Assembly: GCA_944385395.1 (NCBI GenBank)
Contig: CALWXA010000063.1
Location: 1-47,421, forward strand
DNA from: an uncultured Oscillospiraceae bacterium
GTDB taxonomy: Bacteria > Bacillota > Clostridia > Oscillospirales > Oscillospiraceae
Length of the DNA: 47,421 nt
Reading direction: 5' to 3'
A model generated the notes under the pieces. That model saw only the letters and a list, made by a program, of their open reading frames with translations, did not search any database and was not told where the DNA came from. This document shows, one piece after another, positions 1-47,421 of the stretch (positions within the stretch are counted from its first letter, which is position 1; every line of letters begins with the position of its first letter). Both the position numbers and the translations under genes were made by a program.

Positions 1-46
1 AAAAGGCGATATGCTACCCTCCACGGGGCGCATACCGCCTTTTCTT
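1..46. terminator. Bidirectional Rho-independent-type terminator at window edge
   Basis: Inverted repeat with arms 1-14 and 30-43 (13 of 14 bases pair) around a 15-base loop. A-run at the left edge and T-run at the right edge, so it can stop transcription from either side. On the minus strand it would end the transcript of the regulator fragment at 109-237; on the plus strand it would end a gene lying before the window. Confidence 0.7.
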
Positions 47-108
47 GTTATCCAGCCCTCCGGCTGTATCGGTTGAGCAAAAGTCAGCGTGGGATTGATG
101 TGGTATCT

Positions 109-237
109 TTAACTAAGTGAAACCCCCGACTCCCATTTGGACACCGCCTGACGGCTGACATGCAGCTGCTCGGCAAACTGTTCCTGGGTCAATCCGTTTC
201 TCTGTCGTACCGCCTGCAGCCGATCTGCAAATGCCAT
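109..237 (-). pseudogene. Truncated XRE-family HTH regulator (42 aa fragment)
   Basis: Too short for usual ORF cut-offs but clearly coding. The start ATG (235-237) follows a strong GGGAGGAG ribosome site. The product begins MAFADRLQAVRQRNGLTQEQ and goes on to SRQAVSKWESG, the classic helix-turn-helix of Cro/CI-type (XRE) DNA-binding proteins. It then stops at TAA (109-111) four residues after the WESG motif. Complete family members continue with at least one or two more helices (about 65 aa for the domain alone) and usually a C-terminal effector part. With the third to fifth helices missing it is unlikely to fold as a normal repressor, so I call it a remnant. A very small functional HTH peptide cannot be excluded. 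Confidence 0.7.
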
Positions 238-332
238 GGGTATCTCCTCCCTTCCGATTGCCTTTATGATACGCCGCTTTCATCTCCGGTTCCACCAACC
301 TAAATTTGCGCGGCATGATTTTTTCATTTGCC

Positions 333-355
333 CCGGGCAACCTGAAGTTGCCCGG
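333..355 (-). promoter_or_regulatory. 5' UTR hairpin before the XRE fragment
   Basis: Perfect 9-bp inverted repeat CCGGGCAAC (333-341) / GTTGCCCGG (347-355) with a 5-base loop. It begins 16 bases downstream of the minus-strand -10 box and lies about 95 bases before the start codon of the truncated regulator. No long T-run follows on either strand, so it is not a standard terminator. It may be an mRNA stability or attenuation element; function unknown. Confidence 0.4.
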
Positions 356-370
356 CTCTTCTTGTTCCTG

Positions 371-400
371 ATTATACTGCACCGCCAGGTCCTTTGTCAT
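371..400 (-). promoter_or_regulatory. Promoter of the truncated XRE gene
   Basis: On the minus strand: ATGACA (-35, 395-400), 18-base spacer, perfect TATAAT (-10, 371-376). It points at the fragment at 109-237, so the broken gene still has its transcription start. Confidence 0.55.
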
Positions 401-462
401 CCCTGTTTTTCCGGCGGGTAAAAAGTGGCATGGCCGAAATCGGTGTTTTTCGCATATCTTTC

Positions 463-491
463 TTGCACTTTACCGAAAGGTCATATATGAT
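463..491 (+). promoter_or_regulatory. Promoter for the methyltransferase-lipid kinase pair
   Basis: TTGCAC (463-468), 17-base spacer, TATGAT (486-491), about 33 bases before the ATG at 524. Confidence 0.6.
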
Positions 492-523
492 AGGGTGGAA
501 GCATAGGAAGTGAGGTGTGCCCC

Positions 524-1675
524 ATGGCCACATATCTGATCCCCTGCCTGCTGGGTCTTGAGAAGCTGGTGGGGGACGAAGTCAAGCGTCTGGGCCTGCA
601 GGATGTGCAGGTGGAAAACGGGCGCATCCTCTGCCGTGGCACAGCGGAAGATGCGGCACGGCTGAATATCAACCTGCGCTGCGGCGCCCGGGTGCTGCTG
701 GTGCTGTCCCAATTCTCCGCCCGGAGCTTTGAAGAGCTGTTTCAGGGTACCCGGTCCATTCCCTGGGAAGACTATCTGCCCCGGGATGCCGCCTTCCCGG
801 TAAAGGGCTACAGCGTATCCTCCCAGCTCCACGCCGTACCGGCCTGTCAGTCCATCATCAAAAAAGCCATGGTGGAGCGGCTGAAAGCCCATTACCATCT
901 GGAGCAGTTCCCGGAAACCGGCACCAAGTACCAGGTACGTTTTTCTCTTTTCAAAGACCAGGCAGCCATCTGTCTGGACACCAGCGGCGAAGGCCTGTAT
1001 AAGCGTGGCTACCGTGCGGTAGGCGTAGAAGCGCCCCTGCGGGAGACCCTGGCCGCCGCCATGGTGCAGCTGGCCCGGTACCGGGGCAAGGATCCCCTGT
1101 GCGATCCCTTCTGCGGCAGCGGTACCATTCCTATTGAGGCCGCCCTCATCGCCAAGAACCGGGCACCAGGCCTGAACCGGAGCTTTGAGGCACAAAGCTG
1201 GGGCTTTCTGCCTGCCGCCGCCTGGGACCGGGCGGTGCAGGAGGCTCGGGACCGGGAATTCCACGGCAGCTATGACATCTGGGGCGGCGACATCGATCCC
1301 CGGGCGGTGGAGATCGCCCGGAGCAATGCCCGGAAAGCCGGGGTGGACGATACGGTGCGCTTTGAGGTAGCGGATATGCGCTCTTTCCGCCGCAGCGATA
1401 CCTACGGCCAGCTGGTGACCAATCCCCCCTACGGCCAGCGCCTGCTGGAAAAGCAGGAGGCGGAGGAGCTCTACCGTGAGCTGGGCCGGATGTGGCAGCA
1501 GCTGCCTGACGGCTGGCGGACGCTGATCCTCAGCAGCCACACGGAGTTCGAGCGCTGCTTCGGCCGTCCGGCGGATAAAAAACGGAAGCTCTACAACGGT
1601 ATGATCAAGTGCGATCTCTTTATGTACGGCAACGTATCTGCCGGCCAACTTTCCCGTAACCGGAGGAAGAAATGA
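524..1675 (+). CDS. THUMP-domain class I SAM-dependent 23S rRNA methyltransferase (RlmL/YpsC-like)
   Basis: 383 aa. The N-terminal third (about residues 1-160) has the fold-type sequence of a ferredoxin-like plus THUMP RNA-binding region. The C-terminal part is a Rossmann methyltransferase with the SAM-binding motif DPFCGSG (194-200) and the N-type catalytic motif TNPPYG (299-304). This pair of motifs is typical of guanine-N2 methylation of 23S rRNA (RlmL family, in Bacillus YpsC); the exact target base is inference. I chose ATG 524 rather than the upstream in-frame GTG 515, because AGGAAGTGAGG (505-515) gives a normal 8-base gap to 524 and the GTG lies inside the ribosome site. The stop overlaps the next start (ATGA), so the two genes are translationally coupled. 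Confidence 0.88.
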   Translation: MATYLIPCLLGLEKLVGDEVKRLGLQDVQVENGRILCRGTAEDAARLNINLRCGARVLLVLSQFSARSFEELFQGTRSIPWEDYLPRDAAFPVKGYSVSSQLHAVPACQSIIKKAMVERLKAHYHLEQFPETGTKYQVRFSLFKDQAAICLDTSGEGLYKRGYRAVGVEAPLRETLAAAMVQLARYRGKDPLCDPFCGSGTIPIEAALIAKNRAPGLNRSFEAQSWGFLPAAAWDRAVQEARDREFHGSYDIWGGDIDPRAVEIARSNARKAGVDDTVRFEVADMRSFRRSDTYGQLVTNPPYGQRLLEKQEAEELYRELGRMWQQLPDGWRTLILSSHTEFERCFGRPADKKRKLYNGMIKCDLFMYGNVSAGQLSRNRRKK

Positions 1676-2601
1676 AACACATATTTATCATCAATCCCGC
1701 TGCCGGCAAGGCTGACAGCCGCCAGCGCATCTATGCCATGGCGGATGTGCTGCGGGACAAACACGGCCAGGATGTGCAGTGCGTCCTCACCAAGCGGCAG
1801 GGCCATGCCACGGAGCTGACCCGCCGGATGTGCGCATCCGGCGAAGAGCTGCGGTTTTACGCCTGCGGCGGCGACGGCACCGCCAATGAGGTGGCCAACG
1901 GCATCATCGGCTACGATAACGCCGCCATGACGTGTATCCCCATCGGCACCGGCAACGACTTTCTGAAGAATTTTGGCGACGACGCCCCCCGTTTTTCCGA
2001 CGCCGAGAACCTGTGGAACGGCCCCCAGTTCCCCCTGGATGTCATCGATGCCGGCGGCCGCATCGCCCTGACCATTGCCTGCTCCGGCATCGACGCCCGG
2101 GTGGCCCGGGACGTCCACAAATATAGCGAAAGTCCGCTGCTCAATGGCAAAAGCAGCTATGTGATGTCCCTCATTGCCAATTTCCTCTTCCATCCCATTG
2201 CCTCCCGCTGGACGGTGGAGCTGGACGGCAACGCCGTCAAGGGCAACTATGCCCTGGTCTCCGCCTGCAACGGCCGGTATTACGGCGGCGGCTTTATGCC
2301 CATGCCGGAAGCCCGGATGGACGACGGCATTCTCAACGTGCTGGTGGTGGACCGGGTCAGCCGCATGACATTCCTGCGTTTCGTGGGCCGGTATGCCAAG
2401 GGCGAGTACAAGAAACTCCCCTATATTGCCCACGGATACACCCCCAGGGAACTGCGGATCCGGTCGGAGCAGGCGGATATCGTCACCTGCCTGGACGGTG
2501 AGATCCTGGTGAGCTCCGATATCACCATCCGTCTTTCCGACAAGCGGCTGAATTTCTTCGGTCCGGCAGGCTGCGACTGCAACCGTACCGCCCGGGACTG
2601 A
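1672..2601 (+). CDS. Diacylglycerol kinase catalytic-domain lipid kinase (DgkB/YegS family)
   Basis: 309 aa, the usual family length. The N-terminus starts with the nucleotide-binding strand IIINPAAGK-like segment (IINPAAGK, 6-13). The family-defining GGDGT is at 66-70 followed by NE (72-73), and IPIGTGNDF is at 89-97. The C-terminal half is the beta-sandwich lipid-binding domain with the DGE-type motif (LDGEI near residue 280). It phosphorylates diacylglycerol or a related membrane lipid at the cytoplasmic face, recycling DAG formed during phosphatidylglycerol-dependent lipoteichoic acid synthesis. The exact lipid is not visible. It overlaps the methyltransferase by four bases. Confidence 0.9.
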   Translation: MKHIFIINPAAGKADSRQRIYAMADVLRDKHGQDVQCVLTKRQGHATELTRRMCASGEELRFYACGGDGTANEVANGIIGYDNAAMTCIPIGTGNDFLKNFGDDAPRFSDAENLWNGPQFPLDVIDAGGRIALTIACSGIDARVARDVHKYSESPLLNGKSSYVMSLIANFLFHPIASRWTVELDGNAVKGNYALVSACNGRYYGGGFMPMPEARMDDGILNVLVVDRVSRMTFLRFVGRYAKGEYKKLPYIAHGYTPRELRIRSEQADIVTCLDGEILVSSDITIRLSDKRLNFFGPAGCDCNRTARD

Positions 2602-2649
2602 GGAATTTTAACGGATTTGTGAACTTTTGGATTTTTTTGCTTTTCCCCC

Positions 2650-2677
2650 TTGCAAATCCCGGATAGTGTGGTATGAT
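2650..2677 (+). promoter_or_regulatory. groESL promoter
   Basis: TTGCAA (2650-2655), 16-base spacer, TATGAT (2672-2677), just before the CIRCE operator. A vegetative-type promoter that HrcA can block. Confidence 0.65.
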
Positions 2678-2685
2678 AATCAGCG

Positions 2686-2712
2686 TTAGCACTCCTACTT
2701 ATTGAGTGCTAA
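2686..2712. promoter_or_regulatory. CIRCE operator (HrcA binding site)
   Basis: Exact consensus TTAGCACTC (2686-2694), nine-base spacer, GAGTGCTAA (2704-2712). Flanking bases extend the palindrome (CAGCG before, CGCTG after). It covers the predicted start of transcription of groES, so HrcA repression relieved by heat is expected. hrcA itself is not in this window. Confidence 0.97.
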
Positions 2713-2761
2713 CGCTGAATCTTGTTTATGAACTATGATAGATTATAAGGAGGAACCTGTT

Positions 2762-3046
2762 ATGAAACTCACCCCGCTGGCCGACCGTGTGGTATTGAAG
2801 ATGGTGGAAGTAGAGGAAACCACCAAGGGCGGCATCATCCTCACCGGCTCTGCCAAGGAGAAGCCCTCCATCGCTGAGGTCATCAGTGTGGGCCCCGGCG
2901 GCACCGTGGACGGCAAGACCGTGACCATGTCCGTGAAGGTTGGGGACAAGGTCATCACCGACAAGTACGCCGGCACCAAGGTCACCCTGGAGGATGTAGA
3001 GTATGTGGTGGTGCGTCAGGGCGATATCCTGGCCATCGTGGAGTAA
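2762..3046 (+). CDS. groES: Co-chaperonin GroES (10 kDa chaperonin)
   Basis: 94 aa, normal length. It forms the heptameric lid of the GroEL chamber in the cytoplasm. Recognisable GroES features: N-terminal KLTPLADRVVLK, the mobile loop around residues 17-35 (EETTKGGIIL), and the C-terminal VRQGDILAIVE ending. ATG 2762 is chosen because AAGGAGG lies at 2748-2754; the earlier in-frame ATG at 2735 would put the ribosome site inside the gene. First gene of the CIRCE-controlled groESL operon, 36 bases before groEL. Confidence 0.98.
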   Translation: MKLTPLADRVVLKMVEVEETTKGGIILTGSAKEKPSIAEVISVGPGGTVDGKTVTMSVKVGDKVITDKYAGTKVTLEDVEYVVVRQGDILAIVE

Positions 3047-3076
3047 TCAATTTTTTGTTTCCTGATTGGGAGGTAA

Positions 3077-4717
<1,641 letters not shown>

Positions 4718-4748
4718 TCTTTCAGGACCCCTGCCTCAAAAAGCAAAA

Positions 4749-4787
4749 ACATCCGGCATTCCCCGTGGAATGCCGGATGTTCTTTTC
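4749..4787 (+). terminator. groESL terminator
   Basis: Perfect 14-bp stem (4749-4762 / 4767-4780) with a CCGT loop followed by TCTTTTC, 31 bases after the groEL stop. Confidence 0.85.
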
Positions 4788-4808
4788 CTCCTATGACCAA
4801 CGGCACAT

Positions 4809-4847
4809 AAAAAAGCCGGGCTCGGTACAACCGAGCCCGGCTTTTTA
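4809..4847. terminator. Bidirectional terminator between groEL and the PH-domain gene
   Basis: 11-bp perfect stem GCCGGGCTCGG (4815-4825) / CCGAGCCCGGC (4831-4841) with TACAA loop, flanked by A6 and T5. On the minus strand it closes the PH-domain gene; on the plus strand it backs up the groEL terminator. Confidence 0.9.
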
Positions 4848-4871
4848 TCTGTTGTTGATGCAAATTGTCTA

Positions 4872-5246
4872 TCAGCCCAGGATGCTCTTGGCCAGAAGCT
4901 TATCCAGAGCGCGGATATCCATTCCCTTCTGCAGGTTGATCTTGATCTTACCGGCCTTGGTCCACATTTCGATCTCGGAATTGAAGTCCAGGATTTTGCC
5001 GGCATTCTCAGACGAATACATAATGATGGAAGAATACGGCAGGGTATAAATCTCCACCTTCTTACCGGTAAAGCCCTGGGCGTCCCGTACGATCAGCCGC
5101 TTATTGGTAAAGATAGCCACATCGCGGATGGTCTTGTAGGCGCACACCGGGGTCTCCCCCTCCACCAGCATATCCGCCACATCACTGGGGACGGGACACG
5201 GAGCGCTGAATGTCCACACGGCAAAGGGCTGCAGTTCATTAGCCAT
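4872..5246 (-). CDS. Small bacterial PH-domain protein (YvbH/bPH-like)
   Basis: 124 aa, soluble, no signal peptide or membrane segment. It looks like a single bacterial pleckstrin-homology-type domain: alternating beta-strands such as VCAYKTIRDVAIFTNKRLIV, then YTLPYSSIIMYSSE, then EIEMWTKAGKIKINL, and a closing helix RALDKLLAKSIL. The FTNKRLIV/DAQG pattern is the common signature of the Firmicute bPH family, whose biochemical role is largely unknown. The start ATG 5246 follows GGAGGAGACTACT; the earlier in-frame start at 5306 has no ribosome site. Single-gene transcript closed by the terminator at 4809-4847. Confidence 0.75.
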   Translation of the reverse strand: MANELQPFAVWTFSAPCPVPSDVADMLVEGETPVCAYKTIRDVAIFTNKRLIVRDAQGFTGKKVEIYTLPYSSIIMYSSENAGKILDFNSEIEMWTKAGKIKINLQKGMDIRALDKLLAKSILG

Positions 5247-5352
5247 AGTAGTCTCCTCCTGTTTCCATTGATTGTGTTTTGGGAATTCCGAAATGCCGGA
5301 GAGCATTTCTCTTGCATTTATTTTACATCCCGAAAGATCCTTCTGCCAACAT

Positions 5353-6210
5353 TCACTGCTCTTTGGTCCGGGCAGGTCTTACCTGTATGTACACCACGCC
5401 CGCCGCCACCAGGATACCGCCCCAGGCAGAGGCTGCGGAAAGTCCTTTGCCCCATACCAGATCCAGCAGCAGCCCGGTAAAAATCTGTCCCACAAAAGAG
5501 CACAAGGTCACCTGCAAAGCCGACAGCCGGGGCACCGTGATGTTGAAGAGCGATACAGTGACCACCCCCAGCATGCCGCCGCAGAAGCTCCAGAACATGA
5601 TCTCTCCGCCTGCGCCTCCCGTACCCAAAACAGCCGCCAGCACCAGACAGATGGGCAGTCCCACCAGATGGTTGATAAACGAACCGGCCAGCGCCCCCGT
5701 CCGGGCCGCCAGAACGCCGTTGACGCCCCGGGACAGTACCACCGTCACCCCGGCGCCTATGGAGAACAGGATGGCCGGCAGAGTGCCCTGGAGACTGCCG
5801 CCCAGCATCACGGCAATTCCCGCAGCGGAACAGGCAAGCCCTACCGCCAAAGAAGCATTCAAGGGCCGCTTCACGCTCCCCAGCCACCCGAAATGATCCA
5901 GGCAGGTGGAGGTGATGGTCTGGCCCAACAAGCTCAGAGCCACAATGCTGGTCATGCTGATATGGCCGAAGGCAAAGTTATTGAACAAGGTGCTCAATAC
6001 GCCGATGGCGCCGCCGGCATATGCCCACAGCGGCGCTTTCACCCACACACGCTTGCGGCCCAGCAGGCACAAAGTACCGGCGAAAACCACGCCCACTGCA
6101 TGGATCACAGCGGCGGCCTCGTAGGCTCCCAGGAAGTCCGCCAGCTGGCCGTTGAGCATCACCATCACAGAGATCACGCCACCGTTGAGCAGGGCAAACA
6201 GCTGATACAT
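5353..6210 (-). CDS. DMT-superfamily YdcZ-type (DUF606) membrane transporter
   Basis: 285 aa with about ten hydrophobic segments spread over the full length, in two repeated halves (first half starts at residue 1, second near residue 145: ILFSIGAGVTVVLSRGVNGVLA mirrors the opening). This is the layout of the YdcZ/DUF606 branch of drug/metabolite transporters; the substrate is unknown. Two starts are possible: ATG 6210 (ribosome site GAGAGGTGG) and ATG 6231 (AAGGAAGG). I give 6210 because family members begin close to the first membrane helix. It is divergent from the Crp/Fnr regulator, which therefore is its likely controller. Confidence 0.78.
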   Translation of the reverse strand: MYQLFALLNGGVISVMVMLNGQLADFLGAYEAAAVIHAVGVVFAGTLCLLGRKRVWVKAPLWAYAGGAIGVLSTLFNNFAFGHISMTSIVALSLLGQTITSTCLDHFGWLGSVKRPLNASLAVGLACSAAGIAVMLGGSLQGTLPAILFSIGAGVTVVLSRGVNGVLAARTGALAGSFINHLVGLPICLVLAAVLGTGGAGGEIMFWSFCGGMLGVVTVSLFNITVPRLSALQVTLCSFVGQIFTGLLLDLVWGKGLSAASAWGGILVAAGVVYIQVRPARTKEQ

Positions 6211-6256
6211 TCTTACCACCTCTCCTCTCATGCTACCTTCCTTTCGCAGCGGGAGC

Positions 6257-6274
6257 ATATGACACTTGTCATAT
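6257..6274. promoter_or_regulatory. Perfect palindrome in the divergent control region (candidate Crp/Fnr operator)
   Basis: ATATGACA (6257-6264), CT, TGTCATAT (6267-6274): an 18-bp dyad with no mismatch. Its right half contains the -35 box of the regulator promoter. The TGACA..TGTCA half-sites resemble Crp/Fnr-superfamily operators in size and symmetry. Autoregulation and control of the transporter are inference. Confidence 0.6.
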
Positions 6275-6294
6275 CGTTTCTCTTCATATACAAT
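6266..6294 (+). promoter_or_regulatory. Promoter of the Crp/Fnr regulator gene
   Basis: TTGTCA (6266-6271), 17-base spacer, TACAAT (6289-6294), 18 bases before the ATG at 6313. The -35 box lies within the 6257-6274 palindrome. Confidence 0.65.
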
Positions 6295-6312
6295 AAAAAG
6301 GGGGTGCAGTCC

Positions 6313-6954
6313 ATGAAAGAGATCCCAATGCCCCGGGGCAGCAGTGAACATCTGCAGCAATACGGCCTGTCCGCCTGTGAGTGCCGGGCACTTGCTTTCC
6401 AGCGCGGTGAGGTCATCATTTCCCAGGGAATGGCTGTGGAAAGCCTGTATTTCGTGATATCCGGCCAGGTGGAAGCCCGTATCCTGTACCCGGACGGGCG
6501 GCAGCTGGCGCTGTGCTATACGCCCCAGGACGGCGTGCTGGGGGATGTGGAGCTGATGGGAGAATACGGCGCCGCATCCGCTACGGTGTCCGCTATGACA
6601 GAGGTAGTATGCCTGGCATTCCCCTATGCCAAAGCCCGGGAGCAATACCGGCGCAATCTCACGTTCCTGCGGCAGATCGCCCGGGATCTCAACAGCAAGC
6701 TGCGGCGGAACACCCAGCGGCTGGTGTCTGCCAGCCTGGCTCCGGCCCACGTCCGTATTGGGCGGTTTGTGCTGCACAGCGCTGCGCATGGCCGCTACTG
6801 CGGCACCATGACCCAGATTTCCGAAGCCACCGGTATCAGTTACCGCCATGTGCTGCGGGTGATGGCCTCCTTTTGCCGGGATGGCATCCTGAAGAAGACG
6901 CCCCAGGGCTATCTGCTGACGGATCTTGCCGCTCTGCAGGAACTGTGTCAGTAA
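6313..6954 (+). CDS. Crp/Fnr-family transcriptional regulator
   Basis: 213 aa. Residues about 20-115 form the cNMP-binding beta-roll (FQRGEVIISQGMAVESLYFVISGQVEAR, then GVLGDVELMGE), and residues about 145-205 form a Crp-type winged helix with recognition segment TQISEATGISYRHVLRVMASF. The cAMP-contacting Arg/Ser pair of E. coli Crp is not evident, and there is no Fnr-type N-terminal cysteine cluster. The effector is therefore unknown; the layout is closest to YeiL-like regulators. A much longer open frame runs upstream from 5272, but it has no ribosome site and crosses the transporter gene antisense. ATG 6313 follows AAGGGGGTG. Confidence 0.85.
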   Translation: MKEIPMPRGSSEHLQQYGLSACECRALAFQRGEVIISQGMAVESLYFVISGQVEARILYPDGRQLALCYTPQDGVLGDVELMGEYGAASATVSAMTEVVCLAFPYAKAREQYRRNLTFLRQIARDLNSKLRRNTQRLVSASLAPAHVRIGRFVLHSAAHGRYCGTMTQISEATGISYRHVLRVMASFCRDGILKKTPQGYLLTDLAALQELCQ

Positions 6955-7045
6955 TGTCCTGCCCGAAGTGATTCTTCTTCCCTGACGCAAGCGCCTCGGA
7001 AATTCGCAGTCCGGGAAAAAATCGCTTACTTTTGAGAAAAAACTG

Positions 7046-7075
7046 TTGACAACACCGCTTTGCGTATGGTATATT
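7046..7075 (+). promoter_or_regulatory. Strong promoter of the tRNA cluster
   Basis: Consensus TTGACA (7046-7051), 18-base spacer, TATATT (7070-7075), 28 bases before the first tRNA. Confidence 0.85.
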
Positions 7076-7079
7076 AACT

Positions 7080-7098
7080 CTTGCCTTGTCGAGGCAAG
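7080..7098 (+). other. Leader hairpin before tRNA-Met
   Basis: CTTGCCT (7080-7086) / AGGCAAG (7092-7098) with a 5-base loop, starting about five bases after the -10 box and ending four bases before tRNA-Met. Probably a processing or stability hairpin at the 5' end of the precursor. Confidence 0.45.
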
Positions 7099-7102
7099 TT
7101 AT

Positions 7103-7179
7103 GGCGGCGTAGCTCAGTTGGCTAGAGCATGCGGTTCATACCCGCAGTGTCACCGGTTCAAATCCAGTCGCCGCTACCA
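7103..7179 (+). tRNA. tRNA-Met (anticodon CAT), elongator type
   Basis: 77 nt including encoded CCA. Acceptor stem 7103-7109 pairs with 7169-7175; the anticodon loop is 7135-7141 with CAT at 7137-7139; the T arm contains GGTTCAAATCC. The paired acceptor end and the lack of three G:C pairs in the anticodon stem argue for elongator rather than initiator. A tRNA-Ile modified at C34 (lysidine) cannot be excluded from sequence alone. Confidence 0.93.
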
Positions 7180-7182
7180 TCT

Positions 7183-7208
7183 CCGGTGAGATGGATCCAT
7201 CTCACCGG
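7183..7208. repeat. Perfect 26-bp palindrome in the tRNA-Met/tRNA-Glu spacer
   Basis: CCGGTGAGATGGA (7183-7195) immediately followed by its exact reverse complement TCCATCTCACCGG (7196-7208). In RNA it would form a stem of at least 11 bp with a tiny loop between two tRNAs. No T-run follows, so it is not a terminator. A processing signal or a remnant of a mobile repeat are both possible. Confidence 0.85.
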
Positions 7209-7232
7209 TACCCCTTGGGGATCAACATCTAC

Positions 7233-7307
7233 GGCCCGTTGGTCAAGTGGTTAAGACACGGCCCTTTCACGGCTGTAACATGGGTTCGAGTCCCGTACGG
7301 GTCACCA
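7233..7307 (+). tRNA. tRNA-Glu (anticodon TTC)
   Basis: 75 nt with encoded CCA. Acceptor 7233-7239 pairs with 7297-7303; the anticodon loop is 7264-7270 with TTC at 7266-7268; T arm GGGTTCGAGTCCC. Middle gene of the three-tRNA transcript. Confidence 0.95.
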
Positions 7308-7310
7308 TTT

Positions 7311-7387
7311 GGAGGCTTAGCTCAGCTGGTTAGAGCGCCTGCTTCACACGCAGGAGGTCACTGGTCCGAGTCCAGCAGTCTCCACCA
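7311..7387 (+). tRNA. tRNA-Val (anticodon CAC)
   Basis: 77 nt with encoded CCA. Acceptor 7311-7317 pairs with 7377-7383; anticodon stem CCTGC/GCAGG encloses the loop 7343-7349 with CAC at 7345-7347. It reads GTG codons, which the GC-rich genes here use heavily. Separated from tRNA-Glu by only three bases. Confidence 0.95.
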
Positions 7388-7425
7388 AAAAATCCCGGAA
7401 TCGCAACGATTCCGGGATTTTTGTT
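7388..7425 (+). terminator. Terminator of the tRNA cluster
   Basis: 14-bp perfect stem (7390-7403 / 7407-7420) with CAA loop, followed by T-rich sequence, directly after the CCA of tRNA-Val. Confidence 0.88.
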
Positions 7426-7462
7426 TTCTGCCAAACGCATAATCGCAGCGAAAGCACTCCAC

Positions 7463-7497
7463 GCCCGGGAATCCTACGATCCCCGGGCATTCTTTTT
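7463..7497 (+). terminator. Second terminator after the tRNA cluster
   Basis: Stem GCCCGGGAATC (7463-7473) / GATCCCCGGGC (7478-7488), one mismatch, CTAC loop, followed by ATTCTTTTT. It gives tandem termination before the TetR promoter. Confidence 0.7.
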
Positions 7498-7561
7498 GTG
7501 CCGGCTGCCGCCGGCGGCCGCTGTCGCCGAACTCGCTTTCCAAATGTTTACAGTTCATTCA

Positions 7562-7590
7562 TTGACCGTTCGGTCTATTTTATATATAAT
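7562..7590 (+). promoter_or_regulatory. Promoter of the TetR-family gene
   Basis: TTGACC (7562-7567), 17-base spacer, TATAAT (7585-7590), 30 bases before the start codon. Confidence 0.75.
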
Positions 7591-7606
7591 AGACCGTATA
7601 GTCTAT
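7564..7606. promoter_or_regulatory. Twin operator palindromes at the TetR promoter
   Basis: Site 1, GACCG-TT-CGGTC (7564-7575), covers the -35 box. Site 2, ATAGAC-N6-GTCTAT (7589-7606), covers the end of the -10 box and the expected transcription start. Both share the GACCG/AGAC half-site theme often seen at TetR-family operators. Binding by the adjacent regulator is inference. Confidence 0.6.
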
Positions 7607-7620
7607 GATGGAGGTGTCCC

Positions 7621-8250
7621 ATGAGACAGGCAGAGAAAACACAAATAACCAGGGCCCGCATTCTTGCTGCCGCACTGGAAGAATTCGGGCAGAAAAGCTA
7701 TGCAGATGCATCCGTCAACAGCATCTGTGCCCTGGGGCACATCCCCAAGGGGCTGTTTTACCACAACTATAAGAGCAAAGATGCGCTCTATCTGGAATGT
7801 GTAAAGCTGTGCTATCACCAGATGGTGGCTTATATGAAGGAACGGTGTCCCCAGTCGGGAGATGTGAAGGAGCGTCTGCGGCAGTTTCTTCTGATACGCC
7901 AGGCTTTTTTTGAGGAAAATCCCGGCTTTTCCAATATTTTTTTCAATGCGGTGCTGCAGCCGCCTGAGCATCTGGTCAAGGAGCTCACGGACCTGCGCAC
8001 CGACTTTAACGGGTATTTGACCCAGTCCTATCTCCAAATACTTCAGCAGCTCCCCCTGCGCAAGGGCGTAACCCCCGGGATGGCGCTGGAGTACTTCCTG
8101 GGGGTTTGTGAAGTATTCAATGGCTATTTCCGGAAGCAGGCGGAGCAAGCCGGAGATTATCACACCCTGATCCACGATCACGAAGACAAATTGTCCTGGG
8201 TCTTTGATGTGATGCTCTATGGCATTGCCGCCCAGGATTCCCCGGATTGA
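7621..8250 (+). CDS. TetR/AcrR-family transcriptional regulator
   Basis: 209 aa. N-terminal TetR HTH (residues about 10-57): TRARILAAALEEFGQKSYAD, then VNSICALGHIPKGLFYHNYKSKDALY, the standard recognition helix and following FYxxYxSK segment. The C-terminal ligand-binding part is all-helical and not diagnostic. Ribosome site GGAGGTGTCCC precedes ATG 7621. The two palindromes in its promoter suggest negative autoregulation. The antiporter 96 bases downstream on the same strand is the obvious second target. Confidence 0.9.
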   Translation: MRQAEKTQITRARILAAALEEFGQKSYADASVNSICALGHIPKGLFYHNYKSKDALYLECVKLCYHQMVAYMKERCPQSGDVKERLRQFLLIRQAFFEENPGFSNIFFNAVLQPPEHLVKELTDLRTDFNGYLTQSYLQILQQLPLRKGVTPGMALEYFLGVCEVFNGYFRKQAEQAGDYHTLIHDHEDKLSWVFDVMLYGIAAQDSPD

Positions 8251-8346
8251 ATAGGTCAGCGAAGCGACCAAGTATATATTCCAACGCAAAGGGGCCTGCC
8301 ACGCAGGCAGACCCGGGTCTTATGAAAAGAGGATCGGCAAACCATC

Positions 8347-9570
8347 ATGATCTTATTTGTGCAGCTTTTATTAACCATTGCCATCGCCTTTCTGGCCGGA
8401 AAATTGGTTTCAAAAATATCGCTTCCATCCATACTGGGATGGCTCCTTGCGGGTATGCTGCTGGGCCCCCATGCCCTCTCTCTGATGAGCCAGCAGCTCC
8501 TGGACGCTTCCTGGTATCAGGCCGTGGTACATGTGCTTGAATGCAGCGTAGGCCTGATGATCGGCACGGAGCTGGTGTGGAGCAAGATCGCCCGCACCGG
8601 AAAGTCCATCGTCATCACCACGCTCACCCAATCGCTGGGAACATTCTTCCTGGTTTCGGCGGTTTTCAGTGTGGTATTCTACTTCTGTCATATCCCCATC
8701 TACCTGGCCTTTATTTTTGATGGAATCGCGCTGGCCACGGCCCCTGCTCCGGCGCTGTCCATTGTCCGGGAGTTCAAAACCGCAGGCCCTGTTACCCAGA
8801 CGCTGATCCCCATGGCCGCTATGGACGATATCGTAGGCTGCATCGTGTTTTTCATCACCATCGCCCTTGTGGCAGGGCATCTTTTCTCCGGGAACCTTCC
8901 GGCCTACATGATCCCGCTGGTGGTATTGCTCCCCCTGGTCATCGGTATCGCAGCAGGCTTTCCCGCCGGTCTGCTGCTGAAAAAAGAGCGGGGCAAAGCC
9001 GCAACGCTGGGTCTGCTGGGCGGCATGATCGCCGTGGTCTCCGCCATTGGTCTCATTTTGAGTACCCTCTTGCTCCCCTACCCCATTTTGAATTTCATGC
9101 TCATCGGCATGGCCTTTTCCGCTACATTTGCCAATATGGTGTCCCAGGAACGGCTGGATCAGATCATGGACAGCTTCAGCCCCGTGCTGGGCATCGGCAT
9201 GCTGGTGGTCATACTGAATCTGGGTGCACCCCTGGATTACCACCTGATCCTGGGCGCAGGTCTTTTTACCCTGGTTTATATTCTGGCAAGAGCAACAGGC
9301 AAATACTTTGGTGCCTATCTGGGTGCGTGTATCTGTAAATCTCCCAGTACCGTAAAAAAGTTCCTGGGTCTTACGCTCCTGCCCCACTCCGGTGTGTCTC
9401 TGGTATTTACCGGCATCGCCGTGTCCGTTTTGTCATCCCCTGCTCCGGACTGTGCGCAAATCATTCAGGGCACCATTGCGGCAGCTGCCGTCATCAACGA
9501 AGTGATCGCCGTCCTTGCCGCCAAAAAGGGATTTGAATGGGCACACGAGCTCTATGCCGCTGCGTCCTGA
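8347..9570 (+). CDS. Cation:proton antiporter (CPA2/NhaP-KefB-like, Na+/H+ exchanger domain)
   Basis: 407 aa, integral membrane, about 11-12 hydrophobic segments, no C-terminal RCK/TrkA-N domain. The opening LLLTIAIAFLAGKLVSKISL and LLAGMLLGP near residue 35 match the first helices of the CPA Na+/H+ exchanger domain, and DDIVGCIVFF near residue 160 holds the paired acidic residues used for proton/cation exchange. Likely exports Na+ or K+ for protons, but the ion is inference. The ribosome site is weak: AAGAGG is about 16 bases before ATG 8347, so the start is less certain than most. Follows the tetR-type gene in the same direction with no terminator between. Confidence 0.8.
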   Translation: MILFVQLLLTIAIAFLAGKLVSKISLPSILGWLLAGMLLGPHALSLMSQQLLDASWYQAVVHVLECSVGLMIGTELVWSKIARTGKSIVITTLTQSLGTFFLVSAVFSVVFYFCHIPIYLAFIFDGIALATAPAPALSIVREFKTAGPVTQTLIPMAAMDDIVGCIVFFITIALVAGHLFSGNLPAYMIPLVVLLPLVIGIAAGFPAGLLLKKERGKAATLGLLGGMIAVVSAIGLILSTLLLPYPILNFMLIGMAFSATFANMVSQERLDQIMDSFSPVLGIGMLVVILNLGAPLDYHLILGAGLFTLVYILARATGKYFGAYLGACICKSPSTVKKFLGLTLLPHSGVSLVFTGIAVSVLSSPAPDCAQIIQGTIAAAAVINEVIAVLAAKKGFEWAHELYAAAS

Positions 9571-9659
9571 TTCTCCCACCCACATCTGCTGCCCGCTATA
9601 CCCCTTGAACATCTCAGCAGAATCAGGCGCTGCACCTCGGCTCCGCCGCTTCTTTCACA

Positions 9660-9700
9660 AAAAAAGCCCCCGGTCCGGGAAACCCGGACCGAGGGCTTTT
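9660..9700. terminator. Bidirectional terminator between antiporter and ridA
   Basis: Core stem GGTCCGGG (9672-9679) / CCCGGACC (9683-9690) with AAA loop, extended by AGCCC/GGGCT. A7 on the left and T4 on the right. It ends the antiporter transcript (plus) and the por-ridA transcript (minus). Confidence 0.85.
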
Positions 9701-9723
9701 CACAACTGGAAGCCTCTCAATTC

Positions 9724-10095
9724 TTATTCCTTGACGGCAATGGCCTCGATCTCACACAAGACGCCTTTGGGCAGTTCCTTCACCGCCACGCAGCTCCGGG
9801 CGGGCTTGGCGGTAAAATACTGGGCATACACCTCATTGAAGGCACCAAAGTCCGCCATATCTGCCAAAAAGCAGGTGGTCTTTACCACATTTTCAAATCC
9901 CATCTCTGCTGCCTTCAAAATGGCTCCCACGTTCCGGCAGCTCTGATGTGCCTGGGCGGCAATGCCCTCGGGCACGGCACCGGTAGCGGGATCCACCGGG
10001 ATCTGACCGGAGGTAAACACAAAGCCGTTGACCACATAGCCCTGGGCATATGGGCCAATGGCGCCGGGCGCCTCCTTGGTTTCCAATACATGCAT
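9724..10095 (-). CDS. ridA: RidA-family enamine/imine deaminase (YjgF/UK114)
   Basis: 123 aa, typical for this trimeric cytoplasmic family. Signature segments: APGAIGPYAQ near the start, VFTSGQIPVDPATG, then the substrate-binding arginine in PARSCVAV and CEIEAIAV at the end. RidA hydrolyses reactive 2-aminoacrylate/imine intermediates released by PLP enzymes such as threonine dehydratase, protecting enzymes including those of branched-chain amino acid synthesis. ATG 10095 follows AAGGAGGATCAGCTGACT. It is the last gene of the minus-strand block, 52 bases after porB and downstream of the ilv genes, which fits the protective role. Confidence 0.93.
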   Translation of the reverse strand: MHVLETKEAPGAIGPYAQGYVVNGFVFTSGQIPVDPATGAVPEGIAAQAHQSCRNVGAILKAAEMGFENVVKTTCFLADMADFGAFNEVYAQYFTAKPARSCVAVKELPKGVLCEIEAIAVKE

Positions 10096-10147
10096 AGTCA
10101 GCTGATCCTCCTTTTCCATCCTTCCGGCTGCCGCCGGAAGCCATGAT

Positions 10148-11080
10148 TTACAGGGAGCACTGCTGCAGCAGCTCTTCCCACTTGCGGTCCACTTCCGCCT
10201 GGACCTGGGCGATCATCCACTCATTGCCGGGCTTGAACATGTGGGCAAACCGGCCCTGGAGCTTCAGATATTCCTCCACCGGCAGCTTCTTTTTCGGCTC
10301 ATAGGTGAGGCGGTATTTGCCCTCCACCACCTCATACAGCGGCCACACGCAGGTCTCTACCGCCGCTTTGGTGACGGTCATCATCTCCTCGCTGGGATAT
10401 CGCCAGCCACGGGGACAGGGGGCCATCACGTTGAGGAAGGCAGGGCCCGGGGTATAGATGGCCCGGTGAGCCTTCTCCGTGATGTCCTGGAAGTTCCCCA
10501 GGAAGGTGGTCTGGGCCACATAGGGCACACCGTGGGCCACCATGATCCGGGTAAGATCCTTCTTCTGCTGCAGCTTGCCGGGCACCACGGAGCCTACCGG
10601 CGTGGTGGTGGTATCGGCAAAGTGGGGCGTGGAAGAGGAACGCTGGATGCCGGTATTCATGTACGCCTCGTTGTCGTAGCACACGTATACCAGATCGTGT
10701 CCCCGCTCCATAGCACCGGACAGGGACTGGAAGCCGATGTCGTAGGTGCCGCCATCGCCGCCGAAGGCGATAAACTTCCAGGTCTCGTCGATCTTGCCCC
10801 GTTTTTTCATGGCCCGGTAGGCGGTCTCCACACCGGAGAGGGTGGCCCCGGCGTTTTCAAAGGCGTTGTGGATGAAGCTGTCCTTCCAGGCGGTATAGGG
10901 ATACATGAAGGTGGATACCTCCAGACAGCTGGTGGCAGAGCACACCACCGCCTTGTCCTCCGGTTCCAGGGCACGCAGCACGGTTCGTACCGCCACGGGG
11001 GAACCGCAGCCGGCGCACATCCGGTGTCCGGCGGAGAGCCGGTCTTCTTTCATCACATTCTCTTTCAGATTGTAAGCCAT
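10148..11080 (-). CDS. porB: 2-oxoacid:ferredoxin oxidoreductase, beta (TPP-binding) subunit
   Basis: 310 aa. It holds the thiamine-diphosphate site: GDGGTYDIGF and the later DNEAYMNTG. Cysteines in CAGCG (22-26) and near CSATSC belong to the beta-subunit iron-sulfur cluster. With the alpha, gamma and delta subunits just upstream it would oxidatively decarboxylate a 2-oxoacid to acyl-CoA, reducing ferredoxin, or run in reverse. Start: the first in-frame ATG (11086) abuts AAGGAGG, so the second ATG (11080), with seven bases of spacing, is preferred. Substrate: pyruvate is the usual assignment; 2-ketoisovalerate (VOR) is equally plausible beside the ilv genes. The symbol is provisional. Confidence 0.85.
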   Translation of the reverse strand: MAYNLKENVMKEDRLSAGHRMCAGCGSPVAVRTVLRALEPEDKAVVCSATSCLEVSTFMYPYTAWKDSFIHNAFENAGATLSGVETAYRAMKKRGKIDETWKFIAFGGDGGTYDIGFQSLSGAMERGHDLVYVCYDNEAYMNTGIQRSSSTPHFADTTTTPVGSVVPGKLQQKKDLTRIMVAHGVPYVAQTTFLGNFQDITEKAHRAIYTPGPAFLNVMAPCPRGWRYPSEEMMTVTKAAVETCVWPLYEVVEGKYRLTYEPKKKLPVEEYLKLQGRFAHMFKPGNEWMIAQVQAEVDRKWEELLQQCSL

Positions 11081-11092
11081 ATCCATCCCTCC

Positions 11093-12271
11093 TTATTCCC
11101 GCACGTCCAGATAGCGGTAGGTCTCCCCTACTGCGCCGGTCCGGGTGATCTCCTGCAGCTCGTCAAAGACATGCTGGATGCTTTCCACCCGCACGTCCCG
11201 GCCGCCCAGACCGTAGATGTAGCTGATGCCCTTGGGCTCATGGACGCCCTGGGCATACAGAGCCGCCGTTACCTCGGCATACAGGGGCCCGCAGTGTCCG
11301 TTGAAGCTGTCGGCTTTGTCCATCACGGCAAAGCTCTTCACCTTTGTCAGGGCCTTGACCACCTCTTCCGTGGGGAAGGGGCGGAAGGAGCGGATCTTCA
11401 CCAGGCCCACCTTCCGGCCCTGGCTGCGCAGCTCCTCAATGGCGGCCTTGGCGGTACCGGCGGAAGAGCCGATGATGACGATGGCCTCGTCGGCATCCTC
11501 CATCCGGTACTCCTCCACCAGGCCGTAGGTGCGGCCGGTCATCTCTCCGAACTGGGCACCCACCTGGCGGATCACATCCTTGGCGTCCAGCATGGCCTGG
11601 GCCTGGAGGCGCTTGCACTCCATGTAATATACCGGCGTGGCGTAGGCGCCCACGGCGATGGATTCGTCTTTGTTCAAGAGATAGTGCTCCGGATGATACT
11701 CGCCCACAAAGGCCTTCACCTTGTCATCCTCCACCAGCTCGATATTCTCGATGGCGTGGGAGGTGATGAAGCCGTCCTGGCAGACCATGATGGGCAGGCC
11801 CACCGCCTCTCCGATGCGCATGGCCTGGAGGTAGTTGTCATAGGCCTCCTGGTTGTTCTCGGCAAAGAGCATCAGCCAGCCGGCATCTCGGACGCCCATG
11901 GCGTCGGAATGGTCGTTGTTGATGTTGATGGGGCCGCTGAGGGCACGGCAGGATACCGCCAGAGTGATGGGCAGCCGGTCGGAGGCCGCCACGTACAGCA
12001 TCTCCGTCATGTAGCAAAGGCCGCAGGAGGAGGTGGCGCTGATGGCCCGGCAGCCGGCGGCCTGGGCGCCGATGCAGGCAGACATGGCCGAATGCTCCGA
12101 CTCCACCGCCACGAACTCCGTATCCACCTGTCCGTTGTCTACGTAGCTGGAGAAATACTGGGGGATCTCCGTGGAGGGGGTGATGGGGAACGCCGCCATC
12201 ACATCGGGGTTGATCTGCCGCATGGCATAGGCTACTGCCTCATTGCCGGAAAGTCTTTCTTTGATTCCCAT
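11093..12271 (-). CDS. porA: 2-oxoacid:ferredoxin oxidoreductase, alpha subunit
   Basis: 392 aa. Pyrimidine-binding domain of the POR/VOR complex: GNEAVAYAMRQINPDVMAAFPITPSTEI at the N-terminus is the family hallmark, followed by ESEHSAMSACIGAQAAG and ATSSCGLCYMTEML. The C-terminal transketolase-like domain III contains GSSAGTAKAAIEELR and VGLVKIRSFRPFP. ATG 12271 follows AAGGAGGCGGAAT. It sits 11 bases after porD and 12 bases before porB, consistent with one transcript and stoichiometric production. Confidence 0.88.
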   Translation of the reverse strand: MGIKERLSGNEAVAYAMRQINPDVMAAFPITPSTEIPQYFSSYVDNGQVDTEFVAVESEHSAMSACIGAQAAGCRAISATSSCGLCYMTEMLYVAASDRLPITLAVSCRALSGPININNDHSDAMGVRDAGWLMLFAENNQEAYDNYLQAMRIGEAVGLPIMVCQDGFITSHAIENIELVEDDKVKAFVGEYHPEHYLLNKDESIAVGAYATPVYYMECKRLQAQAMLDAKDVIRQVGAQFGEMTGRTYGLVEEYRMEDADEAIVIIGSSAGTAKAAIEELRSQGRKVGLVKIRSFRPFPTEEVVKALTKVKSFAVMDKADSFNGHCGPLYAEVTAALYAQGVHEPKGISYIYGLGGRDVRVESIQHVFDELQEITRTGAVGETYRYLDVRE

Positions 12272-12282
12272 ATTCCGCCTCC

Positions 12283-12591
12283 TTACTTCTCATCCCGGAC
12301 CATAGTGATGGCCCCGAAGGGGCAGGCGCGCATGCAGATCCCGCAGCCCTTGCAGTAGAAATAGTTGAACTCCTCCCGTTTGCCCTGGGCATTGACGGGA
12401 ATGGACATGTCGGGACACACCGGCACGCACAGAAGGCACTGACGGCATTTGTCCCAGTCCACCACCGGCTTCATGGTGCGCCAGTCGCCGGTCTCCACAG
12501 CGGCAGAGGTGCCGCCTTCAAAAATGTTGCACCCCGGGGTGATGTCACGCCAGGTGACCTGGGGCGTCATATCCTTAGCCTGATGCTTCAT
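12283..12591 (-). CDS. porD: 2-oxoacid:ferredoxin oxidoreductase, delta subunit (2[4Fe-4S] ferredoxin-like)
   Basis: 102 aa. It contains the two expected cluster motifs, CRQCLLCVPVCP (about residues 49-60) and CKGCGICMRACP (about 79-90), with the eight cysteines of a bacterial 2[4Fe-4S] ferredoxin domain. It carries electrons from the TPP site to free ferredoxin. The N-terminal 40 residues (DMTPQVTWRDITPGCNIFEGG) match the usual delta-subunit extension. Its ATG overlaps the porC stop (ATGA). Confidence 0.9.
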   Translation of the reverse strand: MKHQAKDMTPQVTWRDITPGCNIFEGGTSAAVETGDWRTMKPVVDWDKCRQCLLCVPVCPDMSIPVNAQGKREEFNYFYCKGCGICMRACPFGAITMVRDEK

Positions 12592-13166
12592 CCTACCTGC
12601 ACCTCCTCCATGGCACGCTTCAGTGCCCGCATGTTGCCGTCAATGATCTGGGGCTTGGCGGCGAATTTGTGACGGAAGGAGGCCTCCATGTCCTGGATAA
12701 ACTCCTTTTCTTCCACTACACCGCTGACCTTTACCACCGCTGCCAGCATGGGGGTGTTGGGGAAATTCTTACCCAGCTCCGCTTCGCTGATGGCGGCGGC
12801 GTCGATGGTGCACACCCGTCCGGTGTAGCCCTTGAGCTGGGGCCGCAGCTGCTCCGGGGTCTTGCCGGAGTTGATGATGATGGCACCCTCCGGCTTCAGT
12901 CCGGCGGTGACATCCACGGCGGAGAGCAGCGTTTCATCCACCACCACCACATAATCCGGCTCATAAATGTTGGAATGAACGGTACTGCGCACATCGCTGA
13001 TGCGGTTGTAGGCAGTGATGGGGGCTCCCATACGTTCGGGACCGTACTCCGGGAAACCCTGGACGAATTTGCCGGTGTTGAAGGCTGCATCCGCCAGCAG
13101 CAGGGATGCCGTTTTGGCGCCCTGGCCGCCCCGGCCATGCCAGCGGATCTCAACGATTTGGTTCAT
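12588..13166 (-). CDS. porC: 2-oxoacid:ferredoxin oxidoreductase, gamma subunit
   Basis: 192 aa. The opening IRWHGRGGQGAKTASLLLADAA is the gamma-subunit signature, and GFPEYGPERMGAPITAYNRISD is the second conserved block. First gene of the porCDAB order, the arrangement common in anaerobes with heterotetrameric enzymes. AAAAAGGAGAGAAT lies before ATG 13166. A terminator lies just upstream (13196-13226) and I could not find a convincing separate promoter, so expression may depend on read-through from the ilv operon or on a weak promoter. Confidence 0.88.
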   Translation of the reverse strand: MNQIVEIRWHGRGGQGAKTASLLLADAAFNTGKFVQGFPEYGPERMGAPITAYNRISDVRSTVHSNIYEPDYVVVVDETLLSAVDVTAGLKPEGAIIINSGKTPEQLRPQLKGYTGRVCTIDAAAISEAELGKNFPNTPMLAAVVKVSGVVEEKEFIQDMEASFRHKFAAKPQIIDGNMRALKRAMEEVQVG

Positions 13167-13195
13167 ATTCTCTCCTTTTTATGGCTCATAGGGTG

Positions 13196-13226
13196 CAAAA
13201 AGCGCCTGCCACCCCGGGCAGGCGCT
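13196..13226 (-). terminator. Terminator between DUF815 ATPase gene and porC
   Basis: Perfect 10-bp stem AGCGCCTGCC (13201-13210) / GGCAGGCGCT (13217-13226), six-base loop. On the minus strand it is followed by TTTTTGC. It separates the ilv part from the por part of the minus-strand block. Confidence 0.85.
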
Positions 13227-13242
13227 CCCTGCACACAAGTTG

Positions 13243-14550
13243 TCAGTGGTCTTTTTTGCCCAGGAGGTCATCGATGAACTGCTGGGCCACACGGCCGGAG
13301 AACCCGCCGTGGCGTACCTCCCAGGTGTTGGCCCGGGCCAGCAGCTCCTCTTCCGGCATGGTGATGCCGTGGCGCTGGGCCAGGAACAGCACGATCTGGC
13401 GGAACTCCTTGGGATTGGGTGCGTTGTAGTTGATGCTGACGCCGAACCGGGCCGCCAGGGACAGCTTTTCTTCCATGGTATCGCTGCGGTGGATGTCCCC
13501 GTGGTGCTCCATGTCCGTCCGGTCGTTCCAGGTCTCACGGATCAGGTGACGGCGGTTGGACGTGGCATAGATCAGCACGTTGTCCGGTCGGGTCTCTACG
13601 CCGCCTTCGATGACGGCTTTCAGGAACTTGTACTCCACCTCATTTTCCTCAAAGGACAGATCGTCGATGAAGATGATGAAGCGGTAGTTGCGGTTCTTGA
13701 TCTCCGCCAGCACCGCGGAAAGATCGTGGAACTGGTGCTTGTAGATCTCGATCATCCGCAGCCCCCGGTCATAGTACTCGTTGATGAGCGCCTTGACACT
13801 GGTGGACTTGCCGGTACCGGCGTCGCCATAGAGCAGCACGTTGTTGGCCCGGCCGCCGGAGAGGAAGGCCTCAGTGTTCTGCCGCAGCTGTTCCTTCTGG
13901 CTCTCGTAGCCCAGGAGATCCGACAGCATCACCCGGTCGATGTTGCTGATGGGCAGGAACTCCACGCCCTCCCCCAGCGAACGGATGCGGAAGGCCCGGT
14001 TCATGGCGAAGGTGCCGTAGCCGTACTGCCGGTAGTAGTCCGTCATCACCCGGAACATCTCGTCCTCATCGGCCGTGGCCTCCAGCTTGGCGCACAGCGC
14101 CTGAACCTGGGTGCTGACATCCCGGTTATAAAGCCGCTCCCGCTTGGGGATGGCCTGGTAGTTGCATAGGACGGACAGGCAGTCGATGCCCAGATCCTTC
14201 TCAAAAGCTGTGAAATCATAGTCCATTAGCTGCCGGAATACCCGGAAATCACTGCGGGCAAAATGGTTGACGCTGCCCTCCACCGCCCCCACCCGCTCGC
14301 AGGTGCGGGTAAAGGAGTTGCAGTTGGTCATCAGAAGCCAGGTGAGGTAGCAGTGCCAGAGATTGCGGTCAAAGCCGCACTGGGTGGAAAGGTCCAAAAG
14401 CCTCTTCACCTGCCGGTGGACCCGGCCGGTGAGCTCCTCCTTGTCCGCCTTTCCCTGCTCCCAGTCCCGGATGATTCCGGCAAGGCATACCAAGATCTCA
14501 TCGTCCGGCAGCTCGCTGAACAGAATCAGCTGTGAAAGATAGGGATACAT
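13243..14550 (-). CDS. DUF815-family AAA+ ATPase
   Basis: 435 aa, cytoplasmic. Residues 1-200 are a helical N-terminal region without a recognised motif. The AAA module follows: Walker A GDAGTGKST (242-250), Walker B FIIFIDDLSF (291-300), and a sensor-like TSNRRHLI. The segment LLGYESQKEQLRQNTEAFL ahead of Walker A and the DDLSFEENEVEYK block are characteristic of the DUF815 family, whose function is not established. It lies 28 bases after the ilvD stop and its own terminator follows, so it is probably the last gene of the ilv transcript. Why an AAA+ ATPase should be there is unexplained. Confidence 0.82.
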   Translation of the reverse strand: MYPYLSQLILFSELPDDEILVCLAGIIRDWEQGKADKEELTGRVHRQVKRLLDLSTQCGFDRNLWHCYLTWLLMTNCNSFTRTCERVGAVEGSVNHFARSDFRVFRQLMDYDFTAFEKDLGIDCLSVLCNYQAIPKRERLYNRDVSTQVQALCAKLEATADEDEMFRVMTDYYRQYGYGTFAMNRAFRIRSLGEGVEFLPISNIDRVMLSDLLGYESQKEQLRQNTEAFLSGGRANNVLLYGDAGTGKSTSVKALINEYYDRGLRMIEIYKHQFHDLSAVLAEIKNRNYRFIIFIDDLSFEENEVEYKFLKAVIEGGVETRPDNVLIYATSNRRHLIRETWNDRTDMEHHGDIHRSDTMEEKLSLAARFGVSINYNAPNPKEFRQIVLFLAQRHGITMPEEELLARANTWEVRHGGFSGRVAQQFIDDLLGKKDH

Positions 14551-14578
14551 GGGCCATACGCCTCCTTTTTACAGCGTT

Positions 14579-16240
14579 TCATTCCAGCACGGCGCCCCGG
14601 TCGGCAGAGGATACCATCCGGGCATACCGGGCCAGATACCCGGTCTTGATCCGGGGCTCCGGACATACCCAGGTACTGCGCCGGCGCTGCAGCTCCTCAT
14701 CGGATACCTGCAGCGTGATGGTGTGACCGGGGATGTCGATGGCGATGAGATCCCCCTCCTGTACCAGGCCGATGGGGCCGCCGGAAGCAGCCTCCGGGGA
14801 TACATGGCCGATGGATGCCCCCCGGGTGGCGCCGGAAAAGCGTCCGTCGGTGATGAGAGCCACATCCTTGTCCAGACCCATACCGGCGATGGCGGAGGTG
14901 GGGTTGAGCATCTCCCGCATACCGGGACCGCCCTTGGGCCCTTCATAGCGGATCACCACCACATCGCCGGCCACGATCTTACCGGCGTAGATGGCGGCAA
15001 TGGCGTCATCCTCGCAGTCAAAGACCCGGGCCGGGCCGGTGTGATGCATCATCTCCGGGGCCACGGCAGACTGTTTCACCACGCAGCCGTCGGGAGCCAG
15101 ATTGCCCTTGAGCACGGCGATGCCTCCGGTGGCGCTGAAGGGCCGGTCCACCGGCCGGATCACCTCTTCGTTGCGGTTCACCGCACCGGCCAGGTTTTCA
15201 TGCATGGTCTTTCCGGTGACGGTGAGGACGCTGCCGTCCAGCAACCCCGCCTCCTCCAGCTCCGCCATGACGGCGTACACACCGCCGGCGGCGTCCAGAT
15301 CCTCCATGTAGGTGCTCCCGGCAGGGGCCAGGTGGCAGAGGTTGGGGGTCTTTTCGCTGATTTCGTTGGCCATGTCGAAGTCCAGCCGGATGCCGCACTC
15401 ATGGGCGATGGCCGGCAGATGCAGCATGGTGTTGGTGGAGCAGCCCAGAGCCATATCCACAGTCTCGGCGTTGTGGAACGCCGCCGGGGTCATGATATCC
15501 CGGGGCCGGATGTTGTTCTTCACCAGCTCTATGATCTGCATGCCTGCGTGCTTGGCCAGCCGCAGCCGGGCGGAATACACGGCAGGGATGGTGCCGTTGC
15601 CCCGGAGGGCCATGCCGATGGCCTCGGTAAGGCAGTTCATGGAGTTGGCGGTGTACATGCCGGAGCAGGAGCCGCAGGTGGGGCAGGCATTCTGCTCGTA
15701 GTCCTCCAGACCGGCGTCGTCCAGCTTGCCGGCATAGTGGGCACCCACGGCCTCGAACATATGGCTCAGGCAGGTGCGGCGTCCGTCGCTGAGGCGACCG
15801 GCCAGCATGGGGCCGCCGGAGACGAAGATGGTGGGGATGTTCACCCGGGCCGCCGCCATCAGGAGGCCGGGTACATTCTTGTCGCAGTTGGGGATCATCA
15901 CCAGACCGTCGAACTGATGGGCCATGGCCATAGCCTCAGTGGAGTCGGCGATGATGTCCCGGGTCACCAGGGAATATTTCATTCCCACATGGCCCATGGC
16001 GATGCCGTCGCACACAGCGATGGCAGGGAACTCCACCGGTGTGCCGCCGGCGGCACGGATGCCGTCCTTGACGGCCTGGGCGATCTTGTCCAGATTCATA
16101 TGGCCCGGCACGATCTCGTTATACGAGCTGACCACGCCGATGAGAGGCCGCTGCAGCTCCTCCTTGGTGTAGCCCAGGGCATAGAGCAGCGAGCGGTTGG
16201 GTGCAGCAGGCACGCCGGTGGTGATTACGTCGCTTCGCAT
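14579..16240 (-). CDS. ilvD: Dihydroxy-acid dehydratase
   Basis: 553 aa, full family length. Dehydrates 2,3-dihydroxy-isovalerate and -methylvalerate to the 2-oxoacids, the third common step of Val/Ile synthesis. Fe-S ligands are visible in NCDKNVPG and [19 protein letters not shown], and the C-terminal GRFSGATRG is the conserved ILVD_EDD motif. ATG 16240 follows AAGGGAGGTGCTTCC; the in-frame ATG 16261 would place that ribosome site inside the gene. 24 bases after ilvC. Confidence 0.96.
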
Positions 16241-16264
16241 GGAAGCACCTCCCTTGTTCATCCG

Positions 16265-17284
16265 TTAGTTGGAGGCGGTATCCGGATCCACGTCGGCGCC
16301 CCAGAGCATATTCTTGCGCAGCTCGGCACCCACCACTTCCATGGGATGCTTGGCCAGCTGGGCACGCTTGGCGTTGAAGAAGGTACGGCCGTTCTTGTTC
16401 TCGGCGATCCACTTGCCGGCAAACACGCCGTCCTGGATATCTGCCAGCACCGCCTTCATGTTCTTCTTGGTCTCCTCATAGGGCAGGATCCGACTGCCGG
16501 AGACGTATTCACCGTACTCGGCGGTGTCGGAGATGGAGTAGTTCATCATGGCCACGCCGCCCTTGTTGATGAGGTCGATGATGAGCTTCATCTCGTGGAT
16601 GCACTCGAAGTAAGCGTTCTCAGGGGCATAACCGGCTTCCACCAGGGTCTCGAAGCCCAGCTTCATCAGCTCCACCACGCCGCCGCACAGCACGGCCTGC
16701 TCGCCGAAGAGGTCGGTCTCCGTCTCATCCTGGAAGGTGGTTTCCATGACGCCGCCACGGGCGCCGCCGATACCGGCAGCATAGGCCAGACCGATGTCAT
16801 AGGCCTTGCCGGTGGCGTTCTGCTCCACGGCGATGAGGCAGGGCACGCCCTTGCCGGCCACATACTGGGACCGCACGGTGTGCCCGGGGCCCTTGGGGGC
16901 GATCATCAGCACGTCCACGTCGGCAGGAGGCACGATCTGCTTGAAGTGAATGTTGAAGCCATGGGCAAACATCAGGGCGTTGCCGGTCTCCAGATTGGGG
17001 GCGATGTCCTTCTTATATACCTCGGCCTGGGTCTCATCGTTGATGAGGATCATCACGATGTCGGCCCACTTGGCGGTCTCAGCCACAGTGGCCACCTTCA
17101 GACCGGCCTTCAGGACGTTGTCCCAGTTCTTACTGCCGGCCCGGAGGCCCACGCAGACGTCACAGCCGGAGTCCTTCAGATTCAGCGCATGGGCGTGGCC
17201 CTGAGAGCCGTAGCCGATGATGCCGATCTTCTTGCCGTCCAGCTTGCCCAGATCGCAGTCCTTCTCATAATACATTCTTGCCAT
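16265..17284 (-). CDS. ilvC: Ketol-acid reductoisomerase (class I, short form)
   Basis: 339 aa. Isomerises and reduces acetolactate or acetohydroxybutyrate, second step of Val/Ile synthesis. NADPH-binding Rossmann motif GYGSQG (24-29); catalytic acidic residues lie in the C-terminal helical knot, for example [17 protein letters not shown] and [14 protein letters not shown] 17284 follows GGGAGGAATACGACT. The start lies 20 bases inside the preceding ilvN-type gene, indicating tight coupling. Confidence 0.97.
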
Positions 17285-17831
17285 AGTCGTATTCCTCCCG
17301 TAATTTATTGATATCGTAAATGGTATGGCTTCCTCGTTCGATGGCAATGGTGCCGGTTTTGGCGATCTCCATGATGCCGAAATCCTCCAGCATCCGGATG
17401 AGTGCCTTCACCTTGGCAGGGTTGCCGAAAGTGTAAATGGTGAGCGCTTCCTTGTCCACGTCGATGACCTTGGCGTGGAAGATGTTCACCAGCTGGATCA
17501 CCTCGTCCCGTTCCTCCCGGCGGGCGGCCCGGACCTTGACGAAGGCGTTTTCCTGACGGATGCAGGTCTCCTCGTCCAGGATCTTCACCGCCTGCACCGG
17601 AAGCAGCTTGCGGCACTGTGCGGCGATCTGATCGATCATCAGCTCATCGCCCAGGATCTCGATGGAGATACGGGTGATGCCGGGCCGGTCGGTGGCACCG
17701 GAGACGATGGACTCAATGTTGTAGCCCTTCCGGGAAAAAAGCCGGGCCACCTGGCTGAGCACGCCGGGGATATCCTCCACCAGGATGCACAGGGTGTAGA
17801 GCTTTCTTGTGGTATCAAATTCTTTTTTCAC
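17265..17831 (-). CDS. ilvN: Acetolactate synthase small (regulatory) subunit, second copy
   Basis: 188 aa. N-terminal ACT domain (residues about 10-85: [20 protein letters not shown], then [20 protein letters not shown]) and a C-terminal ALS_ss domain. It binds valine/isoleucine and activates the catalytic subunit. It is longer than the other small subunit (19579-20064) because of an N-terminal extension and a C-terminal tail ending [16 protein letters not shown] start 17831 with GGAGGCGAGCCT; the start overlaps the stop of the preceding catalytic subunit (GTGA). Confidence 0.9.
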
Positions 17832-19549
17832 AGGCTCGCCTCCTGTTCCGTCAGCAGGAATTTGGTGATGGGAGACCCGGCAGCCACCATGGGCCGCACC
17901 ATCTCATCCATGTCCAGCACGCAGTCGATGACGGCTCCGGTGCCGCAGGAGAGGGCCTGCCGGAAGGCCTCCTCCATCTCCTGACGGTTGGTGGCCCGAT
18001 AGCCGTGGAGCCCATAGGCCTCCGCCAGCTTCACGAAATCCGGCCCCCGGTCCAGAGTGGTTTCGGAGAAGCGCTTGCCGTAGATCAGGTTCTGCCACTG
18101 CCGGACCATGCCCAGAGTGCCGTTGTTGAAAACCACCGAGATCACCGGCAGCCCATAGTGCTCCACGGTGCACAGCTCATGGCAGTTCATCCGGAAGCAG
18201 CCGTCGCCGGTGATGTGGATCACCCGCTTGTCGGGGTTGCCCATCTGAGCTCCCAGGGCAGCGCCCAGGCCGAAGCCCATGGTGCCGAATCCGCCGCTGG
18301 TAAGCAGCTGGCCGGGATAGCTGAAGTGGAGATACTTGATGGCCCACATCTGATGCTGGCCCACGTCGGTGGCCACGATGGCATCCTGGGGTGCCTGGAG
18401 CCGGATCACCTCCAGCACCTGCTGGGGGGTGAGCTTCTCACTGTCCTCTGCCACCGAGGGAGCCCGCAGGGGCAGGATCCGTTCCTTCCATTCCGGATGC
18501 TGGTACTGGGGCAGCTTCTCATTGAGCATCTCCAATACCTGCCGGGCCGAGCCGATGATGTGGTGGTCGGTGAGGATGTTCTTGTCGATCTCCGCCCGGT
18601 CGATGTCGATCTGTACGATCTTGGCCTGCTTGGCGAAGGTTTTGGGGTCCAACGCCACCCGGTCGGAGAACCGGCAGCCCACGGCGATGAGGAGATCACA
18701 CTCATCGCAGGCCACGTTGGAGGCCTGGGAGCCGTGCATGCCGATCATGCCGGTGGTGAGGAGATGGCTGCCGGGGAATCCGCCGCCGCCCATGACGGTG
18801 ATGGCCACCGGGGCGTCCATCCGCTCAGCGAAGGTGCGGAACTGCTGATCCGCCTTGCCTCGGACCACGCCGCCGCCGCAGATGAGAAGCGGCCGCTGGG
18901 ACTGTGCGATCATCTCCAGCAGGGTGTCGATATCCTGCCGGTCCACCTCCGGTTCCTTGAGCTGATGGCTTGCATTGATGTGGCGGATGCTCTCACACTG
19001 GCGGTTCTCCCGCCAGGGGATGAAGGTATAGTCCACCATCTCCGTAGGAGCGGTGACATTTTTCAGAAAGTCGATGAGCACCGGGCCGGGCCGTCCGCTG
19101 GCAGCCACGGCAAAGGCCTGACGCATCACGTCGGGGATGGTCTGGGCGTCCCGGACCAGGAAGGCCGCCTTGGTGATGGGCATGGCGATGCCGGTGGAGT
19201 CCACCTCCTGAAAAGCATCCTTGCCCAGCAGGCTCTCCCCTACATTGCAGGTGATGAACACCACCGGCGAGGAGTCCAGATACGCCGTGGCGATGCCGGT
19301 GGTGAGGTTGGTGGCCCCGGGTCCGGAGGTGGCGAAGCACACGCCCACCTTGCCGGTGGAACGGGCATAGCCGTCGGCGGCGTGGGCCGCCCCCTGCTCA
19401 TGGGCGGTGAGCACATGGCGGATCTTCCCCTGATAGCGGTAGAGCTCATCATATACGTTGAGGATGGTGCCGCCGGGATACCCGAATACGGTGTCCACCT
19501 CCTGCTCCAGCAGGCACTCCATAATGGCCTGGGTAGCTGGGATCTTCAA
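17828..19549 (-). CDS. ilvB: Acetolactate synthase, catalytic subunit (canonical copy)
   Basis: 573 aa. TPP/FAD-dependent condensation of two pyruvates, or pyruvate plus 2-oxobutyrate. All three TPP-family domains are present: N-terminal VFGYPGGTILNVYDEL with the catalytic glutamate E51 in AHEQGAAHAADGYAR, the central FAD-type domain, and C-terminal GDGCFRMNCHEL with NNGTLGMVRQWQ. These are standard for biosynthetic AHAS. The start is a TTG (19549) because the only ATG/GTG codons near the GGGAGG ribosome site run straight into stops. Paired with the small subunit just downstream. Confidence 0.93.
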   Translation of the reverse strand: MKIPATQAIMECLLEQEVDTVFGYPGGTILNVYDELYRYQGKIRHVLTAHEQGAAHAADGYARSTGKVGVCFATSGPGATNLTTGIATAYLDSSPVVFITCNVGESLLGKDAFQEVDSTGIAMPITKAAFLVRDAQTIPDVMRQAFAVAASGRPGPVLIDFLKNVTAPTEMVDYTFIPWRENRQCESIRHINASHQLKEPEVDRQDIDTLLEMIAQSQRPLLICGGGVVRGKADQQFRTFAERMDAPVAITVMGGGGFPGSHLLTTGMIGMHGSQASNVACDECDLLIAVGCRFSDRVALDPKTFAKQAKIVQIDIDRAEIDKNILTDHHIIGSARQVLEMLNEKLPQYQHPEWKERILPLRAPSVAEDSEKLTPQQVLEVIRLQAPQDAIVATDVGQHQMWAIKYLHFSYPGQLLTSGGFGTMGFGLGAALGAQMGNPDKRVIHITGDGCFRMNCHELCTVEHYGLPVISVVFNNGTLGMVRQWQNLIYGKRFSETTLDRGPDFVKLAEAYGLHGYRATNRQEMEEAFRQALSCGTGAVIDCVLDMDEMVRPMVAAGSPITKFLLTEQEASL

Positions 19550-19578
19550 ATCACATTCCTCCCTTATATCCGAAACCT

Positions 19579-20064
19579 TTACATTTTCCCCGAACCCTTC
19601 TGCAGGGCGATGATGCCGGTGCGGGCCACTTCCAGAATGTGGAAGGGCCGCAGCATCCCTTCAAAGTCGTCCACCCGGACGGGTGTATCGGCGATCTCCA
19701 TGGTCATGGTGGTGGGGGTGACATCCAGCACCCTGGCGCCCATGATCTGGCAGATGGTCATGATGTTCTCCCGGGTACGGGCGTTGGCGCTGACCTTAAT
19801 GAGCATCAGCTCCCATCCGATCATGCTGTGTTCGTCCAGCGTCCGGACCTTGATGACCTCCACCAGCTTGTTGAGCTGTTTTTCCACCTGCTCCACCACG
19901 CTGTTGCCGCTGTCCACGATGATGGTGATCCGGGACAGGCTGGGGTAATCGGTGACGCCCACCGCCAGGGACTCGATGTTGAATGCCCGCCGGGAAAAGA
20001 GACTGGTGATGCGGTTGAGCACACCGGCCTGATTTTCCACCAGGACGGAAATGGTCTGTTTCAT
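19579..20064 (-). CDS. ilvH: Acetolactate synthase small (regulatory) subunit, first copy
   Basis: 161 aa, classic IlvH/IlvN length. ACT domain begins at once with MKQTISVLVENQAGVLNRIT and FSRRAFNIESLAVGVTD; the second half MLIKVSANARTRENIMTICQ matches the C-terminal ALS_ss domain. Ribosome site GGAGGAGAGACG before ATG 20064. It lies 13 bases after the divergent catalytic subunit and is presumably its partner. The ilvH symbol only separates it from the second copy. Confidence 0.9.
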   Translation of the reverse strand: MKQTISVLVENQAGVLNRITSLFSRRAFNIESLAVGVTDYPSLSRITIIVDSGNSVVEQVEKQLNKLVEVIKVRTLDEHSMIGWELMLIKVSANARTRENIMTICQIMGARVLDVTPTTMTMEIADTPVRVDDFEGMLRPFHILEVARTGIIALQKGSGKM

Positions 20065-20077
20065 CGTCTCTCCTCCT

Positions 20078-21709
20078 TTAATCCGTGGTCAGGCACTGGC
20101 TGCTGACGTCGGCGATAAGCAGGCAGCTGCCCTTGGCTGCCATCAGCCGGTCCAATGCCTCCTCCACCTGGTCTTCTTCGCTGACGTGGATGCTCTCCAC
20201 ACCGTAAGCCGCCGCCAGAGCGGCGAAATCCGGATCACCCTCCAGGTTGACACCGAAGGACCCGTGATAGGGCGGCTGGTTCTGGATCTGATGCACCAGA
20301 CCCAGCACACCGTTGCGCAGCAGCACGATCTTCAGATCCATGCCCTTGGCCCGGACGGTGGCCAGCTCGTTCATCATCATCTGGAAAGAGCCGTCACCGC
20401 AGATCACCACCGTCTGCCGCTCCGGCTGGGCGGTTTTCACGCCGATGGCCGCCGGCAGCGAATACCCCATGGTTCCCAGTCCGCCGCTGGTAAGCAGCCG
20501 CCCGCCGCCCAGGCGCAGATGCTTGCAGGCCCACAGCTGGTTCTGTCCCACATCCACACACACCGCCGCGTCCGGCGCTAGGCGCTGTCCCAGCAGCCGG
20601 AAGAGCCGGCCGGGAAATACGCTGCCGGTGCGCACGGGATAGGTACGGCTGAGCTCGGCACTGCGCTGCAGCCGCAGCGTCTCACGCCAGGTGCCGCAAT
20701 CCACGGTGATCTCCCGGTCCATCAGCTGTCCCAGCATCACACCCACGTCGCCCACCAGGGGCACGGTGGCCTGCATGTTCTTGCCGATCTCCGCCGGGTC
20801 CACATCCATGTGGATGGAGGGCAGCCGTTTCTGCAGCTCCTTGGGGGATACAATGGCACGGTCCGCCGCCCGGGTACCGATCATAATCAGCAGATCCGAG
20901 TTGGACAGTGCCTGGTTGGCACATACATTGCCGTGGGCTCCCACCATGCCCAGATTCAAAGGATGCTCCGTAGGCAGCAGGGACAGGCCCATCATGGTGG
21001 TCACCACCGGGATACCGGTCTTTTCCACAAATTCCCGGAGCCGCTGCTGTGCCCCGGCCAGGAACACGCCGCCGCCGGCACAGATCACCGGACGCTGGGC
21101 CTTGCAGATAGCGGCAGCCACGTGGTCCAGCTGCTTTTCGTTGCCCCGGACACTGGGGTTGTAGCCCCGGATATGTACCTCCTGGGGAAATTCCACATGG
21201 CGCACCACCTGCTCCTGAACGTCGATGGGGATGTCCAGCAGCACCGGCCCGGGCCGTCCGGTGGATGCGATGTGAAAGGCCTCCGCCAGGATCCGGGGCA
21301 GCTGGGCCGCATCCTTTACCAGGTAGCAGTGCTTGGTAAAGGGGGTCACAGCGCCGGTGATGTCCACTTCCTGAAAGATATCCCGGCCCAGCAGATGGCT
21401 GGGCACCTGGCCGGTGATGGCCACCAGCGGAATGGAGTCCATGTACGCCGTGGCGATGCCGGTGATGAGATTGGTGGCGCCGGGTCCGGAGGTGACCATA
21501 CAGACCCCTACCTTCCCGGTGACCCGGGCATATCCGGAGGCCATATGTCCGGCGTTCTGCTCCGTCCGCACCAGGGTATACCCGATCTGGGGGGCCGCCC
21601 GCAGAGCGTCCGCCGCCGGGCAGATGGTGGCGCCGGCATAGCCGAACACGTGCTCTACCTGCTGGCGCAGCAGCCCTTCCACCAGTATCTGCGCACCTGT
21701 CATTGCCAT
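20078..21709 (-). CDS. Acetolactate synthase-like TPP enzyme, catalytic subunit (divergent copy)
   Basis: 543 aa, about 30 shorter than the second copy. TPP features are intact: catalytic E50 in RTEQNAGHMASGYAR, TSGPGATNLITGIATAYMDSIP, and GDGSFQMMMNEL with a following RNG. It departs from canonical AHAS at several otherwise fixed places: GYPGG is GYAGA (24-28), HEQ is TEQ, and NNGxLGMVRQWQ is RNGVLGLVHQIQN, losing the Arg and Trp that line the substrate/FAD channel. Still, it is followed directly by an IlvH-type subunit, so acetolactate synthesis is the first guess; altered 2-oxoacid preference is possible. First gene behind the attenuator. Confidence 0.85.
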   Translation of the reverse strand: MAMTGAQILVEGLLRQQVEHVFGYAGATICPAADALRAAPQIGYTLVRTEQNAGHMASGYARVTGKVGVCMVTSGPGATNLITGIATAYMDSIPLVAITGQVPSHLLGRDIFQEVDITGAVTPFTKHCYLVKDAAQLPRILAEAFHIASTGRPGPVLLDIPIDVQEQVVRHVEFPQEVHIRGYNPSVRGNEKQLDHVAAAICKAQRPVICAGGGVFLAGAQQRLREFVEKTGIPVVTTMMGLSLLPTEHPLNLGMVGAHGNVCANQALSNSDLLIMIGTRAADRAIVSPKELQKRLPSIHMDVDPAEIGKNMQATVPLVGDVGVMLGQLMDREITVDCGTWRETLRLQRSAELSRTYPVRTGSVFPGRLFRLLGQRLAPDAAVCVDVGQNQLWACKHLRLGGGRLLTSGGLGTMGYSLPAAIGVKTAQPERQTVVICGDGSFQMMMNELATVRAKGMDLKIVLLRNGVLGLVHQIQNQPPYHGSFGVNLEGDPDFAALAAAYGVESIHVSEEDQVEEALDRLMAAKGSCLLIADVSSQCLTTD

Positions 21710-21737
21710 GTTGTTCCACGCTCCTTTTTCCTTGATA

Positions 21738-21775
21738 CAAAAAAGCCCGTGACCCCTTGTGTTGGGTCACGGGCT
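21738..21775 (-). terminator. Attenuator terminator in the ilv leader
   Basis: On the minus strand: 12-bp perfect stem AGCCCGTGACCC (21775-21764) / GGGTCACGGGCT (21755-21744) with an 8-base loop, followed by six T. It lies 41 bases after the leader-peptide stop and about 30 bases before the first ilv structural gene, so transcripts must read through it to express the operon. Confidence 0.88.
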
Positions 21776-21816
21776 GTTGGCGAATCGTCTTATGTACCGA
21801 ACCTGTTAGCTCCGGT

Positions 21817-21948
21817 TTATCGGACGGCTTCCGCTGCGCCAAGGGCATGACCAAACACACTATCCTTCTCCAGTACCAGAACTACCAGTACCAGGGACAG
21901 AATAATGTAGGACAGCAGAATGCTAATGGAAGCCATCATCGTAAACAT
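21817..21948 (-). CDS. Putative ilv operon leader peptide, Ile/Leu/Val-rich (43 aa)
   Basis: ATG 21948 is preceded by GGAGG with a 5-base gap; stop TAA 21817-21819. Of residues 8-26, 15 of 19 are Ile, Leu or Val (for example IIL-S-LVLVVLVL, residues 15-26), followed by EKD and a more ordinary tail FGHALGAAEAVR. It lies between the ilv promoter and a strong terminator, exactly where a translation-coupled attenuation peptide belongs. Codons 32-34 (TTT GGT CAT) can pair with the 5' arm of that terminator. Alternative: a small single-span membrane protein, since the same stretch is hydrophobic enough for one helix. Confidence 0.72.
   Translation of the reverse strand: MFTMMASISILLSYIILSLVLVVLVLEKDSVFGHALGAAEAVR
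21846..21855 (-). promoter_or_regulatory. Candidate anti-terminator strand within the ilv leader
   Basis: On the minus strand GGTCATG (21852-21846) pairs with CGTGACC (21771-21765) of the terminator 5' arm: seven pairs, one of them G-U. Two more A-U pairs are possible beyond one mismatch. It lies six to eight codons after the Ile/Leu/Val run, so a ribosome stalled in the run would leave it free. Inference from pairing alone. Confidence 0.5.
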
Positions 21949-22022
21949 AGGATCCTCCATGGTCTGCATGGCAGGGAGTTTCCCCCGCAGGGTCAGCGGC
22001 GGCTGTGTTGCCGTCTGACTGC

Positions 22023-22051
22023 ATTATACATACCTGTGCTACAAATCGCAA
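22023..22051 (-). promoter_or_regulatory. Promoter of the ilv operon
   Basis: Minus strand: TTGCGA (22046-22051), 17-base spacer, TATAAT (22023-22028). Expected start near 22016, giving a leader of about 305 bases before the first structural gene. Confidence 0.75.
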
Positions 22052-22262
22052 TATAAAGATTTCTTATCGCCCTTATTTTGGCAATTCTGCATAATTTGTG
22101 CCGCCGTATTTTTATTCTTATTGCCGTCACCATCACTTTATATGCGTTATATCGTATTTATGGGTGTTCAAGCGTTCGTTTTTGTGTCGCTTCAAGAAAC
22201 TTCCCTGTTCTTTTTCTCCCGTGAGTGAAATTTTTCGCGTTTCCCACCGAAAAAAATTGTGC
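22052..22262. other. AT-rich divergent intergenic region between ilv and leu promoters
   Basis: No gene visible. Clearly richer in A+T than its surroundings. It contains one copy of a 13-base sequence (22186-22198) that recurs in the T-box stem I (22334-22346). Confidence 0.5.
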
Positions 22263-22291
22263 TTGACAACGGCCGCCATTTCCTGTATTGT
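22263..22291 (+). promoter_or_regulatory. Promoter of the leu operon
   Basis: Consensus TTGACA (22263-22268), 17-base spacer, TATTGT (22286-22291); transcription would enter the T-box leader at about 22298. Confidence 0.8.
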
Positions 22292-22297
22292 TAGGCC

Positions 22298-22592
22298 AAC
22301 AGCAAATGGAACACATACGATGACAGGGAGAAAGTCGCTTCAAGAAGCTGCAGAGAGCTGCCGGACGGTGCAAGGCAGTGCGGGCGGGAGCAGACGTCAC
22401 TGGCCCTGGAGTATCCTGGCTGAGATCCTTTTGGGATTTAGGTCAGGACGGGTTTCCTCACCGTTACCAGCGAGGCATCATTCACCCGGTGTCGGGCCGA
22501 TGATGAGAGGGGGCATCACAAGATGCCAACAAGAGTGGTACCGCGGAAGTGAACCTTTCGTCTCTTAGGAAAGAGACGGAAGGTTTTTTTAT
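22298..22592 (+). ncRNA. T-box riboswitch leader of the leu operon
   Basis: Untranslated leader of about 295 nt with the T-box core AACAAGAGTGGTACCGCG (22529-22546), which forms the anti-terminator contacting the tRNA CCA end. Stem I shows the AGAGAG motif (22352-22357) and a distal hairpin CTGCC/GGCAG enclosing GGTGCAA. CAGGG (22324-22328) can pair with CCCTG (22404-22408) as the basal stem. By position, GTC at 22396-22398, in the context GAC-GTC-AC, is the best specifier candidate, i.e. a valine codon; this is tentative because I aligned it by eye. Uncharged tRNA should favour read-through into leuACDB. Confidence 0.88.
22552..22590 (+). terminator. T-box-controlled terminator
   Basis: 15-bp stem (22552-22566 / 22571-22585), one mismatch, AGGA loop, then a T7 run. 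It is mutually exclusive with the T-box anti-terminator. Confidence 0.88.
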
Positions 22593-22626
22593 TTTGGAAC
22601 GAGATCATCTGGCAGGAGGACAACAC

Positions 22627-24138
22627 ATGAAGCGCATCAAGATTTTTGACACCACCCTCAGAGACGGCGAGCAGTCCCCGGGCTGCAGCATGAACCTGAA
22701 AGAGAAGATCGAAATGGCCCGCCAGCTGGAAAAGCTGGGTGTGGATATCATCGAGGCGGGCTTCGCCATCGCCTCTCCTATGGATCATAAGAGCGTGAAA
22801 GCCATCGCCGAAGCGGTGGAGCAGTGCACGGTAGCCAGCCTGGCCCGGTGCGTCAAGGGCGATATCGACGCCGCCTGGGACGCCGTGAAGGAAGCCAAGC
22901 ACCCCCGGATCCATGTGTTCCTGGCCACCAGCGATATCCATATGGAATATAAGCTGCAGATGACCCGTGAGCAGGTGCTCTCCCGCATCACCGAGATGGT
23001 GGGCTACGCCAAGAGCCTTTGCACCGACATTGAATTCTCCGCCGAGGATGCTTCCCGCTCCGAGTGGGAGTTCCTGGCCCGGTGCTATTCCAACGCCATC
23101 GCCGCCGGCGCCACCACCATCAACGTGCCGGATACCGTGGGTTACGCCACGCCTCAGGAGATGGCGGATCTGATCACGTACCTCAAGGAGCACGTAGAGG
23201 GCATCGACGGCGTGGATATCTCCGTCCACTGCCACAATGACCTGGGCATGGCGGTAGCCAACTCCCTGGCCAGCATCGGCGCCGGTGCCACCCAGATCGA
23301 ATGCACCGTCAACGGCATCGGCGAGCGGGCAGGCAACGCCAGTCTGGAAGAGGTGGTGATGGCCCTGCATACCCGCCGGGACTTCTATCAGGCGGAAACG
23401 GGCATCAATACCCGTCAGATCTACCGCTCCAGCAAGCTTTTGAGCAACATCACCGGCGTGGCCATTCCCCCCAGCAAGGCCATCGTAGGCGCCAACGCCT
23501 TCGCCCATGAGTCCGGCATCCATCAGCACGGCGTTATCGCCAATGCCCAGACCTATGAGATCATGAACAGCGCCGATGTGGGCATCCCCCAGAACACCAT
23601 GGTGCTGGGCAAGCACTCCGGCAAGCACGCCCTGCGGGAAAAGCTGGTGTCCATGGGCTACGAGCTCACAGATGAAGAACTGGAGCAGGTGTTCGTCCGG
23701 TTCAAGGCCTTCGCCGATAAGAAAAAGAACATCACCGGCAGCGATGTCGAGGCTCTGGTGCTCCACCGCCACAACCAGTTCATCGGCCAGTGCCAGCTGG
23801 CCAGCCACGTGGTGAACGCCGGTCACGGGGTGCCCAACACCTCCTACATCCGGCTGCAGCGGGGCGATGAGATCCTGGAGGATGTGGCCATCGGCACCGG
23901 TCCCCTGGATGCCTCTTTCAAGGCCATCAACCGGATGCTGGGCATGGACATCAAGCTGGAGAGCTTCAGCCTCAACGCCGTTACCGACGGCGAGGACGCC
24001 GTGGGCGAGGCCATCGTCAAGCTCATCGGCAGCGACGGCCGCAGCTATACCGGCACCGGCCTTTCCACGGATATCATCGAGTCGTCCATCCGTGCTTACG
24101 TCAACGGCATCAATAAAATGACCGACAGTGCAGAATAA
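22627..24138 (+). CDS. leuA: 2-isopropylmalate synthase
   Basis: 503 aa. Condenses acetyl-CoA with 2-ketoisovalerate, first committed step to leucine. The DRE-TIM motif [13 protein letters not shown] (7-19) opens the barrel. Metal ligands are H201 and H203 in SVHCHNDLG, and [16 protein letters not shown] follows. The C-terminal LeuA dimer regulatory domain (about residue 370 onward) is present, so leucine feedback is expected. ATG 22627 follows GGCAGGAGGACAACAC; upstream in-frame starts lie in the T-box terminator. It could also be a homocitrate/citramalate synthase paralogue, but the leuCDB neighbours argue for LeuA. Confidence 0.95.
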
Positions 24139-24151
24139 GGAGCTGAATACC

Positions 24152-25414
24152 ATGGGAATGACAATGACGCAGAAGATCCTGGCCCATCACGCCGGATTGG
24201 ACCATGTGGTGCCCGGCCAGCTGATCCAGGCCAAGCTGGATCTGGTGCTGGGCAACGATATCACCACCCCTGTGGCCATCAATGAGTTTGATGCCGCCGG
24301 GTTCGACCGTGTATTTGACCGGACGAAGATCGCCATGGTAATGGACCACTTCGCCCCCAATAAGGATATCAAGGCCGCCACCCAGTGCAAGCAGTGCCGC
24401 ACCTTCGCCCGGCGGTTCGACATCACCCACTATTATGATGTGGGCGCCATGGGTATCGAGCACGCCCTGCTGCCGGAAAAAGGCCTGGTGGCCCCCGGTG
24501 AAGCGGTGATCGGCGCCGACTCCCATACCTGCACCTACGGCGCCCTGGGCGCTTTCTCCACCGGCGTAGGCTCCACGGATATGGCAGTGGCCATGGCCGC
24601 CGGCCAGACCTGGTTCAAGGTTCCCTCCGCCATCCGGGTATGGCTCACCGGCAAAATGGGCCCCTATGTCTCCGGTAAGGACGTGATCCTCACCCTCATC
24701 GGCATGATCGGCGTGGACGGCGCCCGGTACCAGTCCCTGGAATTTGCCGGTCCCGGGGTAGCCAATCTCACCATCTATGACCGGCTGACCATCTCCAATA
24801 TGGCCATCGAAGCCGGCGCCAAAAACGGTATCTTCCCGGTAGACGATGTGACCCGTGCCTATGTGTCCGGCCGGGTGGACCGTCCCTGGACGGCTTATGA
24901 GGCAGACCCCGACGCCCAGTACGAGCGTACCATTGAGATCGACCTTTCCACCGTGGAACCCACGGTGGCCTATCCCCACCTGCCGGAGAACGCCCATCCC
25001 GCCCGGGAAGGCGGCGACATCGCCATCGACCAGATCGTCATCGGCTCGTGCACCAACGGCCAGCTGGCAGATATGGCGGCAGCGGCGGAGATCCTCAAAG
25101 ACCGTCACCTGGCCCCCGGTGTCCGGGGCATCGTCATCCCCGCCACCCAGGAGGTGTACCGCCAGTGCATGCACCTGGGCTACACCGACATCTTCCTGGA
25201 CGCCGGCTGCATCGTCTCCACTCCTACCTGCGGCCCCTGCCTGGGCGGTTATATGGGCATCCTGGCCGCCGGTGAGCGGTGCGTGTCCACCACCAACCGC
25301 AACTTCGTAGGCCGCATGGGCCACGTGGACAGTGAGGTGTACTTGGCCTCCCCCGCCGTGGCGGCGGCCTCCGGCATCGCCGGCCATATCTGTCATCCTC
25401 AGGAGGTGCTGTAA
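24152..25414 (+). CDS. leuC: 3-isopropylmalate dehydratase large subunit
   Basis: 420 aa, aconitase-type. The [4Fe-4S] cysteines are visible in IGSCTNGQ and [34 protein letters not shown] is the other conserved block. The length (about 420 aa rather than 465) is that of the LeuC2/archaeal-like clade common in Clostridia, which shares ancestry with homoaconitase. ATG 24152 with AAGGAG 24137-24142 is preferred over the GTG 24128. It works as a heterodimer with LeuD. Confidence 0.95.
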
Positions 25415-25912
25415 ATGAACGCAAAAGGATTTGTCCACCGTTACGGTGACCATGTGGATACCGACGTCATCATCCCTGCCCGGTATCTCAATACCCAGAG
25501 CCATCAGGAGCTGGCCGCCCACTGCATGGAGGACATCGACAAGGACTTCATCCATCGGGTAAAACCCGGTGATATCATGGTGGCCGGAGCCAACTTCGGC
25601 TGCGGCTCCTCCCGGGAGCACGCCCCCATCGCCATTGCCGCCAGCGGCATCTCCTGCGTCATCGCCGCCAGCTTTGCCCGGATCTTCTACCGCAACGCCA
25701 TCAACATCGGCCTGCCCATCCTGGAATGTCCCGATGCCGCCGCCGGCATCCGGGCCGGGGATGAGGTGGCGGTGGATTTTGATACCGGCGTCATCACCGA
25801 CCTCACCACCGGCTCGGTGTATCAGGCCCAGCCCTTCCCTCCTTTTATTAAGGATATGATGGCCAAGGGCGGCCTCATGGCATCACTGAAAGCAGGGAGG
25901 GCAGCAGAATGA
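25415..25912 (+). CDS. leuD: 3-isopropylmalate dehydratase small subunit
   Basis: 165 aa, the short LeuD2 form that pairs with the short LeuC. Conserved [13 protein letters not shown] near residue 17 and [16 protein letters not shown] near residue 57, the swivel-domain substrate loop. AGGAGGTGCTGTAA precedes ATG 25415, which follows the leuC stop with no gap. Confidence 0.95.
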
Positions 25913-26979
25913 ACAAGCGCATCGCCGTGATCCGGGGCGACGGCATCGGCCCGGAGATTGTGGAACAGGCCATCGCCGTACTGGACGCCGTGGCCCGCCG
26001 GTTCGGACATCAGTTCACCTATGCCGAAGCCCCCATGGGCGGCTGCGCCATCGACGGCTGGGGCGTTCCCCTGCCGGAGGAAAGCCTGCAGACCTGCCTG
26101 AGCAGCGACAGCGTGCTGCTGGGTGCCGTGGGCGGCCCCAAGTGGGATGCCCAGCCCCCCCATAACCGGCCGGAGCGGGGCCTCCTGCAGCTGCGTTCCG
26201 CCATGGGTCTTTTCTCCAACATCCGGCCCGCCCGGATCTTCCCCCAGCTCTCTGCCGCCTGCCCGCTGCGCCAGGACATCGCTGAGCGCGGCATCGACTT
26301 CGTGGTGGTGCGGGAACTCATCGGCGGCGTGTACTTCGGCCGCCACAGCACCGAAACGGTGGAGGGCGAAGCCAAGGCTACGGACATCATGTCCTATACT
26401 GAGTCGGAGATCCGCCGGGTGGCCCACGTGGCCTTCCAGACCGCCCAGAAGCGCCGCCATCACGTGACCTCCATCGATAAGGCCAACGTGCTGGATACCT
26501 CCCGGCTGTGGCGCCGGGTGGTGTCGGAGGTGGCAGAGGAATACCCGGACGTAACGCTGCGGCACATGTACGTGGATAACGCCGCCATGCAGCTGGTACG
26601 GGATCCCAGCCAGTTTGACGTCATCGTCACGGAGAACCTCTTTGGCGATATCCTCAGCGATGAAGCCAGCCAGATCACCGGCTCCATCGGCATGATCCCC
26701 TCCTCCAGCCTGGGCGAGGGTACCCGCGGCCTGTACGAGCCCATCCACGGCTCCGCCCCGGACATCGCCGGGCAGGATAAGGCCAACCCCATCGGCACCA
26801 TTCTGGCAGCGGCCATGATGCTGCGCTATAGCTTCTCCATGTCCGCCGAAGCCGACGCTGTGGAGCAGGCGGTGTCTGCCGCCCTGAAAGACGGCCTGCG
26901 CTGCGGCGACATCATGGCTCCCGGCTGCACCCTGGTGGGCTGCCGGGAAATGGGCCAGGAGATCTGCCGCCGAATTTGA
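25909..26979 (+). CDS. leuB: 3-isopropylmalate dehydrogenase
   Basis: 356 aa. NAD-dependent oxidative decarboxylation of 3-isopropylmalate to 2-ketoisocaproate. Conserved [13 protein letters not shown] (10-22), [11 protein letters not shown], the substrate-binding [10 protein letters not shown], and [27 protein letters not shown]. Overlaps leuD by four bases (ATGA). Last gene of the operon; the aminotransferase for leucine is not here. Confidence 0.97.
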
Positions 26980-27001
26980 TTTCTTCCTACTCCTCAAAAG
27001 T

Positions 27002-27044
27002 GGTACAAGCTTCGGAGCGACGCTCCGGAGCTTGTACCGCTTTT
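27002..27044 (+). terminator. leu operon terminator
   Basis: 17-bp stem (27002-27018 / 27022-27038) with one non-Watson-Crick pair, GAC loop, then GCTTTTC. The T-run is short but the stem is very long. Confidence 0.75.
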
Positions 27045-27057
27045 CGGCCCGTTTCTG

Positions 27058-27086
27058 TTGCACAGTTTCGGCAGGACAGGTATAAT
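27058..27086 (+). promoter_or_regulatory. Distal promoter of the two-component system operon
   Basis: TTGCAC (27058-27063), 17-base spacer, TATAAT (27081-27086). Confidence 0.6.
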
Positions 27087-27108
27087 GAGAGGAGTTTTCC
27101 CGGGAAAT

Positions 27109-27162
27109 CTCAACAATTGTTGAGGTACGGTTGAATCACAGTTGAAACGCCGCTGGTATAAT
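27109..27162 (+). promoter_or_regulatory. Candidate response-regulator box and proximal promoter
   Basis: Three GTTGA direct repeats start at 27119, 27130 and 27141, exactly 11 bases apart, and end 11 bases before a TATAAT (27157-27162) that has no good -35 box. The first repeat is part of a perfect 16-bp palindrome CTCAACAA/TTGTTGAG (27109-27124). An 11-base direct repeat replacing the -35 box is the usual form of an OmpR/PhoB-type activator site. Autoregulation by the adjacent regulator is inference. Confidence 0.55.
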
Positions 27163-27209
27163 CATGGCCAGGGCTTTCCCTTTTTGTCCGGAAGTAAGGA
27201 GGCGTGAAC

Positions 27210-27881
27210 ATGTTCAAAATTCTCATTGTGGAGGATGACCAGGAGCTGCGGCAGCTGTTTGAGCACGTGCTCAGCAAGCACGGCTATGCGGTAGCCGGTG
27301 TCTCCAACGGACAAGAAGCCCTCCAGGCGTTGGACGAGAGCTATTATGACCTGATGATCTCCGACATTATGATGCCGGTGATGGACGGCTATCAGCTGGT
27401 CCACTCCCTGCGTCAGGCAGGACACCAGCTGCCGGTGCTGATGATCACCTCCAAAGGCTCCTTTGACGCCATGCAGCAGGGCTTTTTGTCCGGAACGGAC
27501 GATTATATGATCAAGCCCATCAACGTCAATGAGATGGTTTTGCGGGTAGGTGCCCTGCTGCGCCGTGCCCAGATGATCAACGAGCGGCGCCAGACCATCG
27601 GCGGCACCGTGATGGAGTGCGACTCCCTCACCGTCACCGCCGACGGGGAGAGCATGGTGCTGCCCCAGAAGGAGTTTATGCTCCTTTATAAAATGGCCTC
27701 TTTCCCCGGTAAGATCTTCACCCGCCAGCAGCTGATGGACGAGATCTGGGGTTACGGTTCCGACAGCGATACCCACACGGTGGACGTCCACATCGGCCGG
27801 CTCCGTGACCGGTTCCGGAACAATCCGGATTTTCGAATCGTCACCATGCGTGGTGTGGGCTACAAGGTGGTGAAATCATGA
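27210..27881 (+). CDS. OmpR/PhoB-family response regulator
   Basis: 223 aa. Receiver domain (1-118) with acidic cluster E8/D9/D10, phospho-acceptor D52 in SDIMMPVMDG, and the conserved Lys in YMIKPINVNEM. Winged-helix DNA-binding domain (about 125-223) with GKIFTRQQLMDEIWGY, HTVDVHIGRLRDRF and the closing TMRGVGYKVV. AAGGAGG at 27196-27202 favours ATG 27210 over GTG 27204. It pairs with the kinase that overlaps its stop. Confidence 0.94.
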   Translation: MFKILIVEDDQELRQLFEHVLSKHGYAVAGVSNGQEALQALDESYYDLMISDIMMPVMDGYQLVHSLRQAGHQLPVLMITSKGSFDAMQQGFLSGTDDYMIKPINVNEMVLRVGALLRRAQMINERRQTIGGTVMECDSLTVTADGESMVLPQKEFMLLYKMASFPGKIFTRQQLMDEIWGYGSDSDTHTVDVHIGRLRDRFRNNPDFRIVTMRGVGYKVVKS

Positions 27882-28909
27882 AGCGGCCCCGCCGTCCCAA
27901 GCTGGGACTTCTTCCCTACTATGTGCTCATCGCCCTGTGGGAGATCCTCATCGTATGGGTGGTGGCTTTGCTTCTGAGCCTGCTGCTGGAAAATGCGCTG
28001 GAGCTGACGCTGCCCCCCTGGGTATGGGTGCTGGTGTTCAGCGTGGTCCTCAGCTGCGTCATGGGCCTTTTGCTGACGCTTTTCTTCTTCATCCCCATCG
28101 CCCGGCTGAGCCGTGCCATGCGGAAAGTGGGTAAGGGTGATTTTTCCATTCAGCTGGAAGGCAGCAGCCGCATCCGGGAAGTGCGGGAGCTGTATGATAA
28201 CTTCAATCTCATGACCCGTGAGCTGGCGACCACTGAGATCGTCCAAACCGACTTTGTTTCCAATGTGTCCCACGAGTTCAAAACCCCCATTACCGCTATT
28301 GAGGGCTATGCTACACTTCTGCAGGACGGCCAGCAAACGCCTGAGCAGGCCATGTATGTGGACAAGATCCTGCTGAATACCCGGCGTCTGAGCGATCTGG
28401 TAGGCAACATCCTGCTGCTCAGCCGGGTAGAAAACCAGACCATCAGCAGCGAAGAGCGGCGCTACCGGCTGGATGAGCAGATCCGGCAGGCCATTTTGCT
28501 TCTGGAACCCAAATGGTCCCAGAAGGACATTGATTTTGACGTAAATCTGGAAGAGGTGGACTACACCGGCAACGAGAGCATGCTGCTGCATGTGTGGGTA
28601 AACCTCATCGACAATGCCATCAAGTATAATCCCCGGGGCGGCCCGGTATCCATCCGGCTGCAGCTGCGGGACGGCTGCGCAGTATTTACCATCGACGACA
28701 GCGGCCCCGGCATCCCCCAGGATCAGCAAAAGCATATTTTTGATAAATTCTATCAGGTAGAGAGTTCCCACACCAGCGAGGGGAACGGTCTGGGTCTGGC
28801 TCTGGTAAAGCGGATTCTGGACGCTTACGGCGGCAGCATCTGCATGAAGAATCTTCCGGAAGCCGGCTGCCGCTTTACTGTAACGCTTCCCTGCACACCC
28901 CAGGTCTAA
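27878..28909 (+). CDS. Membrane sensor histidine kinase
   Basis: 343 aa. Two membrane helices (about 13-37 and 48-73) with only about ten residues outside, so the signal is probably sensed in the membrane or through a partner rather than by an extracellular domain. HAMP-like linker (74-120). Phospho-accepting H132 in SNVSHEFKTPIT. ATPase domain with N box VNLIDNAIKYN (241-251), DSGPGIP (274-280) and GNGLGLALV (302-310). It overlaps the response regulator by four bases. The short-loop two-helix layout resembles intramembrane-sensing kinases linked to cell-envelope stress, but the signal is unknown. Confidence 0.92.
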   Translation: MKRPRRPKLGLLPYYVLIALWEILIVWVVALLLSLLLENALELTLPPWVWVLVFSVVLSCVMGLLLTLFFFIPIARLSRAMRKVGKGDFSIQLEGSSRIREVRELYDNFNLMTRELATTEIVQTDFVSNVSHEFKTPITAIEGYATLLQDGQQTPEQAMYVDKILLNTRRLSDLVGNILLLSRVENQTISSEERRYRLDEQIRQAILLLEPKWSQKDIDFDVNLEEVDYTGNESMLLHVWVNLIDNAIKYNPRGGPVSIRLQLRDGCAVFTIDDSGPGIPQDQQKHIFDKFYQVESSHTSEGNGLGLALVKRILDAYGGSICMKNLPEAGCRFTVTLPCTPQV

Positions 28910-28940
28910 CACTTTGTATCATCATTCAGGAGGGTTTCCC

Positions 28941-29789
28941 ATGTCCAATATTAAAATCACCTGTGATTCCACTTGCGATCTGCCCCAGGAACTGTATCAG
29001 AAATACGATGTAGATGTGGTCTCCATGACGGTCCTGCTGGGTGATACAGCCCGCCGTGACGGCATCGACATCACATCCGAAGAGCTGGTGCAGTATACCA
29101 AAGACACCGGCCTGCTGCCCAAGACTTCCGCCATTTCCCTGGGAGAATACCTGGACGTATTCGGTCCTTACGTGCGCCAGGGCCGGCCTGTGATCCACAT
29201 CAGCCTGTCCAGTGATCTGTCCGTCTCCCACCACAATGCGGTGCTGGCCGCCCAGGAGCTGGGAAATGTATATGTGATAGACAGCCGCAATCTTTCCTCC
29301 GGCAGTGGGCATCTGGTGATCGAAGCGGCCCTGATGGCCCAGCAGGGCATGGCCGCTCAGGACATTGCCGATCGGCTCAACGAGATGAAAGAGCGCCTGG
29401 ACGTCAGCTTCGTGCTGCAGACCCTGGAATTTCTGCAGAAAGGCGGCCGCTGCTCCAGCGTCACAGCCCTGGGTGCCCGGGCTCTGCAGCTGCGGCCGGA
29501 GATCCGGGTCCACGACGGCGGTATGACTGTGGGCAAGAAGTATCGGGGCAACATGGAAAAGTCTGTTCTGGACTATGTCCGGGGCCGTCTGGAAGGCCGT
29601 GACGATGTGGATCTGCACCGGATCTTCGTCACCCATTCCCCCATGCCTCAGGATGTGGTAAACAAGGCCATTGCTCTGGTGAAGGAGCTGCATCCCTTTG
29701 AAGAAGTCATTGAATCCAGCGCCGGCTGCACCATCTGCAGCCATTGCGGCCCCAACTGTCTGGGCGTGCTGTTCTTCCGTAAGGCATGA
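28941..29789 (+). CDS. DegV-family fatty-acid-binding protein
   Basis: 282 aa. DegV/FakB family: opening IKITCDSTCDLPQELYQKYDV, SVMTV-type strand VSMTVLLGD, PKTSAISLGEYLD, and the fatty-acid-head loop HISLSSDLSVSHHNAVLAA are all conserved. FakB proteins present fatty acids to the FakA kinase for phospholipid synthesis; FakA is not in the window. The C-terminal CTICSHCGPNCLGVLF has four cysteines, more than usual. ATG 28941 with AGGAGGGTTTCCC. It lies 31 bases after the kinase and overlaps the next gene. Confidence 0.9.
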   Translation: MSNIKITCDSTCDLPQELYQKYDVDVVSMTVLLGDTARRDGIDITSEELVQYTKDTGLLPKTSAISLGEYLDVFGPYVRQGRPVIHISLSSDLSVSHHNAVLAAQELGNVYVIDSRNLSSGSGHLVIEAALMAQQGMAAQDIADRLNEMKERLDVSFVLQTLEFLQKGGRCSSVTALGARALQLRPEIRVHDGGMTVGKKYRGNMEKSVLDYVRGRLEGRDDVDLHRIFVTHSPMPQDVVNKAIALVKELHPFEEVIESSAGCTICSHCGPNCLGVLFFRKA

Positions 29790-30487
29790 AACATCCCCAT
29801 CTTCAGTTAGATACGAATTGGCGGCAGTTCCGACCCCGTAAGCTGTGCCAGTCGGAATACCGGCATGCTTTCCTGCTGCTGTTCTGGCCCATCATGGGTT
29901 TGATTTTCCGATATCTGGAGCGGGGCCGGGAGGTGGAATACTACCACCCGGTACACTCCCCGCTGGATGATCTTATCCCATTCAACGAGCTGTTTTTGAT
30001 CCCCTATCTTTTCTGGTTCCTCTTTTTGTTCCTGATGGTGGTCTTCACCTTCTTTTATGATGTGCCAGCCTTTCGGAGGATGCACTGGTTTCTCATCATC
30101 ACCTATGGCATCACGCTGACCATCTACTTCCTGTTTCCCAACTGTCAGGAACTGCGGCCGGACACTTTCCTTCGGGATAATTTCCTCACCCGCTTCATGG
30201 CAGACTTCTATGAGTTTGATACCCATACCAATGTCTGCCCGTCCCTGCACGTGGTGGGCGGCGTAGCGTCCATGCTGGCGGTACTGGACTGCCGTCACCT
30301 GCAGCATCGGGCCTGGAAAATCAGCAGCATCATTGTCACCATACTCATCAGTGCCTCTACGGTATTTCTCAAACAGCACTCTATATTGGACGTTGCTCTG
30401 GCTATTCCGGTGTGTCTGGCAGGCTATTTCCCTGTGTATTTCCGCGCCCGGCACAAGCAACCCCATGCCGTTGCAGACGCCCCATGA
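29786..30487 (+). CDS. PAP2-superfamily membrane phosphatase / phosphotransferase
   Basis: 233 aa with about six membrane segments. Catalytic residues of the PAP2 fold are visible: RP at 124-125 (first motif), CPSLH (151-155) with H155, and KQHSILD (196-202) with H198 and D202. The CPSLH and LKQHSILDV forms are closest to inositol-phosphorylceramide synthase/AUR1-like and YwoA-like members rather than the SGH type. Acts on a phospholipid or polyprenyl phosphate at the outer membrane face. It overlaps degV by four bases (ATGA), so the pair is co-translated and both touch lipid metabolism. Confidence 0.85.
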   Translation: MKHPHLQLDTNWRQFRPRKLCQSEYRHAFLLLFWPIMGLIFRYLERGREVEYYHPVHSPLDDLIPFNELFLIPYLFWFLFLFLMVVFTFFYDVPAFRRMHWFLIITYGITLTIYFLFPNCQELRPDTFLRDNFLTRFMADFYEFDTHTNVCPSLHVVGGVASMLAVLDCRHLQHRAWKISSIIVTILISASTVFLKQHSILDVALAIPVCLAGYFPVYFRARHKQPHAVADAP

Positions 30488-30512
30488 CTGGGGCGTCTGT
30501 TGCTGCATTTTT
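30471..30512 (+). terminator. Hairpin terminator overlapping the PAP2 stop codon
   Basis: Perfect 10-bp stem CAGACGCCCC (30474-30483) / GGGGCGTCTG (30490-30499); the TGA stop lies in the loop. The U-tract is poor at first (TTGCTGCATTTTT), so efficiency is uncertain. Confidence 0.6.
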
Positions 30513-30556
30513 CACGCAATCCAAGCCAAAATGTGGTAGCGCCGTTGTTGATGATG

Positions 30557-30565
30557 TGGTATAAT
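30557..30565 (+). promoter_or_regulatory. Extended -10 promoter of the racemase gene
   Basis: TGGTATAAT (30557-30565), an extended -10 element with no clear -35 box. Its presence rules out the in-frame ATG at 30564 as the start of the downstream gene. Confidence 0.6.
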
Positions 30566-30599
30566 GAGCGTATCACCATGCAGTAAAGGGGGCTTTTGC

Positions 30600-31694
30600 G
30601 TGGAACGTCAATTTCCCAGGCTGGAGGTCAATCTGCCTCACCTGCGGGAAAATATGGAAAAAATCGTAACCAACTGCGGTCAATGCGGCATTCAGGTATG
30701 CGGCGTCATCAAGGGCTGCTCCGGGCTTCCGGAAGTTGCGGAGCTGTTCCGCCAGGCAGGATGTGCCGAACTGGGCAGCAGCCGTATTGAGCAGATCATC
30801 GCCTGTCGTGAGGCTGGCATCCCCGGCCCGTATCTGCTGCTCCGGATTCCTATGATCTCCGAGCTGGAGGATGTGGTTCAGTGGTGTGATACCTCCCTGC
30901 AAAGCGATCTGACCGTGCTGGATGCGCTGGAAGCTGCCTGCTGCCGGCTGGACCAGACCCATCGGGTCATCGTTATGGTGGACCTGGGGGATCTGCGGGA
31001 GGGCTTCTGGAACCGGGACGAAATGGTGAATGCCTGCGTCTACGTAGAAAAGAATCTGCCCCACGTACATCTGGCAGGTGTAGGTGTAAATCTGGGGTGC
31101 TACGGCTCTATCCAGCCCACCTCTGATAAGATGAATTCCCTTCTGACCATCGCCCACCATGTGGAAGCCCGGATCGGCCGGCAGCTGGAGATCGTGTCCG
31201 GCGGTGCCAGCAGTTCCTATACATTGGTTCATTGGGGCTCCATGCCTCAGGGCATCAACCATCTGCGGATCGGCGAAACGGCATTGAATGCCCGGGATCT
31301 TCAGATCGACTGGGGTATCCGGAATATGGGGCTGCACATGGACGGCTTCGTTCTGAAAGGCGAAGTACTGGAAGTCCGTACCAAGCCCTCCTATCCCGTA
31401 GGGCAAATCGCCATCGATGCCTTTGGCCGCCGTCCCACGTACGTAGATCGGGGTAATCGCAAACGCTGCATCGTAGGTTTTGGCCGGGCAGATGTCGGAG
31501 ATCTGGAACGCCTGATGCCCCACGACCCGGGAGTGACGGTGCTGGGCGGTTCTTCGGATCATTGCATCCTGGATATTGAGGATTGCCCCCGTAATCTGAA
31601 AGCCGGAGACATCATGTCCTTCACTCTGTCTTACAGCAATATGCTCTATGCCACTGGTCGTCCGGATGTAGCGCTGAAATTCATCAAAACCTGA
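30600..31694 (+). CDS. Alanine/ornithine-racemase-family PLP enzyme
   Basis: 364 aa. Fold type III PLP enzyme: the PLP lysine is K38 in CGVIKG, the barrel carries MVDLGDLREGFW, GVGVNLGCYGS and the phosphate-binding IVSGGASSSYTLVHWG, and the C-terminal beta domain ends the protein. The sequence belongs to the branch annotated as alanine/ornithine racemases (Orr/YhfX-like) rather than the true Alr family, which has KADAYG at the lysine. Substrate not determinable here. GTG 30600 is chosen since AAAGGGGG lies seven bases upstream. Followed 17 bases later by a small membrane protein gene. Confidence 0.8.
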   Translation: MERQFPRLEVNLPHLRENMEKIVTNCGQCGIQVCGVIKGCSGLPEVAELFRQAGCAELGSSRIEQIIACREAGIPGPYLLLRIPMISELEDVVQWCDTSLQSDLTVLDALEAACCRLDQTHRVIVMVDLGDLREGFWNRDEMVNACVYVEKNLPHVHLAGVGVNLGCYGSIQPTSDKMNSLLTIAHHVEARIGRQLEIVSGGASSSYTLVHWGSMPQGINHLRIGETALNARDLQIDWGIRNMGLHMDGFVLKGEVLEVRTKPSYPVGQIAIDAFGRRPTYVDRGNRKRCIVGFGRADVGDLERLMPHDPGVTVLGGSSDHCILDIEDCPRNLKAGDIMSFTLSYSNMLYATGRPDVALKFIKT

Positions 31695-31711
31695 TATACG
31701 AGGAGAAGCTT

Positions 31712-32122
31712 ATGCCAGAAACAAGTATTTTTTTCTTCAGTGCGCTGCTGGCGCTGTTCGCTTTTTTCGTGGTGGGCCCCTGCATCCTGAATGCGATCTC
31801 CCTCTTTGGTGTGCAAAAGAAATTTGCGGCCACCATGGTAGCTGAAGGTGTGGTAGAGCAGTCGGAAGTGGATCGCCTGCACCCCAAGAAGCAAATCGCC
31901 GGAGTCATCATTTCTGTTGTTGTGCTGGCCGCCCTGGCTGTGGGATGTATCAATACCGCTCCCATGGGCCTCCTGACCGGCGGCGTGGCACTGGTTGCCA
32001 GCTTTCTGAAATACAGAAAAATCGTGGAATTCAACAGTCTGACCGTGCAGCGTTTCCGCAACACCTATCAGGACACCATGAACCACGATAAGTACAACCG
32101 CTACGTAGATAAACACTTTTAA
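31712..32122 (+). CDS. Small membrane protein of unknown function
   Basis: 136 aa with three predicted membrane helices (about 5-30, 62-80, 83-98), an acidic/basic loop between the first two (about 34-60), and a hydrophilic, basic C-terminus ending NRYVDKHF. No family recognised. Ribosome site GAGGAGAAGCTT before ATG 31712. Likely co-transcribed with the racemase gene and closed by the terminator 10 bases downstream. Confidence 0.7.
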   Translation: MPETSIFFFSALLALFAFFVVGPCILNAISLFGVQKKFAATMVAEGVVEQSEVDRLHPKKQIAGVIISVVVLAALAVGCINTAPMGLLTGGVALVASFLKYRKIVEFNSLTVQRFRNTYQDTMNHDKYNRYVDKHF

Positions 32123-32131
32123 TGAGCAAAG

Positions 32132-32162
32132 AAAAGGGGCTGCCTTCGGGCAGCCCCTTTTT
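32132..32162 (+). terminator. Terminator after the small membrane protein gene
   Basis: Perfect stem AAAAGGGGCTGCC / GGCAGCCCCTTTT (32132-32144 / 32149-32161) capped by the stable TTCG tetraloop, then T-rich. Confidence 0.93.
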
Positions 32163-32441
32163 ATTCTTTTTTCCTGCGCAGCAGCAATCGGGAAAAATAT
32201 TCCGTTTCCTCATCCCTGCAGGGCAGCGGGAGCTTATGCCTCCCTCCAAGTCTTTTTATTTGTTACTGTGCACACTGCATAACGCATAAGGGCTGCAGTC
32301 AGGTAAGGGGGAACCGCTTCGCCAATCCATTATGCCCCCCGCCAATCAGCCAGGAGGTCTCCCCTATACCCATATTGGCTCCATCACGCTCCGCACCCTT
32401 CATGTCCCATATGGCTCCTGCGCTCTGCACAGTGGAAGTAA
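32163..32441. other. Intergenic stretch with nothing recognised
   Basis: About 280 bases between two convergent terminators. I see no ORF with a ribosome site, no tRNA and no clear structured RNA. It may be remnant sequence. Confidence 0.5.
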
Positions 32442-32474
32442 AAAAGTGTGCCGCCTGTCAGGCGGCACACTTTT
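32442..32474. terminator. Bidirectional terminator after nhaC-type gene
   Basis: Perfect 14-bp stem (32442-32455 / 32461-32474) with TGTCA loop, flanked by A and T runs. It ends the minus-strand antiporter gene 31 bases after its stop. Confidence 0.9.
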
Positions 32475-32505
32475 CATCATTTTATGTATGATTGTTGGGA
32501 TTGGC

Positions 32506-34245
32506 TTACTTGGCCAGCTCCTTGTTGGCTTCAGCCATTTCAGCAAAGATACCAGCATGCATCTTGCTGACGATGACCTTGATGACCACCAGGGTAGCGA
32601 TCAGCAGAGCAGCGGCGATGATCAGGCAGATCACCACGTTCTGGATAAAGCCGGCAATCAGGAAGGACACGAAGGACAAGGCCGCCACAGTAGCTGCATA
32701 GGGCAGCTGGGTGAACACGTGGTTCAGGTGGTAGCAGTGAGCACCAGCGGAAGCCATGATGGTGGTATCGGAGATGGGGGAGCAGTGGTCGCCGCACACG
32801 CCGCCGGCGCAGGCAGCAGCCAGACCGATAACGCACAGGGTCTGCTGGGTGGGATCGTCGTAGTTGAATACGTTAACGACGATAGGTGCCATAATACCGA
32901 TGGTGCCCCAGGAAGTACCGGTAGCAAAGCCGATGAATGCGCCGATGATAAAGATCACGGAAGGCAGCACCTTCATCAGGCTGCCGGCGCCGGACATGGC
33001 TTCGACAACGAAGTTAGCGGAGTACATACCATAGCGGGTAAACGCGCACAGGGTCCAGGCAAAGGTCAGGATGAGGATGGGGGAGATCATCTGAATGAAG
33101 CCGTTGGGCACGGACTCAAAGCTCTTTTCAAAGCCGGTGGCCCGGCGAGCCCAGAACCAGATGAAGGTGAACAGCATACCCAGCATACCGCCGATGGACA
33201 GACCTGTAGCTGCGTCAGCGCTGGCGAAGGAGTTGGCAAAATCTCTGTAAACATCGGACTCAGGATCAAAGAAGCCGCCGGAGTAGATCAGGCCCACCAC
33301 GCATACAATGATCAGAACGATCACGGGCACCAGCAGATCCAGCACAGAGGACTTCCGGCCGGAGGGTGCTTCATAATCATCGGCACCGGCGAAGGGACGC
33401 TCCTCGGTGGTGAACAGGTCATCCTTGACCTGGGCGTTGTACTCATGCTTGAGCATCAGGCCGTAGTCCAGGTTCAGCAGGGACATCACCACGATCATCA
33501 GCAGGGTCAGCAGGCAGTAGTAGTTCCAGGGGATCTGGGCAATGAACATCTGCAGACCGTTAACAGAATCAGACTGCACATAGCCGGATACGGCAGCCGC
33601 CCAGGAAGAAACGGGGGCGATCATGCACACGGGAGCGGCGGTAGCGTCGATGATAAAGGCCAGCTTGGCCCGGGAGATGTGATGGGACTCGGTAACGGGC
33701 CGCATCACGGCGCCCACGGTGAGGCAGTTGAAGTAGTCGTCGATGAAGATCAGGCAGCCCAGCAGCATAGTCATCAGCTGAGCACCGGCACGGGACTTCA
33801 CGGACTTGGAAGCCCAGCGTCCGAAAGCTTCGGAGCCGCCGCCCTTGTTCATCAGGTCCACCATGATACCCAGGCACACCAGGAAGACGATGATACCCAT
33901 GTTAGTGCTGTCAGCCACGGTGGTGACGATACCGTTATCACCGCCCACCAGCTGCACGATGGTATCCCAGGGAGCGAACTGGGTGTACAGCAGCGCACCC
34001 ACCAGGCAGCCCAGGAACAGGGAAGAATACACTTCCTTGCTGATCAGGGCCAGCACGATTGCCACAATGGGGGGCAGCAGCGACCAGAAGGTGCCTGCAA
34101 AGGGCGTGTTAGTCTGGACCATCTCGCCTTCCACTTCCAGCACAGGAGCAGGCACTCCAGCGTAAGTGATGCCGAGGATCACCAGCAGCACGACCACTGC
34201 AGCGAGCGCTACCGCATAAGCGATCTTTGTGCTCTTTTTATTCAT
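32506..34245 (-). CDS. NhaC-family Na+/H+ antiporter
   Basis: 579 aa, about 11-13 membrane helices. NhaC-superfamily marks: FWSLLPPIVAIVLALISKEVYSS near residue 52, the central IFIDDYFNCLTVGAVMRP with paired Asp, and GDHCSPISDTTIMASAGA near residue 480, which is the family hallmark. N-terminal hydrophobic helix followed by a polar segment VPAPVLEVEGEM. Exchanges cytoplasmic Na+ (or an organic solute, as in the MleN or histidine relatives) for protons; the substrate is not proven. Single-gene transcript with its own consensus promoter and terminator. Confidence 0.87.
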   Translation of the reverse strand: MNKKSTKIAYAVALAAVVVLLVILGITYAGVPAPVLEVEGEMVQTNTPFAGTFWSLLPPIVAIVLALISKEVYSSLFLGCLVGALLYTQFAPWDTIVQLVGGDNGIVTTVADSTNMGIIVFLVCLGIMVDLMNKGGGSEAFGRWASKSVKSRAGAQLMTMLLGCLIFIDDYFNCLTVGAVMRPVTESHHISRAKLAFIIDATAAPVCMIAPVSSWAAAVSGYVQSDSVNGLQMFIAQIPWNYYCLLTLLMIVVMSLLNLDYGLMLKHEYNAQVKDDLFTTEERPFAGADDYEAPSGRKSSVLDLLVPVIVLIIVCVVGLIYSGGFFDPESDVYRDFANSFASADAATGLSIGGMLGMLFTFIWFWARRATGFEKSFESVPNGFIQMISPILILTFAWTLCAFTRYGMYSANFVVEAMSGAGSLMKVLPSVIFIIGAFIGFATGTSWGTIGIMAPIVVNVFNYDDPTQQTLCVIGLAAACAGGVCGDHCSPISDTTIMASAGAHCYHLNHVFTQLPYAATVAALSFVSFLIAGFIQNVVICLIIAAALLIATLVVIKVIVSKMHAGIFAEMAEANKELAK

Positions 34246-34278
34246 GCGTGATTTACCTCCTCAAAAATTGGTAAGTAC

Positions 34279-34307
34279 ATCATACTTTTTTTTATGCAAA
34301 ATGTCAA
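34279..34307 (-). promoter_or_regulatory. Promoter of the NhaC-type antiporter gene
   Basis: Minus strand: TTGACA (34302-34307), 17-base A-rich spacer, TATGAT (34279-34284), 33 bases before the start codon. Confidence 0.85.
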
Positions 34308-34473
34308 GTTCACATGCCCGGAAAGGCCGCACTATTTGAACAAATTATGAACGTAAATTTTTCTGTTTTTACCAATTTACCCCTTTAATAAAGAAAAATT
34401 ATCATATGAGGAAAAATTATTGTACTTTTTTAACGGCTGCTTGTCGTTGCTTTGTACTTTTGTCGACAAAACA

Positions 34474-34501
34474 CAAAAAGCAGGTGGTTGTACCACCTGC
34501 T
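34474..34501 (-). terminator. Terminator of the GntR-ABC operon
   Basis: Minus strand: AGCAGGTGG (34501-34493) / CCACCTGCT (34487-34479) with TACAA loop, then TTTTTG. 17 bases after the last stop. Confidence 0.85.
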
Positions 34502-34518
34502 TGATGTTTCGTCAATTT

Positions 34519-35922
34519 TCACGATGTCCAGCAAATCCAGGGCCGGATCTCGTACAGTGACACCTCGCCGTGGTTGTATGCCCAGGCGTCCTCCGGACCG
34601 CTGGTATATACCCCGGCATATACCATACCGGAAGCGTCCAGGATCTGCACCACTGTACCCAGCCTGCCGGTGCGGTCGCCCCATTTATCCAACCCAGCCG
34701 TCCCAAAAGCTACCGCCAGAGACCCGTTGCGGTAGGCCAGCGCCACATCCTCCCACCATCTGACGTTCCAGTTCTCTTTCTCCAAAGAATCGGCAACACA
34801 AAAGTCCAGCGCCGCAGCACCATCAGTGCCAATGGTGCATACCGCCAGGCATCCGCTCTGTCCCCGCAGCACCAGGAATCCACGACGCACCTTCAGTTCC
34901 ATCTCCTGCCCCAGGGCCTCAGGCAGCTGCAGCCGGGACCGCACCGTTCCGTCGGCGGAGAGGCTGGTGAGCCAGCACGCACCGGACTCCCGGGTCACCA
35001 TGTGGACGCTCTCCCCTTCCGGGTCGCTGTCCAGAGCTACCACCCGGTCCGTTTCCAGATTCAGCGGCACCACACAGATCCGCTCATCGTACTGCGGTTG
35101 GAGATAGGTAATCCCCGGCATTTCCTCCCATGCCGTTTCCGTTACCGGCACATAGAAAAGGCCGAATCCCCAGGGCAGCCAGGATTCCTCCGGCTCCACC
35201 CGCTCATCGAAAGACTGGGCCACGAAGCACCCCTGCCCCACCGGCGCCGAAAATGCCCCCACATAGCCCATGTCCTCCGGCGCTATCTCTTCCATTCCCT
35301 GAGAGGAGCTGTTATTACTGTCTTTTCTGACCGTCATCTTCACAACATGCCCTTCCTCTACCGGCCGGCGAATGAAGTCCCTTCCGCCGTCCACATACTC
35401 CCAGCTGATATATCTGCCGCCTAAGTAGTAGGGATAGCAGTCATAATAGCTGGACAGATCCACTTCCACCGTCTGCTCCTGTCCCGGTTCCATTCCGTCC
35501 AGCAGATCCATAAACAGCTCATCTATTTTTTCATCATAGCTGTTGGTGTAGAGCACCAGACTGTTGTACTCCAGCTGCTCCTCCCGCCAGTCCTGCAGAT
35601 ACCACTCCTTCCACAGTCCCGCCTGTCCCCCGGGAACAGATTCAATGAACCAGCCTTCATTCATTTTGCCCGCTGCTGTTCCCAGGAAGAAATCCGTCTC
35701 CACCGTCGGTTTCTGGCCCGCCTGCAGCTCCTGCTTCCAGAAAAGGTTTCTGTAGCAAGACACCAGCCCCAGGGTCAGTCCTTCCGCTGCTTCCGGATCA
35801 CCGGAGAGCACCGTGTGGGTCAGTTCCGTATCCTGAATGTCCCGCTGCAGGCCCAGTCCCATCACCGGAATACTCACCAGACACAGCAGCGCCAGGATCA
35901 GACACAGTATGGTCCGTTTCAT
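34519..35922 (-). CDS. Exported or membrane-anchored protein of unknown function in a GntR-ABC operon
   Basis: 467 aa. The N-terminus MKRTILCLILALLCLVSIPV is a signal peptide or uncleaved anchor, without a clear lipobox. The rest is hydrophilic and acidic, rich in Trp, Glu and Gly; the second half (about 260-467) has repeated strand-like segments (ICVVPLNLETDRVVALDSDP; GACWLTSLSADGTVRSRLQL; GCLAVCTIGTDGAAALDFCV) that look like blades of a beta-propeller. No family recognised. It is the last gene of the operon and overlaps the ABC ATPase by four bases, so its production is tied to the transporter. Confidence 0.7.
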   Translation of the reverse strand: MKRTILCLILALLCLVSIPVMGLGLQRDIQDTELTHTVLSGDPEAAEGLTLGLVSCYRNLFWKQELQAGQKPTVETDFFLGTAAGKMNEGWFIESVPGGQAGLWKEWYLQDWREEQLEYNSLVLYTNSYDEKIDELFMDLLDGMEPGQEQTVEVDLSSYYDCYPYYLGGRYISWEYVDGGRDFIRRPVEEGHVVKMTVRKDSNNSSSQGMEEIAPEDMGYVGAFSAPVGQGCFVAQSFDERVEPEESWLPWGFGLFYVPVTETAWEEMPGITYLQPQYDERICVVPLNLETDRVVALDSDPEGESVHMVTRESGACWLTSLSADGTVRSRLQLPEALGQEMELKVRRGFLVLRGQSGCLAVCTIGTDGAAALDFCVADSLEKENWNVRWWEDVALAYRNGSLAVAFGTAGLDKWGDRTGRLGTVVQILDASGMVYAGVYTSGPEDAWAYNHGEVSLYEIRPWICWTS

Positions 35923-36674
35923 GTCCTCCCCTCCCCGTCCTGCTCCAGCCGGTCCAGGGCCTCCAGCACCCGGCCGCTGCGGTACTGATACGTTTCCTTT
36001 ACGTAATCTACCAGAGATCTGCCCTGCTCCTCCAGTTCCGTCACAGAGCAGTCGCCCACCAATTCTCCTTCCCGAAGCAGTAGCGCCCGGCCCACGAAGT
36101 GCTGTACCTCCTCAATGAGATGGGTGGACAGCAATACCGTTTCCCGCTCCTCCAGCATCCCCAGCAGCAGCTTGTAGAAATCCTCCCGGTTGAAGATATC
36201 GTTGCCGGCAAAGGGTTCGTCCATCAGGATGTAGTCCGCCCCCTGACTCATGGCCAGAATCAGCTCAAATTGGTTTTTCTGTCCCGTGGAGCAGTGGCCC
36301 ATCTCCCGCCCCATAGGCAGGCGGAAGAAATCCATCAGCACCCGGAACCGGTCATCCCGAAAGGCCGGGAAATGATGCCGGTAAAACTCCCGGTGGTCCT
36401 GGGCAGTGAGATGGGGAAAGAAGCTGTGCTCACAGGTGGCAAAGGACAGCCGATGGATGTTCCTGCGGTCAATGGGCGCTCCATCCAGCGTGATGCTGCC
36501 CTGATAGGAGAGGAAGCCCAGGATGCACTTCATCAGCGTGGTCTTGCCCGCCCCGTTTTCCCCAAAGAGGCCTATGATCTGTCCTTGAGGCAGCTGCACC
36601 GTCACATCCTTCAGCGCCTGCTTGGCGATGTTTTGGGTCCAGTAGCGTTTGGTTACATGATTCAGCTCGATCAT
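35919..36674 (-). CDS. ABC transporter ATP-binding protein
   Basis: 251 aa, one nucleotide-binding domain. Walker A GENGAGKTT (38-46), signature region CSTGQ (128-132) in place of LSGGQ, Walker B YILMDEP (148-154) with catalytic E153, and H-loop STHLIEEV. The degenerate signature, the following KNQFELILAMSQGAD and the short length match the ATPases of GntR-linked YtrB/YxlF-type exporters. ATG 36674 follows GAGGAGG. It presumably drives the two membrane proteins encoded upstream. Confidence 0.9.
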   Translation of the reverse strand: MIELNHVTKRYWTQNIAKQALKDVTVQLPQGQIIGLFGENGAGKTTLMKCILGFLSYQGSITLDGAPIDRRNIHRLSFATCEHSFFPHLTAQDHREFYRHHFPAFRDDRFRVLMDFFRLPMGREMGHCSTGQKNQFELILAMSQGADYILMDEPFAGNDIFNREDFYKLLLGMLEERETVLLSTHLIEEVQHFVGRALLLREGELVGDCSVTELEEQGRSLVDYVKETYQYRSGRVLEALDRLEQDGEGRT

Positions 36675-36690
36675 ACCATCATCCTCCTCG

Positions 36691-37164
36691 TCATTCCGCC
36701 ATGGCTTCTGCCGGTACCGTCCAGAGATACCCCAGCCGGAACGCCCCCAGCAGCACCGCTGCCAGCAGCGCCAACAGCACCGCCAGCACCAGCGGCCACC
36801 CCAGCGTCCTGCGCCACAGCTCCCACCGGTCCGGCAGGCGGCGCATGAGATAGATGCTGCGGCTGCCCTGATAATAATAAGTATAGCGCACCACACCCAG
36901 GGCCAGGCAGGCCAGGGTCAGCACGCCCCAGGCAGGGATATATCCCGCCGTCACCTGGCTAAAGGGTGCCATCACCGCCCCCGGGATCAGCCGTCCCATC
37001 TCATCGTACAGCCACCGAAGCTCCTCCTGCATTCGAAACAGGAACTGCACCAGATGAATGAGCACCATGACGGATGCGGCCACCGCCACACCGCCGGTCT
37101 CCCGCTCCACCGGATAGCCCGGTGGGCTCAGCCGCTGCGTCCAACGGCTCCAGCGTTCTTTCAT
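36691..37164 (-). CDS. Small membrane protein, probable ABC permease component
   Basis: 157 aa with three hydrophobic segments (about 25-45, 75-95, 118-140) and a basic cytoplasmic N-terminus. The segment YYQGSRSIYLMRRLPDRWELWRR between helices two and three has the basic, Tyr/Leu-rich look of the coupling region in ABC-2-like permeases. No named family. Overlaps the preceding gene by four bases and sits 16 bases before the ATPase gene, so it is probably half of the membrane complex. Confidence 0.65.
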   Translation of the reverse strand: MKERWSRWTQRLSPPGYPVERETGGVAVAASVMVLIHLVQFLFRMQEELRWLYDEMGRLIPGAVMAPFSQVTAGYIPAWGVLTLACLALGVVRYTYYYQGSRSIYLMRRLPDRWELWRRTLGWPLVLAVLLALLAAVLLGAFRLGYLWTVPAEAMAE

Positions 37165-37910
37165 ACCGGTTCCTCCTCCCGATCCAACCGGGGCCGCTCA
37201 TCGGCCCTGGGGCTCAGCAGCAGCGTATAGACGGTAGCCCCCGCCAGAACAATGGCCACGATTGCACCCAATGATCCCATGACGTAAGCGTCATCCAGCT
37301 CCACCCGGAAGCACAGGAAAATCAGAGCCACCGCCCCCAGAACCTCCACGGCCACGGGCGCCCCCCGGCGCCGTGCCATGGCACACCGTGCTGCGCACAG
37401 TCCCCAGGCCACCACCAGCATGGCATTGCGGCACCACAGCATCATGTCCGCTCCCGGCAGCAGGTTGTGCAGATACGTCTGACGATACCATACCAGAGCT
37501 GCGGTCTGGACGCTCAAGGTCTCTCCCCGCAGCTCATACAGCTGCAGCAGCCCGGTCATGGTGAAGATCTGTCCCGCCCAGAAAATCAGCAGGCATACCA
37601 TATAATAAACTGCCCAGCTGAAATTCAGCCACCGCTCACTGACGGCCAGTCGCCCCACAGTGTAGCGGCAGGCCCCGCCGCCGCTTCTGCGGCAGAGCAT
37701 AGCCGTCAGCCAGATGAGCCCCGCTGCCGCCGTCAGCGCCACATGGGCACCATCCAGACATTCCTCCGGCAGCGGTGCCACCCCTTCCACACTCTGGGGA
37801 AACAGAAACCAGAACAGCCCCGCCTGTACCAGAGCCGTCACCGCCGTGATCACCAGCACACGCCAGATGGTAACAGTCACCGGCAGCATCACCGATAGCT
37901 TGCGCATCAT
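37161..37910 (-). CDS. Polytopic membrane protein, probable ABC permease component
   Basis: 249 aa, about six membrane segments (near 15-40, 60-80, 105-128, 155-175, 195-210, 217-235). Hydrophilic tail ends with several Arg/Glu residues. Layout fits an ABC-2-type permease of the YtrC/D kind; sequence alone does not name it. ATG 37910 lies within the stop of the gntR gene (ATGA) and has AAGGAGGGAGAAGG before it. Confidence 0.68.
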   Translation of the reverse strand: MMRKLSVMLPVTVTIWRVLVITAVTALVQAGLFWFLFPQSVEGVAPLPEECLDGAHVALTAAAGLIWLTAMLCRRSGGGACRYTVGRLAVSERWLNFSWAVYYMVCLLIFWAGQIFTMTGLLQLYELRGETLSVQTAALVWYRQTYLHNLLPGADMMLWCRNAMLVVAWGLCAARCAMARRRGAPVAVEVLGAVALIFLCFRVELDDAYVMGSLGAIVAIVLAGATVYTLLLSPRADERPRLDREEEPV

Positions 37911-38293
37911 CCTTCTCCCTCCTTGTCCCACAGCTCCTGCAGCAGCGCCGCCGCTTCTTCCCGGTCTACACCCATCTCCCGCAGTGTACCTACCAGCGTC
38001 TGTACCACGCCTTCCAGCAGCTCACGCCGCACGGCCTGCACCTGTCCTTCCGTCAGGGAAATACAGCTCTTGGCCCCGGTATGGGAGGCCAGCAGCCCCT
38101 CCTCCTCCAGCATCCGGTACGCCTTCTGCACCGTATTGGGGTTCACTCCCAGCATGGCCGACAGCACCCGCCGGGAAGGCATCTCCTCCCCGTCCCGGAT
38201 CACACCGGCCACGATGCCCTGCTTCACATGCCGGATGATCTGGATATAGATGGGAGTCCCCTCCTGCTGCACGAATCGCTCAAAACTGACCAA
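37907..38293 (-). CDS. GntR-family regulator, YtrA subfamily
   Basis: 128 aa. Short YtrA-type: GTPIYIQIIRHVKQGIVAGVIRDGEEMPSRRVLSAML-like winged helix (residues about 12-48), then VNPNTVQKAYRMLEEEGLL, and only a short helical C-terminal tail (VQTLVGTLREMGVDREEAAALLQELW) instead of a large effector domain. The TTG at 38293 is taken as start because GGAGGGGAGG lies five bases upstream; an in-frame ATG at 38338 overlaps an operator-like repeat and would leave almost no leader. First gene of the ABC operon and its likely repressor. Confidence 0.88.
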   Translation of the reverse strand: MVSFERFVQQEGTPIYIQIIRHVKQGIVAGVIRDGEEMPSRRVLSAMLGVNPNTVQKAYRMLEEEGLLASHTGAKSCISLTEGQVQAVRRELLEGVVQTLVGTLREMGVDREEAAALLQELWDKEGEG

Positions 38294-38317
38294 GGGCGCC
38301 TCCCCTCCTTTCCAAAC

Positions 38318-38337
38318 TGTATGATTTAAGTAATACA
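38318..38337. promoter_or_regulatory. Second GntR operator-like repeat
   Basis: TGTAT (38318-38322), ten bases, ATACA (38333-38337): same outline and length as the core of the site at 38347-38366, with start points 29 bases apart. It lies just after the expected transcription start. Confidence 0.5.
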
Positions 38338-38343
38338 CTTTTC

Positions 38344-38369
38344 AACTGTATTATATACATAGTACAGTT
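38344..38369. promoter_or_regulatory. Main GntR (YtrA-type) operator
   Basis: 26-bp dyad: AACTGTATTAT (38344-38354) and ATAGTACAGTT (38359-38369), ten of eleven bases matching, 4-base centre. It covers the -10 box and part of the spacer of the operon promoter, the normal position for a repressor. Confidence 0.7.
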
Positions 38370-38379
38370 CCCTTGTCAA
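38350..38379 (-). promoter_or_regulatory. Promoter of the GntR-ABC operon
   Basis: Minus strand: TTGACA (38374-38379), 18-base spacer, TATAAT (38350-38355). Confidence 0.85.
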
Positions 38380-38402
38380 GGGGTATTTTCACCTTCTTCG
38401 CC

Positions 38403-38431
38403 TTGTCCGGACACCGGAAACATGATAAAAT
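38403..38431 (+). promoter_or_regulatory. Promoter of the alpha/beta hydrolase gene
   Basis: TTGTCC (38403-38408), 17-base spacer, TAAAAT (38426-38431). Confidence 0.6.
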
Positions 38432-38442
38432 AGGAAAAACAA

Positions 38443-38459
38443 GCAGCCCTGGGGGCTGC
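38443..38459 (+). promoter_or_regulatory. 5' UTR hairpin next to the hydrolase ribosome site
   Basis: GCAGCCC (38443-38449) / GGGCTGC (38453-38459), 3-base loop, ending one base before the GGAGGAG ribosome site (38461-38467). It may affect translation initiation. Confidence 0.4.
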
Positions 38460-38474
38460 GGGAGGAGTAACGCT

Positions 38475-39296
38475 ATGGACTATCTGGCCATCCATCTGAA
38501 AGAACGTTTTCCCATTCTGGGACAGGACGGCCGGGACCCGGTGCTCCACGCCTATTTGTCGGTGGGTCATACCCAGGAAGGGCACGAGGAGGAGCTGCTG
38601 GGGGCAGTGGTGATCTGTCCCGGCGGCGGATATGCCTACTGCAGCCGCCGGGAATCAGAGCCGGTGGCCTATCAGTTCCTGGCCCGGGGATACCATGCCT
38701 TTGTGCTGGAGTATTCCACGGCGCCCCATCACTTCCCCGCCCAGCTGCAGGAGGTGGCGACGGCGCTGGAGACCATCCACGCCCAGGCCGCTGCTTGGCG
38801 GTGTGACCCCGGAAAAATCGCCCTGATGGGCTTTTCCGCCGGCGGCCACCTGGCCGCCCAGTATGCCAACGCCTACGATCTGCCCCAGGTGCGGCAGGCG
38901 GTACCCCACAGCAAGGGCGTAGCCGCCTCTATTCTCTGTTACCCGGTGATCTCCGCCCAGCCAGGCCAGAGCCACCCCGGCAGCTTTTTGAACCTTACCG
39001 GCTCCGAGACACCGGACCCTCACCTCTTCTCCTGCCAGGAACTGGTGACGGACCGGACGCCCCCCACGTTTTTGTGGCACACGGCGGAGGATCAGTCGGT
39101 GCCGGTGGTGAACAGCCTTCTGTACGCCCAGGCCCTGACGGAGCATCACGTACCCTTTGAGCTCCATGTGTTCCCGGTAGGTCCCCACGGCCTGTCCACC
39201 GCCACGCCGTTTACCAACCACGGCCTGCCGCCGGAAGTTCTGCGCAACAGCATGTGGATGGATCTTCTGGCGCAGTGGCTGGAAATGACCCTGTAA
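38475..39296 (+). CDS. Alpha/beta-hydrolase, carbohydrate-esterase-like (BD-FAE/acetyl-xylan-esterase type)
   Basis: 273 aa, no signal peptide, so cytoplasmic. Oxyanion-loop motif CPGGGY (48-53), nucleophile elbow GFSAGG with S121, acid D206 in AEDQSVP, and H238 in GPHGL complete the triad. This spacing matches the bacterial esterases that deacetylate imported xylo-oligosaccharides. A cytoplasmic deacetylase for sugar esters is the likely role; other small esters are possible. ATG 38475 follows GGAGGAG by seven bases. Single-gene transcript. Confidence 0.83.
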   Translation: MDYLAIHLKERFPILGQDGRDPVLHAYLSVGHTQEGHEEELLGAVVICPGGGYAYCSRRESEPVAYQFLARGYHAFVLEYSTAPHHFPAQLQEVATALETIHAQAAAWRCDPGKIALMGFSAGGHLAAQYANAYDLPQVRQAVPHSKGVAASILCYPVISAQPGQSHPGSFLNLTGSETPDPHLFSCQELVTDRTPPTFLWHTAEDQSVPVVNSLLYAQALTEHHVPFELHVFPVGPHGLSTATPFTNHGLPPEVLRNSMWMDLLAQWLEMTL

Positions 39297-39312
39297 TCAT
39301 TCTTCCGTGAAC

Positions 39313-39378
39313 AAAGAGCCCTTCTTGACCAGGCGCGGCACCTGCTGCCGCCGTCCGTCCAGGAAGGGCTCTTTTCTT
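39313..39378 (+). terminator. Terminator of the hydrolase gene
   Basis: 12-bp perfect stem AAAGAGCCCTTC (39313-39324) / GAAGGGCTCTTT (39363-39374) followed by TCTTG, with a large 38-base loop that is itself structured. Confidence 0.7.
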
Positions 39379-39398
39379 GTTTGGATTTGGGGTATTCT

Positions 39399-39432
39399 AC
39401 CTCTGCCAGGACAAAGAGGCAAGAGGTTTTTT
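39399..39432 (+). terminator. Second terminator-like hairpin after the hydrolase
   Basis: ACCTCTGCC (39399-39407) / GGCAAGAGGT (39418-39427), one bulged base, then T6. No plus-strand gene lies between it and the first terminator, so it is either a back-up or a leftover of a lost gene. Confidence 0.5.
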
Positions 39433-39500
39433 CCGTGTCAGGCACATCAACTTTTAGTACGCCCATATGAAGAATATGCTCTGGAGGAATCCCCCAGTTA

Positions 39501-40211
39501 TTATTCGTCCGTCTCCAACTCGATCTCATCATGGGGAAAGGGGTTGCAGGACAGAAGATCCAACAGCTTCTGTCGAAGATCCTTTTCACCCATCTGCGAG
39601 CAGGACAGAAGAATATCTTCCTGAGGACTGCCCACATAGGCGCTTTGAAAAAGTTGCCGGGCCAGGCGATCATCCGTCTTAAGATGATCCAGCAGTCTGG
39701 GGTGAATGCATTCGGACCGACAGAAATCATACAGCTCGTTTCCCAGCAGAAAATATGCTGCCTCCGGATCCTGAAGATGACCCTCTGCTGTGTCCAGCAA
39801 GAGCTTCATCATCTGAATCGCGGTTTCCGGATCGTGCTCACCGGTTTCCGCCAAAAGATCCATGACACCCATCTTGGACAGTTCCTCTGGCGGCCAGCGC
39901 CTAACCTCCTCCGGGAAGGCGGCGACCAGCAGATCCCGGCAGGCCCACTCATTTTCGGAAAAATCCCACCGGCGCACCATGTCCTCCAGCTCGGCCCGGG
40001 AGAATTTCCGTGTGGGCTTTTCCTCTGTTTCGAACACCAGCCGCACCGGAATGGAGATCCGCTTAGGGACTTGCACCACCTGCAGCAGCTTCGCTTTCTC
40101 CGAGGCGTTCAAAGAACCAAAGTCCCCACAGTCACCGCACCAGCCGCACTCCCACCAGCCATCGCTCTTCATGGTTACGGGTTCGCCGCAGTACGGACAG
40201 TTGATCCTCAT
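39501..40211 (-). CDS. Zinc-ribbon protein of unknown function
   Basis: 236 aa, soluble. The N-terminus has a four-cysteine ribbon, CPYC (C5, C8) and CGWC (C22, C25), with an extra C28. A middle part rich in charged helices follows (FSRAELEDMVRRWDFSENEW; DPETAIQMMKLLLDTAEGHL; LDHLKTDDRLARQLFQSA) and looks like an all-helical repeat. No known family recognised. ATG 40211 follows GGAGG by nine bases. It has its own consensus promoter and stands alone on its transcript as far as can be seen. Confidence 0.72.
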   Translation of the reverse strand: MRINCPYCGEPVTMKSDGWWECGWCGDCGDFGSLNASEKAKLLQVVQVPKRISIPVRLVFETEEKPTRKFSRAELEDMVRRWDFSENEWACRDLLVAAFPEEVRRWPPEELSKMGVMDLLAETGEHDPETAIQMMKLLLDTAEGHLQDPEAAYFLLGNELYDFCRSECIHPRLLDHLKTDDRLARQLFQSAYVGSPQEDILLSCSQMGEKDLRQKLLDLLSCNPFPHDEIELETDE

Positions 40212-40236
40212 TCCCCCGCACCTCCTCTCTGCCGTC

Positions 40237-40265
40237 ATTATATCGGGAAAATCCCGGCCTGACAA
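40237..40265 (-). promoter_or_regulatory. Promoter of the zinc-ribbon gene, with an internal dyad
   Basis: Minus strand: TTGTCA (40260-40265), 17-base spacer, TATAAT (40237-40242). The spacer contains the inverted repeat CGGGA-AAA-TCCCG (40244-40256), well placed for a repressor. Confidence 0.7.
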
Positions 40266-40279
40266 GAACTCCCCGCCGC

Positions 40280-40912
40280 TTACAGCTTCAGAAGGTCGGA
40301 AAGCGCCGTCAGCCGGTATGTCACATCAGGATTTCCTGCAGCGTCGCCGATACCGGCACAGGCAAAACCGCCGGCCAGCGCCGCCGCCACGCCGGCATGG
40401 GCATCTTCCACCACCAGACACTTCTCCGGCGGCAAGCCCAATGCCTGGGCCGCCTTCAAGAATACCTCCGGATCCGGTTTGGAGCGGGAGATGCTGTTGC
40501 CATCCACCACGGCGTCAAAGGCACCGGAAAGTCCGATGCGCTCCAGGATCACCGACGCATTTTTGCTGGACGAGCCGATAGCGATCCGGATCCCCCGGCT
40601 TTTCAGGGTCTCCAGGGTTTCGGCCACATCACCGGAGAGATCCGCCGGACTCATCTGCTGCAGAAGCTGTCGGTAGGTATCGTTTTTCTCCGTGGCCAGG
40701 GCTTCCTTTTCCGCCCGGGTATAGCTGCGGCTGCTCTTTTCCAGAACGATGTCCAGACTCTCCATCCGGCTCACGCCCCGAAGGCGGTTGTTGATGACAG
40801 GATCAAAATAGATCCCCAGCCGGTCGGCCAGCGCCTTCCAGGCCTGATAGTGGTACTGATCTGTAGAGCAGATGACGCCATCCAGATCGAAAATCACACC
40901 TTGATAGTTCAT
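40280..40912 (-). CDS. pgmB: Beta-phosphoglucomutase
   Basis: 210 aa, HAD superfamily with a helical cap. Nucleophile D9 and acid D11 in IFDLDGVICSTD; cap residues YHYQAWKALADRLG and NNRLRGVSRMESL are specific to beta-PGM; GSSSKNA is motif II; SKPDPEVFL is motif III and VVEDAHAGVAAA motif IV. Converts beta-glucose-1-phosphate to glucose-6-phosphate, exactly the product of the GH65 enzyme encoded 14 bases upstream. Last gene of the sugar operon. Confidence 0.95.
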   Translation of the reverse strand: MNYQGVIFDLDGVICSTDQYHYQAWKALADRLGIYFDPVINNRLRGVSRMESLDIVLEKSSRSYTRAEKEALATEKNDTYRQLLQQMSPADLSGDVAETLETLKSRGIRIAIGSSSKNASVILERIGLSGAFDAVVDGNSISRSKPDPEVFLKAAQALGLPPEKCLVVEDAHAGVAAALAGGFACAGIGDAAGNPDVTYRLTALSDLLKL

Positions 40913-40926
40913 GGCACGTTCCTTTC

Positions 40927-43230
40927 TTATCCCCCCTGACCCACAGCGCCGGCAACGGCCCCTGCAAGCTGCTGTCCAGGCTCTTCCAACTGATATTGGC
41001 CTTCCGGCGTATGCACCGTCACGCCCCGTCCGGACTCCAGTTTCAGGGTATACCCATCTCCCTCCATGTCAAAAGCCAGATGGCTGCCGTGATACTGGAA
41101 GCGGAAACTCAGCCCCGTCCAGTCCTCCGGCAGGAAGGGGTTGAGCCGTATGGCGTTTTCCTCCAGCTCCAGTCCGGCAAAGCCGGATACCACCGCCAGA
41201 TAGCATCCGCCCATATTGGCGGTATGGATGCCGTCCTTGGTGTTGCCGTGGGTATTCATGAGGTCGGTCTTGATACTGTCGCCGAAATAGCTCCGGGCCT
41301 TGGCCCGCAGCCCCAGACGGCAGGCATCGATGCAGAAGATGCAGTTGGACAGAGACGAATCGTGGGTGGTGACCTTTTCGTAGTAGGCAAAGGAATTGCG
41401 CCGGGTCTCCAGCCGCTCCAGCTGCCCGAAGAGCACATGGGCCAGCACGGTGTCCGCCTGCTTGCACACCTGATAGCGGTAGAGCTGCAGAGGATGATAG
41501 TGCAGCAGCAAAGGATGGTTTTCCGGCGGAGTGGCGTCGAAATCCCATACCGGCTTTTCCAGGAAGCTGTCGTCCTGAGGATTGATGTCCAGCGCCTCAT
41601 CATAGGGCAGGAACATGATGTCGGCGGCATGGGCAAAGGCCTCTGCCTCCCCGGGCTCCACCTGCAGCCGGGCCGCCCAGCGCTCATAGGCGCCCCATTG
41701 CTTCAAAAGTTCCATGGCCCGCACCGCCCAGCGCAGGTTGTGCTGGGCGCAAGCGTTGGTGTAGTAGTTGTTGTTGACTATGCAGGTGTATTCGTCTGGT
41801 CCCGTGACACAGTGAATCCGGAAGCTGCCCTGATACTCATGACCCACTTCCATCCACAGCCGAGCGGTCTCCAGCAGGATCTCTGCCCCTTCCCGGATCA
41901 TGTAGTCCCGGTCGTCGGTGGCAATGTAGTAGTTGGCCACGGCATAGGCGATGTCGCCCACGATGTGGTACTGCGCCGTCCCGGCAGGGAAGTAACCGCT
42001 GCACTCCTGCCCGGTGATGGTGCGCCAGGGATAGAGAGCGCCCTTCTTATGCCCCAGCAGCCGGGCATTTTCCCGGGCCTGGGGCAGCGTCAGATACCGG
42101 TAACCCAGCAGCTTTCTGGCCAGCTGGGGCATGGTGAGGGTAAAGAAGGGCATCATATACATTTCCGTATCCCAGAAATAGTGCCCCTCATAGCCCTCGC
42201 CGCTGAGCCCCTTGGCGGCGATGCTGCACAGTCCGTCCTTCCCCGCCGACTGAAACAGCTGGTAGAGATTGAACTGCATGGAGAGATTGGCCTCCCCGTC
42301 TCCCTGAATGCAGGTCCCGGCGTTTTTCCAGAACCCATCCAGTTCCAGCCGCTGCTGCTCATACAGCCAGTCCATGCGGCCATACCCCTTTTCCATGGCC
42401 GTCATGGCGTGGGCCAGGGTATCGTCGGATCTGCGGGAATCGGCAAACACGCAGTACTTCACCAGACGCAGGGACTGTCCCTGTTCCAGATGGAAGGTAC
42501 AGCGGTAAGCCGCCTGATGCTCCTGGGGATCGTACTCCCACCGGGCAGCAGAGGGGGCCAGATCCGTCCAGTGCCGGACGCCCCCGGTGAGCTTGAGCCC
42601 GCTGTGACGGGTGGTTACGGAGAGGTAGCTGGCATCCCCCTTGAACACATGGCCCGCCGGTACCAGATGGCACTGGCTGCTGTGGGCCAGCCGGGGATCG
42701 TTGGGATCGGCATAGTTGCGCACCAGGGCCAGCTGGGTGCTCTCCACCTCTACGGTTCCGGCAAAGTTGAGCGCCGTCACCCGGCAGTCGATGGTAAACA
42801 TTTCCGGCAGCACGAAGCTGGCCAGACGCCGGAAGGAGATGGCCACCTGATGCCCCTTGGGGGAACGCCATACCATCTCCCGGCTGGTGATGCCGGCATC
42901 CATGTCCAGGCTCCGGCGATAGGAGAGCATCTCCCCTTCCAGCTGGTGGAACCACTGGCCGTCCACGGCAATGCGCAGTCCCTGGGGATCGCCCACATTG
43001 ATCATGGACTCCTTTTCTTCCAGCACATTGGTGAGTTTTTCCGCCTGCTTCATGGGCACCAGCTCATAAAAGCCGTTGATGTAGGTGCCCCGCATGGTGT
43101 CTGCGCCCTGGGGAAGCCCTTCTTCCAGGGCGCCCCGGACACCCAGATACCCGTTGGCGTTGTGGAACAGGGTCTCCTGCAGCGGAAGATCCGCCATATC
43201 CCAGCGCTGGGTGGTGTAGATTCGTTCCAT
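40927..43230 (-). CDS. GH65 disaccharide phosphorylase (maltose/kojibiose/nigerose phosphorylase-like)
   Basis: 767 aa, normal for the inverting GH65 phosphorylases. N-terminal beta-sandwich (about 1-270), then the (alpha/alpha)6 barrel with GLSGEGYEGHYFWDTEMYMM (341-360), the general acid E480 in VTGPDEYT, and INPQDDSFLEK plus KQADTVLAHVLF further on. Cytoplasmic: no signal peptide. It cleaves an alpha-glucosyl disaccharide with phosphate to beta-glucose-1-phosphate plus glucose; the linkage cannot be read from sequence by eye. It is followed by pgmB and preceded by its transporter. ATG 43230 follows AAAGGAGGCGCC. Confidence 0.93.
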   Translation of the reverse strand: MERIYTTQRWDMADLPLQETLFHNANGYLGVRGALEEGLPQGADTMRGTYINGFYELVPMKQAEKLTNVLEEKESMINVGDPQGLRIAVDGQWFHQLEGEMLSYRRSLDMDAGITSREMVWRSPKGHQVAISFRRLASFVLPEMFTIDCRVTALNFAGTVEVESTQLALVRNYADPNDPRLAHSSQCHLVPAGHVFKGDASYLSVTTRHSGLKLTGGVRHWTDLAPSAARWEYDPQEHQAAYRCTFHLEQGQSLRLVKYCVFADSRRSDDTLAHAMTAMEKGYGRMDWLYEQQRLELDGFWKNAGTCIQGDGEANLSMQFNLYQLFQSAGKDGLCSIAAKGLSGEGYEGHYFWDTEMYMMPFFTLTMPQLARKLLGYRYLTLPQARENARLLGHKKGALYPWRTITGQECSGYFPAGTAQYHIVGDIAYAVANYYIATDDRDYMIREGAEILLETARLWMEVGHEYQGSFRIHCVTGPDEYTCIVNNNYYTNACAQHNLRWAVRAMELLKQWGAYERWAARLQVEPGEAEAFAHAADIMFLPYDEALDINPQDDSFLEKPVWDFDATPPENHPLLLHYHPLQLYRYQVCKQADTVLAHVLFGQLERLETRRNSFAYYEKVTTHDSSLSNCIFCIDACRLGLRAKARSYFGDSIKTDLMNTHGNTKDGIHTANMGGCYLAVVSGFAGLELEENAIRLNPFLPEDWTGLSFRFQYHGSHLAFDMEGDGYTLKLESGRGVTVHTPEGQYQLEEPGQQLAGAVAGAVGQGG

Positions 43231-43241
43231 GGCGCCTCCTT

Positions 43242-44117
43242 TCAGCCCTTGACAGCGCCGGCCATGACGCCCTTGATGATGTACTTCTGTGCACAGAAAT
43301 AGAAGATGATCACAGGCAGAATGGTCAGCACCAGTGCCGCCATGGCGGTATTCCACTCGATGGAATAGGTGCCAAAGAACATGGAGGTCATCACGGGGAT
43401 GGTCTTGTTGGCATTGCTGGTAAGGGTCAGGGAAGGCAGCAGATAGTCGTTCCAGATCCAGATCACGTTGAGGATGATCACCGTAACGGTGATGGGCTTG
43501 AGCATGGGGAACACGATCCGCCAGTACAGCTGCCAGGTGCCACAGCCGTCAATGATGGCGGCCTCCTCCAGGGACGCAGGAACGGAAGACTTGATGAATC
43601 CATGGAACAGGAACACGCTCATACCGGCGCCGAAGCCGATATACATGAAAATCAGTCCCCCCAGGGAGTTTTTCATGGGGATCCCCAGCACCTTGGTCAG
43701 CAGATTCATCTCCTGCATCAGGGGCATCATCACCGTCTGGAAGGGGATGAGCATGGTGAGGATCAGGAACCGGTACAGAAAGCGGCTGAGTCTGGTTTTG
43801 GTGCGCACCAGGGCCCAGGCGGTCATGGAGCACAGCACCACCAGCAGCAGCGCCGAACACACGGTGACGATGAGGGAGTTGGTGAATACGCCCACGAAGT
43901 CCATCCGGGTGATGGCTCCCATGTAGTACTCCCAAGTAAAGGTCTCCGGCAGTGCCAGCACGTTCATGTACATTTCCGCCCGGCTTTTGAAGGAGTTGAC
44001 CCAGATGATGTATACCGGGGAGAGGTAGATGAGGCAGAACAGCAGCAGCACAACGTTGCCCACGATGCGCCCGGCTTTTCTTTTGCCGCCGGCCAGCGTC
44101 AGGGTTTTGGTGCTCAT
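43242..44117 (-). CDS. Carbohydrate ABC transporter permease (MalG-like)
   Basis: 291 aa, six membrane helices. The cytoplasmic EAA loop is EEAAIIDGCGTWQLYWRIVF (about residues 188-207), which docks on the ATPase. The second of two permeases of a CUT1-type sugar importer; its start overlaps the stop of the first (ATGA). 11 bases before the GH65 gene. No ATPase gene is in the operon, so a shared MsmX/MsiK-type ATPase elsewhere must serve it. Confidence 0.93.
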   Translation of the reverse strand: MSTKTLTLAGGKRKAGRIVGNVVLLLFCLIYLSPVYIIWVNSFKSRAEMYMNVLALPETFTWEYYMGAITRMDFVGVFTNSLIVTVCSALLLVVLCSMTAWALVRTKTRLSRFLYRFLILTMLIPFQTVMMPLMQEMNLLTKVLGIPMKNSLGGLIFMYIGFGAGMSVFLFHGFIKSSVPASLEEAAIIDGCGTWQLYWRIVFPMLKPITVTVIILNVIWIWNDYLLPSLTLTSNANKTIPVMTSMFFGTYSIEWNTAMAALVLTILPVIIFYFCAQKYIIKGVMAGAVKG

Positions 44118-44983
44118 ACCTCCACCTCCCTCTTGGCGGTGGCCCGGACCTGCAGCATGGTGATGATGCCCACGATGAAGAAGAACACGATGGCCTTGGC
44201 CTGGCCGTAGCCGTAATTGCTCTTGGAGAAGATCTCGTTGAAGATGTTCATGGACACCATTTCCGTGGCGTTGGCAGGTCCGCCCCGGGTCAGTGCGATG
44301 TTGACGTCATAGATCTTGAAGCAGTTGGACAGGGTAAGGAACAGGCAGATGGTGATGGAGGGCATCAGCAGCGGCAGGCGCACCCGGAAAAAGGTCTGCC
44401 AGTAACCGGCGCCGTCCATTTTGGCCGCCTCCAGAATGTCGTCGGAGATGGACTGCATCCCGGCGATGTAAATGACCATCATGTATCCGGCCATCTGCCA
44501 GGTAGCCACTACGATCAGGCCGATAAAAGCAAATTCCCGGTCGCTGAGCCAGTAGAAGAACAGGTCCTCCCGTCCGGTGATCTCGCCCAGCATGGTCATG
44601 CAGTCGCCCAGAATAAACTGCCAGATATAGCCCAGCAGCAATCCGCCGATGAGGTAGGGCATAAAGAGCATCACACGCCCCACATTCCGCAGCTTCAGCC
44701 TGGACGTCACCGCCATGGCAAAGGCCATGGCCAGCACGTTGACGATCACCACGGTGAGCAGCGTGAAGAGGGTGGTGCGCAGAAGACTGCTTAAAAACTG
44801 GGTATCCCGGAATACATCGGCATAGTTTTCAAACCCCACGAAGATCATGGGATTTTTGGGCAGACCATCCCAGGAGAAAAAGGAATAGTAAATACCGCAC
44901 AGAAAGGGTACGATCACCACGATGGCAAAGGCAAAGAGCAGCGGTATGGTAAAGAGTGCAAACCAGGTTTTCCGCAAAGGCAT
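44114..44983 (-). CDS. Carbohydrate ABC transporter permease (MalF-like)
   Basis: 289 aa, six membrane helices. EAA loop LEAAKMDGAGYWQTFFRVRL (about residues 184-203). N-terminal FTIPLLFAFAIVVIVPFLCGIYYSF is the usual first helix of CUT1 MalF/UgpA-type permeases. ATG 44983 follows GGAGGAGTTCC. Forms the membrane heterodimer with the next gene product. Confidence 0.93.
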   Translation of the reverse strand: MPLRKTWFALFTIPLLFAFAIVVIVPFLCGIYYSFFSWDGLPKNPMIFVGFENYADVFRDTQFLSSLLRTTLFTLLTVVIVNVLAMAFAMAVTSRLKLRNVGRVMLFMPYLIGGLLLGYIWQFILGDCMTMLGEITGREDLFFYWLSDREFAFIGLIVVATWQMAGYMMVIYIAGMQSISDDILEAAKMDGAGYWQTFFRVRLPLLMPSITICLFLTLSNCFKIYDVNIALTRGGPANATEMVSMNIFNEIFSKSNYGYGQAKAIVFFFIVGIITMLQVRATAKREVEV

Positions 44984-45011
44984 GGAACTCCTCCTTTACA
45001 AAGGACTTGGA

Positions 45012-45044
45012 GAAAAAAATGGGAGCTGCCGCAGCAGCTCCCAT
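45012..45044 (-). terminator. Intra-operon terminator between binding protein and permease genes
   Basis: Minus strand: perfect 11-bp stem ATGGGAGCTGC / GCAGCTCCCAT (45044-45034 / 45029-45019), 4-base loop, followed by T7. It lies 11 bases after the binding-protein stop. Likely partial: it would keep the lipoprotein far more abundant than the permeases. Confidence 0.88.
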
Positions 45045-45055
45045 TTCCCGTAAAA

Positions 45056-46288
45056 TCAGCCGTTGGCAGCCGTGACAAAGGCTTCGGTGAGCTTAGCCAG
45101 GAAATCGGCCTCCGACATGTCGGTGGTAAAGAACTCCTCGGCCAGGGGCTGGAGGTTGGTGGTGATGAAGCTGACGGGCCACTCGGTATTGAAGGTCCAG
45201 TCGATGACATTGCCCTCAGCAATGGCGTCAGCCAGGCTGGCAGAGATGGGATCCAGCTTCTCGCTGGTCATGCCGTCCACCACAGGCAGGAAACCGAACT
45301 TGTTCATCAGGTAGTCAGCGCCGGTCTCGGAGCCGTACAGCCAGTTGAGGAAATCCTTGCCCAGCTGCTGCTCAGCCTCGGAGGCGTCACCGTTGACGAA
45401 CCAATAGGAGGGGATGCCCACAGAGATGGCGGTGTTGCCGCCCACGGGCACGCCGGCCAGATCCATGTCAAAGTCGATCTCATAGGAAGAGAACATGCTG
45501 TAGCACCAGTTGCCCTGGTGGATGGCAGCGGACTTCCCGGTGGCGAAGTCACCGCAGTTGCCGTCATAAGTAACTTCCACGGGGTTGACCTGATTTTCGC
45601 GGATGGCGACCATCAGCTTGGCAAAATCCTGGAACTCTGCCACATCGGCCAGGTTCACTTCACCGTTATACAGCTTCCGGCAGAAGCCCACGGGATCATC
45701 CTGTACAGCGAAGGGGAAGTTGAGGATCTGACCCATCAGGAAGTAGTCCTCCTGGGAAAGGCCCAGACCGTTGATGCCGTTGGCACCGCTGGTCTCGATG
45801 AAGGAGATCAGTCCATCCATGGTGGAGATGGCAGCGGGATCCACCATATCCTTGTTGTAAACGATGCCGAAGCCCTCAGCCGTCATGGGGATACCCACGG
45901 TCTTGCCGTCCATGACCTTCAGGAGGCTGTCCTGGATCTTGCCCAGCACTTCCACATCGCCGATGTCGGCCAGATAGCCCTTCATCTCCTCCATCTCGGA
46001 GGCGGAGTTCAGGGTAAAGACGGTGGGGCCGGATTCGCTGGTCATGTAGGTCTTCAGGTTCTGATAGTAGTCGTCACCGGCGATGGGCCATACTTCCACT
46101 TCCACACCGGTCTCTTCCTGATAGACCTTGGCCAGCTCTACCAGCTGGTCATAGATCTCCGTTTTCTGCTGGAAGATCACGATCTTATTGGCTTCCTCAT
46201 CGCCACCGGAGGGCGTACCGCCGCAGGCAACCAGGCTCAAAGCCAGCATTGCACACAGGACCATGCATAAAACCTTTTTGATTTTCAT
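45056..46288 (-). CDS. Sugar ABC transporter substrate-binding lipoprotein
   Basis: 410 aa. Signal peptide II with lipobox LVAC and lipidated Cys22, then a Gly/Ser/acidic linker. The mature part is a family-1 extracellular solute-binding protein: NKIVIFQQKTEIYDQLVELAK-like opening, TVGIPMTAEGFGIVYNKDM (the typical hinge strand), and AAIHQGNWCYSMF. It sits on the outer face of the membrane and hands an oligosaccharide to the permeases. ATG 46288 follows GAGGAGGTCAAC; ATG codons further up have no ribosome site. Ligand is probably the disaccharide split by the GH65 enzyme. Confidence 0.93.
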   Translation of the reverse strand: MKIKKVLCMVLCAMLALSLVACGGTPSGGDEEANKIVIFQQKTEIYDQLVELAKVYQEETGVEVEVWPIAGDDYYQNLKTYMTSESGPTVFTLNSASEMEEMKGYLADIGDVEVLGKIQDSLLKVMDGKTVGIPMTAEGFGIVYNKDMVDPAAISTMDGLISFIETSGANGINGLGLSQEDYFLMGQILNFPFAVQDDPVGFCRKLYNGEVNLADVAEFQDFAKLMVAIRENQVNPVEVTYDGNCGDFATGKSAAIHQGNWCYSMFSSYEIDFDMDLAGVPVGGNTAISVGIPSYWFVNGDASEAEQQLGKDFLNWLYGSETGADYLMNKFGFLPVVDGMTSEKLDPISASLADAIAEGNVIDWTFNTEWPVSFITTNLQPLAEEFFTTDMSEADFLAKLTEAFVTAANG

Positions 46289-46331
46289 GTTGACCTCCTC
46301 TTTCATCAATGCAAATTCCGTTTTCCGGTTT

Positions 46332-46352
46332 GATAAACGCGCTTGGTTTATC
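46332..46352. promoter_or_regulatory. Candidate LacI-type operator of the sugar operon
   Basis: GATAAAC (46332-46338), seven bases, GTTTATC (46346-46352): perfect 7-bp dyad, just after the expected transcription start. An overlapping near-palindrome TTTATCGATTAA (46347-46358) with a central CG also fits LacI-family taste. Which one is used cannot be told. Confidence 0.5.
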
Positions 46353-46363
46353 GATTAATCCGC

Positions 46364-46393
46364 ATTATAGAGTAGCGTACCCGCATTTGTCAA
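46364..46393 (-). promoter_or_regulatory. Promoter of the sugar operon
   Basis: Minus strand: TTGACA (46388-46393), 18-base spacer, TATAAT (46364-46369), about 75 bases before the binding-protein gene. Confidence 0.88.
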
Positions 46394-46542
46394 CATTTGT
46401 TTGCATTTTGCACAAAGTTAAATGAATTTAACATCAATTAATGTGCAATTTACTGTATTTTACTAAAACCAAATTAATAAATACATAAATTTTTAGTAAT
46501 TCTCTACGTTTCTTGTCGAACTTTTAACTCGATGATGATACC
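46394..46542. other. AT-rich intergenic region upstream of the sugar promoter
   Basis: No gene visible. It contains a perfect dyad GTTAAAT-GA-ATTTAAC (46417-46432) upstream of the -35 box, and a wider inverted repeat TTACTAAAA / TTTTAGTAA spanning roughly 46460-46500. Either could be a binding site for an activator; I see no clear terminator for the LacI gene here. Confidence 0.4.
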
Positions 46543-47421
46543 TCACGCCGTGGTGCGCCACACCATGCGGGCCTGGATCTTGAAGGGTTCCCAGCTCTGG
46601 GCGCCTTCGATGTTGCCGATGAGGTACTGGGCGGCCAGATAGCCCCGCTCGTAGTTGGGGATGGCCACGGTGGTCAGTCCCAGCACTTCCGCCATAGGGG
46701 TATCGTCAAAGCCGGTGATGGCCACATCCTCCGGAATGCTCTTGCCTGCCTCCCGGAAAGCCCGCATGGCGCCGATGGCCATGTTGTCGTTGGCGCACAC
46801 CAGCACCTGGGGCATCCGCTCGCTGATGAGGAGCAGGCGTCCTGCATTGTAGCCGCTTTTTTCCCGGAAGTCCCCGGAGAGGTACCGTTCCGGCCGGAAA
46901 GGGATGCCGTTTTGGGCCAGCACGTCCCGGAATGCCTGATACCGCTCCCGGTTGTCCAGGGTATCGGGCCCGCCCAGGAAGGCGAATTCCCGGTATCCCT
47001 TGTCCACCAGCCGCTGCACCAGCTCCGCCATAGGAGGATAGTTGTTCACCAGCAGGCTTTTGATGTTGGGCTGATCGATCTGCCGGTCCAGGGCAATGAT
47101 GGGATACCCCCGCTTGGCCTTGCGGATCAGCAGATTGTCGTCGCATTTCCGGTCCAGCATGATGCAGCCGTCGGCAAAATTCTTGGACATGAACCGCTCG
47201 CAGGAGCCGCTGGTGCAGATCAGCAGGTCATACTGCCGGGCATAGACGTAGTCGCTGATGCCGTGGATGATCTTGAGGTAAAACTGCCGGTCGAAATCGC
47301 TGAAATTGAAGAGGATGGTCTTGCTCTCCCCGTTTTTCAGGCTCCGGCCTGCATGGTTCACCTGGTAATCCATCTGCCGGCAGATCTCCAGGATCCGCTC
47401 CCGGGTCTCCTCCCCCACGTT
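46543..47421 (-). CDS. LacI-family transcriptional regulator (5' end beyond window)
   Basis: About 292 residues visible; the N-terminal part of the HTH is cut by the window end. The visible start, NVGEETRERILEICRQMDYQ, is the last part of the LacI DNA-binding domain and hinge helix, so about 35-40 residues are missing. The rest is the periplasmic-binding-protein-like effector domain: ALDRQIDQPNIKSLLVNN, FLGGPDTLDNRERYQAF, CANDNMAIGAMRAFREAG, ITGFDDTPMAEV and TTVAIPNYERGYLAA. Same strand and directly before the sugar operon, so it very likely controls it in response to the imported sugar. The GTG at 47418 is an internal valine codon, not the start. Confidence 0.9.
   Translation of the reverse strand, partial: NVGEETRERILEICRQMDYQVNHAGRSLKNGESKTILFNFSDFDRQFYLKIIHGISDYVYARQYDLLICTSGSCERFMSKNFADGCIMLDRKCDDNLLIRKAKRGYPIIALDRQIDQPNIKSLLVNNYPPMAELVQRLVDKGYREFAFLGGPDTLDNRERYQAFRDVLAQNGIPFRPERYLSGDFREKSGYNAGRLLLISERMPQVLVCANDNMAIGAMRAFREAGKSIPEDVAITGFDDTPMAEVLGLTTVAIPNYERGYLAAQYLIGNIEGAQSWEPFKIQARMVWRTTA

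Follow-up and report, generated by a model that had tools for sequence, protein, structure and literature searches.

A very probable ribosome-mediated attenuator, supported by covariation, upstream of an ilv operon in an uncultured Oscillospiraceae bacterium, and its relatives in Clostridia

Introduction

The question raised by this locus is what controls an ilv operon of an uncultured Oscillospiraceae bacterium when the leader of that operon has no match to a T-box. The operon lies on a 47,421-nucleotide stretch of DNA (contig CALWXA010000063.1 of assembly GCA_944385395.1), and we refer to this whole stretch as the window. T-boxes, which read uncharged tRNA directly and without translation, are the expected control of these genes in Clostridia. 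An earlier note on this DNA read the leader as a translation-coupled attenuator, and described such logic as standard in enteric bacteria and actinobacteria, with Firmicutes mostly using T-boxes for these genes. The generalization holds in part: ilv attenuators have already been shown in one Firmicute, Listeria, and proposed in another, Staphylococcus aureus.

Ribosome-mediated attenuation of branched-chain amino acid (BCAA) genes has long been known in enteric bacteria (PMC1183508). Histidine attenuators are predicted in some Firmicutes, including Clostridioides (PMC9413887), and attenuators are predicted in Lactococcus and Streptococcus (PMC5794164). None of the literature matches listed, a set with preprints and most subscription papers outside its scope, dealt with attenuation of BCAA genes in Clostridia, Oscillospirales included.

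Results

Organization of the ilv control region

The control region and leader of the ilv operon occupy 22051-21709 on the minus strand of the window, where a promoter-like site is followed by the leader, a terminator and the operon. The first gene controlled is ilvB1, encoding the acetolactate synthase large subunit (21709-20078, minus strand; TIGR00118 above cut-off), and the remaining genes, named by family models, are ilvN1, ilvB2, ilvN2, ilvC and ilvD (20064-14579, minus strand). Two acetolactate synthase pairs, ilvB1-N1 and ilvB2-N2, thus stand in tandem within a single operon (14579-21709). The opposite-strand genes are leuA, leuC, leuD and leuB, identified by gene family models. As the earlier note had stated, this divergent leuACDB operon has a T-box leader (22311-22568, plus strand; Rfam, 96.6 bits, cut-off 93). 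It was the only T-box in the window at gathering score, with none in the ilvB leader. Three tRNA genes are clustered at 7103-7384 of the window.

The promoter, ribosome site and 43-codon open reading frame that had been proposed are all present in the sequence, the promoter by consensus only. The promoter-like site is TTGCGA-17-TATAAT at 22051-22023 (minus strand). It is weak alone, because there were three such sites in 21600-22700 compared to 0.7 expected by shuffling. When we required TATAAT together with a -35 element matching at 4/6, only 4 of 25 leader loci qualified, and we therefore make no claim that the promoter is conserved. By direct reading, a ribosome binding site, GGAGG (21958-21954, minus strand), lies 5 bases upstream of an ATG at 21948. 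This ATG opens the leader frame of 43 codons plus stop, MFTMMASISILLSYIILSLVLVVLVLEKDSVFGHALGAAEAVR (21948-21817, minus strand, with the stop at 21819-21817). Counted on the translation, 15 of the 19 residues 8-26 (21927-21871, minus strand) are Ile, Leu or Val, as had been noted, and we call this run the control codons.

Most homologous operons have either this leader or a T-box

A scan of named genomes for ilvB1 gave 158 relatives, and the best 80 loci of the 158 were kept. Leaders were detected with a script over up to 420 bases 5' of each ilvB1, after which the candidates were read. There was a homologous leader with a terminator in 24 of the 80 loci. In 48 of the 80 there was a T-box directly upstream of ilvB1 (Rfam RF00230; 19, 16 and 13 over three batches). 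Some close relatives have an unrelated, tRNA-sensing switch at the equivalent place. The other eight loci (L067, L070, L073, L084, L090, L099, L105 and L112) had neither device at that threshold. L084 may be cut, because it has merely 284 upstream bases. L070, counted as having neither, has a family-like terminator upstream of 3001 and no leader frame was found there, possibly a loss of the sensing part.

None of the 24 leader loci had a T-box on the ilvB1 strand at the Rfam gathering score; L047 and L048 had one on the opposite strand, as does the window. Of 86 loci compared with a covariance model of the leader core (R3, described below), six matched at E up to 0.5 (the window, L006, L007, L009, L011 and L012), and all 48 T-box loci were unmatched. 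The T-box and leader states on a tree of ilvB1 (83 rows, quick method) require at least two changes between them, and therefore one device has taken the place of the other at least once; in this tree 25 of the 80 inner branches are left open and those leading to the outgroup are very long.

Within the window's genus, an ilvB1-like match was present in 2 of 32 genomes (its own and G006), and G010 and G028 matched at the ilvB2 level only. The other 28, many of them incomplete, had no match at E up to 1e-80. L009 and L012, both from this genus, have the attenuator together with an ilvB1 that is decayed or largely deleted, and the leader faces these remnants and ilvB2. L012 also has an opposite-strand T-box upstream, the same as the window.

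Terminator and antiterminator share a strand

A 12-bp terminator with six T just before the first ilv gene had been claimed, and it is present. The stem pairs 21775-21764 with 21755-21744 around an 8-nt loop, followed by the six T (21744-21739); the whole element spans 21775-21739 on the minus strand. Its fold has a z-score of -5.09, and none of 200 shuffles was equally stable. Counts for the terminator and the antiterminator were made in an alignment of the 24 leaders and the window, aligned whole (25 rows). The terminator was paired in 94.8% of 325 cells, and double changes were found in 11 of 13 pairs. Its covariation score was 0.418, compared to 0.223 in shuffles, with 0 of 500 reaching it; the count of pair types did not beat the shuffles (250/500). 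All 37 family members compared, and all seven members of a later-read set, had a terminator between the reading frame and the first gene.

The antiterminator is a helix of 12 pairs with one mismatch, and the seven pairs that had been noted between codons 32-34 and the 5' arm of the terminator are present within it. Strand 2, GTGTTTGGTCATG (21858-21846, minus strand), lies inside the leader frame at codons 31-35, and pairs with strand 3, CGTGACCCAACAC (21771-21759, minus strand), which overlaps the 5' arm and loop of the terminator. The two helices compete for the same strand and are therefore mutually exclusive. Antiterminator pairing was found in 94.4% of 287 cells, compared to 25.3-43.5% in six slid registers. 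Nine cells had changed on both sides, compared to 3.2 in shuffles, and on three measures 0 of 500 shuffles did as well. Two other measures, pairs with double changes (167/500) and further pair types (217/500), did not beat the shuffles. The column pair 74-188 illustrates the pattern, with C-G in 11 rows, U-A in 7, G-C in 1, unpaired bases in 5 and a gap in 1. At column 181, which is common to both helices, the terminator pair was lost in 12 of 25 rows and the antiterminator pair was intact in every row, which is the pattern that selection for both states would produce.

A covarying hairpin is built from the control codons

There is a further element that the earlier note missed. A hairpin, H1, is formed from Ile/Leu/Val codons themselves: the 5' arm, CATTATTCT (21907-21899, minus strand), consists of Ile-Ile-Leu codons and pairs with AGGATAGTG (21866-21858, minus strand). 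In the 24 leaders and the window H1 was paired in 98.2% of 224 cells, and 2 to 9 of 500 shuffles were as high. Over 32 rows it was paired in 95.5% of 288 cells, four pairs had double changes, and 0 or 1 of 500 shuffles did as well on each measure. Alignment A4 leaves out the near-copy rows L039, L040, L044, L045 and L046. RNAalifold returned H1 and the terminator unprompted, and the predicted probability that H1 forms averaged 0.96 over the 37 members.

In trp-type attenuators a protector hairpin competes with the antiterminator, an arrangement that is not required for the class. H1 and strand 2 have just one base in common, and we therefore rejected H1 as a classical protector and find it better read as a pause hairpin. 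A protector role for the 5' flank of H1 was also rejected: its pairing with strand 2 beat shuffles in 6 of 44 cases at p<0.05, with a median p of 0.42.

RNA models identify a wider family

We searched genomes with covariance model R1, an 86-base core, and with two retrained models, R2 and R3. The genome of the window itself has a single copy by R1. With E up to 0.001, R1 had matches in 9 of 400 genomes of the family and 6 of 394 of the order, counts that include this genome and chance hits. R2 and R3 had matches in 11 of 295 order genomes and in 9 and 12 of 391 class genomes, again with chance hits. The number of genomes with real members was 8 of 400 in the family screen, 7 of 295 in the order screen with that many genomes, and 7 of 391 in the class screen with 12 matching genomes. 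Given these low counts, the family is either patchily distributed or under-detected by the models. Judged by genome codes, ten families of Clostridia, in more than one order, have members.

All eight whole-genome matches outside training with E<1e-4 stand before ilvB or leuA-type genes (L117, L122, L123, L125, L126, L127, L133 and L142). Twenty distinct places outside training had E>=1e-4; we judged seven to be real (L118, L119, L120, L135, L137, L145 and L149) and 13 to be chance. Because the downstream gene was used in judging them, these seven are not independent evidence for the gene association. The matches rejected as chance after reading were L121, L124, L128-L131, L134, L136, L138, L139, L146, L148, L150 and L151, and L147 and L150 are the same places as L136 and L139. 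Duplicates were set aside: L002 (contig of L033), L132 (other strand of L122), L114-L116 (loci L042, L063 and L050), L140, L141, L143 and L144; L007 is the genome place of L126.

The genes behind the members belong to BCAA synthesis. L117-L119, L122 and L123 stand before ilvB2-type genes, L125-L127 and L145 before ilvB, L120 before leuA, and L133, L137 and L142 before leuA-type genes. L149, a weak model match (E 0.006), is an attenuator before ilvE, the branched-chain aminotransferase gene. Family models gave the gene names for L117, L120, L126, L127, L133, L135, L137, L142, L145, L149 and L011; for L118, L119, L122, L123 and L125 they were taken from the start of the frame only. The genes at L133 and L137 are below the NCBIfam cut-offs for leuA, with HMGL and LeuA_dimer domains above those of Pfam. 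At L135 (1659-3080), a LeuA-like (HMGL) domain and an AMP-binding enzyme domain are in one frame behind an Ile/Leu/Val attenuator.

A conserved RNA core, and a T-box at the equivalent position in so many homologous loci, might suggest a ligand-binding riboswitch or the relic of a T-box in place of a ribosome sensor. We consider this very improbable. No Rfam family matched over the leader at gathering score in the window, the 24 leader loci or 19 further members, and at E up to 10 the best match over the window's leader was TEG147, over the terminator, with 23.4 bits compared to a cut-off of 56.1. Conserved structure is limited to a pair of simple hairpins plus an alternative helix. The segment that is conserved sits within a frame where Ile/Leu/Val codons abound, and BCAA genes follow the members that were read.

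Complementarity persists while the sequence changes

The RNA models comprise H1 and strand 2 without the terminator, and thus a test of complementarity to strand 3 is independent of them. We compared the duplex of each member's own strands 2 and 3 with duplexes of swapped partners. In 18 of the 37 members, chosen as divergent, own partners averaged -12.3 and swapped partners -7.2 kcal/mol (0 of 20,000 permutations). Thirteen members came to light once the helix had already been formulated; for these the values were -14.1 and -9.6 kcal/mol (0/20,000), and own strand 3 ranked first to fifth of 13. Over 25 divergent members they were -14.6 and -8.7 kcal/mol (0/20,000). The strand sequences themselves are rewritten across families (GGUCAU, GAAAGUU, UUUGUCG and UUAAUGUU), and because own partners beat swapped ones we conclude that the antiterminator sequence has been rewritten while complementarity persists. 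There were two exceptions, L058 and L087, in which own strand 3 ranked 11th and 12th and at least 10 other members' strand 3 paired better. The antiterminator is shorter or shifted in L050, L058, L063, L064 and L087, and 8 of 12 pairs are left in L049.

The leader frame appears to be constrained as RNA

A leader frame with a run of Ile/Leu/Val codons was present in all 37 members. The main alternative is a small single-span membrane protein with a terminator nearby by chance; the earlier note also named a small membrane protein. The peptide is hydrophobic, and a conserved NSxFGHA stretch is in the leader frame in 22 of 25 leaders, both of which would fit such a protein. In the other three (L035, L040 and L045), however, the RNA motif is kept in another frame, and in two truncated cases it is kept although the frame stops before it (L137) or inside it (L058). 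These frame-shifted and early-stopped leaders are evidence against a conserved membrane protein. In addition, neither of the two leader peptides tried had a Pfam family at E up to 1, and the RNA helices covary. A membrane protein is, in our judgment, scarcely credible, and on these comparisons the NSxFGHA stretch is conserved as RNA. The comparisons suggested in the earlier note favoured the attenuator: leaders retain their Ile/Leu/Val codons, both competing helices show covariation, and from family to family the strands stay complementary.

Codon choice in the leaders is unlike that in the ilvB1 genes. GTA and GTT make up 74% of Val codons in 25 leaders compared to 10% in the corresponding ilvB1 genes, and ATT makes up 75% of Ile codons compared to 24%. 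In theory, some synonymous codons sense starvation better than others (PMC1183508). The GTA, GTT and ATT bias fits this theory and also the pairing constraints, and the two are indistinguishable here. If the codons are under both constraints, as they may be, the strength of the bias would be explained.

Predicted ribosome positions

A ribosome covers about 12-15 nt ahead of it. Measured from where the last control codon begins, strand 2 started 14-48 nt further on in every one of the 37 members (15 nt for codon 26 of the window), so that a ribosome stalled in the run is predicted to leave strand 2 wholly or mostly free. The geometry is consistent with what had been proposed. The companion proposal, that a ribosome moving on covers strand 2, holds in part: by a 15-nt rule a ribosome at the stop codon covers it in 9 of 37 members and does not in 28, the window among them. 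In trp-type attenuators the stop codon is placed so that the terminating ribosome masks strand 2. Here the stop codon is not fixed in place: in 25 ilvB1 leaders it comes 3-75 nt after strand 2 begins (median 54). Because it lies far past strand 2 in most, either passing and following ribosomes must mask this strand, or the untranslated leader reads through.

Ribosome-masked equilibrium folding of the 37 members gave mean antiterminator probabilities of 0.24 free, 0.41 and 0.31 stalled, and 0.20 at the stop, with medians of 0 to 0.09 and no consistent difference; these runs included untranscribed upstream DNA. With the upstream RNA removed, pairing of strands 2 and 3 averaged 0.95, compared to 0.58 for shuffled strand 2, and all 37 members were above their own shuffles. 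In predicted free RNA, before strand 3 is made, strand 2 pairs on average upstream (0.38), inside H1 (0.10) and with the tail (0.15). The alternative upstream pairing is not at a conserved place.

Discussion

The element in the window is very probably a ribosome-mediated transcription attenuator. We infer translation, stalling, pausing and a response to amino acids from its organization, as follows. RNA polymerase would transcribe the leader while a ribosome reads the 43-residue peptide. A shortage of charged Ile-, Leu- or Val-tRNA would stall the ribosome in codons 8-26. Strand 2 would then be free to pair with the emerging strand 3 (12 pairs), the terminator would be blocked, and the ilv operon would be transcribed. 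With an ample supply, ribosomes would traverse strand 2 and occupy it as strands 3 and 4 emerge, so that the terminator would fold and transcription would end. The likeliest role of H1, whose arms are the Ile-Ile-Leu codons and the stretch directly preceding strand 2, is to pause the polymerase until the ribosome arrives and melts the hairpin. The switch would most likely turn BCAA genes on upon ribosome stalling. That stalling instead acts after transcription, on ilvB translation or RNA stability, with the terminator a minor background stop, is most improbable: the predicted terminator is strong and covarying, a second conserved helix competes with its 5' arm, and strand 3 ends 50 nt upstream of the ilvB1 start.

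Comparison with known systems, by description, indicates that this is a new, covariation-supported version of known ribosome-mediated attenuation, with no Rfam match. One Firmicute case, tested by mutation, is Rli60, the attenuator of the Listeria monocytogenes ilv-leu operon (PMC5864092). It also has a leader peptide enriched in BCAA codons and an overlapping terminator and antiterminator. In contrast, its leader has 13 residues and its alternative structures lie downstream of the peptide; in the window's family the antiterminator strand is mostly inside a frame of 23-55 codons. In S. aureus, a leucine-rich attenuator peptide before ilvD has been proposed with genetic support (PMC5794164). 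There, too, a leader peptide, a terminator and a suggested antiterminator precede ilv-leu genes, but the peptide is dominated by Leu and the suggested antiterminator involves the U-tail of the terminator. The Corynebacterium ilvB-II motif and the C. glutamicum ilvBNC attenuator (PMC10272879, PMC11857589) share three hairpins (terminator, antiterminator and a further one, also credited with pausing) and BCAA codons. They differ in being actinobacterial and in a frame of usually 15-17 codons. The T-box (RF00230) has a known response to amino acid supply and precedes homologous ilvB1 genes, but is not matched in the window's ilvB1 leader.

A broader proposal is that there is a single attenuator family across Clostridia, before ilvB, leuA and ilvE, that has been swapped with T-boxes on homologous operons and reads through in its ribosome-free state. 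Taken as a whole, we regard this as doubtful. H1 and the antiterminator could stack end to end without a ribosome, because just one base is common to them, and in that case an untranslated leader would be ON, the opposite of what has been reported as super-attenuation for Rli60 of Listeria (PMC5864092). The predicted pairing of strand 2 elsewhere in free RNA counts against ribosome-free read-through. If the proposal is true, termination would be caused by a passing ribosome and not by the absence of one. Both the state of an untranslated leader, ON or OFF, and the antiterminator's position within the frame can be tested directly.

The leader codons may serve double duty, in amino acid sensing and in RNA pairing. 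With this finding, Clostridia would gain a family of ribosome-sensing switches that is defined and can be searched for. In these bacteria T-boxes are the expected control of such genes. Related lineages control homologous operons with two unrelated devices, and this provides a natural experiment on the replacement of one by the other.
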